Below, one piece after another: positions 1 to 51,209 of a DNA stretch of 51,209 bases; the stretch's first letter is position 1, and every line of letters begins with the position of its first letter. The DNA comes from a virus: positions 1 to 51,209 of IMG/VR virus record IMGVR_UViG_3300031759_001107; one strand, written 5' to 3'. The notes under the pieces were generated by a model. It made no database searches, had not been told where the DNA came from, and was given only the letters and a program-made list of their open reading frames with translations. The position numbers and the translations under genes are program-made.

Positions 1-214
1 CGTAGGCACTTTCGTTAGCGTCCCAGTCGTATTCCCATTCAGGTTCGTCATCGCCTGATGATGCATTAGGTACGCACATTTCAAATTCAATGCCCATAAG
101 CATGCCTTCTGCTTCTGGACTATTGGCAAATTTTTCAAGGCTGGTTGGACTCATTGATACTTCATCAATGATCTCTGCTTCTCGTAGGGCTTTTTTAATT
201 TGACTGTAACGCAT
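1..214 (-). CDS. Partial gene, N-terminus of possible amidoligase-like protein
   Basis: Open frame running off the left window edge, starting at ATG 214. It begins MRYSQIKKALREAEIIDEVS, and around residue 43 has a G-I-E-F-E-M stretch followed by an acidic region. A Gly-x-Glu-Phe-Glu strand is seen near the N-terminus of amidoligase and glutamate-cysteine-ligase-like ATP enzymes, but 71 residues are too few to decide, so that assignment is a guess. A late-promoter octamer lies at 246-253, giving a leader of about 25 bases. The gene is therefore probably expressed late. Stop and full length lie outside the window. Confidence 0.55.
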   Translation of the reverse strand, partial: MRYSQIKKALREAEIIDEVSMSPTSLEKFANSPEAEGMLMGIEFEMCVPNASSGDDEPEWEYDWDANESAY

Positions 215-245
215 GATTAACTTTTAACAAATTCCTGTCTTTATG

Positions 246-253
246 TATTTATC
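246..253 (-). promoter_or_regulatory. T4-type late promoter, GATAAATA
   Basis: Minus-strand GATAAATA upstream of the gene starting at 214. The TAA stop of the 254-1027 gene directly abuts it (TAA followed by GATAAATA). Confidence 0.7.
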
Positions 254-1027
254 TTACCACTCAGATCCAGTTATTCTACGATTGTGTTCTAGGATCGTAG
301 CAATCTCTGGGCGTAGATCTCTACTGTCTACTTTCCTAGCACGACCCCAATTTCTAAAGTCATCTGCGGAGTGATGATGCACTGTAGCACCCTCACTGAT
401 TTTAGTTTTGATTTGATCTTTACGTTTAATCCCAGCTTCACTAAAGTCAGCCCAACCATAGTAAAATATCACCAGATCATTAAATGATTTTTCGTGTCCA
501 TTCCAATGACGCCCACCTGTATAGGTTACAGGATAGTTGTGTATGCTACGACTCATGCGACTCATTATTGGTCCATGTCTAGGAGCACCAGTATTAGCAA
601 AGTCATCATAGCCCCAATAGCGTTGTTGGTGTAGGGGATGTCTGTGATCTAATAGCGTTTGTCCTTGTTCAGGATTTTCCATGTCAACAAACACATAGTT
701 GCCAATAAAATACTGTGTTGGGTCAGGTAAGTCACGCAAATGGTCAGTGTTACCATATAAGAACTCTGTGACATTTAATGCCATGCGCCAACCACCTAGA
801 ACCTTTTCTATGTTCATTACTTCTTGATCAATAGGTCCACTGTCAAAAAATTTATTACGAGTGTAACGTAATTCCCAATTAGGGCATATCTCTCTGATGA
901 TTTCCATACTGCGATCAGTGCTATGATAGTCAATCATAATACCATGATCAAAGATACGTTTATGATGTTCTAGCCACCAGGGTAATAGATGTTCTTCGTT
1001 ATAGAAATGGCAAATTACTGTTTTCAT
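254..1027 (-). CDS. Glycosyltransferase family 2-like protein
   Basis: 257 aa. The N-terminus reads as a GT-A glycosyltransferase: a beta strand and F-Y-N-E-E at residues 8-12, then W-W-L-E-H-H, then D-Y-H-S-T-D-R-S near residue 33, matching the family's 'yDxxStDgt' nucleotide-sugar-binding segment. A role in glycosylating a virion or host-surface component is inferred; donor and acceptor cannot be read. No clear Shine-Dalgarno precedes ATG 1027. It is one of three glycosyltransferase-like genes in the window (also 12644-13486 and 35993-36856), which share no obvious sequence. The family assignment is fairly safe, the substrate unknown. Confidence 0.75.
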   Translation of the reverse strand: MKTVICHFYNEEHLLPWWLEHHKRIFDHGIMIDYHSTDRSMEIIREICPNWELRYTRNKFFDSGPIDQEVMNIEKVLGGWRMALNVTEFLYGNTDHLRDLPDPTQYFIGNYVFVDMENPEQGQTLLDHRHPLHQQRYWGYDDFANTGAPRHGPIMSRMSRSIHNYPVTYTGGRHWNGHEKSFNDLVIFYYGWADFSEAGIKRKDQIKTKISEGATVHHHSADDFRNWGRARKVDSRDLRPEIATILEHNRRITGSEW

Positions 1028-1116
1028 TGTTTTTACTTTCTAAATAGTTGCTCACTTTTGGCATCCCTCCAGGCCAGCAGCCGGCCACACCTAACAGTCC
1101 TAAGGCAGGGTGTTCT

Positions 1117-1521
1117 TTACTTCTTAATTATTTCCGCTGAACTAATATCAACAGGGCCTTCAATCCAATATTCGTCTATTTCTTCCGGCTCGTATTCCCA
1201 CGCATTTGGATCGTACTCACTGTGTGTCATCCCCATTGTTTTTAGATATGTTCTATTACCAGCAATGGGATATATGTTATTAGACAGTTTGCTCGCGTCA
1301 ATTCTAATTAATGTATCACCAGTCCATCTGCCAATATGTGCTTCATCTGTAAAACTATTGCCTGGAACTAACCTATCAACAGCATCAATATAGTGAGCAT
1401 ACTTACGTTTAACCGGCAGCTTGCCTGCATCAATATACTTCTGGAATTGTTGACCGTTCACCCATTTATATAGATAACGCGGTATATGGGAGTCTTCTTT
1501 TAAGAATTCGTTTGCTCTCAT
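1117..1521 (-). CDS. Possible ADP-ribosyltransferase-fold protein with capsid-targeting-like N-terminus
   Basis: 134 aa from ATG 1521. A longer frame would start at TTG 1569, but the peptide MRANEFLKE matches the start shared with other genes here, so 1521 is preferred although no Shine-Dalgarno is visible. After the leader come R-Y-L-Y-K-W, G-N-S-F-T, an I-R-I-D-A-S-K-L strand and a late acidic E-I-D-E-Y-W-I-E. This order (Arg strand, S-x-T, late Glu) recalls ADP-ribosyltransferase or RNA 2'-phosphotransferase folds, but the match is loose. T4 packages and injects the ADP-ribosyltransferase Alt with a similar N-terminal tag, which makes the idea attractive. Function is an inference; the gene itself is secure. 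Confidence 0.5.
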   Translation of the reverse strand: MRANEFLKEDSHIPRYLYKWVNGQQFQKYIDAGKLPVKRKYAHYIDAVDRLVPGNSFTDEAHIGRWTGDTLIRIDASKLSNNIYPIAGNRTYLKTMGMTHSEYDPNAWEYEPEEIDEYWIEGPVDISSAEIIKK

Positions 1522-1528
1522 GATAAGA

Positions 1529-1615
1529 TCACAGTAAAACAATAGCCCATGACCAAGCAACAAGTCCAACTACTATGGTCAGGGGTAAGTTTTCAAATGT
1601 AAAATATTCTCTCAT
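1529..1615 (-). CDS. 28-aa membrane microprotein
   Basis: Short frame whose ATG (1615-1613) overlaps the TGA stop of the upstream nucleotidyltransferase as ATGA. It ends 7 bases before the ATG of the next gene. The product starts MREYFTFENLPL, then about 16 hydrophobic residues with two Trp (VVGLVAWSWAIVLL), a single membrane span. The coupling overlap and exact fit in the gap support translation; such tiny frames can arise by chance, so confidence is moderate. Function unknown. Confidence 0.45.
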   Translation of the reverse strand: MREYFTFENLPLTIVVGLVAWSWAIVLL

Positions 1616-2799
1616 AGATATCCTACCCACGCAGGACCTTTGTATCCTTGTGGGTTTGCTTTGAAGTGCTGTATAGTTCTATGCCAGCCTTCTATTAGGT
1701 AGTATTGATGACGACCTTTCATTAACACAATAGGCTCTGGACTAATGCCACGTTGTTGTATCATTGCGGCCTGTTGAGCATGACGTTCGTCGTCTTTTGG
1801 TACATTATAAGGATTTTGAATAGTATCTGTACCTACCCCACGTGCTATTAATTGTTTTCTGGTTTCTGGATGAAACATCTTAAACGTAATAGGCATGTCA
1901 TTAATCAACTCCCAACGTTTAACTTTGTAGTCTTTCTTAATGCCAGCGATCCAATCTTCTAACTCTGCAGAATCAGTTATACCTTTGGCATTTTTATACA
2001 GTAGATCATTTACCACATACGGTGGCCATGTAGGAAACTGTTGCTGTAGATAATCCTGCAACTTGTTTCTTAGTTCGTTAATAACTTGTTCATCTAAGCT
2101 CAATTCCTGATCAAACTTTTGATTTTTGGCTTTGTATAGTTTATCCATGTAACCTTTGTTACGCAGGATTTTAAATGCTAGATTTTCTGTACTAAACTCA
2201 CCGTTAGCATCTAAACCAGCTTGACGCATTGTTTTAATTTTGTCTTTTAGTCTGTCTAGGTCTTCTACACTACCTGATTTAACTGCGCGATTGACCTGGG
2301 TCATTAGGTCACGGGCTTTGGCATTAACAGCACGGTCATCTATAGTAGGCTCTTCGTGTTTAGGCACACTTACCCATTTATCATCTAAGATATCGTATGT
2401 GCCTGAGCTGACGTTTTTAGCATCAACGTCTTCTACATAAAGTTCTACTTCATAGCCTTTGATAGTAATGTCATGTTCGTCGTTCCATATCTTTTTCTTG
2501 GCCATGTAAAACTGTTCTGTGATATCACAGCCTAGATCAGCATAGTTGGTAACTAGGTGTAGATCAAAGTCACTGTAGGGAGTATAGTTATAGTTAGCTA
2601 GACTACCACGTAATAAGATACCTGATAGTTTAAAGTCGGGTACTTCTAAGTATTCAATAAAACGATGTGCTATTTCTAATAGCCTATAGCGCACGTCAAT
2701 ACGAAGTTTATAACCTTTGCCAAATACATCATCCCATACTTCTGGATTTAATTCTTCATGGTAAGCAATGTTACCTTTGACTAGATCTTTTGCTCTCAT
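1612..2799 (-). CDS. Nucleotidyltransferase fused to a ParB/sulfiredoxin-like domain
   Basis: 395 aa from ATG 2799, which overlaps the TGA of the upstream gene as ATGA and begins MRAKDLVKGN, the leader type shared with 4065 and 1521. Residues 60-85 carry the polymerase-beta-type nucleotidyltransferase signature: L-L-R-G-S at 62-66, then D-F-D at 77-79 followed by L-H. A third acidic strand (V-E-L-Y-V-E-D) follows. A Lys/Arg-rich helical middle leads to a C-terminal segment with E-G-W-H-R-T near residue 370, preceded by P-I-V-L-M-K and Y-Y-L-I, which resembles the phosphate-binding core of ParB/sulfiredoxin-fold proteins. The combination suggests NMP transfer to a protein or nucleic acid; target unknown. 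Confidence 0.75.
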   Translation of the reverse strand: MRAKDLVKGNIAYHEELNPEVWDDVFGKGYKLRIDVRYRLLEIAHRFIEYLEVPDFKLSGILLRGSLANYNYTPYSDFDLHLVTNYADLGCDITEQFYMAKKKIWNDEHDITIKGYEVELYVEDVDAKNVSSGTYDILDDKWVSVPKHEEPTIDDRAVNAKARDLMTQVNRAVKSGSVEDLDRLKDKIKTMRQAGLDANGEFSTENLAFKILRNKGYMDKLYKAKNQKFDQELSLDEQVINELRNKLQDYLQQQFPTWPPYVVNDLLYKNAKGITDSAELEDWIAGIKKDYKVKRWELINDMPITFKMFHPETRKQLIARGVGTDTIQNPYNVPKDDERHAQQAAMIQQRGISPEPIVLMKGRHQYYLIEGWHRTIQHFKANPQGYKGPAWVGYL

Positions 2800-3536
2800 A
2801 TATGATCCATGTTTACAAACTGACGGAACCAAGCACCTGTACCTGGAAGTGGTGCAGATTCTGGTAATACTAACTGATCTTTAGCAAATGATTCGCGTGC
2901 ATCTGCTGTTAGTTGGTCGTAGTCTTGACGACCTTTGATTTTTTTAATAATACTTTCAACGCTGGCTAAGTCTGCTGGAACTCCGTCTACTAGGCGTGCA
3001 GCAATTTCTTTAGGATCTTGTGTAATAACTTCATTGGTAGCACGATCAACTAGGCCGTATTTTTGACTCCATTTTAGTCCCTGAGCTTTAGCAATACTGC
3101 TGAGTAAAATATGGCGATGTAGTCCTTTGTATGGGCTACCTTCTGGGCTACCAGTTAGACTAAATTTCTGCCAACTAGGCTCGCCAAACATAAAATCAGT
3201 TTGTACATAACCGTTAGCTGCATCACCTAGGATAGGTGTCTTTAAATGCACACTATCGCCTGTTTTTCTGATGTCTTTTGGGTCAATTCCCTTCTTAATC
3301 AGCTGATTTATTAACGTTTCTTTTGAGATTTTACTAACATCTACACCTAGGTCTAGATCACCTGAAGTTTCTTTGTAACCTGTACTGCCTAGCATATTGT
3401 CTACTAGATTCAGTCCAGTTAGCTTCTCTAACCATTGTACTGTTGGAACCACATTGTTGCGAGTGATACGAATAGTTGCGGGTTGACCCTTTTCGTCTTT
3501 AAAAACATTACCGCCTTCATATAAATTAATAGCCAT
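2796..3536 (-). CDS. Second nucleotidyltransferase-fold protein
   Basis: 246 aa. Residues 49-64 read L-G-S-T-G-Y, then S-G-D-L-D-L, the Gly-Ser plus DxD pattern of polymerase-beta-type nucleotidyltransferases. A later Q-T-D-F-M-F supplies a plausible third carboxylate. The product is unlike its neighbour 1612-2799 outside this motif, so they are not recent duplicates. The start at 3536 overlaps the end of the HAD gene by 11 bases, and its stop forms ATGA with the next gene. Consecutive nucleotidyltransferase-type genes imply a shared nucleotide or modification pathway (inference). The fold is likely, the substrate unknown. Confidence 0.65.
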   Translation of the reverse strand: MAINLYEGGNVFKDEKGQPATIRITRNNVVPTVQWLEKLTGLNLVDNMLGSTGYKETSGDLDLGVDVSKISKETLINQLIKKGIDPKDIRKTGDSVHLKTPILGDAANGYVQTDFMFGEPSWQKFSLTGSPEGSPYKGLHRHILLSSIAKAQGLKWSQKYGLVDRATNEVITQDPKEIAARLVDGVPADLASVESIIKKIKGRQDYDQLTADARESFAKDQLVLPESAPLPGTGAWFRQFVNMDHI

Positions 3537-4065
3537 ATGCGTGTGCTAGTCCTTTTGCTACTACGTCTAAACTGTCTTCATCTGCTTGATACTTAATGCC
3601 AATACCACCACGGGCACGCCAAGCAACAATGTTAGTGCCGCGATCATCAATTAAGATATTTGGGCTACCATCTGGGTTTACTGCATGACGTTCTTTTTGC
3701 CCTGTGATAACAACGTCACTGGGTTGTGGGCTTAGATGTTTAGCGATCCATACACGTTTCCATTTACTGCTATTCTCGTGATCCCCACGTAAAGGACTTG
3801 AACAGATGTTATAGTGTGGTACGTAACTCAATACTAGTTGTATTAAGTTTGGCGCTGTGCTAAACATAGGCAAGCGAGCAAAGAAATCAGTGCCAATCAT
3901 TTTGTCTAGGGTAGGATCAGCTTTAGCTGGTGGTATATCTCTGTAGCTACCGCTAGTAACCCCAGCTAGTTTTGCATATTCTGCAAAAAAGTCTGCAAGG
4001 ACTCCATCCATGTCTAGGTAAATTTTAGTGTTGTCTGTTGCTCTAATTAGGTCTTTTGCTTGCAT
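3526..4065 (-). CDS. HAD-family 5'(3')-deoxyribonucleotidase-like phosphatase
   Basis: 179 aa from ATG 4065 (MQAKDLIRAT). The frame is open to 4107, but the conserved leader supports 4065. The HAD nucleophile motif is D-M-D-G-V at residues 18-22, with V-L-A-D-F after it. The last motif is I-D-D-R-G-T-N near 142-148, as in deoxyribonucleotidases that dephosphorylate dNMPs. Length is typical. It would recycle or trim nucleotides from degraded host DNA. Two promoters serve it: a sigma70 site at 4099-4127 and a late octamer at 4073-4080 only 7 bases before the ATG. The preceding speD-like operon is closed by a hairpin terminator at 4133-4152. Confidence 0.8.
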   Translation of the reverse strand: MQAKDLIRATDNTKIYLDMDGVLADFFAEYAKLAGVTSGSYRDIPPAKADPTLDKMIGTDFFARLPMFSTAPNLIQLVLSYVPHYNICSSPLRGDHENSSKWKRVWIAKHLSPQPSDVVITGQKERHAVNPDGSPNILIDDRGTNIVAWRARGGIGIKYQADEDSLDVVAKGLAHAYGY

Positions 4066-4072
4066 GATGTAG

Positions 4073-4080
4073 TATTTATC
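4073..4080 (-). promoter_or_regulatory. Late promoter, GATAAATA, near-leaderless
   Basis: GATAAATA ends 7 bases before ATG 4065. With T4-like spacing, transcription would start about two bases before the ATG. Confidence 0.6.
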
Positions 4081-4098
4081 GTGATTTAAGATACAAGC

Positions 4099-4127
4099 AT
4101 TATACACGAATTTGGTAAAAAAGTCAA
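4099..4127 (-). promoter_or_regulatory. Sigma70-type promoter TTGACT-17-TATAAT
   Basis: Minus strand: -35 at 4122-4127, -10 at 4099-4104, spacer exactly 17. The -35 follows directly on the U tract of the terminator at 4133-4152. The spacer contains TTTACCAAA, close to the element shared by the promoters at 42423 and 48797. Confidence 0.8.
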
Positions 4128-4152
4128 TAAAAAACCACCCTTGCGAGTGGTT
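4127..4152 (-). terminator. Rho-independent terminator after the speD-like gene
   Basis: In the minus-strand RNA, AACCACUC pairs with GGGUGGUU around a GCAA tetraloop (4133-4152), followed by UUUUAUU. It closes the 4168-5319 transcript just before the promoter at 4099-4127. Confidence 0.8.
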
Positions 4153-4167
4153 GTTTGTTAAGTTATG

Positions 4168-4584
4168 TTAAACTTGTAAGGCCGCGTTCCGTGGAATTAA
4201 CATCTTGTTAATCTTGGTGTTTGCGCCAAAGAATGAGCTAATACTAGCTTCTACTTTTGTAGGATCAAATTCTTTACAGCTAAACACATCAATGTAGATA
4301 TGCTGTGTGCTGTCAATAAAATGTGCTACAATACTGCTGGTTACAATGATCTGTATAGCAGTGTAGCCTTCTTTATCAGGCATGCCAACACCAGTCATAG
4401 TCACAATAGGATCACCTACTGCGGTCATATCAATAGCGGTCAGCAATGATGATAACCAAGACTTGATGTTGTCTGCACTTTGAATTTTATCTAGATCACA
4501 TCCACTGCAATCAAAGATTCCATGAAAGCCCCAAGGCACCACTGATTGTGGTGCTGGAACCTGTACTTGGACGGTATCTACCAT
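4168..4584 (-). CDS. speD: S-adenosylmethionine decarboxylase-like (SpeD family) protein
   Basis: 138 aa, about the length of bacterial SpeD proenzymes. Family landmarks: G-F-H near residue 20, D-C-S-G-C-D at 25-30, H-I-Y-I-D-V-F-S-C at 95-103, and a late Ala/Ser-rich helix. At the self-cleavage site, where classical enzymes have Glu-Ser-His, this protein has T82-S83-S84 with H88 conserved. The pyruvoyl-forming Ser is thus kept but its two neighbours are changed. Some SpeD homologues are known to have become arginine or ornithine decarboxylases, so the substrate is open. A Shine-Dalgarno (AAAAGGA) precedes ATG 4584. A polyamine role fits phage DNA packaging. Confidence 0.75.
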   Translation of the reverse strand: MVDTVQVQVPAPQSVVPWGFHGIFDCSGCDLDKIQSADNIKSWLSSLLTAIDMTAVGDPIVTMTGVGMPDKEGYTAIQIIVTSSIVAHFIDSTQHIYIDVFSCKEFDPTKVEASISSFFGANTKINKMLIPRNAALQV

Positions 4585-4608
4585 AATTGAAAATCCTTTT
4601 AAATTTGA

Positions 4609-5319
4609 TTACTGTGGTAAGTTAAATTTGATACCTGTAGCCGCTTCAATGTTAGCCACTGTAGTTGCATACTTAGGTAAGTCTGCTACTGGTAGTGCTG
4701 CGTTTGGCATTAACCATGCTGTAACTTTTTTGCTTTTCTTTTCGTATACAATTTTGTATAAACGTGTAGGAATACCTAAACCGCTACCAATCTTTTGATA
4801 ACCTTGATCCCAAATACCACCACTGATAACATAGTAGTCTGTGTTTGGTGTTAGAGCCCATTGACGTTCAAATGTTTCTGCTTGTTTCCAAATACCACGG
4901 TTGTTGTTAGCTACTTGTGGAACCATATTTGACAAGTTAAAACTTTCACTCATGATAGCATCACTTTGTGTGTTGTTACCTGCTGGAGCCATATGACCAC
5001 GATCATGTGTTTTACCAACAATAGCATAATCTGCTAGGCTAGCTGAACATGCTGGTGTTACACTTGTGTCTGGGTGGAAATTGTCCTTGCGTTTTGCTGG
5101 ACCACTAATTGCTGCTGGTGTTAAATGCTCAAATACTGCTTCTGGTGCTTTAACATCGCAACGATGAATAACAGCGTAGTTCATGTGACATAGTTCTTGG
5201 TCACCTGGTTTAGCTGTGTATGTTGGTAATGCTACTTCAAACTGACTACAATCTTTAAGGCCAGCAAATGCTGACATTGATGTTGCTAATAATGCTACTG
5301 CTACTAATAGTTTTTTCAT
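4609..5319 (-). CDS. Secreted DNA/RNA non-specific endonuclease
   Basis: 236 aa. Residues 1-19 form a clear Sec signal peptide (Lys-Lys, hydrophobic core, A-F-A cleavage site). The mature protein has the Serratia/NucA nuclease motif D-R-G-H-M at 106-110 with catalytic His109. It also has the metal-binding Asn region S-F-N-L-S-N-M-V-P-Q and N-N-R-G-I-W near 137-160. Family members hydrolyse DNA and RNA with Mg2+. Export to the periplasm is unusual in a phage: it could destroy incoming competitor DNA or scavenge nucleotides (inference). The Shine-Dalgarno AAAGGAAAG precedes ATG 5319. It is followed by speD in one transcript ending at 4127. Confidence 0.88.
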   Translation of the reverse strand: MKKLLVAVALLATSMSAFAGLKDCSQFEVALPTYTAKPGDQELCHMNYAVIHRCDVKAPEAVFEHLTPAAISGPAKRKDNFHPDTSVTPACSASLADYAIVGKTHDRGHMAPAGNNTQSDAIMSESFNLSNMVPQVANNNRGIWKQAETFERQWALTPNTDYYVISGGIWDQGYQKIGSGLGIPTRLYKIVYEKKSKKVTAWLMPNAALPVADLPKYATTVANIEAATGIKFNLPQ

Positions 5320-5333
5320 TGAACTTTCCTTTA

Positions 5334-7250
5334 TTAATAAATTAAAAATACTGCGCCTGGTGCTCCTGTAGAACCAGGACCAACAGCACCACTGCCTATG
5401 TTGTCATAGCCTGTACCAGGTACACCGTAGGTATATCCTGTTTGGTATGTACCATAATATGGCCATCCCCAATTCCAGTAACCACCCCAACCCCAACCAT
5501 AATTATAGTAACCATACCCATAGTAACCATTATTATAGTATGCATTGCCATAATAGCCGTTCCAGTACCCATTATAGTAGCCGTTCCAGCCCCAGCCGCC
5601 CCAGCCCCACCACCAGTAGTAGTAAGAATAAACAGCTTGCCCACTGGTACCTGCGGCACCAGTTAAGTTTGTATCGCCACCTGTGGCTGTACCACCACTA
5701 CCACCAGCATCTGTTCCGCCAGTTTGGCTAGCACCTGCTCCGCCACCGTGTGCAATTATAGTACTATTAAAACTACTGTCCTGTCCTGTGGCACTAGTTC
5801 CTGCACCAACTACTGCGGTATAGGTTGCACCTGGGGTAACTGTTAGATACTTTTCTGCATATCCACCTGCGCCACCAGCACCACCTGTTCCTGCTCCGCC
5901 TGCACCATATACTCTGGCTTTAACACGAATAATATCCGCTGGACAGATCCAACTATAAGTGCCCTGTGTAGTATATTGTACACTACGTTTGTCGTTAATT
6001 ACAGTAGTACTTAGTAGTGGATTCCAAGCACCATTATTTTTTATATAAATTTGAGAGATACTTTGCCATTGGCCATTTACTTTTTGCCAAGCATTGGTAA
6101 TTTGATTCCACGCACCAGTTACTTTATTCCAAAGCTGGAATCTACGTGTCAACACCAATATAGCATACCCACCATATCCAGCATTACCATATGGTGCAGT
6201 TGGCGCATAAGTGGTTGTACGGCCACCTGCAAATTCTCCTGATCCTGGCAGTTTAGTATCGCCTAGTTGAAGTCCGCCGCTACCGCCTGGAGCACCTCCC
6301 TGGTCATCGCCTGTGGCAGTGCCGCCAAGGCCTCCAAATACACCACCGCCTCCTCCGCCGCCACCAGCTGATCCATAAGCACCTGCTGCGCCTTGTGTGG
6401 TTGAATTTAGTTGTGGGAAGTTCTGCGGATTTCTAGTATCCCATAGTTCTGAACTGTCTGGATTTAAAATCTGTGCTGCAATACCTGCTGGGCCACCTTG
6501 GTTAGTGATACTTAATGTTATAGTATGATTGCCTGCGGTAACTGCGTGTGTAGTAGTTCCAGTTGTGGTAAAATCGCTATAACTTATTATCAATGTTGAA
6601 TCTAAAGTTAGACTACCATAGTTGTCTGTTGATAGATTAAATGTATATGTGCCTGATGTAGGGAAATTTACAATAGTAGTATAGACATTAGTAGTAACAT
6701 CTTGACTACCACCAGTCCAAATAGCATAGCTATTCATAAAACTATTCCAAGCCCAGCTTAGTGATACTGGATACCACCCAGTGGCACTTGCCTGCACTCC
6801 GCCAGGTAATCCCGCTCCACCGGCGCCACCATCGTCTCCGTTACCACCACCACCACCGCCACCAGCGGCTACAGCTACAGGTATTCCGTTAACTTCTACT
6901 ACGGTAGCTCCACCACCACCACCACCTGCGCCCATGTCTGCATCTTCGTCGCCACTACCGCCGCCTGAACCGCCGGCATAGCTAAAACCAATACTACTAC
7001 CGCCACCTGCGCCTGCACTTTGCCCACTAGCAGCCGCACCCTGTAGGCCAACGCCAATTTCAACAATATCGCCTGGATTGATAGTAACCAGAGATTTAAC
7101 ATATCCACCACCGCCACCAACTCCGCCAGTGCCGTCACCACCACCTGCTCCCCAGCAATGTACTTCTACATTAGCTTGGAATCCTTTGGGCATAGTAAAC
7201 GCCTTTGGGCCTGGTGTGCTTGATATATAATAATACTGTAATGATGCCAT
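5334..7250 (-). CDS. Glycine-rich tail adhesin with aromatic C-terminus
   Basis: 638 aa. Residues 1-150 are a glycine-rich domain (W-G-A-G-G-G, poly-Gly runs). A PA14-like beta stretch (about 185-275) follows, then a second Gly-rich block. Near 370-415 come repeated W-containing units (W-N-K-V, W-N-Q-I, W-Q-K-V), then a third Gly-rich block. The last 100 residues include about 65 residues made almost only of Tyr, Trp, Gly and Asn. Glycine-rich tip proteins of T4-like phages bind receptors through polyglycine loops, so a fibre-tip adhesin is likely. The start codon shares one base with the stop of the previous gene (TAATG). Confidence 0.7.
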   Translation of the reverse strand: MASLQYYYISSTPGPKAFTMPKGFQANVEVHCWGAGGGDGTGGVGGGGGYVKSLVTINPGDIVEIGVGLQGAAASGQSAGAGGGSSIGFSYAGGSGGGSGDEDADMGAGGGGGGATVVEVNGIPVAVAAGGGGGGGNGDDGGAGGAGLPGGVQASATGWYPVSLSWAWNSFMNSYAIWTGGSQDVTTNVYTTIVNFPTSGTYTFNLSTDNYGSLTLDSTLIISYSDFTTTGTTTHAVTAGNHTITLSITNQGGPAGIAAQILNPDSSELWDTRNPQNFPQLNSTTQGAAGAYGSAGGGGGGGGVFGGLGGTATGDDQGGAPGGSGGLQLGDTKLPGSGEFAGGRTTTYAPTAPYGNAGYGGYAILVLTRRFQLWNKVTGAWNQITNAWQKVNGQWQSISQIYIKNNGAWNPLLSTTVINDKRSVQYTTQGTYSWICPADIIRVKARVYGAGGAGTGGAGGAGGYAEKYLTVTPGATYTAVVGAGTSATGQDSSFNSTIIAHGGGAGASQTGGTDAGGSGGTATGGDTNLTGAAGTSGQAVYSYYYWWWGWGGWGWNGYYNGYWNGYYGNAYYNNGYYGYGYYNYGWGWGGYWNWGWPYYGTYQTGYTYGVPGTGYDNIGSGAVGPGSTGAPGAVFLIY

Positions 7251-7714
7251 TAGTCTGAGTCCTTAGCTGATTTGGCTAGTTTGGCCGCAAGTTGATGTAC
7301 TTGTGTACTGTATTCTTCACCTGCTTTATTTCTAAGATGTTTTAAAAATTCAAAATACTTGTGCTTGTGTTCTTTTGGATTATCTAAGGACAATCCTATT
7401 AGGTTGCGTGCTGTGATAATGTCACCAAAATCTACATGTTCATTTTCATTGGTGATATAGTTACTTGTGGCTAGGTCTTCCCACATGCCCTGACCTGTGT
7501 GATAGGTACTGTTGCTACCACCCGACCATTCACCACCATTTTCGTGCCATTGCCCGTTGCCTGTGTGATAGGTATTGTCCTGGTTAGTCCACTGGTCTTC
7601 AGCTACAGGGGTCTTGCTTTTAAGCGGGCGAGGAACTGGGACTATACAATCTTTAAACTCATTGGTTTGAGATTGTTTACGTTTAGTTTCAAAGAAAAAT
7701 TCTGTAATCAGCAT
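7250..7714 (-). CDS. Unknown virion-type protein with capsid-targeting-like start
   Basis: 154 aa from ATG 7714 (MLITEFFFE). The frame opens at ATG 7729, but that codon overlaps the late octamer 7720-7727, so 7714 is preferred. The middle contains two T-Y-H-T-G-x-G-x-W units about 25 residues apart, separated by a Gly/Trp/Ser-rich linker. The C-terminal 70 residues are charged and helical. The leader resembles the T4 capsid-targeting sequence and has an F-F-E site like the (L/I)-x-E cut of the prohead protease. No known fold recognised. It shares TAATG with the adhesin gene that follows. Confidence 0.6.
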   Translation of the reverse strand: MLITEFFFETKRKQSQTNEFKDCIVPVPRPLKSKTPVAEDQWTNQDNTYHTGNGQWHENGGEWSGGSNSTYHTGQGMWEDLATSNYITNENEHVDFGDIITARNLIGLSLDNPKEHKHKYFEFLKHLRNKAGEEYSTQVHQLAAKLAKSAKDSD

Positions 7715-7719
7715 AAGAG

Positions 7720-7727
7720 TATTTATC
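7720..7727 (-). promoter_or_regulatory. Late promoter, GATAAATA, leaderless
   Basis: Octamer separated from ATG 7714 by exactly 5 bases, which places the expected start site on the A of ATG. No Shine-Dalgarno is present. Confidence 0.65.
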
Positions 7728-7739
7728 ATGATTTAACAC

Positions 7740-7768
7740 TTGACAACTTTAGATTTTGAGTGTATAAT
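7740..7768 (+). promoter_or_regulatory. Consensus sigma70 promoter TTGACA-17-TATAAT
   Basis: Perfect -35 (7740-7745) and -10 (7763-7768) with 17-base spacing, directed at the plus-strand gene at 7802. It is divergent from the late promoter at 7720-7727. Confidence 0.9.
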
Positions 7769-7801
7769 AGACGTATTATTAACCATTAGGTGAACCCAAC
7801 A

Positions 7802-8248
7802 ATGACTACATTCAACAAACAGTTAACCAACATTATTTCAGATCCGTTTGACGGGCCATTTGAAGGTGAAGATTTTTGGATTGACGATGATGGTACTATT
7901 CAAGTAGCAGAAAACAATGTTCGAGTAGCTGCTATGATCATGCGTAAAGCTAATTCAAGTGGCGTATTTGATCAACGATTAGTTAAGATTGGTGCTCAAG
8001 GTGACAGTATTCTACTAGGGTTTGACACTCTAGCTGATGTTGCTCCAGTATACACTGCTAAGATTGGATTTAAAGGTGATATGCTAGCAGAAGTCAAAGC
8101 AGACCTAACTGGTAAGTTCTGCTTGTACATCAATGGTAAACGCGGTGCTAAACTGTTTAATAAACTAGCAAGTGTAAAATCAGCAATTAAAAAGCTAGAC
8201 AAGGAACTGCAATCAGCTGGGCAAGAACCAGAAGACCTAGATGACTAA
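7802..8248 (+). CDS. Unknown early protein under a perfect host promoter
   Basis: 148 aa from ATG 7802, with AGGTG seven bases upstream; an in-frame GTG at 7790 is less likely. The product starts MTTFNKQLTNIISDPFD, has an acidic stretch (G-E-D-F-W-I-D-D-D-G) and a beta-rich middle. The C-terminus is basic then acidic (K-S-A-I-K-K-L-D-K-E, ending E-P-E-D-L-D-D). No known fold recognised. Alone on the plus strand behind TTGACA-17-TATAAT, it should be strongly expressed at once on entry, so a host-directed role is plausible (inference). Its stop overlaps the stop of the converging 8245-10197 gene by 3 bases. Confidence 0.8.
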   Translation: MTTFNKQLTNIISDPFDGPFEGEDFWIDDDGTIQVAENNVRVAAMIMRKANSSGVFDQRLVKIGAQGDSILLGFDTLADVAPVYTAKIGFKGDMLAEVKADLTGKFCLYINGKRGAKLFNKLASVKSAIKKLDKELQSAGQEPEDLDD

Positions 8249-10197
8249 GTCTTAGGTTGTTGTTTGGCCTGTTGTTGCTGTTGTTGTAGCTGTGTTTGCT
8301 TGGCCTGTGTTGATAGATTTTTAAACTGTTGTGCAACCTTTGGGTCAGTGCCAGCAGTTTTCATCACATCCATCATAGGTTTAAGTTTAGTCATATCCTG
8401 TTGATTAACCTGTTTACCTTGGCTAACATCATCTAGTGCTTTGGCAATATCTTTTGGCTGTGCTGTGATTCCTGCAGCAGATTTAAGAGTGTTTAATGCA
8501 ATAGCAGTCTGTGCCGCTGTTTTAGGATCTTGTTCAGCTTGTTGATCTGTAGGTTGATTGGCTGGATTAACAGAACCAGTAGACTGTGGATTAGCCATTG
8601 GCACAATGTCTTCTTCTACTTCATCTTTCCAGATTGAATGTTTGAATGGACTTTTGTAGTCTTTGGCTAATTTTTTTGCAATCTCTGCATTTTTCTTTTC
8701 GTGAGCAGCACGTTCTTCTGGAGTTTGATCTAAGAAACGTTGCCAACTGTCACGATCCTTTAATTTCTTATCAATTACTTTATGTCCGCTACTTTCTTTA
8801 ATAGCCTTGGTTACAAAGCCCATTTTATAGTAGTCACGTTCACCTGGTGTTAACTGTGAACGATATCTTTTAGCACAAGCAAGGGCTTCTTCTTTAGTGT
8901 CAAATACCTTGTATGGTTTGCTGTTATCACTACCAACGCTACCACCTTTGGCAAACACACCGTATTTTACAGTAGATGTAGCTTCATCTAAGTCTTCACC
9001 TGGGAATTTATGTCCACGACCACGAACAACGTATTCGCCAGCGTGTGCGGCTTTTTCAGCTTCACTAGCTTTCCAACTACGTAGATGTTTTAATCTACTG
9101 GTCATTTTAGGATCGTTTTTGTATTTTTCTAAAGTTTTGTCCCAGTCACTTTGTTGTTCTGCGTGACGAGCATTGGCCGCATCAGCACCCCAACCTTCAT
9201 TTTTAGGTTTCTTATGAGCTTTCTTCATTGAAATAGCAATAGCCGCTTGCTGTGCTGGATTGATTGCTTCACTTAGTGCTGAACGCATTTCTGCTTTGGT
9301 TTTTTTGTATTTTTTAAGAAATTCTTCGTCAGATAGTTCTTTGAGGTCAATGGCAACGTCTTTAACACGACCTTCTGTGACTTGTTGTTCTTCACTGCCT
9401 ACTTCGTAATATGTACTACTGTGTCCATTTCTGGCAGCGTTACTTGCGGCTTTGTTTAAGTTGTCAACTAGACTCTTAATGTTCTTAGGTGCCATGTTGA
9501 TTTTGTAACGACCACGTTCGTGTTCGTATGATTTGCCTGTTTCTAATGTGTAGCCAAAATAGTCTAGCAATTCTGGAATAGTACCTGATGTTGAACGTGT
9601 TCTATCTTCGCCACCAAAACTACTGCGGCGCACAATGTTTACAGTATAAACACGATCAGCAACACCTTCTTCTAAGTCGTCGTCATCTTGACCTAAATGT
9701 TTGCCAAAATCTTTAGCTAGATCTTTAGTAAATTTTTTAGTATCTTTTACAGGTTTACCTTGAACAGCTTTTTGTCCTGGCTCTAAATCCTGTGATCCCC
9801 ATGGTTTGTAATCTTCTTGATCTCCATGTTCATTTACGCTAACTTCTTTATAACGTTTACTTGGTTTACCGTGTTTAGTATATTCACGTTCCGGGCGACT
9901 GCCTTTGCGACTTGGACGTTTAGGTTCTACACCTAGGTCATCTTCCATAAACTGTGCATAGGCTTCTGCTAGTTCTTCTTCAACGGTTTTGGCCTTAGGA
10001 CCTTTGCTTAGGTCTTTTAGAATACTTTCGTCATATTCTTCTGCACCACCGCCTACCATTTTGTTACCTGGTGTTGCTGAGTCTGTGCCTTTCCAATAGC
10101 CTGTAAACTTAGGGCCTGTAGGCGCCTTTTCGGCACCCTTCATAGACTCTTTGCCTTCTAGTCTAGTAATTGATTCTAAAAGTTTTTTCATGTCCAT
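8245..10197 (-). CDS. Large charged modular protein, possible internal head protein
   Basis: 650 aa, low-complexity and highly charged. It starts MDMKKLLESITRLEGKE, with an L-L-E resembling a prohead-protease site after the leader. Lys/Glu-rich linkers join small folded modules: a Y-T-V-N-I-V-R strand domain (about 183-250), helical M-K-K-A-H-K-K-P segments, and a Y-G-V-F-A-K-G-G domain (about 405-460). The tail is a Gln-rich stretch of about 120 residues ending Q-Q-Q-Q. Charged internal or core proteins of T4-like heads look like this, but no homology is certain. It is followed 2 bases downstream of the Dps stop, so it is probably co-expressed with Dps. Confidence 0.6.
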   Translation of the reverse strand: MDMKKLLESITRLEGKESMKGAEKAPTGPKFTGYWKGTDSATPGNKMVGGGAEEYDESILKDLSKGPKAKTVEEELAEAYAQFMEDDLGVEPKRPSRKGSRPEREYTKHGKPSKRYKEVSVNEHGDQEDYKPWGSQDLEPGQKAVQGKPVKDTKKFTKDLAKDFGKHLGQDDDDLEEGVADRVYTVNIVRRSSFGGEDRTRSTSGTIPELLDYFGYTLETGKSYEHERGRYKINMAPKNIKSLVDNLNKAASNAARNGHSSTYYEVGSEEQQVTEGRVKDVAIDLKELSDEEFLKKYKKTKAEMRSALSEAINPAQQAAIAISMKKAHKKPKNEGWGADAANARHAEQQSDWDKTLEKYKNDPKMTSRLKHLRSWKASEAEKAAHAGEYVVRGRGHKFPGEDLDEATSTVKYGVFAKGGSVGSDNSKPYKVFDTKEEALACAKRYRSQLTPGERDYYKMGFVTKAIKESSGHKVIDKKLKDRDSWQRFLDQTPEERAAHEKKNAEIAKKLAKDYKSPFKHSIWKDEVEEDIVPMANPQSTGSVNPANQPTDQQAEQDPKTAAQTAIALNTLKSAAGITAQPKDIAKALDDVSQGKQVNQQDMTKLKPMMDVMKTAGTDPKVAQQFKNLSTQAKQTQLQQQQQQAKQQPKT

Positions 10198-10199
10198 AA

Positions 10200-10640
10200 T
10201 TAGTTACCTTTAAGTGTTGCACGTAAGAACCAAGCGTGTTTAGCAAATGCATCTTGACGATCTGCTAGGAAGTTGCTTAGGCCGTGATGCCCAAGACTTT
10301 CAGCTTCAACAAACAACACTTTCATAATTTCTTGCATTTTTTCAGCATCGCCCAATAATTCTGCTACCATAGCCTGTGGATCTAAAACTGCTAGTTCATC
10401 ATCAACTGCGGTCAATGATGAAAAACGTTCTAGGCTTGCTGGAGTATAGGCTTTGATCTTACGGATATTTTCTGCAAAATCATCCACGGCACCGTAGACT
10501 TCGTTGTAGATTGTTTCAAACAACAAATGCAGTTGATAGAACTCTGGACCTTCCACGTTCCAGTGAAAGTTCTGTGCTTTGATAGCAAACGCATATTGGC
10601 TAGCAAAAGCAATCTTTAACTGCGTTGAAAACTTATCCAT
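10200..10640 (-). CDS. dps: Dps-family DNA-binding ferritin
   Basis: 146 aa. The ferroxidase-site residues have exact Dps spacing: His26 in F-H-W-N-V-E-G, His38, Asp53 and Glu57 (gaps 12, 15 and 4). The rest is the usual four-helix bundle. Dps dodecamers oxidise Fe(II) with peroxide and can coat DNA. The N-terminus is short, without the Lys-rich tail used by E. coli Dps for DNA binding, so iron/peroxide detoxification is the safer role. It lies between likely structural genes. The ATG shares a base with the upstream stop (TAATG), suggesting co-translation with them. Confidence 0.92.
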   Translation of the reverse strand: MDKFSTQLKIAFASQYAFAIKAQNFHWNVEGPEFYQLHLLFETIYNEVYGAVDDFAENIRKIKAYTPASLERFSSLTAVDDELAVLDPQAMVAELLGDAEKMQEIMKVLFVEAESLGHHGLSNFLADRQDAFAKHAWFLRATLKGN

Positions 10641-11035
10641 TATTTCTTTTTAGCCTTGCTTTTTTTAGGTTGTTGGTAAGTGCCACCAAACAAGCTACCT
10701 ACTTGGCTACGTTTAGCCATGCCACCCATAGGAGTAGTAGCAATACCACCGCTTGATGTACCACCGCCACTGGCATCTTCTGATACTTGGTCTACTTTAG
10801 GATCAATACCTAATGATTTTTGACTGACAATATAATCACTAACACTAACCATCATACCCTTAACTGCGGCGATTTTTTCTTGGCACCATTCAGGTAGATT
10901 GTCATCGTGTTTGATGTGATTGGCCAAGTCTACTAATGAACGCATGATAGTTACAAGGTTGTTTTCTACCATACCTGCTTCATCATTGTATTCTTTGCTG
11001 TCAAATTCTTCTTTAATAAATTCTGATGGTTTCAT
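10640..11035 (-). CDS. Small conserved virion-type protein with capsid-targeting-like start
   Basis: 131 aa, starting MKPSEFIKEEF, the closest match here to the T4 capsid-targeting sequence, including an I-K-E cleavage-like site. It continues with an acidic helical domain (A-G-M-V-E-N-N-L, N-L-P-E-W-C-Q-E-K-I), then a Gly/Ser/Thr linker and a very basic end (K-K-S-K-A-K-K-K). Similar helical N-L-P-E-W proteins occur in marine T4-like phages as far as I recall; function unknown. The Shine-Dalgarno TTAGGAAA precedes the ATG. The late octamer is at 11056-11063. Confidence 0.7.
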   Translation of the reverse strand: MKPSEFIKEEFDSKEYNDEAGMVENNLVTIMRSLVDLANHIKHDDNLPEWCQEKIAAVKGMMVSVSDYIVSQKSLGIDPKVDQVSEDASGGGTSSGGIATTPMGGMAKRSQVGSLFGGTYQQPKKSKAKKK

Positions 11036-11055
11036 AATAATTTCCTAATATAGTG

Positions 11056-11063
11056 TATTTATT
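11056..11063 (-). promoter_or_regulatory. Late promoter, AATAAATA, containing a stop codon
   Basis: The TAA stop (11059-11061) of the 11059-11373 gene is positions 3-5 of the octamer. It serves the gene starting at 11035. Confidence 0.6.
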
Positions 11064-11373
11064 CTATAATAAAACTTAGTTGAGTCTTCGCACCACCCCA
11101 ATCTGGTTTAGGCCAATTGTTTACTTTGAAATTACGTAGGCCAAATTGTGCTATAGACCTAGGTTCTAGGATAGGTTCTATTCTAACAGTATGTGATAGG
11201 TGTGGGGGAACATCAACTAGTATATTTTCTTCAATTACAGTGTCTATGTTCCAAATCCAAGTACGTTCTGTAATTAGATCATCATTGACATACAAGCGAT
11301 AACGATTACGTTCATGATCAATCCATCTAGGCTGCAGTACCTGCACTTGTACACTCAGACTAACTTCTGCCAT
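11059..11373 (-). CDS. Unknown beta-rich protein
   Basis: 104 aa, nearly all alternating hydrophobic/polar strands with several Trp and Arg (R-N-R-Y-R-L-Y-V-N-D-D-L-I). It resembles 12198-12644 in layout: an N-terminal strand, a 'yvNdd.I' turn, and a later H-x-V/L-x-I strand. Both could be small carbohydrate-binding-type beta sandwiches, as found near fibres, but no signature residue is secure. It is separated by 2 bases from the upstream adenylyltransferase gene. Confidence 0.65.
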   Translation of the reverse strand: MAEVSLSVQVQVLQPRWIDHERNRYRLYVNDDLITERTWIWNIDTVIEENILVDVPPHLSHTVRIEPILEPRSIAQFGLRNFKVNNWPKPDWGGAKTQLSFIIE

Positions 11374-11375
11374 GA

Positions 11376-12167
11376 TTAAACAGGTTTCTTGCCTTTGCCT
11401 ACATTCTTACCAACTGGAATTTGTCGTGTTGGTGCACCTGGATTTTTGCGGCCTACTAGACCAAATGCTTTCATTTCTTTACCAAGTGTGTTAGGTTTTA
11501 CATCTACTGTTAGACTGTTATTATATCTACGATCGCCACCTTTAACTACACCCACTCCACCTGCTTCAGCAATATTTTCAGTTAGACCCATACCAGCTCT
11601 AACTGCTTGGAATAGTGACTGTGCAAATTTACCTGCACCTGTGGCCTGTGAAAAAGCCTGCATATTATTGGCCATTGCGGCCGCACGTGCTTGACTAGCA
11701 CTAACGCCTTCTACGCCTTCTGCACCGTCTTCACGTTCGCCACTTGATACAAAATCAATATTAGCAAATTTATAGTAGGTTTTCTTGCCTTCTACACCAT
11801 TATAACTGGTGAGTAGTTTTTGGAATGCTTCTAGTCTATCACTACCCGCTACAAAGGTAACATGTGTGTATCCATGATCATATAAAAATCCAGCTATTTC
11901 TATGATAGTGCGTAACTCAGTTGTGCTAACATGGCCAGCATATTTAGGAAACATCTGTTTAATAAATTTGATTTTAGTATCGTAGTCTAGGGGATTGTCT
12001 TTGCGATCTTGTGTGTGACTAAGGAATATGTAATAGTCACCACCTTTACCAGCTTTTTGTGTGGTGGCCATTAGTTGAGCGTGACCAATGGTAGGCGGGT
12101 TCATGCGGCCAAAACAAAATGCTGCATGCTTGGGTTGTTTAGTTTCGTATAATTCAGTTAATAACAT
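11376..12167 (-). CDS. NMN-adenylyltransferase-like nucleotidyltransferase
   Basis: 263 aa. F-G-R-M-N-P-P-T-I-G-H at residues 19-29 is the (H/T)xGH motif of the nucleotidylyltransferase superfamily. V-S-A-S-Q-A-R near 153-159 matches the second (I-S-S-T-x-x-R-like) motif. Such enzymes make NAD from NMN and ATP or activate other small molecules. The N-terminal MLLTELYE resembles the capsid-targeting leader with an L-Y-E site. The C-terminal 70 residues are Gly/Lys-rich and unlike NadM/NadD. A late octamer lies at 12190-12197. NAD synthesis would fit with the ADP-ribosyltransferase-like 1117-1521 (inference). Confidence 0.75.
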   Translation of the reverse strand: MLLTELYETKQPKHAAFCFGRMNPPTIGHAQLMATTQKAGKGGDYYIFLSHTQDRKDNPLDYDTKIKFIKQMFPKYAGHVSTTELRTIIEIAGFLYDHGYTHVTFVAGSDRLEAFQKLLTSYNGVEGKKTYYKFANIDFVSSGEREDGAEGVEGVSASQARAAAMANNMQAFSQATGAGKFAQSLFQAVRAGMGLTENIAEAGGVGVVKGGDRRYNNSLTVDVKPNTLGKEMKAFGLVGRKNPGAPTRQIPVGKNVGKGKKPV

Positions 12168-12189
12168 AGTAAATCCGTAGATGTTACTA

Positions 12190-12197
12190 TATTTATC
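12190..12197 (-). promoter_or_regulatory. Late promoter, GATAAATA, abutting a stop codon
   Basis: It follows directly on the TAA stop of the 12198-12644 gene and serves the gene at 12167. Confidence 0.65.
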
Positions 12198-12644
12198 TTA
12201 GAGTTTCTCAAGTAACCAGATGTAAAACGGACTACTAAAATTAAGAATGTAAGTACCATTCCACCCTAGATTAACACAGCTATCTAAATGATCAATAGTT
12301 TGATTATTATATTGTTGGGGTTTGTCTAATTTGTATTCAGCAGTCCATAATAGATTGCCAAGGCTAATATCATCAATGGTAATGTCATCTATGTTCAGCA
12401 ACATATCTTTAATGACTTCACCATTCTCAATTACAGTGTCATCATTGGTCTTGTTTTCTAAACGAATTTTAAGACTATGTGGGCCTTCACCAATTGTATG
12501 CTCAAACTTTATAAGGTGTTGAGCAGAATCAGGAATTTCACTCTGTATGACAATGTGATCATCAAGCCAAATAGAAAACTGAGGTCGTTTCTCCCAAAAT
12601 GTACCACTAAGGGTTACTACGAAACTCAGTTTTTCTTCGGTCAT
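12198..12644 (-). CDS. Unknown beta-sandwich protein, carbohydrate-binding-like
   Basis: 148 aa of predicted beta strands: F-V-V-T-L-S-G-T-F, F-S-I-W-L-D-D-H-I-V, H-S-L-K-I-R-L, and I-D-D-I-T-I-D-D-I-S-L-G-N-L-L. The order 'strand, Asp-Asp turn, H-x-L-x-I-R-L' recalls xylan-binding-type modules with a Ca2+-binding acidic loop. That is a resemblance, not a proof. It may decorate a fibre or assist the following glycosyltransferase gene. Its ATG overlaps that upstream gene's stop as TAATG, so the two are co-translated. Confidence 0.65.
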   Translation of the reverse strand: MTEEKLSFVVTLSGTFWEKRPQFSIWLDDHIVIQSEIPDSAQHLIKFEHTIGEGPHSLKIRLENKTNDDTVIENGEVIKDMLLNIDDITIDDISLGNLLWTAEYKLDKPQQYNNQTIDHLDSCVNLGWNGTYILNFSSPFYIWLLEKL

Positions 12645-13486
12645 TAGGCTGCTTGTTGTGCTTGTTTTGCAGCTATTTGGTCTGGAGTAATATCAGGCAT
12701 TGTTGGTTTACCACCAGTTAACACACTTAGATCACCTGCAAACTCATAGTGACCACTGTGGTTTAGTAACACTTTAGCGTGAGCATAGATCTCACCACCT
12801 AGTTTAGCCCAACGACGACAGAATGTCCAATCTTCACTTAGATAGTGACCTTTTTCATCAATCTCACAGTCAAAGATAGCATACATGGTTGGCTCGTATT
12901 GTTTACCTAGACCCACATCATCCACGTATTTTGTTTCTGGATGTGCAGCACATAGTTTTTCATATACATGACGTTTGAACATCATAAAGCCTGTGCCCAT
13001 TGTGTCTACTGGGAAAATATCATTTTGAATCATTGTACCAGGTTTAACGTTAATTACATAGCTAATTGGTAGTGCTTTCTTAGGATACAATCCACCAATA
13101 ACATCTTTATCAGTGGCCAGCATCATAAAGATAGCTTCTGGTTGGAAGCGGATGTCTGCGTCAATGAACATAAAGTGTGTGGCCGCAGTGTTGGTCATCA
13201 TCTTAGCCATCAAGTTGTTACGAGCACGTGTAACCAATGACTCATTAACCATAGTGTCTAATGACCATTGTAGGTTCATCTTACTTGCCATTAAGATAAA
13301 ACGTAAGAAACTAGTAAAGCAAGGTTCTGTAATCATACCGCCATATGCTGGGATACCAAAGTGGACATGTACTTTACTAAAGTCAAATTGTCCAGATTGC
13401 GCTTGTGATTGTGCATTTGCTGCTGGAACATTAACCTGCATCATTTTAGGTGAGTTAGGTTTGATACGTTTTGATTGTTTGCTCAT
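12644..13486 (-). CDS. GT-A fold glycosyltransferase
   Basis: 280 aa. After a basic, disordered 35-residue start comes V-H-F-G-I-P-A-Y-G-G-M-I, then R-A-R-N-N-L-M-A. The nucleotide-sugar/metal motif F-I-D-A-D-I-R-F lies near residue 126-133. G-T-G-F-M-M-F-K-R and a late S-E-D-W-T-F-C-R-R-W complete the pattern of Anp1/GT2-type enzymes. It probably transfers a sugar to a phage or host polymer; acceptor unknown. AGAGAGA lies 7-13 bases before ATG 13486. It overlaps 12198-12644 by one base. Confidence 0.8.
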   Translation of the reverse strand: MSKQSKRIKPNSPKMMQVNVPAANAQSQAQSGQFDFSKVHVHFGIPAYGGMITEPCFTSFLRFILMASKMNLQWSLDTMVNESLVTRARNNLMAKMMTNTAATHFMFIDADIRFQPEAIFMMLATDKDVIGGLYPKKALPISYVINVKPGTMIQNDIFPVDTMGTGFMMFKRHVYEKLCAAHPETKYVDDVGLGKQYEPTMYAIFDCEIDEKGHYLSEDWTFCRRWAKLGGEIYAHAKVLLNHSGHYEFAGDLSVLTGGKPTMPDITPDQIAAKQAQQAA

Positions 13487-13510
13487 TGAAAATCTCTCTT
13501 TTAAATTGAA

Positions 13511-13675
13511 TTATGCTACTGTTATTTCTACTAACGCACCTGCGCCAGCGAGTTCTGCTACTACTGCCTCTAGACTTGCTACAGTGTCACTGGTTAAGAT
13601 TTCTGAAGCATCTTCGTCATTCTTTAGCAGTTTACTCACTGTGATTACTACGGTTTCTTCATGTAATTTTGCCAC
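13511..13675 (-). CDS. 54-aa conserved-type small protein
   Basis: Frame from GTG 13675 to TAA 13511-13513, product starting (M)AKLHEETVVITVSKLLKND and ending A-L-V-E-I-T-V-A. A strand (E-E-T-V-V-I-T-V-S-K-L) is followed by an acidic helix and a closing strand, so it looks like a folded mini-domain. AGGAA lies upstream at a slightly long spacing. It fills the gap between the ClpA and glycosyltransferase genes. Similar small proteins are, as far as I recall, common in marine T4-like phages; function unknown. Confidence 0.65.
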   Translation of the reverse strand: MAKLHEETVVITVSKLLKNDEDASEILTSDTVASLEAVVAELAGAGALVEITVA

Positions 13676-13735
13676 GATTATAATTCCTAAATAATATGCT
13701 ATTATTTACCAGGGCAAAATTCACGGCTAAAATTA

Positions 13736-16039
13736 TTATGCTACAATGTAGCCGTTTTCGTCAACGGTTTTGTTTTCTAATAGATCAAGTGCAGGCGGAA
13801 TTACAATAAATTTAACAACATCTTCACTGTAATCAGCGGTAACTACACTACCAGATTCTATGTGCTCAAATAAGATTTTCTTACTTAGCGGTACTTTGAT
13901 AAGTTCGTTAATCTTACGTGCTAGCGGGCGTGCGCCCATTGCAGGATCAAATCCAACTTCTGTTAAGTGATCTACTAGGGCTTCTGATGAACGAACTTTG
14001 ATATTCTTTTCTTCTAGTAGGTCATTTAATTCATTTAAGAATTTGACAACAATTTTCTTCATAGCCAATTTATCAAGTTTACCAAACTTAACTACAGCAT
14101 CAAGTCTGTTACGGAATTCTGGTTTAAAGAACTTCTTAGCCGCTTCGTCATCTGTGCCTTCTTTTTGCAATGATCTACCAAAACCAATAGCATTTTGTTC
14201 ACCATCTGCAGCACCTAGATTTGAAGTAAGGATAAGGATACAGTGACGTGCATCTGCTTTCTTACCGTTAGATCCTGTAATGTAGCCCTCATCCATGATC
14301 TGTAACAATAAGTTACTGATATCTGGGTGTGCTTTTTCAATTTCATCTAACAAGATAATAGCATGTGGGTTACGTTCAATTTCACTGATCAATAAGCCAC
14401 CACCTAGATTGCCGTCTTCATAGCCAACATAGCCTGGGGGAGCACCAATAAGTTTAGCCATAGCATGCTTCTCTTGATATTCACTCATATCAAAGCGTAA
14501 GAGTTTCATGCTCAACGATTCGCTGAGTAGTTTACATAGTTCTGTTTTACCAGTACCAGTTGGTCCTAGGAACAAGAAGTTACCTACAGGCTTGTTGTGT
14601 GATTTCATACCAGCTTTGGCAACATAGATCTTTTCTAATACTTGATCTACAGCACTATCTTGGCCGTATAGTTTGTCCTTGATTGTAGCTTCAAGGTTAA
14701 CTAGACTTTCTGTGGCTTTTTCACTTAACAAATTCTCTTTAGGAATCTTAGTGGCTTTGCTGATAGTATCAACAATGTCTAGTTTAGTAACTACAAAGTC
14801 TGGATTTTGAATCTTAAGTTTAGCTGAACTCATGTCAATCAAATCAATGGCCTTGTCTGGCAAACGTTTGTCTGTTTGATAACGTACACTTAGATCCACT
14901 GCGGCTTCAATAGCATCATCTGTGATAACCCCGCCGTGGAATTTTTCAAAGTGTGTTCTTAATCCGTACAAGATATCTTTGGCCACAGCTGGCGTAGGTT
15001 CATCTACATTTAGTTTGTAGAATCTGCGCATTAGCGCACGATCTTTTTCAAACGATTGAGTATACTCTTCAAACGTAGTTGATGCAATAACTTTAATCTT
15101 GCCCTTGGCCAATGCTGGTTTAAGCATATTAGCAAAGTCTACTTGACTAGAGCCACCTGACCCAGCACCTTGCATTTGATGTGCTTCATCAATAAACAAG
15201 ATTGAGTTGCCTTTTTGACCTAGGGCGTGTAGTACATCTTTGAGTTTTTCTTCAAACTCGCCACGATACTTACTACCAGCTAGTAAACTGCCAATTTCTA
15301 AGTTGAATACTGTGTAAGGTTTTAAATATTCTGGTACTTCACCATTGACAATCTTATATGCTAGGCCTTCTGCAATAGCAGTCTTGCCCACACCAGGATC
15401 ACCAATCATAAGTACATTGGATTTATTACGACGTGCTAGAACCTGTGCAATTTCTTCTAATTCATAAGCACGACCAATTACGGGATCAATCTTACCTTCT
15501 ACGACCTGTGCGTTTAAGTCTGTGCAGTATTCTGCTAGAATCTTATCAGCAAAGTCTTTCTTAGTACTTTCAACTTTCTTAGCACGATTAAAACGATCGC
15601 TGTTTTGTTCTGCAAAAAAGTCAATTAGTTGTTTGCGGTTAATACCCCATTTGAGCATAAAGTATGCTGCATGGCTATTAGGTTCTTGACTAATGCTCAA
15701 GAATAAATCAATAGGTTCCATTTGATCACGAGCACTAAACAAGACCTGTGTAAATGCACGATTAAACACACGCTCTAGGCTGTGTGTACGCATTGGGGTT
15801 AGATCTGGTTTAATTTCGTTGACTAGATGTGTTTGACGACCAATATAATCATATAAGTCGCGTAGAAGATTTTCTACATCAACACCATAGTCAGTGACTA
15901 ACTTGTTAAAGTTTTTAGATTCTATTAAGGCAATTAATAGATGTTCTAGTGTAACATATTCATGTTTGTAGTCTTTGGCTAGAACACAGGCAGTGTTAAT
16001 GATGTGTTCTATCTCAGGATTGTTTTGCATGTCAGCCAA
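13736..16039 (-). CDS. clpA: ClpA-type AAA+ protein unfoldase
   Basis: 767 aa, close to bacterial ClpA. Residues 1-145 form a Clp N-domain. AAA-1 has Walker A G-D-P-G-V-G-K-T at 213-220 and Walker [12 protein letters not shown]-2 has G-P-T-G-T-G-K-T near 490 and I-L-L-D-E-I-E-K. The long ClpB coiled-coil insert is absent. A-I-G-F-G-R after the AAA-2 strand S-N-L-G-A matches the (I/V/L)-G-(F/L) loop that docks ClpP. It could thus feed selected proteins into the host protease, or act alone as a remodeller. The start is probably TTG 16039, seven bases after AGGA; ATG 16030 is the alternative. Confidence 0.92.
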
Positions 16040-16059
16040 GATTATGTCCTATATAAAAA

Positions 16060-16067
16060 TATTTATT
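16060..16067 (-). promoter_or_regulatory. Late promoter, AATAAATA, containing a stop codon
   Basis: The TAA stop of the dnaJ-like gene (16063-16065) lies inside the octamer. It precedes clpA. Confidence 0.6.
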
Positions 16068-16920
16068 GAATGATGTTAATGTTTCTAAGCATGTTTAATT
16101 GTAGTTCAGATAATACTGGAGTCTTAACTACAACGTTAACAATCAAATCCCCACGATGTTGTGTGTTCATTTGATATAAGCCTTGACCTTGTAGGCCAAA
16201 TTTAGTACCGTATTGACAGCCTTGTGGAATTTTAACTGCGTACTCTTTTCCATCAACGCCTTGGACAATTTTATCTACACCTAGCATAGCTTCTATGCTG
16301 TTTATTTCCAAATTAGCTACTAGGTTGATACCATGTATCTCAAAGCGACTGTCATTTTCTACGTTAATTATAACATATAAATCACCTCTTGTCAAGGTAT
16401 CAAACATGTTATCACCCAATTGAGTGTACTTGATAGTAGTGCCATTGTTAATACCTCTAGGGATATCAACATCTACATTGTAACGATCGCCTTTGGTAGT
16501 CTGTACTGAGATTGTTTTCTTTTGTTGTTCTAAGGTGCTGGCTAGACTAATAGTCAATTGCACACGTAGATCTTTATTACGACGGGGTTGTTGATGTCTT
16601 TGAAATGGGTTATGTCCGCCAAATCCTTGGTTAAAAAACTGTTGGAATATGTCTTCTGGACCACCTCCACCAAAGTGGAATTCAAAATGACTGCCACCTG
16701 GATGCCCTTGGAATCCGTGCCCAAATGGATTTGGATTATCATGTTGAGCACGTTTTTGAGGATCGCTTAGGGTTTCATAAGCATTTTGTATTTCTTGGAA
16801 TTTGGCTGTATCACCACCTTTGTCAGGGTGATGTTGGCCCGCAAGCCTGCGGTAAGCCTTTTTAATGTCTGAATCAGAAGCCCCTTTAGGCACTCCTAAT
16901 ATTTCATATGCGTTTGCCAT
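16063..16920 (-). CDS. dnaJ: DnaJ-like co-chaperone (type II)
   Basis: 285 aa. The J domain occupies residues 1-65 with the Hsp70-stimulating H-P-D motif (H-H-P-D-K-G-G). A Gly/Phe-rich region runs to about 120. Two beta-barrel substrate domains follow (R-N-K-D-L-R-V to about 265) without the Cys-rich zinc finger, as in CbpA. It would recruit host DnaK to phage clients. The gene lies directly before clpA, suggesting a joint unfolding/refolding role. A sigma70-type promoter (16927-16955) leaves almost no leader, so translation may start at the mRNA 5' end. Confidence 0.93.
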
Positions 16921-16926
16921 ATTATT

Positions 16927-16955
16927 ATATTACAATAAAATTAAGGTTTTGTCAA
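16927..16955 (-). promoter_or_regulatory. Sigma70-type promoter TTGACA-17-TAATAT
   Basis: -35 at 16950-16955, -10 at 16927-16932. Only six bases separate the -10 from ATG 16920, so the dnaJ mRNA from this site would be essentially leaderless. Confidence 0.65.
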
Positions 16956-16957
16956 TA

Positions 16958-17674
16958 TTATTTAGTTTTTACTTTTTTAGCTTTTTTAAGCTCTGACTCA
17001 TACCACTCTTCTTCTTTAACATAGATATCTTGTGTATGATCATCTAGGTTACAGATTTCGTCACAGGCCTGTGGTATTGTAGCAAATCCACGTTTGGCCA
17101 GTACGCTGATGCCTGTGCGGCGATCAACTTTGTTGCCATCCCCATAGACCATACTACCATACGGGAATGTGATTAAATCAAATGTACCATCAAAGAATTT
17201 AGTACGTAGGTCAATCATTAATTCTCTGCAACCGTCAATACTCATAGTATCATGGAATACAATAACACCAGTTTCACTTAGTTGTGGGTAGATTGCATTA
17301 AAGTCATTTAAGATACCTTCATAGCTGTGACATCCATCAATGAATGCTAGATCAATACGTGGATGCTTTGACTTAATTAATTCATGAAACTCAGGAGTTT
17401 TGCTGTTGATCTTAGTGAGTTCAAAATTTACATGACCTTTTGATTTTAGGTAATCTTCACATTTTTCTTTGCTAGACCAATGTTCAAATTGATTGTTTAA
17501 TCCATGTGTGTCCCATAGATCATAACCATATACAAATCCACCAACTGCCTTAGCACCTTCGCATAAGAAGTGTGTAGATTTAGCTTCAGCAACGCCTACC
17601 TCTACGATAACTTTACTTTGATTTAAATAGATTAGACTTTCTAATAGAGGTCCTTGCTCTTCGCCTTGTAACAT
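16958..17674 (-). CDS. Class I SAM-dependent methyltransferase-like protein
   Basis: 238 aa. V-I-V-E-V-G-V-A-E-A-K-S-T near residues 22-34 is the glycine-rich SAM-binding motif I in its 'Methyltransf_24' form. I-D-L-A-F-I-D-G-C-H-S-Y-E-G near 126-139 is the matching D-G-x-H-x-Y motif. Family members methylate sugars or small molecules. With several glycosyltransferases in the genome, glycan methylation is plausible. The C-terminus is Lys-rich. The Shine-Dalgarno CAGGAGTT precedes the ATG. It has its own sigma70 promoter embedded in the terminator upstream. Confidence 0.75.
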   Translation of the reverse strand: MLQGEEQGPLLESLIYLNQSKVIVEVGVAEAKSTHFLCEGAKAVGGFVYGYDLWDTHGLNNQFEHWSSKEKCEDYLKSKGHVNFELTKINSKTPEFHELIKSKHPRIDLAFIDGCHSYEGILNDFNAIYPQLSETGVIVFHDTMSIDGCRELMIDLRTKFFDGTFDLITFPYGSMVYGDGNKVDRRTGISVLAKRGFATIPQACDEICNLDDHTQDIYVKEEEWYESELKKAKKVKTK

Positions 17675-17695
17675 TCCAAACTCCTGATTGATAAA

Positions 17696-17731
17696 AAAAG
17701 GTAAACTATATGTTATTATAGCTTACCTTTT
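17696..17731 (-). terminator. Terminator hairpin overlapping a promoter
   Basis: Minus-strand RNA: arm 17717-17731 pairs with arm 17696-17710 (15 bp with one G-U) around a 6-base loop, followed by a U run. The mismatch is a wobble only on the minus strand. It ends the lysis operon. Confidence 0.85.
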
Positions 17732-17743
17732 ATTTAATGTCAA
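17715..17743 (-). promoter_or_regulatory. Sigma70 promoter TTGACA-17-TATAAT inside a terminator stem
   Basis: -35 at 17738-17743, -10 at 17715-17720. The spacer and -10 form the 5' arm of the terminator hairpin. Transcripts begun here lack that arm and cannot form the stem. Confidence 0.8.
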
Positions 17744-17755
17744 CTAATGTCTAGT

Positions 17756-18331
17756 TTATTTTTTTACGCGACGTAGTGGACGATCTGGGTCTGTTGGATC
17801 TACTGCTGGTGCAGCTGCTGGTGCATCACTAACTACACTGTTGTCTACTGGAGCAGGACCAGTGTCTACTGGAGCAGGTGTTGGTGTTGTTGGTGCTGGA
17901 ACCACTGGAGCAGGTGTTGGATCTGCTACAGGTGCTGCTGGCTGAGCCCATGTTTGTTGTGGAGTAATGCCTTGTTGCGGCGGAGCACTAACCCATTGTG
18001 GCTCTGCTGAAGGACTTGCTACTGGGGTGCCTCCAAACCCTTCACTAAAAGGTTTTTCGTTCTCAATAGCCGCTACTTTTTCTTTACCACGTGTGTATGC
18101 TGAGATACCTAAAATAGTACCCATTGCCAAGTGATATAGGCCACCACCTTGTAAGGTCAACGGTGTCCAACTAGTAACTGCTTGTCCTGGATTGTAATAC
18201 TGTAAAATGTTGAATAAAATTGGACCTAAGATAAAGTCAAACCAAATAGTAGCCATGTATGTCATAGCCATCATTGGGCGCCACTTGCTGGTCATAAAAT
18301 CTTCTTTTGGTTTTTCTACTTTTGTTGTCAT
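17756..18331 (-). CDS. Holin (GTA/3TM-type) with Pro-rich tail
   Basis: 191 aa. S-K-W-R-P-M-M-A-M-T-Y-M near residue 15 starts the first membrane span. A second span lies near 35-50 and a third in G-G-L-Y-H-L-A-M-G-T-I-L-G-I-S-A-Y, closing with R-G-K-E-K. The W-R-P start and the G-x-S-x-Y-x-R-x-x-E-K end are typical of the three-span holin family (GTA holin). The C-terminal 90 residues are Pro/Ala/Gln-rich and probably cytoplasmic. It is the last gene of the lysis operon, with a late octamer at 18363-18370. Confidence 0.8.
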   Translation of the reverse strand: MTTKVEKPKEDFMTSKWRPMMAMTYMATIWFDFILGPILFNILQYYNPGQAVTSWTPLTLQGGGLYHLAMGTILGISAYTRGKEKVAAIENEKPFSEGFGGTPVASPSAEPQWVSAPPQQGITPQQTWAQPAAPVADPTPAPVVPAPTTPTPAPVDTGPAPVDNSVVSDAPAAAPAVDPTDPDRPLRRVKK

Positions 18332-18362
18332 TGTCTAAGCTCCTAATGCTTGATTATAATAG

Positions 18363-18370
18363 TATTTATT
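18363..18370 (-). promoter_or_regulatory. Late promoter, AATAAATA, for the holin gene
   Basis: Octamer about 30 bases upstream of ATG 18331, with TTAGGAG before the ATG. Confidence 0.65.
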
Positions 18371-18379
18371 GATTTTGGA

Positions 18380-18574
18380 TTAAACTAGACCAGCGGCTAC
18401 TTTTAATCCTTCTATTACTTGGTGTATCTGAGTTAATTTTGCCATGTCACCTGCGGCTTCTTCTACAGCGGCAGTGTGTTGTAAGTCTTCTAATAATTCT
18501 TTATATTCACTGGATGATAATTGTCCAGCATTGTGTTGTGCTTCTAATTCCTGTGCTTGTGCTATGGTACTCAT
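18380..18574 (-). CDS. 64-aa helical protein of the lysis operon
   Basis: Predicted all-helical and soluble: MSTIAQAQELEAQHNAGQLS, then E-Y-K-E-L-L-E-D-L-Q and a final hydrophobic G-L-K-V-A-A-G-L-V. The ATG overlaps the upstream lipoprotein stop as ATGA. No known family recognised. Position in the lysis cassette suggests a modulator such as an antiholin, or a small structural protein (speculative). Confidence 0.6.
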   Translation of the reverse strand: MSTIAQAQELEAQHNAGQLSSSEYKELLEDLQHTAAVEEAAGDMAKLTQIHQVIEGLKVAAGLV

Positions 18575-18990
18575 CTTGGTTTCGCTCCTATAACATTTTG
18601 AATGGTTACTGCATTTTTCTCAATAGTACCAAATTTAAGAGTACAATAGCCAGAGCTTACAGGTTCTGTGCCGTGATATCTTTCATTTAGTCCTTTGACT
18701 ATTTCAGCAAGTTCTGCGCCCATCTTGGTTGCTTCTTCATTATGCGGAATACTAGCTGAGTAATTTTTTAATTCTACTGATTTATAGTATAAGTTTTCTA
18801 CTACAGGTACTACCTCTGGCGTGCCGCATTTAGCTGCACCTAGATTAGCCTGTGTACGAATGCTGTTGATTTGACTGTATTCATTGTTGTCAAACTTAGC
18901 CATAACAATAGCTTTGTAGATAGTAGTTTGTTGAATAGTAGCACAGCCAGTCAGTGATACAATAGCCAATGCAATTAGTAATTTTTTCAT
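18571..18990 (-). CDS. Lipoprotein of the lysis cassette
   Basis: 139 aa with a lipoprotein signal: MKKLLIALAIVSLTGC, lipobox L-T-G-C with Cys16 as the lipidated residue. The mature part has two further Cys (A-K-C-G-T-P, G-Y-C-T-L) that could form a disulphide. Its start overlaps the o-spanin-like gene as ATGA. It could be an accessory outer-membrane lysis factor or a superinfection-exclusion lipoprotein; sequence does not decide. Confidence 0.7.
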   Translation of the reverse strand: MKKLLIALAIVSLTGCATIQQTTIYKAIVMAKFDNNEYSQINSIRTQANLGAAKCGTPEVVPVVENLYYKSVELKNYSASIPHNEEATKMGAELAEIVKGLNERYHGTEPVSSGYCTLKFGTIEKNAVTIQNVIGAKPR

Positions 18991-19253
18991 TTGACTTCCT
19001 CAAAAATTTGTTTCTGTGTTGCATACCATTCTTGCCATGCTTGATCTTTAGCATAACATTCTTTTGCCTTGGCATAGTTATCAACTGTATTTTCTAATAG
19101 GTCTGTGAGCTGTTTCTTGCCTTGTTCTAAGGGCAATAAACGATCACATGGTTTACTTAATGCCTCTGGAATTTGTGGAAAACTCATTTTGACCGGAATG
19201 CTAGTAGCACATCCAGTTAATGCCAGTATAGAGATTAATAATAGTTTGCGCAT
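18987..19253 (-). CDS. Rz1-like outer-membrane spanin lipoprotein
   Basis: 88 aa: short signal, lipobox L-T-G-C-A (Cys15), then a Pro-containing stretch (I-P-V-K-M-S-F-P-Q-I-P) and K-P-C-D-R-L. This resembles Rz1-type o-spanins, which link the outer membrane to the inner-membrane partner. Its ATG shares a base with the stop of the 19253-19711 gene (TAATG), the usual close linkage of spanin pairs. The rest is helical and charged. Confidence 0.7.
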   Translation of the reverse strand: MRKLLLISILALTGCATSIPVKMSFPQIPEALSKPCDRLLPLEQGKKQLTDLLENTVDNYAKAKECYAKDQAWQEWYATQKQIFEEVK

Positions 19254-19711
19254 TATTTTGTCTCCGTTGGTGTTTTAGTTTTTGTAATACTGTAATTGTA
19301 AGCATCAATTGCTTCGTCAGATAAAGTGCATCCTGCATTAATTGTGTCTTTATTTCTGCGTATTGTTTCTTTAGCAGCATTGGCCTTGTCATGTATTTTA
19401 AGAATTTTAGTGACAATTTTAGTCTGCACTTGCGCATTAGCAGCATTAGATTTTTGTTCAGCGACTGCTATTTTGGCTTCTAGTTCTTTGACCTGCTCAC
19501 GCATTTCTGCATCTACGCCAAACCCACCTTTGAGGTAAGCACCTACTACTAATAATGATATACCAATGGCTTCCAATGGGAATTTGTATTGTTTAATAAA
19601 TGGAATAAATCCCATAAACAAACTGCCAACAGTAAGGCCGACGCCACCTAATAATATAACATTGATAACTAGTACTATTAGGCTGTCAGGGATAAAATGT
19701 AATAACCACAT
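19253..19711 (-). CDS. Rz-like inner-membrane spanin
   Basis: 152 aa. Two hydrophobic segments (about 8-32 and 46-62) are followed by a Glu/Lys/Ala coiled coil (about 68-120). The C-terminus has N-A-G-C-T-L-S-D-E-A-I-D-A-Y, a pattern common at the end of Rz-like proteins. Classical Rz has one span; two here is unusual. With the adjacent lipoprotein gene it would disrupt the outer membrane at lysis. The ATG overlaps the endolysin stop by one base. Confidence 0.7.
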   Translation of the reverse strand: MWLLHFIPDSLIVLVINVILLGGVGLTVGSLFMGFIPFIKQYKFPLEAIGISLLVVGAYLKGGFGVDAEMREQVKELEAKIAVAEQKSNAANAQVQTKIVTKILKIHDKANAAKETIRRNKDTINAGCTLSDEAIDAYNYSITKTKTPTETK

Positions 19712-20322
19712 TATCCTAATAGTCCTTTGGCTTTTTCATAGTGTGCTTTGCGATCATCTAGGCCAATAGTACCACCATTGATCTTTTTAGTCATGTGTAC
19801 AATATCATCTGCATCACAGATAGCATTTAACCCGTTGGTTTCCCAAAACCAACAGGCTGATTCAATTGCACCGTCAAGTGTTTCTAAGTCAGCAACACAG
19901 TCATCTAGGCTATAACCAACACTGGCAGCAAATTTGCTGTAGTTGTCATGACCTGTTAATTGGATAGCACCACGTCCACGGAATTTGTAACCATCACCTG
20001 ATGATTCTGGACCATTGCCCATGCGGTTAGCATAGACTCGGTTAGCAATCTTTTCAGGATTACGTGCATATGGTTGAGCATCTGCTACAGTTGGGAAGTA
20101 CTTATGGAATATCTTGTTAAGTCCTTCTGCTGAATAGTTTAGGTTTTCTTTTAATACTGTAAATCCGTTTGATTCATGTCCACATTGTGCTAGGAATCCT
20201 GCGGCACGATTAACAGTGTTGATTTCATATTTTTGAAATTGTTCTGTTAGGACCTCTGCAAGGTCTTGTGGATATTTGTACTGCGGGTAAAGTGATTTGA
20301 TTAAGTCTGCTGTGATTTCCAT
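19711..20322 (-). CDS. GH19-family endolysin
   Basis: 203 aa. Q-C-G-H-E-S-N-G-F near residue 46-54 holds the catalytic Glu of GH19 chitinase-like lysins (H-E-S-x-G-F). E-N-L-N-Y-S-A-E-G-L and F-R-G-R-G-A-I-Q-L-T-G-H-D-N-Y are further family blocks. It cleaves the peptidoglycan glycan backbone. No signal peptide, so release depends on the holin at 17756. First gene of the lysis operon, Shine-Dalgarno GAAAGGAATC. Confidence 0.92.
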   Translation of the reverse strand: MEITADLIKSLYPQYKYPQDLAEVLTEQFQKYEINTVNRAAGFLAQCGHESNGFTVLKENLNYSAEGLNKIFHKYFPTVADAQPYARNPEKIANRVYANRMGNGPESSGDGYKFRGRGAIQLTGHDNYSKFAASVGYSLDDCVADLETLDGAIESACWFWETNGLNAICDADDIVHMTKKINGGTIGLDDRKAHYEKAKGLLG

Positions 20323-20346
20323 TGTTGATTCCTTTCAATTATATTA

Positions 20347-20913
20347 CTATTTAATGCCTGCGGCTACTCTTAAGCTCTCCGTGTATTCATTCTTAGGTGC
20401 TTTAGTTGTTACTGGTACTCCGGCTATGGCTTTCATACTGTCAAGTTCAGCATGGATGTCACCGTATTTCTTTTCATACTCTTCTGGAGTTAGTGGTACA
20501 ATACTTTTTATAGTATCAACAGTCATAGGATGATCCTTGCTTGATTTTTGATATCTAACACGCCAATCTTCAATCTTTTGTTCTGTTAGGTTCATTAGAT
20601 CTTCCATCATCTGCACTAGTTGTTCTGGAAGTTCTGCTGTACGTTCTACTTCAATGAACACCAGATAGTCACCACCTTCTTTTTCACCTGAGCTAACGTC
20701 TGCGTCTAATACGTAGTCATAGCCTTTTTCTACAAAACTAACCAAGTCAGCACTTGGCTCTTTGCCTGCAACTTTGAAACTGACTACAACAACGTCAGCA
20801 TCACTGCCCATTTTACTTTTGTATTCGTCAATGTGCAGTTCGTTGTGAACTAGGCGTTTTAAATCGCCCATTTCAAGATTTTCTCTTAATAGTCTAGAAT
20901 TGTGGTTCGGCAT
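20347..20913 (-). CDS. Conserved T4-like protein of unknown function
   Basis: 188 aa from ATG 20913 (MPNHNSRLLRENLEMGDLKR); an upstream in-frame start at 20973 would overlap the previous gene more. It contains H-I-D-E-Y-K-S-K-M-G, V-V-V-V-S-F-K-V strands, and a V-L-D-A-D-V-S-S-G-E loop. I recall similar R-L-L-R-E-x-L-E-M-G-D proteins in marine T4-like phages, without known function. It overlaps the 20894-21436 gene by 20 bases. Confidence 0.75.
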   Translation of the reverse strand: MPNHNSRLLRENLEMGDLKRLVHNELHIDEYKSKMGSDADVVVVSFKVAGKEPSADLVSFVEKGYDYVLDADVSSGEKEGGDYLVFIEVERTAELPEQLVQMMEDLMNLTEQKIEDWRVRYQKSSKDHPMTVDTIKSIVPLTPEEYEKKYGDIHAELDSMKAIAGVPVTTKAPKNEYTESLRVAAGIK

Positions 20914-21436
20914 TTTGTGATTGTTCTTGTTGTTCGTCTTGATTAAATTGTGCTTGATCATCGCCTTCTTCATAGGCGTTGTTGATGTCTTCTAGGTCTA
21001 GGTTTTCACCTTCTAGTTCCAAACTACCCTGTTGAATTTCTTGCATGAGCTTTTTAGGCATTACAATTTTAACTAACCAAACAGGAGTTTTCTTTAGTTT
21101 AGGCATCTTAGTGCCTGGTTCAAAATCTTCTGGCTTTTCTACTTTCATAGGATATTCTAAAATATCTTTACTGTAGTATACTTCGCAGTCATAGTCTAGT
21201 AGACGTTCACCGCCGCGTGGATCTGGCATCATTTTATAAGGCCACATAAAAGTACAGGTTACAAAGTATTTTTCGTAAATTGGGCCTTCTACTAGTTCGC
21301 CTTCTTTCCAGTGGGCAAAAACATAGGTATCAAGTTCATCTAACACACGCTCAAAGTCACAGAGGGTGCTAAGACTTGAATCTGTCATAAAGATTTCTTT
21401 AGTGTTTTCTATTACGTCGTGTATGGCTTTACTCAT
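20894..21436 (-). CDS. Conserved T4-like protein, possibly structural
   Basis: 180 aa. The alpha/beta core holds F-V-T-C-T-F-M-W-P-Y, P-D-P-R-G-G-E-R-L-L and V-W-L-V-K-I-V-M-P. The C-terminal 45 residues are Glu/Gln/Asp-rich and probably disordered. No family assigned with confidence; always-paired arrangement with the next gene suggests the two proteins act together. CAGGATC precedes the ATG and a CATAAATA late octamer lies at 21457-21464. Confidence 0.75.
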   Translation of the reverse strand: MSKAIHDVIENTKEIFMTDSSLSTLCDFERVLDELDTYVFAHWKEGELVEGPIYEKYFVTCTFMWPYKMMPDPRGGERLLDYDCEVYYSKDILEYPMKVEKPEDFEPGTKMPKLKKTPVWLVKIVMPKKLMQEIQQGSLELEGENLDLEDINNAYEEGDDQAQFNQDEQQEQSQNAEPQF

Positions 21437-21456
21437 ATGATCCTGCTCTTTTGTAT

Positions 21457-21464
21457 TATTTATG
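21457..21464 (-). promoter_or_regulatory. Late promoter variant, CATAAATA
   Basis: About 20 bases upstream of ATG 21436. C in the first position is the least common variant here. Confidence 0.45.
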
Positions 21465-21516
21465 CAGATTATAGGATTGAGTTATGAAAGGATAGTTGTG
21501 AAGACAGCTTAATATT

Positions 21517-21549
21517 TAGTCACTAGAAATAAAATTTAACTAGTCACTA
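21517..21549 (+). repeat. Two copies of TAGTCACTA, 24 bases apart, before phoH
   Basis: Exact 9-mers at 21517-21525 and 21541-21549 in the 185-base gap upstream of phoH, followed by an inverted repeat GTAGAT/ATCTAC (21581-21599). No consensus sigma70 promoter was found here, so this pair is a candidate binding site for an activator. Confidence 0.4.
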
Positions 21550-21621
21550 AAAAACAAAAAACCTTCTCTTAAATACCTTTGTAGATGCCTTTAATCTACC
21601 GACACTTCAACAGGGAGCATT

Positions 21622-22356
21622 ATGCCAAAACGTAGAACTAGCAGTAGACACCTAGCAGCAGTAGAAACAAACAATACACTTAGTTTTAACCAATACGTTC
21701 AACAGAGAAAGACAGTACATTTAATACCCAAAAGCCTCAATCAAGAAACATATATAGAATTACTCACAGACGAAACCAAACACATAGTATTTGCTACAGG
21801 CCCTGCGGGCACAGGTAAAACCATGCTGGCCATGCTGGCTGGTATTAAAGCCTACAAAGAAGGATCAGTAAGCAAACTAATTCTAACACGTCCAGCGGTA
21901 GGAGTGGACGATGAAAAGCACGGCTTCCTACCAGGTAATATTAATGCTAAGATGGAACCATGGACTAAACCCTTGTTTGATGTTATACAAGAGTACTATA
22001 GTCCTAGAGAAGTAGCCCGTATGCTAGAAGAACAGATAATTGAGATTTCTCCACTAGCATTCATGAGAGGTCGCACATTTAAGGGAAGTTGGGTCGTTGC
22101 AGATGAAATGCAAAACGCCACCCCTGGACAGATAAAGATGCTCCTAACGCGACTCGGTGAAGGTTCTAAAATAGTAGTAACAGGTGATACACGTCAGGCA
22201 GACCGTAGTGATAGTGACAACGGATTACTAGATTTCAAACATCTTGTTGAACGATACCAACAAAGTAAGTACGTGGCCGGTGTTGAATTCCAATCTAGAG
22301 ACATAGCTCGTCACCCAGCTGTAAAGGAGATTCTATCGATCTATGGCGAAATCTAA
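21622..22356 (+). CDS. phoH: PhoH-like ATPase
   Basis: 244 aa. Walker A is G-P-A-G-T-G-K-T at residues 60-67, followed by R-P-A-V. Walker B is V-V-A-D-E-M-Q-N-A near 158-166, and V-T-G-D-T-R-Q-A-D follows. These are the marks of the PhoH family, common in marine phages, with ATPase and proposed RNA-helicase or RNA-processing roles. It lies alone on the plus strand; CAGGGAG precedes the ATG. The 3' end overlaps the converging 22333-22941 gene by 24 bases. Confidence 0.93.
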   Translation: MPKRRTSSRHLAAVETNNTLSFNQYVQQRKTVHLIPKSLNQETYIELLTDETKHIVFATGPAGTGKTMLAMLAGIKAYKEGSVSKLILTRPAVGVDDEKHGFLPGNINAKMEPWTKPLFDVIQEYYSPREVARMLEEQIIEISPLAFMRGRTFKGSWVVADEMQNATPGQIKMLLTRLGEGSKIVVTGDTRQADRSDSDNGLLDFKHLVERYQQSKYVAGVEFQSRDIARHPAVKEILSIYGEI

Positions 22357-22941
22357 ACGATCAAAATCGTAATCAAATAATTCAGGACTGAACCGGGCTG
22401 AAATTATCAGCCTAGGTTCATTGTGGTTAGTTATTGGGCGATGAGGTAAACCATTATTAACAAATGCTGGTTGTGATACTGGCAATCGTGCCGCTTCTCC
22501 CCTAGTTATTTCTTCAGGCCATCCTAATGATCCAGGATATCTAGCACTGGTACTATACCCAGGGATTCCAGCTTCAATATCAGCATCGTACCATACAGTA
22601 TAGCTATCATGGTAGTTTTGTATAGGAATGTTCAAGGCCATACATCTTTCCCACCATTTAATTTCGTCAACATGTATACAGGCTTCTGCACCTGCTTTAT
22701 TTGTTCCAGCCCAGATAATACTATACCAACGATCTAATAGATTTAAACGTGTAAGTAAACTAATAAATGTAGGGCAGTTTTGTTTGATTAGTTCCACATC
22801 TATGTGTACAAAATTTGCTTTGTGTTCATCAAATATATGTGAATAATGTTGATCAAACAACTTTATAAATTCTTGTTGAATAGCATCTAGTTCTGGGATG
22901 TTAATTGGTTTAAAAAACCATGAGGGTCTGTTAGGAGTCAT
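22333..22941 (-). CDS. Double-stranded beta-helix (2OG-Fe(II)-like) protein
   Basis: 202 aa. I-H-V-D-E near residue 93 and G-L-P-H-R near 168 supply an HxD...H metal triad. An Arg 10 residues after the distal His (E-P-R-L-I-I-S-A-R) matches the 2-oxoglutarate ligand position. The fold order, with F-V-N-N before the distal His, fits aspartyl/prolyl-hydroxylase-type oxygenases. Substrate unknown. A consensus TATAAATA lies six bases before ATG 22941. It is divergent from the radical SAM gene. Confidence 0.65.
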   Translation of the reverse strand: MTPNRPSWFFKPINIPELDAIQQEFIKLFDQHYSHIFDEHKANFVHIDVELIKQNCPTFISLLTRLNLLDRWYSIIWAGTNKAGAEACIHVDEIKWWERCMALNIPIQNYHDSYTVWYDADIEAGIPGYSTSARYPGSLGWPEEITRGEAARLPVSQPAFVNNGLPHRPITNHNEPRLIISARFSPELFDYDFDRLDFAIDR

Positions 22942-22947
22942 ATAAAT

Positions 22948-22955
22948 TATTTATA
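22948..22955 (-). promoter_or_regulatory. Late promoter, consensus TATAAATA, near-leaderless
   Basis: Exact T4 consensus octamer, six bases from ATG 22941, with no Shine-Dalgarno in between. Confidence 0.7.
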
Positions 22956-22982
22956 GGAGCGGTATTATCGTTAAATAAAAAT

Positions 22983-24962
22983 ATGAATGTATTAATTTAT
23001 GGCCGCCCTTTGTGTACAGATCATCAAGGGTTTAGTGAAATATATTACCTTTTTAAAACTCACTACAAACATTACGGTCAATACCCTGACGACATAAATT
23101 GGATGAAAATCTGTCCTCTTTATCACGAATCGCCACAAGATATTATTAATTTATGTGATACTCCGCCTGATATTATCTTCTTAAGCCTATATGTGTGGAA
23201 CAAGGCATTTATGTTAGATCTCATTAATCTATGCCATAGTGTTTGGCCTAACGTTCCTGTATTCTGTGGTGGACCTGATATTGATTTAAATGACCATTCA
23301 GAAATGTTATCTCTTTCAAACGTCTTGGGAATAATTGAAGGTGAAGGTGAAGTCCCAATCACAGAGTTAATTGACAGATATCATGACCATTTGCCAATTG
23401 ATAACATAGATGGACTATGGCTAAGAAAAAATGATTCTTTTATTAAACCAACAAATTTAGCCAGTAGAATTGCATATTCAAACGGAAAAGGTTCTAAGAA
23501 TATGTTGGGATTCACTTATGTTTCTTACAGTTGTTTATTGGAAAACATCAATGAAATATTAACTGATGTAGACAAAGAAAAACAATCGCCAACATTTACA
23601 CATACCATGTTTTATTGGCAAACTGCACGTGGATGTCCATATGGTTGTGTTTTCTGTGACTGGGGTGGTGGTATACAACAAAAAGTCAGACGTAGAAATC
23701 ATCAGCATCTAGAACAAGAAATTGAACTCATAGTCAAGTATTGGCCAGGATTATTTTTAAGTGATGCAAATTTTGGTATTTTTGAAGAAGACTATCAAAT
23801 TACCTGTACATTGGATCAACTATTAAACAAGTACAACAAGAAATCTTACTTAATTTACGGTAGTTTTGCAAAAAATAACCCTGACAGAGTCAAAAAAATC
23901 TTAGATATTTTTAACAAATATCAGGCCAGTGAGTTTGATCACGACATAGCAGACAATAATCAAAAATATATTCCTATGCAGAATGCTGACGAAGGAGTTT
24001 TACAAGCAATCAAACGAGTACAATTAAGTCCAGAAAAACTTGCTGGCTATTATGATTATGAAAACGAACCTTGGCCAATAAAGTTCCAAATTATTCTAGG
24101 TCTTCCAGGTAGCAATTCTTCTATAGAATTAACCAGTCATTGTAGATACTACGATGTTGAAGGACATACACAATGTCATATGTTAGAAGTCAGCCCACAG
24201 GCGCCAATGAGTGAACCTGCATTTGTCAACGACAATTCAATTGAATGGTTTTATAGTAAAAGAAGTTTTTTAGAGTTTGGTGGTGAAGCTGGTATTACTC
24301 CAAAATATACAAGTCAAATTAGATATATTAAAAGTTGTAGTTCTTTTACTGTTGATGATTTAATAAATCAAATAGTTATGCATAATTTCTTAAAATTCTT
24401 AGAAGAATTTTATGTGCTTAAAATGGCTAGGCAATTAGCAAAACTTAACGGATATACTGCTTATGAATTTTATCAACCCATAGTTAATCGATTCTTAACA
24501 GATAGATCTTGGTTAAATGTTGATATATCTAGAAAATCAGTTACTGATTGGATTATGCATGGTGCTATGTATAATTCAGTGGGCAAGTCACACATTACTG
24601 CCGATGAGGTTTTGATAGAACGAGTAATTAGTAAATTTAATCAAGGCAGTTTAGTTTCAGATCTATTATCAATGGTAGGTCATATGCATGAACATATGGA
24701 ACAGGCTATTACGATTGGATGTTTAGCACTACCGGGGTCAACTGAATCAGTCGATTATCGATCAAACTTATCATTTACAGACAATAGAATAACTATAAAC
24801 GCAAAACAAAAAGAATTAACTATAACTCGCCCGTTGTATATAAAATTTCAAGGAATGGATAGTTTAAAAAATCGAAGTTCGGCTAAACGATCTGCTTTCT
24901 ATAAGAATATTCTAGTTAAAAACAAAGTCATAGAAATAGTTATAGATAATGCTTGTCAGTAG
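22983..24962 (+). CDS. B12-binding-domain-type radical SAM enzyme
   Basis: 659 aa. The N-terminal 150 residues resemble a cobalamin-binding Rossmann domain: D-I-I-F-L-S-L-Y-V-W, F-C-G-G-P-D-I, I-I-E-G-E-G-E-V-P-I. The canonical D-x-H-x-x-G is not evident, so B12 binding is uncertain. Then comes the radical SAM cluster C218-x3-C222-x2-C225 in A-R-G-C-P-Y-G-C-V-F-C-D-W, and a TIM-barrel core with I-L-G-L-P-G. The C-terminal 200 residues match nothing I know. Such enzymes methylate or rearrange unactivated carbons. The gene is AT-rich and flanked by beta-helix proteins, suggesting a recently acquired modification cassette. Confidence 0.88.
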   Translation: MNVLIYGRPLCTDHQGFSEIYYLFKTHYKHYGQYPDDINWMKICPLYHESPQDIINLCDTPPDIIFLSLYVWNKAFMLDLINLCHSVWPNVPVFCGGPDIDLNDHSEMLSLSNVLGIIEGEGEVPITELIDRYHDHLPIDNIDGLWLRKNDSFIKPTNLASRIAYSNGKGSKNMLGFTYVSYSCLLENINEILTDVDKEKQSPTFTHTMFYWQTARGCPYGCVFCDWGGGIQQKVRRRNHQHLEQEIELIVKYWPGLFLSDANFGIFEEDYQITCTLDQLLNKYNKKSYLIYGSFAKNNPDRVKKILDIFNKYQASEFDHDIADNNQKYIPMQNADEGVLQAIKRVQLSPEKLAGYYDYENEPWPIKFQIILGLPGSNSSIELTSHCRYYDVEGHTQCHMLEVSPQAPMSEPAFVNDNSIEWFYSKRSFLEFGGEAGITPKYTSQIRYIKSCSSFTVDDLINQIVMHNFLKFLEEFYVLKMARQLAKLNGYTAYEFYQPIVNRFLTDRSWLNVDISRKSVTDWIMHGAMYNSVGKSHITADEVLIERVISKFNQGSLVSDLLSMVGHMHEHMEQAITIGCLALPGSTESVDYRSNLSFTDNRITINAKQKELTITRPLYIKFQGMDSLKNRSSAKRSAFYKNILVKNKVIEIVIDNACQ

Positions 24963-25260
24963 GTATGCTAGGAGTTTTAATAGTAACTACTTCAGTTTCT
25001 TCAAGGTATTCGATTTGACTAATATCACCGGGCTCTAACACGCAAATTTCTCCGGCAGTGAACATTTGCCCATTGCAAATTTGTCGACCACTAATAACCA
25101 GAGTTATTTCGTAAGCCAGTTTATGAATATGGCTAGCAGTTTGCCCACGTGGATTCTTTTGGTAACATATTTCGAAATCAGTGGTCCGATGCACAGCACC
25201 ATCGAAGTTGCCTATAAACCAACCACGGGCTCCGCAATTATTTAAGGTTGTTCGTTTCAT
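24940..25260 (-). CDS. Small cupin-fold protein
   Basis: 106 aa. A single cupin barrel: H-I-H-K-L-A-Y-E near residue 44-51 matches the first cupin motif (HxH...E), and L-E-P-G-D-I-S follows. G-W-F-I-G-N-F-D at the start is, as I recall, shared with cupins of marine phages. The second-motif His is not obvious, so metal binding is uncertain. It may bind or epimerise a sugar. It overlaps the end of the converging radical SAM gene by 23 bases, and its start overlaps 25238-25552. Confidence 0.7.
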   Translation of the reverse strand: MKRTTLNNCGARGWFIGNFDGAVHRTTDFEICYQKNPRGQTASHIHKLAYEITLVISGRQICNGQMFTAGEICVLEPGDISQIEYLEETEVVTIKTPSIPTDKHYL

Positions 25261-25552
25261 TGATAGTAGTTATGCACTCGTCGATATAATTGCCATAAGC
25301 CTCGTAGAAGTATTCAAACATCTCATTAAATTTCTTGCCACTTTCGAAGCTATTTTTAATGATTTTCTCTTCGGTTAGGTCTAAAATCACGTTCATTTGT
25401 TCATCTTTTTTACGTATACCTTGCGTGATATACATACGCTCATCCCACTCAATATTCTCAGGATTTGTCATATAACCAGGTTGAGCTGTTTTAGTGGAGT
25501 CTTTAGGTCTAGCTACATATTGAGCTACTAGATAAATGTTTAAATTTGCCAT
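25238..25552 (-). CDS. Conserved T4-like small protein
   Basis: 104 aa: N-L-N-I-Y-L-V-A-Q-Y-V-A-R-P-K-D, G-Y-M-T-N-P-E-N-I-E-W-D-E-R, then a helical half ending E-Y-F-Y-E-A-Y-G-N-Y-I-D. I recall similar proteins next to replication genes of T4-like phages; function unknown. It lies just downstream of the SGNH and gp44 genes. Confidence 0.7.
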   Translation of the reverse strand: MANLNIYLVAQYVARPKDSTKTAQPGYMTNPENIEWDERMYITQGIRKKDEQMNVILDLTEEKIIKNSFESGKKFNEMFEYFYEAYGNYIDECITTINETNNLK

Positions 25553-25562
25553 GGTAAAATTC

Positions 25563-26573
25563 CTATAATCTAATTTTTGGTATTTGAGATTGCCACTGTT
25601 GCCAAATACTAACTATTTCATAACTTAATACTTTTGTGTTATATTCACTAACCCAATATCTGGTTTCAGAGTCGACATGTAATTTAGGGAATACCATTTC
25701 TAAATATCGTAAATGTTCACTGGGGGTAGGATGTGGATCTCGGGGATATTTTTTAAGTTTTTTTAGAACTAATCCAGTCCGATAATCGATTAATTTTAAT
25801 AATTCTTTTTTGTTTTGATCATAAATTGATTTTTTAATTTTGTCAAACTTTTTAATTTCTTTTTTAACGAAATCTGGGTAATGATCATAATTATTAAAAT
25901 AGTATTCTTCAAACGAAGGAAAATTAGTTCCTACAAATTTATAATATTCTCCAGGAAGATCTACAGTATCCTTGACTAATCTAGTTAATTCAAGGTCTGT
26001 TGGTAAGTAATCTAGAGTTAATCCTTGCCCACTAAACCAGTCAAACTTTGCTACCAACTCATAATAGCTTGGTTTTATTTTATCTACGGTCTCGGAGTAT
26101 AATGCAATAACATCAGTAACTTCGTCATTAAATTCAGTTAATTCGAAATTACTAGTGGATAGATCAAAATTCGGACTTAATGTCAATGGAAGCATTGATA
26201 AGAACTCATAACACACGCCCAATGATTCAAGAAGATTACTAATAGCAGTAATTGATGCTAGATCTCTTATAAGTAATCCACGATAATCAGCAGTATCTCC
26301 CATATGATCAGGGTCGAAAATCCAATTACCTTTTGAATAACTGTCATTCCTAGTAACAGATGTCCACATAATGATGATGGTATCGTCGGCAGTAAATTTA
26401 TTTCTTAAATTAGCTTCTATTACTGAATTAAAAATATATTGGTTTCCACCTCCAGCATGCCCCCAATTTTCGTAATATGAAAATTTGCGCCCTAAGATAT
26501 CTGCCCATGTGGGCCAATCATAATTTGTAAAACTGCACCCAAAGGTAAACAGTCTTCCAGAGTAATTAAGCAA
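25563..26573 (-). CDS. SGNH/GDSL-like hydrolase
   Basis: 336 aa. Block I is T-F-G-C-S-F-T near residue 10-16, with Ser14 as candidate nucleophile. Block II/III Gly and Asn sit in W-G-H-A-G-G-G-N-Q. Block V is D-P-H-P-T-P-S-E-H near 280 (Asp-x-His). The enzymes deacylate sugars or lipids. The middle 150 residues are unusually Lys/Tyr/Asp-rich and AT-rich. Its start overlaps the last 8 bases of gp44, so it was probably inserted behind gp44 (inference). Confidence 0.75.
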   Translation of the reverse strand: MLNYSGRLFTFGCSFTNYDWPTWADILGRKFSYYENWGHAGGGNQYIFNSVIEANLRNKFTADDTIIIMWTSVTRNDSYSKGNWIFDPDHMGDTADYRGLLIRDLASITAISNLLESLGVCYEFLSMLPLTLSPNFDLSTSNFELTEFNDEVTDVIALYSETVDKIKPSYYELVAKFDWFSGQGLTLDYLPTDLELTRLVKDTVDLPGEYYKFVGTNFPSFEEYYFNNYDHYPDFVKKEIKKFDKIKKSIYDQNKKELLKLIDYRTGLVLKKLKKYPRDPHPTPSEHLRYLEMVFPKLHVDSETRYWVSEYNTKVLSYEIVSIWQQWQSQIPKIRL

Positions 26574-27489
26574 TTTGTGTTAACTCCACAAGTGTTGCAC
26601 TTAAATTGATTTCTTGATCAGCAACCAAAGGTACATTTACTAGACCTTTGCGAATAATAACAATAGCTTCATCTTGTTGCTCTGGGGTTTTACCCCAAAT
26701 GTCAAGATTGTCATACATCCAACGATACATACCGTCCATGTCTTCTGCGGCTGCTTGACTACAGATCAGTGTACGAGCTTCTTTGATTTTACCTGCTTTG
26801 AATAAATCTACAGCATCTAATCGCCAATCACCTACTGCACCATCACCATCGCTAGGTTTACGTAGTACTCCAACTTGGCTATTTTGTTGCACTAGATTCA
26901 AACATTTACGTAGGTCTGGATAGGTAGCTTTGACATAGCTGTCTAGGTTATCTAAATCAAATTCAACGCCTTCTGTGACCAATACTGTAGCAACTCTGGC
27001 TGTGAACTCTGTATGATCTGCCTTGGCAATCTGTAAGGTTTGACAACGACTGTGTATTGGAGGAAGAATCTTGTTAGGATAGTTACAGGTTAAGATAAAG
27101 CGTACACTTTGACTGTATTCTTCCATTAGATTACGCAGTGCTGGTTGTACTGACACAGGATTCATATAGTCAGCTTCGTCAATTAATACTACCTTAAAAG
27201 CACCATATGGCATAGTCTGACAAAAATTAATAAGTTTGTCAATCCATTCTACTTTACGTGCTTCTTTACTTCCGTTAGCAGTAAGTACGTCATAGTCATC
27301 TACACCAAGTTCATTAATCAGCATACGTGCCAGTGTGGTCTTGCCTGTTCCTGGACCACCGTGAAACATCAAGTGCGGAATGGTCCCAGCTTTGATCCAG
27401 CTAGCAACTTGGTCACGTTGATGATTATCCACAAACACATAGCCATCTAGTGTTTTTGGTCTATACTTTTCTACCCATAAATCTTTCAT
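26566..27489 (-). CDS. 44: Sliding-clamp loader large subunit, gp44-like
   Basis: 307 aa. It starts W-V-E-K-Y-R-P-K-T-L, the classical RFC/gp44 opening. Walker A G-G-P-G-T-G-K-T lies at 44-51, Walker B V-V-L-I-D-E-A-D near 100-107, and sensor 1 I-L-T-C-N-Y with the arginine-finger region H-S-R-C-Q follows. It opens the gp45 clamp for the replicative polymerase. The partner gp62 is not in the window. Its ATG overlaps the stop of a 43-aa microprotein as ATGA. Confidence 0.95.
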   Translation of the reverse strand: MKDLWVEKYRPKTLDGYVFVDNHQRDQVASWIKAGTIPHLMFHGGPGTGKTTLARMLINELGVDDYDVLTANGSKEARKVEWIDKLINFCQTMPYGAFKVVLIDEADYMNPVSVQPALRNLMEEYSQSVRFILTCNYPNKILPPIHSRCQTLQIAKADHTEFTARVATVLVTEGVEFDLDNLDSYVKATYPDLRKCLNLVQQNSQVGVLRKPSDGDGAVGDWRLDAVDLFKAGKIKEARTLICSQAAAEDMDGMYRWMYDNLDIWGKTPEQQDEAIVIIRKGLVNVPLVADQEINLSATLVELTQIA

Positions 27490-27617
27490 TTGTTATCCTT
27501 GCAATCACATGGTTTACGGCCTTGACAGCAACTGCCTGAGCAACTGCGGTCCTTGCCAATGTTTAATAGTACTAGTATAACAAATGCTAACAAAACAATC
27601 AAGGTCAATATCATCAT
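27486..27617 (-). CDS. 43-aa membrane-anchored Cys-rich microprotein
   Basis: Starts with two Met (ATG 27617) and overlaps both neighbours as ATGA (stop of 27614-27841, start of gp44). The first 20 residues are one hydrophobic span (I-L-T-L-I-V-L-L-A-F-V-I-L-V-L-L). The rest is cytoplasmic or periplasmic with five Cys in C-S-G-S-C-C, then P-C-D-C. The Cys set could bind a metal or form disulphides. Both overlaps are exact, so translation is likely. No homologue recognised. Confidence 0.7.
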   Translation of the reverse strand: MMILTLIVLLAFVILVLLNIGKDRSCSGSCCQGRKPCDCKDNK

Positions 27618-27841
27618 TTTCTTTTGAGTATCTCCATTAAACGATCTCGCTCCCACTCTGCTTCTTGCTGTGGGAAGTCTGGACAGCGTTTATATTCATC
27701 TTCTATAAAACATTTTAACACATAAAGATCATGTTTGTAAGTGCATTGAGTAAATCCGTCAGAATGAGGATCGCTGGCCATACGAGCCAGCTTCCTGATT
27801 GCGCTTACTACTTCGTGGGGGATAAAGGGTGTGTCTTCCAA
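27614..27841 (-). CDS. 75-aa helical protein of the gp44 operon
   Basis: Starts at TTG 27841, directly after the TAA of the co-chaperonin gene (TAATTG). E-V-V-S-A-I-R-K-L-A-R, a Cys-containing middle (Q-C-T-Y-K-H-D, L-K-C-F-I) and a charged helical end (W-E-R-D-R-L-M-E-I-L-K). No family recognised. Coupled upstream and downstream, so it is part of the replication operon. Confidence 0.65.
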   Translation of the reverse strand: MEDTPFIPHEVVSAIRKLARMASDPHSDGFTQCTYKHDLYVLKCFIEDEYKRCPDFPQQEAEWERDRLMEILKRK

Positions 27842-28195
27842 TTACAAGCCGCGACCAATTGTTTCGTCTTGCATAGGTTCATCGCTGACCATTAGAATGT
27901 CTGCATCGTCAATACGGCGGATGGTTTTCTCACCTTCTGTATCTTCAATTAATATACCTCTGGTCCAACGACCGTGTTTGACTAGAACATATTGGCCAAC
28001 CTTGACATCTTTTTGGTTAGGGCCAATAGCATAGACCTTACCCCAGCGTGGGTGAACACCTTCTAGTTTACCGTCACTGTGTGGAATAATGATTCCACCG
28101 TGCGATATTTTTTCTTTGAAATTCATGTCAGTTACAACAACATAATTTTTTATTGCAGTAAACTTGGTAATTTTCTTTGCGTCATATACACTCAT
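27842..28195 (-). CDS. GroES-like co-chaperonin (gp31 type)
   Basis: 117 aa from ATG 28195 (MSVYDAKKITKF); a longer frame starts inside the previous gene. The core I-K-N-Y-V-V-V-T-D, H-G-G-I-I-I-P (mobile-loop region), G-K-V-Y-A-I-G-P-N, V-G-Q-Y-V-L-V-K-H-G and a late I-D-D-A-D-I-L-M-V match the GroES barrel. T4 uses gp31 with host GroEL to fold the capsid protein; the same role is expected. One base separates it from the upstream stop, with AAAGG ahead. Confidence 0.85.
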   Translation of the reverse strand: MSVYDAKKITKFTAIKNYVVVTDMNFKEKISHGGIIIPHSDGKLEGVHPRWGKVYAIGPNQKDVKVGQYVLVKHGRWTRGILIEDTEGEKTIRRIDDADILMVSDEPMQDETIGRGL

Positions 28196-28196
28196 G

Positions 28197-28637
28197 TTAT
28201 AGCCTTTGTGGTCCGTTAGATTTTTTATCACCCAATCCAATAACACTTGGATCTAATAGTTCTTGAGTAACATCTGCTTGATTAGCCACGCTGTCAGCAA
28301 AACTGCCACGAGGTTTAACATACGCAGGAGGATCATTTGACTCTACAACTGGGGTGTCGTGATCTACTGTGGGTTGTAGTACTGCTGGTTGTGGTGTAGT
28401 TGGATCAGCATCAGCAGATTCACTTATTGGAGTTTCATCTGCCAAAGGGCTGTTGTGTAATTTATTTGCGTCAGCCATGATCTGTGCGCGAGTTTTGATA
28501 ATTTTGCCACCTGGTCCTAATTGATCACCGCGGGCATTAACATTCATATTGCCTACAGCAATGGTAGTTTCGTTTGACAAACGAATTCTATCCATGTCAA
28601 TTGGCACACCTCTGGCTGTTCTGTGATTTGTTGCCAT
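28197..28637 (-). CDS. Conserved T4-like protein of unknown function
   Basis: 146 aa. The first 55 residues look conserved (G-N-M-N-V-N-A-R-G-D-Q-L-G-P-G-G-K-I) and recall a widespread marine T4-like protein. The rest is Pro/Asp/Thr-rich and likely disordered. Shine-Dalgarno TTAGGAGAAA. The late octamer is at 28662-28669. Confidence 0.7.
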   Translation of the reverse strand: MATNHRTARGVPIDMDRIRLSNETTIAVGNMNVNARGDQLGPGGKIIKTRAQIMADANKLHNSPLADETPISESADADPTTPQPAVLQPTVDHDTPVVESNDPPAYVKPRGSFADSVANQADVTQELLDPSVIGLGDKKSNGPQRL

Positions 28638-28661
28638 CTTTTGTTTCTCCTAATATATGCG

Positions 28662-28669
28662 TATTTATT
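28662..28669 (-). promoter_or_regulatory. Late promoter, AATAAATA, containing a stop codon
   Basis: The TAA (28665-28667) of the preceding gene is inside the octamer; about 25-base leader to ATG 28637. Confidence 0.6.
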
Positions 28670-29177
28670 TGAGGAATTCTTCTATGTCTAAATTATAATA
28701 GATACTGTTGATTTTATGTACACCTAATAAGAACAATACGTAACTTGCTACACTTGACCCACGTCCTACTCCCCAGACTACATTATTCTTACGTAAGGTG
28801 TCTACTAGATATTTCATATAACGTAACAAATTAAAAGCATCACGTTCTTGGAATAACAGTAATTCTTCGCCCACTCGCTGTAGTTCATAGTCTTGTGTAC
28901 ATAGGCCTAGAACATAAGCAGCAATGTCTAGTTCTTTGTATTCATCTGGCATGCGCCAGTGGCTTTGCCAACGATTGTCAAAGAAACTAACTGTTTCGCC
29001 AAGCTCAACATATCCACGTAGCCAAGGAACTTCTGCGTGTAATTCATCACGACTTTTATTGTACTCTTGCGGATCTTCGACCTGAAAGAGACTCAAATCC
29101 AAGTTGGGATTACTATACAGTAAGTTACACAATTCGTTACTATCCGTATACCTTCTGCCGTATTGATCGTACTTCAT
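28665..29177 (-). CDS. Fragment-like DNA polymerase III alpha (DnaE) active-site protein
   Basis: 170 aa. The C-terminal 45 residues V-V-W-G-V-G-R-G-S-S-V-A-S-Y-V-L-F-L-L-G-V, then Y-Y-N-L-D-I-E-E-F-L match the DnaE palm segment 'GRGSaagSlvayllgit...y.l.FeRFl'. The rest of DnaE, including the catalytic DxD, is absent. As I recall, short DnaE-like proteins are conserved in marine T4-like phages, so it is probably not decay. It could bind nucleotides or decoy the host polymerase (speculative). Start shares TAATG with 29177-29419. Confidence 0.75.
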   Translation of the reverse strand: MKYDQYGRRYTDSNELCNLLYSNPNLDLSLFQVEDPQEYNKSRDELHAEVPWLRGYVELGETVSFFDNRWQSHWRMPDEYKELDIAAYVLGLCTQDYELQRVGEELLLFQERDAFNLLRYMKYLVDTLRKNNVVWGVGRGSSVASYVLFLLGVHKINSIYYNLDIEEFLK

Positions 29178-29419
29178 TAGTAGGTAATATCCTTAGGACC
29201 ATCTGGTCCTAGTCTGCCTGATTTTTGAGCGTCCTGCATCATTTTTTTATTACGTGCTTCTACTTCTAGGGCATAGTCTTGAATTAATAAATTTAATTGA
29301 TTTACCATGTCTGCGCTACCAATACGGTAAGCATAGCCTAGACGATTCTGCAGCTCAGCTCGTTTACTGTGTAACTCTTCATCTGATAATTTTGATAAAT
29401 CTGGACTTAATGGATGCAT
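29177..29419 (-). CDS. 80-aa conserved T4-like helical protein
   Basis: Starts MHPLSPDLSKLSDEELHSKR, a predicted coiled coil, then a short basic end with G-R-L-G-P-D-G-P. I recall the M-H-P-L-S-P-D-L-S-K-L start from marine T4-like phages; function unknown. Translation starts 9 bases after a GGAG that lies in the 3' arm of the hairpin at 29428-29468, so the start is probably regulated by that structure. Confidence 0.75.
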   Translation of the reverse strand: MHPLSPDLSKLSDEELHSKRAELQNRLGYAYRIGSADMVNQLNLLIQDYALEVEARNKKMMQDAQKSGRLGPDGPKDITY

Positions 29420-29427
29420 AAAAGAAA

Positions 29428-29468
29428 ACTCCTTATACTACATTATATATTAATGCAGCATAAGGAGT
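29428..29468 (-). terminator. Hairpin with U tract and sequestered ribosome-binding site
   Basis: Minus-strand RNA: 18 uninterrupted pairs (arms 29451-29468 and 29428-29445, two G-U), loop of 5, then U4-C-U4. The two non-Watson-Crick positions pair only on the minus strand. AAGGAG, the ribosome-binding site of 29177-29419, is in the 3' arm. Confidence 0.85.
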
Positions 29469-29471
29469 CAA
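29442..29471 (-). promoter_or_regulatory. Sigma70-type promoter TTGACT-18-TATAAT inside the hairpin
   Basis: -35 at 29466-29471, -10 at 29442-29447. Predicted start near 29435, immediately before AAGGAG, so its transcript lacks the 5' arm and has a free ribosome-binding site. Confidence 0.75.
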
Positions 29472-29486
29472 TGATTTTGGTAGATA

Positions 29487-30644
29487 TTAACTTAATCTAT
29501 ACCAAGTTGATTCACTTGAATGGTAGAAGAACGAAATAGTAGTGCTATTAGCTAAGGTAATAGTACCACTTGGTTTAACTACTGTGCCAGGATTTGGATT
29601 TACAGTCAATGCCGTAATACCATATGTTGAGCTGACAGTAACCAATGTAGCATCAACGTTAGCACTTGGTAGTGTAATAGTACCAGTTGCTAGTACGTTG
29701 TTTGTACTTGGATCAATAATCAAACGTTCAACGTTGTTGTTAATAGTAACACTAAATCCGCTAGTTGGTGAGCTATATTGATATCCACCAATAATTCTAG
29801 CACCACCTGTGTATAAGTTACCACCAATACTTGCACCACCGTAGTTGATCAATGTACCTGTATTTGGGCCCGTTGTTGGTGTTGTGTCTAATAGCCATAA
29901 TGCTGTGTTATTGGTTAATACAACATCTGCTGTGCCATCTGGATCAAGTGTGATATTAGCACCACTGCCTGCCCAGGTAATAATACTACCATTGACACTT
30001 AGATTACCAGTAATATTAGCAGTAGTAAAGTTGCCTACGTTACCTGCAATTTCTACGTTATAGTTACGTAGTACATCGTTAATTAACACTGTGCTGCCAG
30101 CGTTGTATGTGCTAAATTCAAATACGTATGTGCTAGCTGGCAACGAAACTGATGTGCCACTTGTATAACCTTGTAATGTGCTAACGTTGGTAATTGAGCT
30201 TGGTAAGGTCAATACTGTAGTGTTAGCTGTAGTAACTTGTAATCTTAGTCGTGTGTATAAATTAGTTGTTGGCCAAGTAGCCGCAAATGCCATTGTAGCT
30301 GTACCACTGACTGCTACTGTTTGGAAATGTCCTTGAGTCCAATCAACTGTAAAACTTGCACCTGTTGAAATAGTACCAAAATCATATTTGGTTTCAACAG
30401 CTTGTAATAGTTGTGGTTGTGTAATATAGGTATAGTTCATTGTGTTAGTAGGTGTACCGCTTTGACCTACTGAACCTAATGGTCCTTTTAACACAGCATA
30501 AGTCTGTAAATCTGTTAATTCTGCAGCCGCAAAAGTAAAGTTATTGACAGTATTAGTAAAATTATCGCGGAAACCTTGGCTGTTGTTGTCCTGCCCAGCT
30601 ATTGGGTATGTTCCGTCAATATTTTGTGGATTAATATTACTCAT
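29487..30644 (-). CDS. Tail-fibre-like structural protein
   Basis: 385 aa. The N-terminus N-I-N-P-Q-N-I-D-G-T-Y-P-I-A-G-Q-D-N-N-S-Q-G-F-R is the typical start of T4-like marine fibre/structural proteins. The rest is Thr/Ser/Asn-rich beta structure. Its last 130 residues are clearly related to the end of 34957-35631 (G-A-R-I-I-G-G-Y-Q-Y, N-V-E-R-L-I-I-D-P, L-P-S-A-N-V-D-A-T-L-V-T-V-S, S-T-W-Y-R-L). A shared C-terminal tip or trimerisation domain is likely. Late octamer at 30667-30674. Confidence 0.8.
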   Translation of the reverse strand: MSNINPQNIDGTYPIAGQDNNSQGFRDNFTNTVNNFTFAAAELTDLQTYAVLKGPLGSVGQSGTPTNTMNYTYITQPQLLQAVETKYDFGTISTGASFTVDWTQGHFQTVAVSGTATMAFAATWPTTNLYTRLRLQVTTANTTVLTLPSSITNVSTLQGYTSGTSVSLPASTYVFEFSTYNAGSTVLINDVLRNYNVEIAGNVGNFTTANITGNLSVNGSIITWAGSGANITLDPDGTADVVLTNNTALWLLDTTPTTGPNTGTLINYGGASIGGNLYTGGARIIGGYQYSSPTSGFSVTINNNVERLIIDPSTNNVLATGTITLPSANVDATLVTVSSTYGITALTVNPNPGTVVKPSGTITLANSTTISFFYHSSESTWYRLS

Positions 30645-30666
30645 TTAAAATCTCTCGTTATGTGTT

Positions 30667-30674
30667 TATTTATC
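30667..30674 (-). promoter_or_regulatory. Late promoter, GATAAATA
   Basis: About 23 bases upstream of ATG 30644, with ACGAGAG as Shine-Dalgarno. Confidence 0.7.
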
Positions 30675-30705
30675 AGACTACAAGTGTATTTATAGCATTT
30701 TGTAC

Positions 30706-33700
30706 CTAGTTAAAAACATTCTGATGCGGGAATATTACGTAACTATCACCAGATTCTGGTATGCTGTATTTGTCTCTGTAGTCATAGAATTTAGTACCAT
30801 TTCCGTCAAATTCTGTATTGACTGTTTTAATCTGTTGCGGAATAACACTGTAATTTGGTAAAGTTGCACCAGTTTTAATCACAGGGTCATAATAAATGTG
30901 TGTACCACCATGTGTGTACCCTTGGCGTACATACAGTGCATTGTTATAGATCATATCTTGATAGATCTGTATACTGCCTGTTGGTACAGTGTAGTATTGG
31001 CTAACACGATAAGTACCACGTTTTCCTAGGGAACCACCAGGTTCAGCAGATGTCAATTGACTAGTGATATATGTATTAGTTGTGATCACGCTAGTGCCAC
31101 CTGCAATAGCATTACCGTATATTTCCATACCTACATAGAATGTTGCTGTAACTGTACCACCAACAGTCAACACATTGCCTGTGATACTGCTACTAGTTGA
31201 GCTAGGGAATAGTGTAGGTGTTAGAGTCACATAGTCATTGCTGTCAATGTTCACAGTCCAAATGCCAATGCGTTGGTTTAAGGTAGGATAGTGTGTAACT
31301 CCAGAGGTAACTCTATTGTCAATCCATTCTTTGTATCCTGGTACATAAGTTGAAGCATCCCAACCTTCTGAACCTTGATAGTCCCACTCACTGGCTGGCG
31401 TTGGGCCATCCCACGGTGCTAGGCTATCACTCCAGCCTTGATTGTATGAGTTAGTACCAGTTGTGCCAAATTCTTGACGGTAGAACACTAAGGTTTGTCC
31501 GCTAGAGTATGAAGTAATACCGTCAAGGCCACCACTACTGTTGATTTCTAACACACTGCGTTCATTGATAATTTCAAACGATGTGTTAACTGCATAGTCA
31601 ACTGTGCCAACGTCAGTGAATATAGTATTCAGTGCTGGGTAGCGATCAAATGTAGTTTCACGGCTAGGTATAAATGCATTGGCTGTAATATCGTAGTTAG
31701 CAGTGTAATTGTTGTCAAGTAAGTAGCGATCAACAACAAAGTTGAGATCATTTAGGTCATATCCCTGTTGTTGGAAACGCCAAGCTACAGTGTCGCCCAT
31801 GCCTGGTTCTACATAAGCCAAGACCACTGCGCGAACAAATCCTAGTTGTTTGCCGTTTGGTTGCACACTGGTCATCCAGTCTGGCAAAGCACCCTTGTTA
31901 GCATAGCCAATGTTATTGACCACAGCATCATCTAGGTTAGTAAATGAATTGGGTGTAGCAATGATAAATGCGTTACCGGCTGTGTCATAGTAAGGATTAG
32001 CAATAACACCTGTTAGGTTGATACTGTCGCGATTTTGTCCTACAGGAGGAGTATTTTCGTCTTGGATTTCAACATAAACAACATCATACTTGATATGCTG
32101 TTGACCAATGGTAGTGCCGTTTGGAATTTGATTAGATACAGTGTAGCCTAAACTATAATCAGTAGGCACAAAAACCAAAGTAGTTTGATTCCAAGTACCA
32201 ACTACTGCGCCTGTGTTATTGTCTGTTACGTCATAGACGTTGTCAGTTCTAGCCACGGCGCTTTTTACATTACCAAACAGCAGGCGTTTACCAAAGTGAT
32301 TGGTTTTAACTGCGTTAGCATATTCTGCAGCAGTGCTAGGGTTAAGCCCAGCTAGGAATAGAGTTTTAATGTCTTTACTACGACCAAACCAAGGGTCAGT
32401 GTGTCTGTAGATTGCATCAGGCGGAAACACGCTAGAATCTAACATGATAGTTTGGAATTCTCTGCGTTGGTATGGAGTTAAGTATGCTTTGAGATACAGA
32501 TTCTCATATGGTTTAGTATTTCTTTCTCTGACTACAATACTAAATGTCTGCGTAGCACGTGCAGTTTGATCAAAGGCAATAGCATCAACACTAAAGTTAA
32601 ATGTGTGGTCAAATGTAGTGGGATTCGCTACAGCAACATTATTAACATCAAATGTAGTGTATCCATTGTCTAAACTAAACAGCTCAAAACTCACACGACC
32701 TGAAATTAATCCGTCTGGTTGTAGTTCTAGTCCCTGTGGTAAGCTGAGATATGCTCCTGGTGTATAGGTATAGTAAACTGACTTACCTTCACTGCTGAGT
32801 GCTGTGATGCTAAGATCACTGACTGCACCATTTTCAATAGTGCCCAAATAACTAGGGGTTAGCCATTCAATGTTGTTGTACAAATCGCCTAAGATAGTCA
32901 GTGTATATAGTTGTTTGGTAATGTATCCTGGATAATCTCGTTTGTAAACTTCAATTGAGAAATTATAAGTTGTTTCATTGGCTATCTGCACAGGTAAAGA
33001 TCCAGTGATCCACCCTGAATTAACATCGCAAGATAAGGTTGATGGTAGTTGTAAACTACCTTGATCAAAATATCCTGCGTCAAAGCCTGCACCTTGTGTA
33101 TTTGGACTACCATCAACAGTTACCCCTACGCTAGTGATACTAGTTGGGATACTACGGGTATTGGCACCTTTAATATAAGCATAACTGCCACTGATTAATC
33201 TAAACGCATTTGCTGAGTTGTACTGTGCCGCTACTGATGTTACACAGCTCACGCTGGTTGGATATATGCTGACATTACTACCATTGATCTGTATGTTACC
33301 TGCACCAACGTTAAACGTGCCTGACGTATATTGTACAGCTAGAACAAATGGGTTTACAACATTTGAACTCCATCCGTCAGTGTCAATTGTGCCATGCGGA
33401 TCAATTACAGTAGCATTGGCACCAGTGCTAGGTTGTGTGATATAGTCACCAATATTAGCATTGAATGTTACGCTAGTTGGTGAAATAGTCACTGTTAATG
33501 GCCAAACTGTAAGATTGCTGCCGTTTAATTGTAGATAGCTATTGGTTGTAGTTACAAACCCGCCAGTTAAAAACTGCACAGGTACAACAAGGGTATTGGT
33601 TACGTTACCAGTTACTACAGCATTAGCAGTATTACCACTGATAGTTTGTGTGATATAACTGCCTTTGGTCGCTGTTAGTACCCCGCCTGCTAGAGCAATA

Positions 33701-34953
33701 GTTCCTGTTAAGCTGGCTCCGCCCAAGGTCATAAAACCTGTAGTTGTACTAACATTACTGATAGTGGCATTAGCGCCACTGCTGGCCTGTGTGATGTAGT
33801 CACCAACATTACCGCGAACAATAGTATTACCAGTCAATTGGACTGTGGTATAATTATTAACAGTGGCATTGTACCAAACTAGACTAGTTTGCTCTGAGTC
33901 TGGGTCTGTGTAGTTTTGTAAGACCTGTATTTGTGTGCCGTTGGTCAATGGTGCAATAGTAGGAGTAACCAATGAGCTAGTACCCACAGTGATACTGTTA
34001 TTAGTAACCACTGCATCGATATATGATGGTTCACTGACTATATTCTGTTCATCAAACGACCCAGCGTCTAGTGTTGGGATAACATACTGCAAAACATCAC
34101 TGTCAAGGTCAATGGCCTGTATCTGTTGGCTAAACCAACCACCCTGACGTTCTGGAACAAAGTCAGCTTGTGTAGTTGTGATAATTGGAAAATGTCTAGC
34201 ACCAGTATCCACGGTTAGTGGTTTACCATTGACTGTTGTAGCATCAACTGTCAGCAATGTGCTGTCATCTGTCAGATAAGCACGTGGCTCTACTAACATC
34301 TTATAAGTGCTTAGATCATAGTTAGCACCATCAAATACTTCTATACTAAAGTCAAAGTTTTTACTAATTGACCCTAGAGGAAATTGCCAGCCTAGATCAT
34401 CCCAGGGTGTGTCGTCCCAACCTGGCTCACCTGCGTAGCCATTTGCTGGAATTGGTTGCAGATATCCTGACAATAGGCCTGATGTTGTTAAAGTTAACCC
34501 TGGAGGTAGTGTACCAGTTTTAACAGTCCAAGTTTCTATTGCACCTACAATATATTCTGGTGCTTCTAATTGTATGTTGACGTAACTACCATCAAAGTAT
34601 GTGCCAAGATCAACATTACGTGGAACAATAATAGGAGGAGCAACGTTGGTGATTGTTAAAGTAAAACTTCGATCAGCTAGGCCACCATCACTGAGATTCT
34701 GTACACGCACAGTAAATGAGTATTCTTGATTTTGATCAGGGCCTGCTGTGCTTACTGGAATACCCTGTACGTATCCTTTAGAATTGGCCGTATCAGATAC
34801 TACCTGCATACCTGGCGGAAGAGTACCTGACACTTGGAAAAATTTTAGTTGCCCACCTGCGGCATCAAATGCGTCAAGAGGCAGTTGATAGAACTCTTCT
34901 TCAGGTACTATGCCTAAATTACCTGCAGGTGTTATCCAGACTGGATATGCCAT
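30706..34953 (-). CDS. Giant Ig-like-repeat fibre protein
   Basis: 1415 aa. The N-terminal 230 residues and later segments contain putative-Ig (He_PIG) units with the mark T-L-P-P-G-(M/L)-x-(V/L) followed by G-x-(V/L)-x-G-x-P: residues 44-65, about 149-166, and about 745-760. A middle section holds three G-(D/S)-Y-I-T-Q units about 55-75 residues apart with G-A-N-A-T. The C-terminal 600 residues are mixed beta. Such proteins form long tail or whisker fibres in T4-like phages. GTAGGATAACAC gives the ribosome-binding site. It is 3 bases downstream of the 34957-35631 gene, so it shares that transcript. Confidence 0.8.
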   Translation of the reverse strand: MAYPVWITPAGNLGIVPEEEFYQLPLDAFDAAGGQLKFFQVSGTLPPGMQVVSDTANSKGYVQGIPVSTAGPDQNQEYSFTVRVQNLSDGGLADRSFTLTITNVAPPIIVPRNVDLGTYFDGSYVNIQLEAPEYIVGAIETWTVKTGTLPPGLTLTTSGLLSGYLQPIPANGYAGEPGWDDTPWDDLGWQFPLGSISKNFDFSIEVFDGANYDLSTYKMLVEPRAYLTDDSTLLTVDATTVNGKPLTVDTGARHFPIITTTQADFVPERQGGWFSQQIQAIDLDSDVLQYVIPTLDAGSFDEQNIVSEPSYIDAVVTNNSITVGTSSLVTPTIAPLTNGTQIQVLQNYTDPDSEQTSLVWYNATVNNYTTVQLTGNTIVRGNVGDYITQASSGANATISNVSTTTGFMTLGGASLTGTIALAGGVLTATKGSYITQTISGNTANAVVTGNVTNTLVVPVQFLTGGFVTTTNSYLQLNGSNLTVWPLTVTISPTSVTFNANIGDYITQPSTGANATVIDPHGTIDTDGWSSNVVNPFVLAVQYTSGTFNVGAGNIQINGSNVSIYPTSVSCVTSVAAQYNSANAFRLISGSYAYIKGANTRSIPTSITSVGVTVDGSPNTQGAGFDAGYFDQGSLQLPSTLSCDVNSGWITGSLPVQIANETTYNFSIEVYKRDYPGYITKQLYTLTILGDLYNNIEWLTPSYLGTIENGAVSDLSITALSSEGKSVYYTYTPGAYLSLPQGLELQPDGLISGRVSFELFSLDNGYTTFDVNNVAVANPTTFDHTFNFSVDAIAFDQTARATQTFSIVVRERNTKPYENLYLKAYLTPYQRREFQTIMLDSSVFPPDAIYRHTDPWFGRSKDIKTLFLAGLNPSTAAEYANAVKTNHFGKRLLFGNVKSAVARTDNVYDVTDNNTGAVVGTWNQTTLVFVPTDYSLGYTVSNQIPNGTTIGQQHIKYDVVYVEIQDENTPPVGQNRDSINLTGVIANPYYDTAGNAFIIATPNSFTNLDDAVVNNIGYANKGALPDWMTSVQPNGKQLGFVRAVVLAYVEPGMGDTVAWRFQQQGYDLNDLNFVVDRYLLDNNYTANYDITANAFIPSRETTFDRYPALNTIFTDVGTVDYAVNTSFEIINERSVLEINSSGGLDGITSYSSGQTLVFYRQEFGTTGTNSYNQGWSDSLAPWDGPTPASEWDYQGSEGWDASTYVPGYKEWIDNRVTSGVTHYPTLNQRIGIWTVNIDSNDYVTLTPTLFPSSTSSSITGNVLTVGGTVTATFYVGMEIYGNAIAGGTSVITTNTYITSQLTSAEPGGSLGKRGTYRVSQYYTVPTGSIQIYQDMIYNNALYVRQGYTHGGTHIYYDPVIKTGATLPNYSVIPQQIKTVNTEFDGNGTKFYDYRDKYSIPESGDSYVIFPHQNVFN

Positions 34954-34956
34954 GTG

Positions 34957-35631
34957 TTATCCTACTTTATACCATTTACTTTCTACCGCATGATAGAAGT
35001 ATTCTGCTTTGGTTCCTGCTGCTAATGTGATATTACCACTGTTAAGTAATGTTGTTCCTGGGTTAGCTACAACATTTAGGAATTGGATTGTCTGTGTTGT
35101 GCTGACTGTGACCAAAGTAGCATCAACGTTAGCACTTGGTAAAATTACCGTAACATAATCGCTGATAACCTGTGTTGGATCTAAAACCAAACGTTCTACA
35201 CTGTTACCAATAGTAATACCAACGTTAGCTAATACGTTGCTGTATTGGTATCCTGCAACAATTCTAGCACCTGCGGTGATCAATGGCCCATTAACAGTTA
35301 ATAAATTATGGGTTGCACCAGCACTTAGGATGTTACCTGATGTATTAACAGTAGTAACCAGTCCAGTGGTTAGGTATGCGGCTACGTTGACGTTACTGTA
35401 TGCGCTAGGACTAGCTAGTAAGTTAGTTAATTGGCTACCATCGCCTATAAAGTATCTAGCTTGCACAGTACCTGAAGGAGCATAAATGTTGGCCGCATTA
35501 AACCCGATGGTTGAAATGTCTGAAAAGTTAGTGTTTACCTTGATAAAGGCATCACGTAGATCATCACCTGTGCCATCGTTTGGCGCGGCACCTACGTTTA
35601 CTGTATTAAATGATACTGTGGTAATAGTCAT
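34957..35631 (-). CDS. Tail-fibre-like protein with shared N- and C-terminal modules
   Basis: 224 aa. The N-terminus N-V-G-A-A-P-N-D-G-T-G-D-D-L-R-D-A-F-I-K-V matches the start of 35684-35962 (N-L-G-T-G-P-x-x-G-N-G-D-P-L-R-x-A-F) and is a common phage-tail attachment module. The C-terminal 110 residues match the end of 29487-30644. It is therefore a two-module hybrid. It has a late octamer (35663-35670) and AGGATT upstream. Confidence 0.75.
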   Translation of the reverse strand: MTITTVSFNTVNVGAAPNDGTGDDLRDAFIKVNTNFSDISTIGFNAANIYAPSGTVQARYFIGDGSQLTNLLASPSAYSNVNVAAYLTTGLVTTVNTSGNILSAGATHNLLTVNGPLITAGARIVAGYQYSNVLANVGITIGNSVERLVLDPTQVISDYVTVILPSANVDATLVTVSTTQTIQFLNVVANPGTTLLNSGNITLAAGTKAEYFYHAVESKWYKVG

Positions 35632-35662
35632 AATTGTAACCTAGAAGAATCCTATATTGTAG

Positions 35663-35670
35663 TATTTATC
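35663..35670 (-). promoter_or_regulatory. Late promoter, GATAAATA
   Basis: About 30 bases before ATG 35631, heading the fibre operon 35631 to 30706. Confidence 0.7.
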
Positions 35671-35683
35671 TAGGGTTAAGAAA

Positions 35684-35962
35684 CTAGAATGACGTGATAA
35701 CTGAAGTTTTGACCCAGGTGTTAGGAGCAATGCAAAGGTATAAATTACCGCCAGTTACGGCTACTTGTCCTGAAGATCCTGAACTGTTGCTGTGTGTTGG
35801 TCCTGGGCTAACTAGTGTTACTGGTGTTACTCCTGGACTGTTGATATTGGCCTGTATGACAGCAAAATTATTGTTGATGGTGCTGAATGCGGTACGTAAT
35901 GGATCACCATTGCCTGCACCAGGACCTGTACCTAAGTTTACGTTTGCTAATGTTATTGACAT
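35684..35962 (-). CDS. Short tail-protein N-terminal module
   Basis: 92 aa, consisting of the phage-tail start module (N-x-G-T-x-P-x-x-G-x-G-D-x-L-R-x-A-F-x-x-x-N-x-N-F) and a short Ser/Gly linker with a final strand (N-L-Y-L-C-I-A-P-N-T-W-V-K-T). It may be a complete small fibre subunit. AAGAGGT precedes the ATG; late octamer at 35985-35992. Confidence 0.7.
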   Translation of the reverse strand: MSITLANVNLGTGPGAGNGDPLRTAFSTINNNFAVIQANINSPGVTPVTLVSPGPTHSNSSGSSGQVAVTGGNLYLCIAPNTWVKTSVITSF

Positions 35963-35984
35963 ACTAGACCTCTTAATTATCTAG

Positions 35985-35992
35985 TATTTATC
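35985..35992 (-). promoter_or_regulatory. Late promoter, GATAAATA, abutting a stop codon
   Basis: Directly follows the TAA of 35993-36856 (TAA then GATAAATA), the same junction as at 246-256. Confidence 0.7.
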
Positions 35993-36856
35993 TTACCAAC
36001 GGCGGATTTTCTCTATGTTTTTATCGTTGTAAGCACCGTAGAGTGGTGCACGACCCCATCCTGGGTTTAAAGGATCAGTGCCAGAAGTTATATCCTGTTC
36101 TGTGTAGATACGCATCATGTTGTTGGTTAATGCGTTGATTTTATAGCCTAGGGTTTTGGTAATCCACGCACAGCTATGCCATTGCCAATCTTCATATCCA
36201 GGTTGTGTAGGGTCGTCTATATTAGCTACAGTGTTAGAATGAGCAAAACAATAAGTTGATACTTGATCCATTAAAGAACTAGATCCTAACCAAAAGATAT
36301 CTTCTACTCTGGTATGTCCATCATAATCCCAAACATGATAATGATCTCCGTGTAACATGGTTTGATTATTAGGAATTTCTTTTAGGTCTTCTGCTAGACT
36401 TTTGCTTGAATCAAATACAATGTCGCTACGTAATCGCACTGCGTAGTCGTACACAATCTGATTCTTTTGAGCGTAGTCCATTTTTAGCTTGTTGGCTTCG
36501 TAAACACTGCGCCACATGCTGACTTGATATTTGCCTGCTACAGGATCCCAACGACGACCACCCCAAAGTTTTTTGCTAGGCTGTAGGTCATACTCTTCTA
36601 CCATGATAGTACGTGGCATCCATTCACTGTAGAATTTGACAAATTTGTCTTTGCTGGACAGTTGTGCATCATGCCAATCATTACCTGTACTGGCCGCACC
36701 TTCACGGTTAGCAAAGTTGGTACCGCGGGTTTCGCTGTCCCAAAAGTGTGCAAATACATCACAGTCGGGTAGTAGGTCGCCTACATAACGTTTGATATTT
36801 TCTGCTGTGACATGTCCTGTGCGGTTCTGCCCGCTAAAACAAAGTGCTATTCTCAT
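35993..36856 (-). CDS. Glycosyltransferase-like protein
   Basis: 287 aa. The start R-I-A-L-C-F-S-G-Q-N-R and the middle Y-D-Y-A-V-R-L-R-S-D-I-V-F match a family of GT-A-like transferases in capsule clusters and phages, with R-S-D as the metal/nucleotide-sugar motif. Trp-rich stretches (W-G-G-R-R-W, Y-E-D-W-Q-W) may bind sugar. Acceptor unknown. It follows the ErpA-like gene at 9 bases and is probably co-transcribed with it. Confidence 0.7.
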   Translation of the reverse strand: MRIALCFSGQNRTGHVTAENIKRYVGDLLPDCDVFAHFWDSETRGTNFANREGAASTGNDWHDAQLSSKDKFVKFYSEWMPRTIMVEEYDLQPSKKLWGGRRWDPVAGKYQVSMWRSVYEANKLKMDYAQKNQIVYDYAVRLRSDIVFDSSKSLAEDLKEIPNNQTMLHGDHYHVWDYDGHTRVEDIFWLGSSSLMDQVSTYCFAHSNTVANIDDPTQPGYEDWQWHSCAWITKTLGYKINALTNNMMRIYTEQDITSGTDPLNPGWGRAPLYGAYNDKNIEKIRRW

Positions 36857-36865
36857 TGAAACCCT

Positions 36866-37198
36866 TTAAATTGAAAAACTACTACCACATCCACAGGTAG
36901 TTTGCGCATTTGGATTTTTAATACTAAATTGACTACCGTGTAGACTTTCTGTATAGTCTACTTCAGCGCCTTGCAGATATTGACTGCTCATGCTGTCTAT
37001 TACTAGTGTAACACCATCAAAGTCAAAACTCCAATCATCGTCATTGGTTTCTTCTTCAAAAGTAAAACCATATTGGAATCCACTGCATCCACCACCGCTA
37101 ACAAACATACGCAATTTGAGATTAGGATTGTTTTCTTCTGCTATGAGTTCTTTAACTTTAGCAATAGCACCAGGTTTTACAGTTACAAATGAGTCCAT
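36866..37198 (-). CDS. erpA: A-type Fe-S carrier, ErpA/IscA-like
   Basis: 110 aa with all three ligand Cys of the family: C38 in [11 protein letters not shown], and C102/C104 in T-T-C-G-C-G-S-S-F. Length and order are those of ErpA. It would deliver Fe-S clusters to recipients, which could include the phage's own radical SAM enzyme. Both a sigma70-type promoter (37226-37254) and a consensus TATAAATA (37216-37223) lie upstream, so it may be expressed early and late. Shine-Dalgarno AAAGGACC. Confidence 0.94.
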
Positions 37199-37215
37199 AT
37201 TAGGTCCTTTAAGAT

Positions 37216-37223
37216 ATTTATAT
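37216..37223 (-). promoter_or_regulatory. Late promoter, consensus TATAAATA
   Basis: Exact consensus octamer upstream of the erpA-like gene, leaving a short leader with AAAGGACC. Confidence 0.7.
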
Positions 37224-37225
37224 TA

Positions 37226-37254
37226 TAATAGCATATATTAGAATAAATATCAAG
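37226..37254 (-). promoter_or_regulatory. Sigma70-type promoter TTGATA-17-TATTAT
   Basis: -35 at 37249-37254, -10 at 37226-37231, for the erpA-like gene. It overlaps the opposing late octamer 37243-37250, so the two directions should compete. Confidence 0.6.
37243..37250 (+). promoter_or_regulatory. Late promoter, AATAAATA, leaderless
   Basis: Exactly 5 bases before ATG 37256, so the predicted mRNA starts at the ATG; no Shine-Dalgarno. Confidence 0.6.
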
Positions 37255-37255
37255 T

Positions 37256-37858
37256 ATGCCTAGCCTTGCTACTTATAATTTCTTTTCTAAGCTATCTGAA
37301 ATAGATCAATCATTAGTTGAAAATGATTTCATGCGCCCTATAGCAGACATTGATGCTGATACAACCAGTATGTTATATCAACTCTGTCAGACTATTGAGT
37401 TATCAGTATTTACTCGTCCTAAAGAAAACAGCATTGGTAATATGGAGTATAAATTAATTTATTCACATAATGGTAGTTTTAGTTTTGACCAAGATCCCTG
37501 TACTGTTGAGTGGGATAGTAGTACTGTAATTTTTAAAGAAACAATTGAAAAATTAGGTATTACTCCCCTGGGGCTACGCATTATTAAAATGAATCCTTTG
37601 GGATTCTTTGACAATCACACCAGGATTGAAGATAGATATCACATGCCTACAGATTCTATCAATGCAGGATTTAATATATTTTGGATTCCTTTGAATTATG
37701 TTGCTGAAAGGTATTTTGCTGTTGAGAACCGCGGATACTTTGAACCTAAAATGGGTCATGCATATTGCCTAAACGAAGGTGTACATGACTATGCTATGCT
37801 TAACTTAGGCACAGAACCTATGTATAATTTAGCTGGCGTTTATAAACAACATAAATAA
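37256..37858 (+). CDS. Double-stranded beta-helix (hydroxylase-like) protein
   Basis: 200 aa. G-L-R-I-I-K-M-N-P-L-G-F-F-D-N-H-T near 111-127 and E-G-V-H-D-Y-A-M-L-N near 176-185 place two His in the positions of an aspartyl/asparaginyl hydroxylase barrel. W-I-P-L-N-Y and A-Y-C-L-N lie between. The usual Arg after the distal His is not evident, so 2-oxoglutarate use is uncertain. Plus-strand gene, leaderless from its late octamer. The next plus-strand gene is another dioxygenase, so they may form a modification pair. Confidence 0.6.
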   Translation: MPSLATYNFFSKLSEIDQSLVENDFMRPIADIDADTTSMLYQLCQTIELSVFTRPKENSIGNMEYKLIYSHNGSFSFDQDPCTVEWDSSTVIFKETIEKLGITPLGLRIIKMNPLGFFDNHTRIEDRYHMPTDSINAGFNIFWIPLNYVAERYFAVENRGYFEPKMGHAYCLNEGVHDYAMLNLGTEPMYNLAGVYKQHK

Positions 37859-37861
37859 TTA

Positions 37862-38004
37862 TGCAGCGCCGATATTCATCGACGTCGGAAAACTAAGACG
37901 CCTGGGATAATAATCCTTTTACTAATTTGTTAAATTAGAACGCCTTCCGTGTGTGATTTCTCACTAGCAATAAAATCTAATTAAAATTTATTTGAGGAAA
38001 ATTT
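37862..38004 (+). other. Structured leader or intergenic RNA before the dioxygenase gene
   Basis: 143-base non-coding stretch with several local hairpins on the plus strand: CCGA/UCGG around 37870-37889, GGAU/AUCC near 37903-37914, and a perfect CUAAUUU-GUU-AAAUUAG near 37924-37940. A further GUGA/UCAC stem lies near 37955-37966. GAGGAAAA before ATG 38005 is the ribosome-binding site. No promoter or known riboswitch consensus was recognised. Confidence 0.4.
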
Positions 38005-39051
38005 ATGAAAATTACTAAAATTCCTGGCCTGGGAAGGTTTGGCCATTTTATTGATGATGTAGATTTAAATACCATTTCTGACGAAGAATGGATGGAAATT
38101 GGCAATTTACATCTTCAGGGATTAGTTACTATTATTCGCGGTAATACTCTTGACTATCCACGTTATAATGAACTAATGTTAAAATGGGGCACGCCAAGAT
38201 TTCCGCGTCCAGTGAATCTATATTTAAAATATGGAAAGCCATTGAAAGAATTAATATTCAACAATGAGCTCAATGCAGAAGAAATGGAATCAGTTCAAAA
38301 TGCTCGCCGTTGGTTAATTGACAAGCACATGCAACTAGTTCGCGTAACACCTAAGAAAAATCGTCGTGGACAATCTATTGGCATCTTTGGAGATGGTGAG
38401 TTGAATTGGCACAGCAATGCCTGTTCAGATGTTAGTTTTGCTCCTGGAGTGTCTTTGATGGGATGGGAAAACTTCGTAGGATCTGCTACAGGGTTTTGTA
38501 CAACCACTGACTATTATGAATCACTTAGTGAAAGTTTCCGCAGTGAACTAGATGAAATGGTAGTAGTACATAACTATCACGAAAAAGGAGTTCACCCAGA
38601 AGTAGTACCAGATCAAGAAGCATTTTATAAAGAAAACCAATGCCCTGAGCCAGATATGAAAGTACCGTTGGTTATTACTAGCCCTGGTGGGGTAAAAGGT
38701 ATTCACTTAGGCATCACCACGCTTGACTATATTGAGGGCATGTCTAGAGAAGAAAGCACAAAGATATTTGAAACTATTAAAAAAGGTATTTTTGTTCCAG
38801 AGTACATGTATGATCATTGGTACAAAGGTGATCGTGACCTTATGATATTTGATAATTCAATTACCTTACATCGTAGACTAATTGAACCTGCAAAGGGACG
38901 TTTACCTGACAGAGTAGGTCTACGTTTACAATTTGATTATGATAAACTAGCAGGTGAATACCTACCATTTGCACAAGACGAATACAATCAAGAACGCAAG
39001 CATAGAGTTGATCTATTCCCTATTGCCACTGCTGATATTGAAGTGATGTAA
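38005..39051 (+). CDS. TauD/TfdA-like Fe(II)/2OG dioxygenase with altered metal motif
   Basis: 348 aa. The barrel landmarks are N-W-H-S-N at 134-138, A-P-G-V-S-L-M near 146, F-D-N-S-I-T-L-H289-R and the 2OG-binding Arg region R-V-G-L-R. In TauD the first motif is H-x-D; here it is H136-S-N138, so one facial-triad carboxylate is Asn. The distal His is kept. Loss of that carboxylate is seen in halogenases (as Ala/Gly), or may mean lost activity. It ends at a strong terminator (39073-39108). Substrate unknown. Confidence 0.75.
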   Translation: MKITKIPGLGRFGHFIDDVDLNTISDEEWMEIGNLHLQGLVTIIRGNTLDYPRYNELMLKWGTPRFPRPVNLYLKYGKPLKELIFNNELNAEEMESVQNARRWLIDKHMQLVRVTPKKNRRGQSIGIFGDGELNWHSNACSDVSFAPGVSLMGWENFVGSATGFCTTTDYYESLSESFRSELDEMVVVHNYHEKGVHPEVVPDQEAFYKENQCPEPDMKVPLVITSPGGVKGIHLGITTLDYIEGMSREESTKIFETIKKGIFVPEYMYDHWYKGDRDLMIFDNSITLHRRLIEPAKGRLPDRVGLRLQFDYDKLAGEYLPFAQDEYNQERKHRVDLFPIATADIEVM

Positions 39052-39053
39052 GT

Positions 39054-39812
39054 TTAAGAAGTTAGTCGCTGGTACGAAGGGAATATTCCGTTCCCTTCGT
39101 ATTTTTTTGGATCAAAATCACAGTTAGGAACCATTTTACCATTTGGATACACAATAGTATCTGCAGGTATGTCTTTCATAATTATTAGTCCTGGGCCAAT
39201 AATAACATTGTCACCTACTGTGACATTCTTTTCCATGGTATTTAATATACGAACGTTAACACCTACGTAGACATTTTTGCCCATGGTCACACTGCCTGCG
39301 ACTCCACCATCACCAGAGAATGAACAATTTTCCCCTACAATACTGTTGTGCCCAATACCAACTCCTTGCATAAGGGTACAAAAATCCTCAACGGTGGATC
39401 TAGGCTCAACATACGAGTTTAACAGTGCTAGCGTATTTTTACCAACAGTGGCATATTTGCTGATATCTGCTTTGGGGTGTATTAGATTCGCCAACTGACA
39501 TCCAGCACGCTTAACTAAATCAATGCGTTGCAATCTTAATAAGAATGTGTTTTCGTTGGGATTATCGGTATTGGTATAACCTGGAAAATAGGTACAGACA
39601 AAAAATTCAGCTGTGCTAATAAGATCCTGTATGGTTTGATTTTCTTTGTCTAGTAGATCTAGATCAGATCCTATAACATCTATACCTTCAAATTTCTGTC
39701 CTACATAAAAACGATCTAAAATTCCAATTACTTCGTAATTAGTTGCTTCAGCTATTTCTAATAAAGGTAAGATGTTGTATCGTGTACCAACTAGTACAAG
39801 AGGAGTTCGCAT
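39054..39812 (-). CDS. PglD/NeuD-type sugar O/N-acetyltransferase
   Basis: 252 aa. The N-terminal Rossmann-like domain (L-V-L-V-G-T-R-Y-N, E-V-I-G-I-L-D) is followed by left-handed beta-helix hexapeptide repeats from about residue 115 to 220 (I-H-P-K-A-D-I, V-G-K-N-T, I-V-G-E-N-C, V-T-M-G-K-N-V-Y-V-G, V-T-V-G-D-N-V-I-I-G). H in G-I-G-H-N is the likely catalytic His. Such enzymes acetylate amino sugars or sialic acids. With the phage glycosyltransferases it may remodel a glycan. The terminator for the opposing gene lies inside its 3' end. Confidence 0.85.
   Translation of the reverse strand: MRTPLVLVGTRYNILPLLEIAEATNYEVIGILDRFYVGQKFEGIDVIGSDLDLLDKENQTIQDLISTAEFFVCTYFPGYTNTDNPNENTFLLRLQRIDLVKRAGCQLANLIHPKADISKYATVGKNTLALLNSYVEPRSTVEDFCTLMQGVGIGHNSIVGENCSFSGDGGVAGSVTMGKNVYVGVNVRILNTMEKNVTVGDNVIIGPGLIIMKDIPADTIVYPNGKMVPNCDFDPKKYEGNGIFPSYQRLTS
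39073..39108 (+). terminator. Rho-independent terminator nested in the opposing gene
   Basis: 11-bp stem (39073-39083 with 39091-39101), 7-base loop, then seven T. It ends the 38005 dioxygenase transcript but lies wholly inside the 3' coding part of 39054-39812. Confidence 0.85.
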
Positions 39813-40358
39813 TTAGATCCTTTGATTAATAATGTCCCAATCAATGATTTTCCATTGATTAGTTAAGTAGCCTTTTTTATCTGCTTTATAGTCAAGAGCC
39901 CATGCATGCTCCCACCAGTCAACTAACAGTGCGATATCTCGTCTAACTTCGTGATTTTTAATTGTTTTAATCTCGCCACGGTATGAAAGATAGATCCACC
40001 CTGAACCCTGTATCTTCATAGCTTCTTTTTCAAAAGCTTCTTTGAATTTATCAAAACTTGTAAAATGTTCATTGATTAACTCTAGACTTTTACCTACGGG
40101 TAGATTTGAGCTTTTTGGCGCACGGAATTGTGTGAAGTATAAGTCATGTAAGAAAGCGCCTGCTTCGTTGAAGTCTGCATCACCTTCGCCCTTGTTGTAG
40201 CGATCAACATAGCCTTTGTATAGGCTACCATAGTGATAGTCTAATGTGGCCTTGCTTAGACTTTTACCTAGAGCACCACGATCATAAGGCAGTGGAGTTT
40301 GGGTAAGTGTTTTAGGCTCCTTGCCTTCGTTTAATGTCCATTTAATAAAGTTATACAT
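39813..40358 (-). CDS. sodB: Fe/Mn superoxide dismutase
   Basis: 181 aa from ATG 40358 (MYNFIKWTLNEGKEP), with GGAAAA upstream; the frame opens further up but without ribosome-binding site. The four metal ligands are present: H42 (Y-H-Y-G), H71 (F-L-H-D-L-Y-F), D147 and H151 (D-W-W-E-H-A-W). L-P-Y-D-R-G-A-L and Y-L at the ends are typical. The usual K-H-H after the first ligand is S-L-Y here. It should detoxify superoxide. Metal type (Fe or Mn) cannot be set from sequence. A 100-base structured RNA region lies directly upstream. Confidence 0.92.
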   Translation of the reverse strand: MYNFIKWTLNEGKEPKTLTQTPLPYDRGALGKSLSKATLDYHYGSLYKGYVDRYNKGEGDADFNEAGAFLHDLYFTQFRAPKSSNLPVGKSLELINEHFTSFDKFKEAFEKEAMKIQGSGWIYLSYRGEIKTIKNHEVRRDIALLVDWWEHAWALDYKADKKGYLTNQWKIIDWDIINQRI

Positions 40359-40378
40359 AATTTTCCATAAATATCTAT

Positions 40379-40478
40379 GTCCAGTCGTCAACAAGGCTAC
40401 CAAGGACCCCTAGTTGTGAACTTTCCTTGTTTTTGCACAGCACAGCCAATGTGGCTTAAAGGTAAATTGGTGCTGGAC
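40379..40478 (-). other. Candidate structured RNA between IF-1 and sodB
   Basis: 100 bases closed by GUCCAG/CUGGAC. Minus-strand pairing: CAGCAC with GUGCUG enclosing the hairpin AGCCA-CAU-UGGCU. Downstream, CAAGGA can pair with UCCUUG, or AACAAGG with CCUUGUU, which are mutually exclusive. It sits just upstream of the sodB start. Confidence 0.45.
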
Positions 40479-40480
40479 GC

Positions 40481-40696
40481 TTATCGTCTGTAAGTAATAC
40501 GGGCTTTGGTTAAATCATATGGCGTCATTTCAACGTCAACTACGTCACCCATGATAATCTTAATTGTGTGCATACGGAGTTTACCTCCAATATATGCGGT
40601 AACAATGTGATTGTTTTCTAATTTCACACGGAACATACTGTTACCTAAGACTTCTTCTACGGTTCCTGATAGTTTTATAACGTCTTCTTTTGCCAA
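40481..40696 (-). CDS. infA: Translation initiation factor IF-1
   Basis: 71 aa, the exact bacterial IF-1 length and collinear with it: [50 protein letters not shown] and K-A-R-I-T-Y-R. This is the OB fold that occupies the ribosomal A site during initiation. TTG start at 40696 with AAAGGATC upstream. A late octamer at 40719-40726 suggests late expression. Phage-borne IF-1 is rare; it could favour phage mRNAs, including leaderless ones (inference). Confidence 0.95.
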
Positions 40697-40718
40697 TTGA
40701 TCCTTTCCTTTAATATAC

Positions 40719-40726
40719 TATTTATT
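40719..40726 (-). promoter_or_regulatory. Late promoter, AATAAATA, containing a stop codon
   Basis: The TAA (40722-40724) of the preceding gene lies inside the octamer; serves IF-1. Confidence 0.6.
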
Positions 40727-41006
40727 GCTCTTCTTCGGGCCTGCTGATAATAGCCCAAGTCATAAACTCTTTAAACGCTTTGTATACTGCTTCTGCTTCC
40801 TCTGGGCCTTGTTCTACCTTTACTCCACGAACATAAAAACCATCAGGAGTAATTTTAAGCATTTCGTCATCTGTGCCAGCATTAAAGATAACAGTGTTAT
40901 TTTTAGGTGTATTTTCCCAAAGTTCATACTCGACGTTAAGGTCTTTTTTAACTGCGTATTGGTAGTCTTTCCAATCATTCCAATACCATTGACTTTCATC
41001 ACCCAT
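40722..41006 (-). CDS. 94-aa protein of unknown function
   Basis: From ATG 41006, five bases after GGGGAGAA, chosen over the frame start at 41030. Starts MGDESQWYWNDWKDYQYAVK, rich in Trp/Tyr. A small alpha/beta domain follows (T-V-I-F-N-A-G-T-D, L-K-I-T-P-D-G-F-Y-V-R-G) with an acidic helical end. Overlaps the previous small gene by 8 bases. No family recognised. Confidence 0.7.
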   Translation of the reverse strand: MGDESQWYWNDWKDYQYAVKKDLNVEYELWENTPKNNTVIFNAGTDDEMLKITPDGFYVRGVKVEQGPEEAEAVYKAFKEFMTWAIISRPEEEQ

Positions 41007-41184
41007 TGACTTCTCCCCACGGGCCATCACACCCTGACCAATCTTGTACGTCAGTGCTCCAAATCATTAGATGATTATACACAGGATATAACCAACCCCA
41101 ATCAAAGTAGTGCATAGGTTTACTAGTAAAGTCACCTAGCCAATATAATGTCCAACTTAGAATATATCCAATTATTTTTTTCAT
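40999..41184 (-). CDS. 61-aa Trp-rich small membrane-associated protein
   Basis: Starts MKKIIGYILSWTLYWLGDFT: one hydrophobic N-terminal segment with Trp at the interface, then a Trp/Tyr/Asp-rich tail with one Cys. Overlaps both neighbours by a few bases. No family recognised; small membrane proteins of this kind are frequent in T4-like early regions. Confidence 0.65.
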   Translation of the reverse strand: MKKIIGYILSWTLYWLGDFTSKPMHYFDWGWLYPVYNHLMIWSTDVQDWSGCDGPWGEVNG

Positions 41185-41675
41185 TTTGCTAATTTTTTAT
41201 ACCATTCTTTTTTAGTACATACATAATCCCATAAATCGTATCGACGATTCGACCGTTTAGGACTTCTAGGATTGCCTTCCATATCAAAATAGATTTTTAA
41301 TGAATCATTGGCTGAAGTGTAAGGAGCATACACTTTGTAAGGAATTAAGAAATAATAATTTTTATTTTGTTTAGGTTCAAAACACAAAACCCGCAATGTT
41401 CCTATTTTATTTTGAATTCCGGCAATAGTAGCATAAGCTGTAGAATAATAGCGAACCTGAACATATTTACTATCGCTGTTGTCTTCTTTAAAATCACTAC
41501 CTTTAAAGTTTTTTGAATGCTGTGTTAATTTGCCTTGTTTTACAATAGCACGTTCAGTTAATTCTCCTACGTTTAAAAGATTCTCCTTATGAAAAAGAAA
41601 AAATGCTTCATTTAACGTCATAGTCTTACTAAGTTGATTACGAGTAAATGCCATATTAATTAATTCTTGGTTCAT
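41181..41675 (-). CDS. Unknown protein, possibly nuclease-like
   Basis: 164 aa. Helical N-terminus (L-N-E-A-F-F-L-F-H-K-E-N), then K-G-S-D-F-K-E-D-N-S-D-S-K-Y-V-Q-V-R and strands ending Y-Y-F-L-I-P-Y-K-V-Y. The D-x(n)-K spacing with an upstream Glu could be a PD-(D/E)xK-type core, but this is weak. I recall related 'Y-F-x-I-P' proteins from phages without function. Basic C-terminus. ATGA-type overlap with the next gene. Confidence 0.65.
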   Translation of the reverse strand: MNQELINMAFTRNQLSKTMTLNEAFFLFHKENLLNVGELTERAIVKQGKLTQHSKNFKGSDFKEDNSDSKYVQVRYYSTAYATIAGIQNKIGTLRVLCFEPKQNKNYYFLIPYKVYAPYTSANDSLKIYFDMEGNPRSPKRSNRRYDLWDYVCTKKEWYKKLAK

Positions 41676-41676
41676 A

Positions 41677-42090
41677 TTATCCTCTTCTCATTTTACTAAC
41701 ATCGACAGCATCTTCTTGACGGAATACAGGAATACCGTTTGACTTATGTAGTTGTCCAATACCAATCATAGCATCACCTGTGTAGACTTTGTCTGCTGGG
41801 CGAGCGGCTACAGCGACACCTGTGTCACGACTTGGTATATGATCAGTAAGGCGGCTAGGGTCAACACGGCTACGCCAATCACTCCCACTAGTAACCACAC
41901 TTTTACTAGTATTTTTTCTGTTGGACTTAGATTTGTCCACCACCACTTTAGCATCATATTTCTCCAATAATTGTTGCCACGATTCTGCGTTACGACGAGC
42001 TTTGTTAGCCTGTTCTGCTGTACGGAATTTCTGTTTACCTTTTTTCTTGCCTGTTGTTGAATACATAGGCGGTAACATGTGCATGGTCAT
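41677..42090 (-). CDS. Conserved phage protein, basic, unknown function
   Basis: 137 aa. Lys/Arg-rich start (G-K-K-K-G-K-Q-K-F-R-T-A-E-Q-A-N-K-A-R-R) and disordered middle. The end G-I-G-Q-L-H-K-S-N-G-I-P-V-F then D-A-V-D-V-S-K-M-R-R is a recurrent pattern in T4-like and podophage small proteins, as I recall. Possibly nucleic-acid-binding. Its ATG overlaps the previous stop as ATGA. Confidence 0.7.
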   Translation of the reverse strand: MTMHMLPPMYSTTGKKKGKQKFRTAEQANKARRNAESWQQLLEKYDAKVVVDKSKSNRKNTSKSVVTSGSDWRSRVDPSRLTDHIPSRDTGVAVAARPADKVYTGDAMIGIGQLHKSNGIPVFRQEDAVDVSKMRRG

Positions 42091-42389
42091 TTGCTGTCCT
42101 TTTCTAAACTAACTACTTTCATGTCTGGAAATTTAGTTTTTGCCGTAGTCCACAATTCTTCTTCAGTGTATGCTTGACAGATAAATGTATGGGTGGCAAT
42201 ATCATACATATGAAACATACCGCATACTTCTTCTACATAGACTAACTTCATAGTTTTCTTAACAGTGTCTACACCTTTGGCAATGTCAAGTTCTTTGCGA
42301 ATATTTCTAAATAAATTAATTAGGAAAAAGGTAGTAAACGTAACTGATATAATACAGTAAACCGTTAAAAATGCTTTTAAAATTTCCAT
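42087..42389 (-). CDS. Small membrane protein with C-terminal cytoplasmic domain
   Basis: 100 aa. A membrane span at residues 5-27 (A-F-L-T-V-Y-C-I-I-S-V-T-F-T), a short basic linker, then M-K-L-V-Y-V-E-E-V, F-M-Y-D and E-E-E-L-W. It is the first gene behind the sigma70 promoter 42423-42451, so expressed early. Function unknown. Confidence 0.7.
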   Translation of the reverse strand: MEILKAFLTVYCIISVTFTTFFLINLFRNIRKELDIAKGVDTVKKTMKLVYVEEVCGMFHMYDIATHTFICQAYTEEELWTTAKTKFPDMKVVSLEKDSK

Positions 42390-42422
42390 ATAATCTATGC
42401 CTAAATTGTTATTATATGTATA

Positions 42423-42451
42423 ATTATAGCATCTTTTGGTTAAATTGTCAA
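42423..42451 (-). promoter_or_regulatory. Sigma70 promoter TTGACA-17-TATAAT with TTTAACCAAAA spacer element
   Basis: -35 at 42446-42451, -10 at 42423-42428. The 11-mer TTTAACCAAAA begins two bases after the -35, at the same place as in the promoter at 48797-48825. Upstream, CACTTGAC and TATAAA are also shared. Confidence 0.9.
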
Positions 42452-42456
42452 GTGGT

Positions 42457-42645
42457 TTATAGGTGTTGAAGTATTACTTGTAAGCGAGTTTGCTCACATT
42501 CAAAGTGGAATTTATAGTCTGGTTTGAATATATGTATAGGAGTCATATCCCATTCGTGATGGTCTAAATTGGCCTTGCACCAATTGGCAATGCTGTTGAT
42601 CTTGTCAAGATTTGTGACGCGAATAGTTAGTTTACTCTTGCTCAT
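42457..42645 (-). CDS. 62-aa alpha/beta small protein
   Basis: S-K-L-T-I-R-V-T-N-L-D-K-I-N-S-I-A-N-W-C then H-H-E-W-D and Y-K-F-H-F-E-C-E: a beta-alpha-beta-beta mini-domain with two Cys and several His. Overlaps the 42632 gene by 14 bases. No family recognised. It ends just before the early promoter at 42423. Confidence 0.65.
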   Translation of the reverse strand: MSKSKLTIRVTNLDKINSIANWCKANLDHHEWDMTPIHIFKPDYKFHFECEQTRLQVILQHL

Positions 42646-42835
42646 TGTTTAATATCTCATATGTTTTATGTTGTTCCCAACGAAGTTTAAGATCTGGATT
42701 TTGTGCTATAAATCGTTCGTACCATTCCCACTCTACTAGTTTTTCTGCTACTAGCTTAAAGTTAGTGGGATGAACACTGCCACCTGAACCAGCAGGGCCA
42801 ACAGTATTGTATGATCCATTACGCGGGTTTGCCAT
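42632..42835 (-). CDS. 67-aa small protein, possibly structural
   Basis: Gly/Ser/Pro-rich start (M-A-N-P-R-N-G-S-Y-N-T-V-G-P-A-G-S-G-G), then a helix with W-E-W-Y-E-R-F and W-E-Q-H-K-T-Y. The helical part resembles the C-terminal helices of the next two genes (E-x-x-x-x-Y-E-x-x-x). Overlaps 42819-43163 by 17 bases; GGGAAGAAG precedes the ATG. Confidence 0.65.
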   Translation of the reverse strand: MANPRNGSYNTVGPAGSGGSVHPTNFKLVAEKLVEWEWYERFIAQNPDLKLRWEQHKTYEILNNEQE

Positions 42836-43163
42836 CTTCTTCCCTGGTAAGAATATCCATCACTTGAAATTTCTCATAAGCATCTTTAAGCCCAGGATGT
42901 TTTTCCATGCGCTCTTTAAGAGTAGCTTCTTCTCGCTGTTTTTCAATGGCCCAACGAATAGCACTATCAGCGTCCCAACTTAAGCCAACAGTCACGCCCT
43001 GACTCATTACTTGCCACATGCTGCCATCATAGACTTCCATGTTTTGATTGGTAGGATTGTATCTTATCTGCCCAACATTTAACATACCATTATTGTAAAT
43101 GTTTGGAGGATAGTTTCCTGTTACTGTTACATAGGCACTACTTGTTGCTAGGTTCTTGATCAT
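42819..43163 (-). CDS. Small virion-type protein
   Basis: 114 aa. Beta N-terminus containing V-G-Q-I-R-Y-N-P-T-N-Q-N-M-E-V-Y-D-G-S-M-W, a 'NxxtxxmEvYdGs.W' trait shared with many phage tail-fibre trunks. A charged helix follows (M-E-K-H-P-G-L-K-D-A-Y-E-K-F). The C-terminal helix echoes 43138-43554 (L-R-Q-A-Y-E-H-Y-K). These three consecutive genes may encode parts of one assembly. Confidence 0.7.
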   Translation of the reverse strand: MIKNLATSSAYVTVTGNYPPNIYNNGMLNVGQIRYNPTNQNMEVYDGSMWQVMSQGVTVGLSWDADSAIRWAIEKQREEATLKERMEKHPGLKDAYEKFQVMDILTREEDGKPA

Positions 43164-43554
43164 CGTATAATAATGCTTCTAAAGTTTTATAGTGTTCGTA
43201 GGCCTGACGTAGGTTGTCATATTTTTCCAACATATCTGGTTTGGGCTGTAGGATACTTAAACGATCAGTGATACCATTTAAGATACCTTTAAGGCTAACA
43301 CCATTCATAACAATGTCAGCACCTTCTCCATCTAGGTTAAGCTGACCTTTTACATTCATTTTAGTACTGGTGTTATTGGCCCAAGTAGTGGCTCCTGTAC
43401 CAGTGGCGGTTAGCACACTATTTGGATACCCACTACCACCATTGGTTATACTGATAGTATGTGTGCCTGACCCAGCTGACCCAGCAGTAGACATAACACC
43501 AGCACCTATAGTAATATTACCGTAATTACCTTGACTAGGTACGTGGACTGACAT
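43138..43554 (-). CDS. Small virion-type protein with beta N-terminus
   Basis: 138 aa from ATG 43554, which overlaps the previous stop as TAATG; AAAGGAT lies upstream. Gly/Ser/Thr-rich beta part (T-I-S-I-T-N-G-G-S-G-Y-P-N-S, M-N-V-K-G-Q-L-N-L-D-G-E-G-A-D-I-V), then helix with L-S-I-L-Q-P-K-P-D-M-L-E-K-Y. Looks like a small tail or head-decoration subunit. Confidence 0.7.
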   Translation of the reverse strand: MSVHVPSQGNYGNITIGAGVMSTAGSAGSGTHTISITNGGSGYPNSVLTATGTGATTWANNTSTKMNVKGQLNLDGEGADIVMNGVSLKGILNGITDRLSILQPKPDMLEKYDNLRQAYEHYKTLEALLYDDQEPSNK

Positions 43555-43721
43555 TATTCTGTATCCTTTAATACTTTGCAACCAAGTTTGGTAAACATAT
43601 ATTCACCAGTACCAGCATCATCTTGGATAATAATCCACTCGTCGTTTTCGTGAGTAACTGTACCAATAATGCCATTTGGGCATTCTACTTTTATGCCAAC
43701 GTAAGAACTATTATTGGACAT
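43554..43721 (-). CDS. 55-aa beta-barrel-like small protein
   Basis: ATG 43721 overlaps the stop of 43721-44224 (TAATG) and its own stop overlaps the next start (TAATG). S-N-N-S-S-Y-V-G-I-K-V-E-C-P-N-G-I-I-G-T-V then E-W-I-I-I-Q-D-D and Y-M-F-T-K-L-G-C: an SH3-like strand pattern. Exact double coupling makes it a safe gene. Confidence 0.7.
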   Translation of the reverse strand: MSNNSSYVGIKVECPNGIIGTVTHENDEWIIIQDDAGTGEYMFTKLGCKVLKDTE

Positions 43722-44224
43722 TATTCTTCCACAAAGTCAACGGTATTACCAGCATCATCTGCACAGATAATACGTACACGTTCACCAGCTTCGTTTTTAA
43801 TTTCAATTGGACCCCAGATCCACCATTCGCTATCATCTTGGCTCCAAGAGTCGTCTTCACGGCCTTCTAGATCATAAATGCTGTTTTCATCAATAAACTC
43901 TTGTAGTTCTTCCTCAGCTTCCTCGTCAAGCCCTTCAATGGTAATATCATACCAGCAACCGCCATCAAACATTTCAACAAGCTCAACGCTTTCAATATTA
44001 TTGACTTCGCAGTCCAACATATTGATACTGTCTTTACGACCATCACCACCAGGTACTTCTGTAAATTCAAATTCTGGAGGGTTGTCGTCATCTGTTTCTA
44101 CAGTCCACTCGCCATAACGGAAACCATTCCTAACAGTGATGCTGCCTTCGCCTTCGTCCTGAACCCAATGTTCAGTTTCTTGACAAGATTTTTTATGATA
44201 GGTACTAACGGTCCAAATTGCCAT
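43721..44224 (-). CDS. Acidic conserved phage protein
   Basis: 167 aa, extremely Asp/Glu-rich. Folded elements: A-I-W-T-V-S-T-Y-H-K-K-S-C at the start, F-D-G-G-C-W-Y-D-I-T-I-E, and I-W-G-P-I-E-I-K-N near the end. The charge could mimic DNA, as in phage anti-restriction or anti-nucleoid proteins (speculative). Strong Shine-Dalgarno AAGGAGAAG. Follows the GGCT-like gene. Confidence 0.7.
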   Translation of the reverse strand: MAIWTVSTYHKKSCQETEHWVQDEGEGSITVRNGFRYGEWTVETDDDNPPEFEFTEVPGGDGRKDSINMLDCEVNNIESVELVEMFDGGCWYDITIEGLDEEAEEELQEFIDENSIYDLEGREDDSWSQDDSEWWIWGPIEIKNEAGERVRIICADDAGNTVDFVEE

Positions 44225-44235
44225 GTTGCTTCTCC

Positions 44236-44700
44236 TTAGGTGTATGAGTATAGTGTAGTGTCATTGAGACCAGATGTCAAACCAAAGTGGTTATTTAAAT
44301 GATCTAATGCTTGATTAATTTGATCTGTGCTGACGCCGTGTGCTGTGTAACCTTCCTCTAACATACGCACATAGCTATTACTTGGATAGTTAGGTTCTTC
44401 TTCTGGATACATTAGGTAGGTCATTGCCGGAGTCAACATACCATTGTGTTCAACCCATACAATAATTTTACCGTAGTATACGGGATATCCTTCTAAGCGG
44501 TCCAAACTCTTTTCGCACTCGGGGGTGATTTCCCAAAGAACTCCGTGGGTTTCTGCGCCCATTTTAGGTGAGATTGTAGCAAATGATTTGAATTCAAATT
44601 CATAATGCGGTAGAACAGCAGCTCCTAGACTCTGAGCACTTGGGCAGCGTACTGCCATACTGGCCAAGTTTGTGTTCATACCATAACTAAAATATTTCAT
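44236..44700 (-). CDS. Gamma-glutamylcyclotransferase-like protein
   Basis: 154 aa. Y-F-S-Y-G-M-N-T-N-L near residues 3-12 is the GGCT (Y-G-S/M-N) substrate loop. T-H-G-V-L-W-E-I-T and D-R-L-E-G-Y-P carry the conserved strand and catalytic Glu. Enzymes of this fold cyclise gamma-glutamyl groups, for example degrading glutathione. Overlaps the SleB-like gene as ATGA. It could shift host glutathione during infection (inference). Confidence 0.85.
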   Translation of the reverse strand: MKYFSYGMNTNLASMAVRCPSAQSLGAAVLPHYEFEFKSFATISPKMGAETHGVLWEITPECEKSLDRLEGYPVYYGKIIVWVEHNGMLTPAMTYLMYPEEEPNYPSNSYVRMLEEGYTAHGVSTDQINQALDHLNNHFGLTSGLNDTTLYSYT

Positions 44701-45275
44701 ATTGATAAATTACTGCCCTTTGCTTGTGAGTAAAAAATATGTTGCCCTACTTTAAGTACTTGTTTAGTACGATCACGCCAAGTAGGACTAACGTAATCTG
44801 CGTGATAGAATAATGCGTGCTTCAATTGCTTAACACGAATGCCCTGTGTTAGTGCAGACTCTGCCACTGCACGGCTAGTTGCCCAATTACTGCCTTTTAG
44901 TTGTATCCAAGCACGCTTTTTCTCTTTGGTCCAACTAAACTGGTCTTTGGCGTAGACTACATCACATACATGCGAGCCCCAATAGCCGCTTTTAACACGG
45001 TTAATAGTTACATTGGCCACAGCATATTTGCCCATTAACGGCTCTACACCTGCTTCGTAGTAGATATTGCGTGCTAGGCATTCAACATCTTTTTTAGTGT
45101 ATTTGATTGACGTTGTTTGTTGTTCTAACACTGCCTGTTTGATTTCTGCTACATCACTGCCAATTTGGATAACACTATCTTCTATGCTACTAATACGACT
45201 ATCTTCATATTGAGCATAGATTATATTACCTACAAAAATTGCTGCCCCAAGTCCTACGTATAAACGAGTACTCAT
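44697..45275 (-). CDS. SleB/CwlJ-type cell-wall hydrolase with membrane anchor
   Basis: 192 aa. Residues 1-22 are a signal-anchor. The hydrolase domain starts at about 63: C-L-A-R-N-I-Y-Y-E-A-G-V-E-P with the catalytic Glu, V-A-N-V-T-I-N-R-V, D-Q-F-S-W-T and A-L-F-Y-H-A-D-Y. Such transglycosylases cut peptidoglycan. Unlike the GH19 lysin it is driven by an early-type sigma70 promoter (45308-45336), so it may modify the wall early instead of lysing. Confidence 0.88.
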   Translation of the reverse strand: MSTRLYVGLGAAIFVGNIIYAQYEDSRISSIEDSVIQIGSDVAEIKQAVLEQQTTSIKYTKKDVECLARNIYYEAGVEPLMGKYAVANVTINRVKSGYWGSHVCDVVYAKDQFSWTKEKKRAWIQLKGSNWATSRAVAESALTQGIRVKQLKHALFYHADYVSPTWRDRTKQVLKVGQHIFYSQAKGSNLSI

Positions 45276-45307
45276 TGTTCGCTTTCTTTATTGTTTAATA
45301 TGCGTAT

Positions 45308-45336
45308 ATTATAACATCTTTTGATTTGTTTGTCAA
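45308..45336 (-). promoter_or_regulatory. Consensus sigma70 promoter TTGACA-17-TATAAT
   Basis: -35 at 45331-45336, -10 at 45308-45313, for the SleB-like operon. Spacer contains ATCAAAAGATG, similar to the TTTAACCAAAAGA spacer of 42423 and 48797. It abuts a divergent late octamer. Confidence 0.9.
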
Positions 45337-45339
45337 TCA

Positions 45340-45347
45340 GATAAATA
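45340..45347 (+). promoter_or_regulatory. Late promoter, GATAAATA
   Basis: Plus strand, 28 bases before ATG 45376 with AAGGAA as Shine-Dalgarno; three bases from the divergent early -35. Confidence 0.7.
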
Positions 45348-45375
45348 ACTATAACAGTTTAATAAGGAATACCAT

Positions 45376-45696
45376 ATGTCAGTAGTATATACTTTTACAG
45401 TAGAAGATCCAAATAACGTTGGACCATTTCCACCATCAGTCACTGCTAGTGATTGGGCTAAAAATATCGCAACCTACTTAGAAGCAAATTCTTTAAACCA
45501 AAAAACAGGCACAACTACTAAAACTATTTTGATTTTTAGCAATACAGATGCAGCTAATTCTTTTGTATCAACTTATACTTTAACAGACGCAGGGCTAATA
45601 GCAGATATCAATGCATGGAAATCAGCACACAGTATAACATATACCACTAATTGGACTAATGAAACCGTTATTGATTTAGCCACTATTGTTAATTAA
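45376..45696 (+). CDS. Unknown late protein
   Basis: 106 aa: V-V-Y-T-F-T-V-E-D-P, S-D-W-A-K-N-I-A-T-Y-L-E, T-I-L-I-F-S-N-T-D-A, then two short helices. An alpha/beta fold with few charges. No family recognised. It is a lone plus-strand late unit between a late promoter and a two-way terminator, in a typical slot for an acquired accessory gene. Confidence 0.75.
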   Translation: MSVVYTFTVEDPNNVGPFPPSVTASDWAKNIATYLEANSLNQKTGTTTKTILIFSNTDAANSFVSTYTLTDAGLIADINAWKSAHSITYTTNWTNETVIDLATIVN

Positions 45697-45710
45697 CATC
45701 TATAGCCAAC

Positions 45711-45737
45711 AAAAAAGCCCCAAACGGGGCTTTTTTT
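45711..45737 (+). terminator. Bidirectional terminator
   Basis: A6-GCCCC-AAAC-GGGGC-T7: a 5-bp GC core extended by A/T pairs, usable on both strands. It separates converging 45376-45696 and 45762-46148. Confidence 0.92.
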
Positions 45738-45761
45738 ATCTTTGGTAAATCTACCTAGATA

Positions 45762-46148
45762 TTAGTTTGCTGAAAACACTTTAGCACGTGAACCTGCAAC
45801 GTCACGAGCAACGATACGGTAAGTTGCTTTACCTGAGGTGTTTTCATCTGTGTAGATTACTAAACCAGCATCGCGCATTTCACTAATACGTGCTGACAAT
45901 TTTGCAATACCGTAGTTAGCTTTTGCTTGCGCTACTGATAAGGTACGACCTGTACCACGTAGGTATTTTTCTAAGAACGCTTTTTGGTTAGTTACCTTAG
46001 CTAGGTTAACTGAAGCTTTTTTAGGAGCCTTAGCTGGTGCCTTAGCAGGTGCTTTTGCTGGAGCCTTAGCAGGTGCTTTTGCTGGAGCCTTAGCAGGTGC
46101 TTTCTTAGCTGGTGCTGTTGCCATTGTTACTTTAGTAGTTTTTGCCAT
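45762..46148 (-). CDS. KAPA-repeat histone-like protein with helix-turn-helix domain
   Basis: 128 aa. Residues 12-45 are a Lys-Ala-Pro-Ala repeat like bacterial histone-H1-like tails. The rest is a winged/helix-turn-helix domain (F-L-E-K-Y-L-R-G-T-G-R-T-L-S-V-A-Q-A, Y-G-I-A-K-L-S-A-R-I-S-E-M-R-D-A-G-L). This L-S-V-A-Q-A...L-S-A-R-I-x-E-M-R pattern is a known phage HTH domain. It should bind DNA, as a nucleoid-like or transcription factor. A sigma70 promoter (46205-46233) makes it early. The tail is encoded by 24-base tandem repeats. Confidence 0.85.
   Translation of the reverse strand: MAKTTKVTMATAPAKKAPAKAPAKAPAKAPAKAPAKAPAKAPKKASVNLAKVTNQKAFLEKYLRGTGRTLSVAQAKANYGIAKLSARISEMRDAGLVIYTDENTSGKATYRIVARDVAGSRAKVFSAN
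46039..46103 (-). repeat. 24-base tandem repeat encoding Lys-Ala-Pro-Ala units
   Basis: Two exact 24-base copies (46039-46062, 46063-46086) plus a 17-base partial copy. Length can change by replication slippage in steps of 8 residues. Confidence 0.8.
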
Positions 46149-46204
46149 TTGTTACTTCTCCATAGAGTTAAAAGTTTGCTATTTAAAATACAGCATGAAC
46201 ATAT

Positions 46205-46233
46205 ATAATAGCGGAAAAATACGCACATGTCAA
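46205..46233 (-). promoter_or_regulatory. Sigma70 promoter TTGACA-17-TATTAT
   Basis: -35 at 46228-46233, -10 at 46205-46210. The 11-mer TTTAACCAAAA occurs upstream of the -35 (46238-46248), not in the spacer. Confidence 0.85.
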
Positions 46234-46248
46234 CCTATTTTGGTTAAA

Positions 46249-46521
46249 TTACTGTCCACTGCCATCAAACTGTAGACTAACAATACTATCATAGCGAAAA
46301 CTGCGCCATGCACCTTTATCAATGCACCACGCACTAATTACACCATCATTCTTTTTCTTAGTTTTAGTTTCTGCACCTTCAGCAGGTGTAGGCCTAGGTG
46401 GAACAATATCTTCACGCAGAGTACAAGGCATAGTACGAACCTCACCATTTACTTTGGTAAAAGTTACAGTTACAATACCATCTTGTAGTGATTCAATAAG
46501 TTCATTACGAGTTAGAATCAT
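46249..46521 (-). CDS. Sm-like/WYL_2-type small protein
   Basis: 90 aa: M-I-L-T-R-N-E-L-I-E-S-L-Q-D-G-I-V-T-V-T-F-T-K, then M-P-C-T-L, a Pro/Lys linker and I-S-A-W-C-I-D-K-G-A-W-R-S-F-R-Y-D-S-I. This matches a common T4-like phage family with an Sm-like barrel (DUF2693/WYL_2). Role unknown; RNA or protein binding is likely. Overlaps 46505-46843 by 17 bases. Confidence 0.8.
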   Translation of the reverse strand: MILTRNELIESLQDGIVTVTFTKVNGEVRTMPCTLREDIVPPRPTPAEGAETKTKKKNDGVISAWCIDKGAWRSFRYDSIVSLQFDGSGQ

Positions 46522-46843
46522 TTGGTACCTTTCTTTTTAACATTAACATTGTGGTTTCTGGCGAAGGCTTGCGAGGAGACCAAAATTTGCCTTCTTCGCC
46601 GCAATTAACAATATACTCATTAGTCCGCTCACGTTGACAACGTTCTAAGTTATAGTAATCAAGCGGCCCTATTTTACCTGTGACAAGATTGACTTTAGGT
46701 TGACGACCGCGAGTACATCGTGCTTCCGTTTGAGCCATCCACATACCAAACGTACGATAGTAATATTTGCAGTCCTTACAGTATACCACAGGATTAGTAT
46801 CGCTCTGTTCTTCTACGAAATCACGCCGCATACCAGCAACCAT
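46505..46843 (-). CDS. Cys-rich, probable zinc-binding protein
   Basis: 112 aa, with start overlapping the previous stop as TAATG. Cys at Y-C-K-D-C-K-Y-Y, A-R-C-T-R-G and E-R-C-Q-R could form a four-Cys zinc site; a further Cys follows. M-R-R-D-F five codons downstream is an alternative start. No named family recognised. Confidence 0.7.
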   Translation of the reverse strand: MVAGMRRDFVEEQSDTNPVVYCKDCKYYYRTFGMWMAQTEARCTRGRQPKVNLVTGKIGPLDYYNLERCQRERTNEYIVNCGEEGKFWSPRKPSPETTMLMLKRKVPNDSNS

Positions 46844-47103
46844 TATTCACCTTTACCTTTCAGTGTTTCAAACACAATTTCTTTAGCACGTTGATCAAAT
46901 GCCTTACGTTCTAATATATCAATAGTACGCAACATATCCTGCATCATGTCTATGATAACTTCTCTGCCTTCTTCTGTCAAGTGGCAATATTCACGACCAA
47001 CTGGACTTGAACGCCATAGACGAGAGTTGCGAGTGAACTCTTTAAGAGCACCGTAGACTTTATCTTTGTCAGCTTCTTGAGCTAACTTATAGTTTTTCGC
47101 CAA
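46843..47103 (-). CDS. 86-aa helical protein downstream of ligase
   Basis: TTG start at 47103 chosen because AGGGGG lies seven bases upstream; the open frame extends to 47193 inside the ligase gene. It reads (M)AKNYKLAQEADKDKVYGAL, with a wHTH-like end (Y-C-H-L-T-E-E-G-R-E-V-I, then two helices). Overlaps the ligase stop by 17 bases. Function unknown. Confidence 0.65.
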   Translation of the reverse strand: MAKNYKLAQEADKDKVYGALKEFTRNSRLWRSSPVGREYCHLTEEGREVIIDMMQDMLRTIDILERKAFDQRAKEIVFETLKGKGE

Positions 47104-48400
47104 CTTCAAACCCCCTAAAACGCAAGAACCTAGGAAAGCGTAAGGAGTAAGAACCGTCTTGATTTTGCGTAACAGCATCAGCACGTACCTCAACTACTTG
47201 CCCAACCAACTTGTCACGGTTGGCCCAAAATACTCCGCGATCGTTATCAGTAAACCCGCTACCGCAGTTAACAGTAATATTACGGCCATTGTCTTGGCCA
47301 CTACATACCAAAGCCCCCAAACGGCCTTGGTTACGGCCTGTACCTTCTTCGACATCTGTTACCTCCAAACTTACTTCAATAAATGGTTTTAATTTTAACC
47401 AATTGATAGTGCGTTTACATTCATAAATCCCTAATGGATTCTTAACCATAATACCTTCGTACCCACCATCAATAGCTTCTTGATTGATCTGTAGGAAACG
47501 AGCTTGCCCAGCTGGTATATCTAGGTTAACCTGCTCTTGACCTACTACAGTAACATTAGGCATATCATCAGCTACTTGACTATACCAAGCGGCCAAACTT
47601 ATGCTACGATCAATTTGTCTATGAATGCCTTGTCCTGCTTGGAACTCTTTAAGAGTAATAACATCAAACAAATTCAGCACAGCATCATTGCTTTTAACAT
47701 CACTCTTACGATGTACCATTTTCATTAGATCTTGGAAACTAGCTGACATGACTTCGCCATCAAGCACCATAGGTTCCTTAAATGAATCAGCGTGCAAAGC
47801 AATCTGTTGTTTGATGTGTGGAAAGTTTACCAGCTCTTTACCATTGCGACTGTATTGATCTACTTGTCCATTTGGGTAAACAATGGTAATTACACGAACA
47901 CCATCTAGTTTAACTTCAATTAATTTAGCACCGGCAAGTTTACCATCATGATTAGCTGAGTCATGCGCTAGTTGACAACTGAATACAGGAATCTCATAAG
48001 CAGGTTTCTTAGCTCGTTTGATCACAGTGTTTACAGTTTTTTCACTGACTCCACAGCGTAGGTCTTTGATTAAGATACGACGATACCAAAGATTCCATTG
48101 TAGCTTAGTAGAACTTTTGCGTGCTTGTTCTATAGCTGACTGTGCATTGTTGCCTGTTAGTTCACGATTGGCCAGTGCATCAGCTAGTTGAGCGAACTCT
48201 GCCCAAGTTAATCCAAATCCATCTGAGTCAGTTTCGTCTACCTTTTTAACACCAAAGGTAATCATAGCATCTAATGCCAAACGACAGCCAGCAAAGAATT
48301 CTACATTGTCTGCTAGTGCTTCGTGCTCAATGACTGCTTCTTTAGCCAAGCGACTGTTATCTGATTCTAGTTCTTGGATTATATCCCAAGGATTATTCAT
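47087..48400 (-). CDS. 30: ATP-dependent DNA ligase, T4 gp30-like
   Basis: 437 aa from ATG 48400, five bases after GGAGG; the frame extends upstream without such a site. Motif I is E-V-K-L-D-G-V-R with catalytic Lys in K-L-D-G. Motif IIIa L-F-D-V, motif IV Y-E-G-I-M-V-K and motif V W-L-K-L-K-P follow, with an OB-fold end. The N-terminal 150 residues are the helical DNA-binding domain of phage ligases. It seals nicks in replication and repair. Start overlaps the SWIM-finger gene as ATGA. Confidence 0.94.
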   Translation of the reverse strand: MNNPWDIIQELESDNSRLAKEAVIEHEALADNVEFFAGCRLALDAMITFGVKKVDETDSDGFGLTWAEFAQLADALANRELTGNNAQSAIEQARKSSTKLQWNLWYRRILIKDLRCGVSEKTVNTVIKRAKKPAYEIPVFSCQLAHDSANHDGKLAGAKLIEVKLDGVRVITIVYPNGQVDQYSRNGKELVNFPHIKQQIALHADSFKEPMVLDGEVMSASFQDLMKMVHRKSDVKSNDAVLNLFDVITLKEFQAGQGIHRQIDRSISLAAWYSQVADDMPNVTVVGQEQVNLDIPAGQARFLQINQEAIDGGYEGIMVKNPLGIYECKRTINWLKLKPFIEVSLEVTDVEEGTGRNQGRLGALVCSGQDNGRNITVNCGSGFTDNDRGVFWANRDKLVGQVVEVRADAVTQNQDGSYSLRFPRFLRFRGFEVGEKL

Positions 48401-48765
48401 TGGACCTCCGTGATGTGACGACAATTATGGCGATATGTAAAGCCTGGACATGTACAATTATACTGGCCTTTTTGACGAATTACAAGATATTCATTGCCTT
48501 TTGACCCTTTGACAGTCCACTGCTGATAGTCTGGATCTACTGTTACTGTGGATTTTTTACCAGCTAGATCTCGCATCCATAGAATATTTTTCTTTTGTAT
48601 GATACTGAATCCGTTTGGGTGTTGGGGGTTCGTTATAGCTAATTCGTCAGGCTTTAACCACTTGACAGTGTTGAGTAATTCGCCAGTTATTTCGTGCTCG
48701 CAGTAAGAGTCTGCACGGTGAAAACTAGGCTGATACAAGCGGGTTCTAACAGTAACTTGATTCAA
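48397..48765 (-). CDS. SWIM zinc-finger protein
   Basis: 122 aa. The C-terminal C-T-C-P-G-F-T-Y-R-H-N-C-R-H is the SWIM motif C-x-C-x(n)-C-x-H, a zinc module found with DNA repair and recombination proteins. The N-terminal 90 residues are beta-rich (S-I-I-Q-K-K-N-I-L-W, S-T-V-T-V-D-P-D-Y-Q-Q-W). TTG start at 48765, seven bases after AAAGG. First gene of the ligase operon, with sigma70 promoter 48797-48825. Confidence 0.82.
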   Translation of the reverse strand: MNQVTVRTRLYQPSFHRADSYCEHEITGELLNTVKWLKPDELAITNPQHPNGFSIIQKKNILWMRDLAGKKSTVTVDPDYQQWTVKGSKGNEYLVIRQKGQYNCTCPGFTYRHNCRHITEVQ

Positions 48766-48796
48766 ACTTGGACCTTTTTAACTAATTTATAACTGT

Positions 48797-48825
48797 ATTA
48801 TACAGTCTTTTGGTTAAAAAGTCAA
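48797..48825 (-). promoter_or_regulatory. Sigma70 promoter TTGACT-17-TATAAT with TTTAACCAAAA spacer element
   Basis: -35 at 48820-48825, -10 at 48797-48802. Shares the 11-mer and flanks with the promoter at 42423-42451. Starts right at the end of the fibre gene 48831-50288. Confidence 0.88.
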
Positions 48826-48830
48826 GTGAT

Positions 48831-50288
48831 TTATAAGCGTCCTACTACTACTTCTATGGTTGAAATTGTTGCAGAATCAATGGCTTCTAAGGCCTTGCCA
48901 ATGATGCAACCTGGTTGGTATAAATTGGTGTTAAGTCGTTGAGCAACACCTGCTGTTTGGCTAGCAACTAGACGATCACCTTTGGCCACAGGACCTAGTA
49001 CAGAGCAAGGTACTCGCCCCATTAGTGCTACTTCTACGCCAGTTTCTGTGCTGTTCATCAAGTATGCTGGGTTTGTACTTACCACTCCAGCTATGCGTGT
49101 GTCGTGACTTAGAGTTGATACTGTGACTTCTGCTGTGCCGCCAAAGATGACCACTGTACCGGGTTCATAGTCAAAGTCACTGGTATAGATCTCAGCCAAG
49201 TCAGCGTATTGTGCTGTGGTTGCTTTACCGAATATGGTATTAAATACAGCACCTGCAGCACCAATATTACCTACGCCGCTAGTGCCACCGTTTGATATTG
49301 CTACTGTTTGATTTTTGAGACCAACAATGGTTACACCGTTGGTGTCAATCCTTACACTATCTGTAACTGATACTGCGTTAGTAGTATTAGTACCAGTACC
49401 AAACGCAATGCCACCGTTAGTTGACGCACCGTTAAACTGTACATAACCCATCCATGTAGCATCAATTTTTTGTTGTAGTCGGTAACCTGCTGTAGTCCAG
49501 GTTGACCCTGCTGCAGTACGTGTATTAGTTAATTCTAAAAATTCGTTATTACTGCCATCACTTCCACTCCATACCCCAATAATTGATTGGTTTCCGTATG
49601 TACTACCTATAGTGGTATGTGTAACATTCATAGTAGGAGCTGAAATATTACCTGTTACAGTAGTTGCACCGTTAACTGTGAGTGCGTTATGCACAGCACC
49701 AGTTGATAAAATATTGCCAGTTGTGTTAATCTGACCAGCATTAAGTTGTGCTGTTGAAATATTAGCTGTGGTATTAATATAGCCAGTACCAGTGATAGCA
49801 CCGTTAATACCAAGAGCGTTAAATACACCAGCTTGCGCTAGAACGTTACCTGTTGAGTTAACAAAACTAGCACCCACCGTACCTGAGTAAATTGGCAAAT
49901 ATGTTGCGGCATTAACGTTACTATAACCTGCAGGCAATCCAGTTAAGGCTGCACCGTTACCTGTGATAGAACCTGCTGATAAGCCACCTATAATGGTCAT
50001 ACCACTTGAGCCAATGTTGGCAATAATAGCACCTGCTACTGAAACAACTACGTTACTGCCTGATGATAATACTGTTACGTTACTAGTACCGTTAAAGATA
50101 CTAGAGCCTGAACTAGGGTTAGCCCATGCTACTCCAGTACCGCCTACATTTTGTAGGACCTGTCCGTTAACGCCAGGTGAACCTGCGGCATATATCTGCG
50201 CACCTAAGATAAGGTTACCGTTAATATTTGCAAATGTGTTTACAGTTAAGTTACCGTAGACTACTGTACCTGATTGTAGTTTAGCCAT
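48831..50288 (-). CDS. Tail-fibre-like protein with conserved C-terminal domain
   Basis: 485 aa. Repetitive Thr/Gly/Asn beta trunk with recurring T-G-N-I/V-L-(A/S)-x-(A/G) units (about every 20-25 residues). At about 345 comes A-D-L-A-E-I-Y-T-S-D-F-D-Y-E-P-G-T-V-V, the start of the C-terminal domain common to T4-like marine fibres. It ends with G-R-V-P-C-S-V and I-S-T-I-E-V-V-V-G-R-L. Receptor binding is likely. A late octamer ends 7 bases from ATG. Confidence 0.8.
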   Translation of the reverse strand: MAKLQSGTVVYGNLTVNTFANINGNLILGAQIYAAGSPGVNGQVLQNVGGTGVAWANPSSGSSIFNGTSNVTVLSSGSNVVVSVAGAIIANIGSSGMTIIGGLSAGSITGNGAALTGLPAGYSNVNAATYLPIYSGTVGASFVNSTGNVLAQAGVFNALGINGAITGTGYINTTANISTAQLNAGQINTTGNILSTGAVHNALTVNGATTVTGNISAPTMNVTHTTIGSTYGNQSIIGVWSGSDGSNNEFLELTNTRTAAGSTWTTAGYRLQQKIDATWMGYVQFNGASTNGGIAFGTGTNTTNAVSVTDSVRIDTNGVTIVGLKNQTVAISNGGTSGVGNIGAAGAVFNTIFGKATTAQYADLAEIYTSDFDYEPGTVVIFGGTAEVTVSTLSHDTRIAGVVSTNPAYLMNSTETGVEVALMGRVPCSVLGPVAKGDRLVASQTAGVAQRLNTNLYQPGCIIGKALEAIDSATISTIEVVVGRL

Positions 50289-50295
50289 AGTTTAG

Positions 50296-50303
50296 TATTT
50301 ATC
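50296..50303 (-). promoter_or_regulatory. Late promoter, GATAAATA, stop-containing and near-leaderless
   Basis: Contains the TAA of the upstream gene (50299-50301) and ends 7 bases before ATG 50288; no Shine-Dalgarno. Confidence 0.65.
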
Positions 50304-51209
50304 TGCCAATGTATGGTAGGCCAAAACGACCTGCAAAATAATTGTAATTGTTAATCTGTTCACCAGCTGATAGTTGGCGGTTGTATAAGGCCACTGCGGC
50401 TATGTTGCCGCGAAAGTCACGTACTGTGCTGTATCCTTCTGTGCCTAAGAAATAACTAAACGGCCCAAAGGTACCATTAGCTAATGTGCTGGTCTGATTA
50501 GTACGATATCCACCTAAGACATTCCAACCTGCATTTATAGCCGCTCCGTTGGTAGTACTAGTCACTCCATTGATATAAAAAGTAGTAGCAACATTGGCCC
50601 ATCCATTTTGATTGTCGGGATTAATTAAGGTCCAAGGTCCTGTGCCGTTAGCACCGCTTAATCTCAAACTTTCATCATAGGTGGTAGTATCGTTGCTTGC
50701 AGCAATTAGTCCCACAAGTGCAGAATTTGAATTAAGTGTGAAATCTGGTTGGAAAACAATAGTAAAATCTAAATAGTTTTGTGTAATTGTACTGGATATG
50801 TAATTTGTTGATGCTTGACTTGGCCACCACCAGTAGCTACTACTATTATTAGCACCATTGGCTACCCAGGTAACTGCACCGTTTAAAGTTGCTGGATTAG
50901 CAGGGTTGACTAGATCAAATATTTTAGTGCCTGATCTAACATAGCTTTCTTGTTTGCTGGCATCTATGTAGGCCAGTAAGCCATTAGTTACCAACCCACC
51001 TGTTACTTCATCAAAGTATCCTGATACTGCTATGTTGCCGTTAGGATATTCGCTCATTGCTGTAGCTGAGCCCGCAATACTAGTTTCATCTAAGATGCCA
51101 CTGGTCATTATCATACCATTAGCAAACACTTTTTTACTTACTCCAGCATTAGAAACTTCGTCAAAAATGCCCACAGTAGAGTTAGCATTAGTTGAATAAA
51201 CACCAGTAC
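50299..51209 (-). CDS. Partial LamG-like (concanavalin-fold) fibre protein
   Basis: The frame is open through the right window edge (upstream residues T-G-V-Y-S-T-N-A-N-S-T), so the true start is outside. The visible N-terminal part has three G-x-F/L-D-E-(V/T) repeats about 25 residues apart. From about residue 65, L-L-A-Y-I-D-A-S-K, then D-F-T-I-V-F-Q-P-D-F and G-N-I-A-A-V-A-L-Y-N-R-Q-L-S form a LamG-like glycan-binding jelly roll. Probably a receptor-binding fibre part. Confidence 0.75.
   Translation of the reverse strand, partial: TGVYSTNANSTVGIFDEVSNAGVSKKVFANGMIMTSGILDETSIAGSATAMSEYPNGNIAVSGYFDEVTGGLVTNGLLAYIDASKQESYVRSGTKIFDLVNPANPATLNGAVTWVANGANNSSSYWWWPSQASTNYISSTITQNYLDFTIVFQPDFTLNSNSALVGLIAASNDTTTYDESLRLSGANGTGPWTLINPDNQNGWANVATTFYINGVTSTTNGAAINAGWNVLGGYRTNQTSTLANGTFGPFSYFLGTEGYSTVRDFRGNIAAVALYNRQLSAGEQINNYNYFAGRFGLPYIGR

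Follow-up and report, generated by a model that had tools for sequence, protein, structure and literature searches.

Unrelated proteins of a T4-superfamily phage share an N-terminal leader that is probably a T4-type capsid-targeting sequence

A sequence-only reading of a 51,209-nucleotide stretch of phage DNA ("the window") had proposed that seven genes with differing bodies begin with similar short peptides and encode a head-packaged enzyme set. We confirmed all seven N-termini at the proposed starts, all on the minus strand, and consider it probable that they represent a portable T4-type capsid-targeting sequence (CTS) on enzymes delivered from the head. Because this front-end tag resembles the head-loading tag of T4, the enzymes probably travel in the particle and reach the host together with the DNA; for the present phage, we infer packaging, cleavage, injection, and host targets. 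The window is part of a 149-kb contig (G001; 99.96% identity) of a T4-superfamily phage. Read on this parent contig, the leader block runs on beyond the left edge of the window, and the leader-type genes found there include those for an amidoligase, a zinc-peptidase-like protein, and a DUF6321 protein. The features are as follows:

1..214 (full gene G001:133560-136883), minus strand: next gene of the block, amidoligase-like, 1107 aa, N-terminus MRYSQIKKALREAE, from the parent contig
1117..1521, minus strand: 134-aa protein, leader MRANEFLKE followed by D; open reading frame, body without profile match
1612..2799, minus strand: 395-aa nucleotidyltransferase-like protein, leader MRAKDLVKG without cleavage Glu; profile match and virion homolog S-CREM2 ORF156
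2796..3536, minus strand: 246-aa protein, predicted Pol-beta-type nucleotidyltransferase fold, start MAINLYEGG
3526..4065, minus strand: 179-aa HAD/5'-deoxyribonucleotidase (Pfam), leader MQAKDLIRA without cleavage Glu
4073..4079, minus strand: late-promoter-like ATAAATA box, 14 nt upstream of the ATG at 4065
7250..7714, minus strand: 154-aa protein, leader MLITEFFFE followed by T; open reading frame, no assigned function
7720..7726, minus strand: late-promoter-like ATAAATA box, 12 nt upstream of the ATG at 7714
8245..10197, minus strand: 650-aa protein, N-terminus MDMKKLLESITRLEG (MDMKKLLESI), leader-like, weakest fit; open reading frame, no assigned function
10640..11035, minus strand: 131-aa protein, leader MKPSEFIKE followed by E; open reading frame, no assigned function
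11056..11062, minus strand: late-promoter-like ATAAATA box, 27 nt upstream of the ATG at 11035
11376..12167, minus strand: 263-aa NMNAT/cytidyltransferase-like protein (PHROG, E = 1.5e-49), leader MLLTELYE followed by T
12190..12196, minus strand: late-promoter-like ATAAATA box, 29 nt upstream of the ATG at 12167

The leader spans about ten residues with hydrophobics at i, i+3, and i+4, in most cases in register i = 3 rather than 4. As the earlier reading had stated, [L/I/F]-x-E is present in five of the seven and missing from both A-K-D-L forms (MRAKDLVKG, MQAKDLIRA). An eighth leader-like start, MAINLYEGG (3536), was absent from its list; the ortholog in relative G3 begins MVTKLLEGG. That the bodies are unrelated was borne out by profile for the NMNAT-like protein (Pfam CTP_transf_like only below cut-off), the HAD protein (Pfam NT5C, 25.4 bits; cut-off 24.8), and the 2799 nucleotidyltransferase (phrog_36119, no function given, E = 1.5e-44; weak Pfam palm-domain match below cut-off). 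The ADP-ribosyltransferase label of the 1117–1521 protein was not confirmed: Pfam and PHROG gave no match, PDB and NCBIfam matches were at chance level, and the AlphaFold model (two sequences) had a pLDDT of 43. PADLOC returned nothing for ten cluster proteins, and PDB sequence searches with cluster proteins gave no useful match.

It is possible, if somewhat doubtful, that only a subset is packaged—the NMNAT-like, nucleotidyltransferase (NTase), DUF6321, and 11035-type proteins—and that the remainder (for example, the 1521 and 10197 proteins) owe their leader-like starts to descent from linkers of split multidomain proteins and function at a late stage in the cell. The 1521 body is similar (67%) to residues 955–1084 of a protein of 1270 aa from relative L207, within which part of the leader (N-E-x-L-x-E-D) is conserved; since the 1521 gene also has no clear ribosome site, this leader may be domain sequence. 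Moreover, the 10197 start (MKKLLESI) fits the pattern poorly, the Glu is missing from the leaders of the HAD and NTase proteins, and several HAD homologs have a called start without leader, e.g., MSKPEVYLDMDG in L080. Against this, HAD and NTase orthologs retain the leader in four phages, and all 15 codon differences between the NTase pairs are synonymous. Relatives of the 11035 protein occur across many phage contigs, some with and some without the leader, and the NMNAT domain of L062, L052, L060, and G13 makes up the C-terminal portion of a protein of 800 aa that starts MNLFELFSP. Relatives' NMNAT starts at MPLAVFCFGRMNPP, considered as leaderless, were rejected, those methionines being internal. 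A simple in-house caller supplied the genes for the IMG/VR contigs, T4, and lambda, along with the non-virion genes of S-SZBM1 and S-SCSM1; as a result, some starts are wrong, one example being that of the G1 1521 gene, since corrected.

The T4 record itself supplied the reference N-termini: MKTYQEFIAE for ipII and ipIII, MAKINELLRE for gp24, and MELITELFDE for Alt. In the literature excerpts consulted, T4 IPI, IPII, IPIII, Alt, and gp24 carry N-terminal propeptides removed by gp21, with a CTS in IPII and IPIII, and an excerpt of PMC9026906 suggests that CTSs may allow T4-like phages to package various proteins. A strict rule using positions 4, 7, 8, and 10 from that excerpt, with residue classes set by us, matched 5/253 called T4 genes (ipII, ipIII, gp24, alt, and 61.1) and 0/905 internal methionines; in lambda, it matched 0/57 N-termini and 1/235 internal methionines. 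IPI, gp21, gp22, gp67, and gp68 of T4 were missed by this rule, and gp67 and gp68 are without the leader.

That the peptide is instead a docking tag of late proteins for the neck, tail, or baseplate, or for some complex of the host or phage within infected cells, seems unlikely to us: the pattern is common to T4 proteins trimmed by gp21 in the head, most leaders have a Glu at the gp21 cleavage position, and a gene between portal and protease bears the same leader type. This first small gene after the portal had such a leader, by eye, in 7/7 relatives, and among the matches listed a regular expression matched it in 21/38 loci, compared with 6/194 other genes of those loci (74 of at least 80 loci counted, 44 with portal and next gene, 3 with a long first gene, 38 distinct kept). 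By eye, many of the misses were MKLFEMFD- or MFINEMFD-like or had truncated starts; the gene beside the portal in S-CREM2 and S-SZBM1 did not match the leader pattern. The protein in this slot belongs to a PHROG without assigned function and is at most a candidate counterpart of gp67/68. In gp23 of 7/7 relatives, L-x-E lies, by eye, just upstream of a mature-like start; portal and gp23 of G3 were verified by profile. The search for a gp21-type protease came out negative for the window and its 149-kb parent, both of which are without the head module (no Peptidase_S77; no gp21, gp22, or gp23 in the parent, and a portal fragment of 76 aa only), and positive above cut-off for 9/20 relatives' contigs, two of which (G011, G014) were read in part.

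The docking-tag alternative gains from the clade being known from sequence rather than from virions, and from ATAAATA boxes that stand before many structural-region genes, head genes being only some of them. Such boxes lie within 80 nt upstream of 21/74 leader genes and 205/2149 others (p = 6e-6), so that the leader genes appear to be expressed with the late virion genes. The full octamer TATAAATA was not enriched before leader genes (3/74 versus 41/2149, p = 0.18), and in G13 none of the ten leader genes is preceded by a late box.

Support for the capsid-targeting reading also came from the frequency of the leader, which, as had been claimed, exceeds chance. A position-specific scoring matrix (PSSM) built from six window peptides and tested on five relatives outside its seeds scored at least 8 bits for 15/1,485 called N-termini and 1/6,484 internal methionines (p = 1e-10). 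Simple regular expressions (R1–R3) performed less well, with weak or mixed enrichment. On the parent contig, expressions composed after the peptides were known fitted 12/20 block genes and 22/173 genes elsewhere (p = 7e-6). Among homologs of 13 leader-gene bodies, found with queries stripped of their first 15 aa, the core motif occurred in 83/149, versus 26/229 for 28 control bodies; these counts are non-independent, omit the copies of the window or G3 (L001-L003, L007-L009, and L081), near-duplicates, and anything shorter than 60 aa, and include three leaderless HAD proteins matching by accident. Without the five closest relatives, 57/117 leader-body homologs had the motif. Leaders are also swapped on homologous bodies, those of DUF6321 starting MRAIEFLTE, MKINEIIVE, MRAREFINE, or MKSTEFITE. 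A generic bias of translation toward charged amphipathic starts, noticed through the clustering of seven genes, might be argued from the core regular expression alone matching 320/2269 other proteins (14%) and from R1 reaching significance in neither G1 (p = 0.19) nor G3 (p = 0.07) and only marginally in G15 (p = 0.03), yet the PSSM, body-homolog, clustering, and swapping results make it very unlikely, and we regard it as disfavoured already.

Virion proteomics of cyanophages provided homologs. The 12167 NMNAT-like protein corresponds to S-CREM2 virion ORF154 (36%, 3 MS peptides), with further homologs detected in S-SCSM1 and S-SZBM1 virions, and the 2799 NTase corresponds to virion ORF156 (35%, 6 MS peptides); gene 137485 of the parent contig resembles virion ORF137 (72% over 97 aa). 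A putative citidylyltransferase reported from S-SM1 virions is likened to the 12167 protein by name alone. Five of six strict-rule matches in S-CREM2, whose N-termini were known before the rule was fixed, fell among its 52 MS-detected proteins, and one among 167 others (p = 0.003); ORF156 and ORF137 themselves did not fit. With the rule fixed beforehand, matches numbered 0/30 virion and 2/154 other proteins in S-SZBM1, both being undetected proteins and its virion cytidyltransferase having a shifted-register start (MRFRQFIIEA), and 1/48 virion and 1/208 other proteins in S-SCSM1 (48 coding sequences tagged as virion protein in the record, 45 in the paper). These two proteomes support the rule only weakly, and the pooled result (6/130 versus 4/529, p = 0.006) is driven by S-CREM2, whose authors noted that such virion proteins could be co-purified. 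Taken as a whole, the earlier idea of a capsid-targeting leader on a head-packaged set has indirect support from the T4 match, the portal–protease gene, the late boxes, the swapping, the virion homologs, and the unfused genes; its ADP-ribosyltransferase label has none.

Under this capsid-targeting model, an amphipathic CTS of 8–10 residues (hydrophobic i, i+3, and i+4 with Glu at i+6, where i is 4 for T4 and 3 for the majority of window leaders) would be added to otherwise unrelated enzymes of a late-expressed gene block and dock them onto the prohead scaffold core. A gp21-type protease would cleave after [L/I/V/F]-x-E, leaving the enzymes free within the head to enter the host with the DNA and act ahead of phage gene expression; the Glu-less MRAKDLVKG and MQAKDLIRA proteins would be packaged yet uncut. 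The set resembles T4 internal proteins in its short leader with these hydrophobics and Glu, its diverse bodies and late genes, and a gp21 family present in the phage's relatives. It differs in that the leader is one residue shorter in most members, that mostly enzymes of nucleotide and protein chemistry are encoded by about 12 genes in a single block, and that cleavage, known as gp21 trimming in T4, is proposed from sequence alone.

Homologous NMNAT-like and nucleotidyltransferase proteins also link the set to the virion-associated enzymes described in the excerpts on S-CREM2, S-SM1, S-SZBM1, and S-SCSM1 (cytidyltransferase/NMNAT, APH-like kinase, SAM hydrolase), and 5/52 S-CREM2 virion proteins have T4-register leaders. 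The excerpts of these papers name no targeting signal. Ejected or internal head proteins of the giant phages phiKZ and SPN3US, trimmed by a gp21-like prohead protease (PMC9026906, in excerpt), are similar by description alone. When open-licence papers were searched for a leader of this kind, in either cyanophages or T4-like phages from metagenomes, the papers listed dealt with T4, P1, and giant phages (SPN3US).

Polyvalent proteins of phages and conjugative elements, as described in an excerpt of PMC5512222, share Pol-beta NTases, peptidases, GNATs, and predicted head delivery with the set (ADP-ribosyltransferase only as claimed), in a comparison that leaves out the Nudix, amidoligase, and deaminase members. 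Unlike in those proteins, the domains are here separate and each has its own leader. NTase, zinc-peptidase-like protein, and amidoligase, unfused here, form one chain in L036 and G9; multi-effector polypeptides, absent from the window and its parent, are present in L036, G9, and L207. The core regular expression fits none of these three and 13/23 homologs of at least 600 aa. In relative G7, a leader immediately precedes the Tat export signal of a GH19 enzyme. We tentatively suggest, as quite possible though short of an even chance, that the head-core leader serves as a portable address label, with at least 12 separately tagged enzymes per capsid, that gene fission and fusion turn polyvalent proteins into tagged single enzymes and back, each new fragment gaining a leader, and that cleavage in G7 would expose the Tat signal for the next host.

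Virion mass spectrometry repeatedly detects odd enzymes in T4-like cyanophages, and two of the papers allow for carry-over. A recognisable leader would amount to a sequence rule for head-delivered phage proteins, checkable against existing MS data. It points to pre-loaded nucleotidyltransferases, a nucleotidase, an NAD-type enzyme, a peptidase, and a deaminase that would act in the first minutes of infection by uncultured phages, and the NTase–peptidase–amidoligase trio, fused in relatives and separate here, would connect T4 internal proteins to polyvalent proteins.

The window, which is the entire IMG/VR record of 51,209 bp, aligns over its whole length within the 149,159-bp contig G001 of a T4-superfamily phage (51,210 columns, 99.96%) and corresponds to G001:82564–133773 reversed. 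All seven similar N-terminal peptides claimed by the sequence-only reading were found at their gene starts, together with an eighth leader-like gene (3536, MAINLYEGG; MVTKLLEGG in its ortholog on the related contig G003).

Leader genes of the window, named by start position
1521 (1117–1521), minus strand, body previously called ADP-ribosyltransferase
2799, minus strand, nucleotidyltransferase (NTase), weak profile match
3536 (2796–3536), minus strand, predicted second NTase
4065, minus strand, HAD nucleotidase
7714, minus strand
10197, minus strand
11035, minus strand
12167, minus strand, NMNAT/cytidyltransferase

The ADP-ribosyltransferase label for 1117–1521 found no support. For the 2799 NTase, a homolog in the relative L036 matches NTP_transf_2 at E = 0.006, below cut-off. 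The assignment of 2796–3536 is model-based: its AlphaFold structure (pLDDT 79; leader residues 1–7 below 50) retrieved Pol X polymerases as best Foldseek matches (E about 1e-4, probability 1.0, TM about 0.4). Within G001, the block of leader genes runs on past the window's left edge.

Further genes of the block in G001, by N-terminus
MRYSQIKKALREAE, amidoligase (PHROG, E = 1e-6)
MNIIDLFEE, HExxH protein; weak SprT/M91 matches, below cut-off
MRAIEFLTE, DUF6321, above cut-off
MFLAEFGPP, cytidine-deaminase family, above cut-off; start outside the regular expressions
MTNWETYVKE

Using regular expressions written after the peptides had been seen, we found the unified or core motif in 12 of 20 genes in G001:121606–138969 vs 22 of 173 elsewhere in G001 (p = 7e-6). 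A cleaner test was a PSSM built from six of the originally listed peptides and applied to five relatives that contributed no seeds. At a threshold of 8 bits it matched 15 of 1,485 called N-termini vs 1 of 6,484 internal methionines (p = 1e-10), the leader being commoner than chance; MRAKEFITE, MRANEFISE, MRAREFIRE, MRAQEFVGE, MRATDFITE and MLLNEFFKRSLTEGG were among the new matches. Four phages share an identical NTase leader, for which all-pairs comparison over codons 2–10 counts 15 synonymous differences against 0 non-synonymous. The HAD, NMNAT-like and 11035-protein leaders vary in residues while keeping most of the pattern (11 vs 17, 11 vs 50 and 6 vs 24, respectively). Also among the leader genes sit a leaderless ferritin/Dps-like protein (10200–10640), with homologs at many of the retrieved loci around 11035-type genes, and a protein with a signal-peptide-like N-terminus that by eye resembles a DNA/RNA non-specific endonuclease (4609–5319). 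The window further encodes a Gly-rich protein of 638 aa with a Trp/Tyr/Gly-rich C-terminal stretch (5334–7250) and a 128-aa protein with Histone-H1-like KAPAKAPAK repeats near its N-terminus (45762–46148).

In T4, IPII and IPIII (both MKTYQEFIAE), gp24 (MAKINELLRE) and Alt (MELITELFDE) are trimmed by the prohead protease gp21, gp24 losing 10 residues (PMC9958956). Cleavage follows L/I-X-E; residues 4 and 7 of IPIII are the main targeting determinants and 8 and 10 serve processing, which Asp at position 10 inhibits while sparing targeting (PMC9026906). A strict rule requiring hydrophobic residues at 4, 7 and 8 and Glu at 10 selected 5 of 253 called T4 genes (these four and 61.1) vs 0 of 905 internal methionines, and in lambda 0 of 57 N-termini and 1 of 235 internal methionines; T4 IPI, gp21, gp22, gp67 and gp68 fall outside it. 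The uncharacterised gene 61.1 (L209:18966–19130; start MKTFKEFIKEDMV) is, by this fit, a candidate unrecognised head protein. The window leaders share the T4 spacing, mostly one residue earlier (3, 6, 7, 9). By eye, gp23 has L-[A/M/S/K]-E just upstream of its mature-like start in 7/7 relatives.

G001 and the 189-kb G003 have many collinear stretches in common. The G003 head module reads portal (Portal_T4, E = 6e-103), small gene, 308-aa gene, gp21 (Peptidase_S77, E = 8.5e-30), gp22-position gene (a PHROG without function) and gp23 (Gp23, E = 6e-96). Of 20 relatives' contigs, nine have a Peptidase_S77 match above cut-off; profile searches of G001 and the window found none. Since only the portal matched G001, as a 76-aa fragment, among ten G003 structural-region proteins, G001 lacks the head module and its assembly is probably incomplete. 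By eye, the first small protein after the portal carries the leader type in each of the seven fully retrieved relatives that have a gp20–gp23 module (MNLFEILEP, MLLNEFIYF twice, MFLREFIYF, MKLYEFFYF, MFVTELFDP, MLLQEFWKK). Among the loci listed (at least 80, of which 74 were used), the core regular expression fits 21 of 38 distinct such proteins vs 6 of 194 other genes at the same loci (p = 1e-14); the corresponding S-CREM2 and S-SZBM1 genes do not fit the leader. T4 has genes 67 and 68 at this place, between its portal and gp21 genes, and their starts do not fit the leader either. Equating the slot protein with gp67/gp68 is an argument from position, since the three slot proteins searched all fall in phrog_13986, a family without assigned function.

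The same kind of body can carry different leaders. DUF6321 proteins start with MRAIEFLTE, MKINEIIVE, MRAREFINE, MKLNEIIVE, MKSSDFVVE or MKSTEFITE, NMNAT-like proteins with MLLTELYE, MFLTELFE, MLLTEIYE or MFLNELFE, and HAD homologs with MQAKDLIRA or MRAEELIRA, others being leaderless (MSKPEVYLDMDG). Queried without their first 15 residues, 13 leader-gene bodies gave 149 homologs, of which 83 bear the core motif (three fitting by accident; 57 of 117 without the five closest relatives). The corresponding figure for 28 control bodies is 26 of 229, and for the remaining proteins 320 of 2,269. NTase, zinc-peptidase-like protein and amidoligase, three genes with a leader on each in this phage, form a single chain in L036 (1396 aa) and in G9 (called at 1384 aa), neither fitting the core regular expression; among homologs 600 aa or longer, it fits 13 of 23. 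Residues 955–1084 of a 1270-aa L207 protein, in which HD and poly(A)-polymerase domains are also present, match the 1521 body at 67% identity. DUF6267, a separate protein in G001 (MKLFEIKNQ), is joined to an NMNAT-like domain in an 800-aa protein starting MNLFELFSP (L051:283–2691, L060:7296–9698, G13:115274–117682). Relatives also have leaders on single enzymes, among them Nudix and GH19 proteins (both above cut-off) and GNAT-like ones (below cut-off). Polyvalent proteins often contain peptidase, ART, kinase, GNAT and Pol-beta NTase domains (PMC5512222). In one GH19 chitinase-like protein (L130:3509–4144; G7:103509–104144), MRATEFVTE leads directly into a Tat signal (TAT_signal, 9–29), and a cut after E9 would leave MDRRGFLRG.

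The late-promoter-like box ATAAATA, a sign of late expression, lies within 80 nt upstream of 21 of 74 leader genes vs 205 of 2,149 others (p = 6e-6), including 4065, 7714, 11035 and 12167 but not 1521, 2799, 3536 or 10197 in the window, and 0 of 10 in G13; in G003 it also precedes the portal and many further structural-region genes. The octamer TATAAATA was not enriched (3/74 vs 41/2149). At window 4065 and 7714 and G003 168590 and 164796, a Shine-Dalgarno is missing and the box is just 12–14 nt upstream of the ATG, which suggests leaderless late mRNAs.

Virion proteomes of cyanophage isolates bear on packaging. In S-CREM2, where MS detected 52 of 219 CDS (PMC10665884), five strict-rule matches were detected (SAM hydrolase, MKDFDSFLEE; ORF13, MKDLHSFLTE, one peptide; kinase, MKRFDAFLTE; ORF136, MQTFSMFFSE; cytidyltransferase, MKNFSSFLTE) and one was undetected (p = 0.003), the N-termini having been seen before the rule was fixed and two earlier, looser rules giving p = 0.31 and 0.15. 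With the rule fixed beforehand, matches were weak in S-SZBM1 (0/30 virion vs 2/154 others) and S-SCSM1 (1/48 vs 1/208); the pooled value (6/130 vs 4/529, p = 0.006) is carried by S-CREM2. Both the S-CREM2 (PMC10665884) and S-SCSM1 (PMC9602691) authors allow for carry-over. The detected S-CREM2 virion proteins include homologs of the window NMNAT-like protein (ORF154, 36%), the NTase (ORF156, 35%, E = 2e-43) and the G001 137485 protein (ORF137, 72% over 97 aa), the latter two outside the strict rule. The Cas9-like virion protein gp12 of S-CREM2 (L200:7704–10313, minus strand) has RFASFMAEA, which resembles a capsid-targeting sequence, displaced to residues 18–26. S-CRM01 virions are reported to contain a Ser/Thr kinase (PMC10665884), presumably the annotated kinase starting MISFDQFLSE. 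Virions of S-SM1 (PMC3037559), S-SCSM1 (PMC9602691; MKSFLQFLKE) and S-SZBM1 (PMC9146016; MRFRQFIIEA) also yielded a cytidyltransferase or NMNAT. Beside virion genes lie rule-fitting, MS-undetected proteins: two adjacent small ones in S-SZBM1 (MKSFKSFLSES, MKTFKQYITEA; L294:22311–23125) and one in S-SCSM1 (MKTFKQFMSES; L297:44215–44535).

Varied cargo tagged by a capsid-targeting sequence is an existing idea for T-evens (PMC3012670, PMC9026906). NAD/ADPr enzymes of myoviruses have been argued to be head-packaged from gene context and MuF fusions (PMC9503650), an argument that, as far as the accessible text goes, uses no leader. In the open-licence literature searched we found no report of so large a tagged enzyme block from the broader T4 superfamily, linked to a portal-adjacent gene and to fused relatives. 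Most likely, given the T4 precedent, the leader would dock late-made enzymes onto the scaffold core and gp21 would trim them; the NTase and HAD leaders, which lack the Glu, are consistent with packaging without cutting. The trimmed enzymes would then, most likely, be injected along with the DNA.
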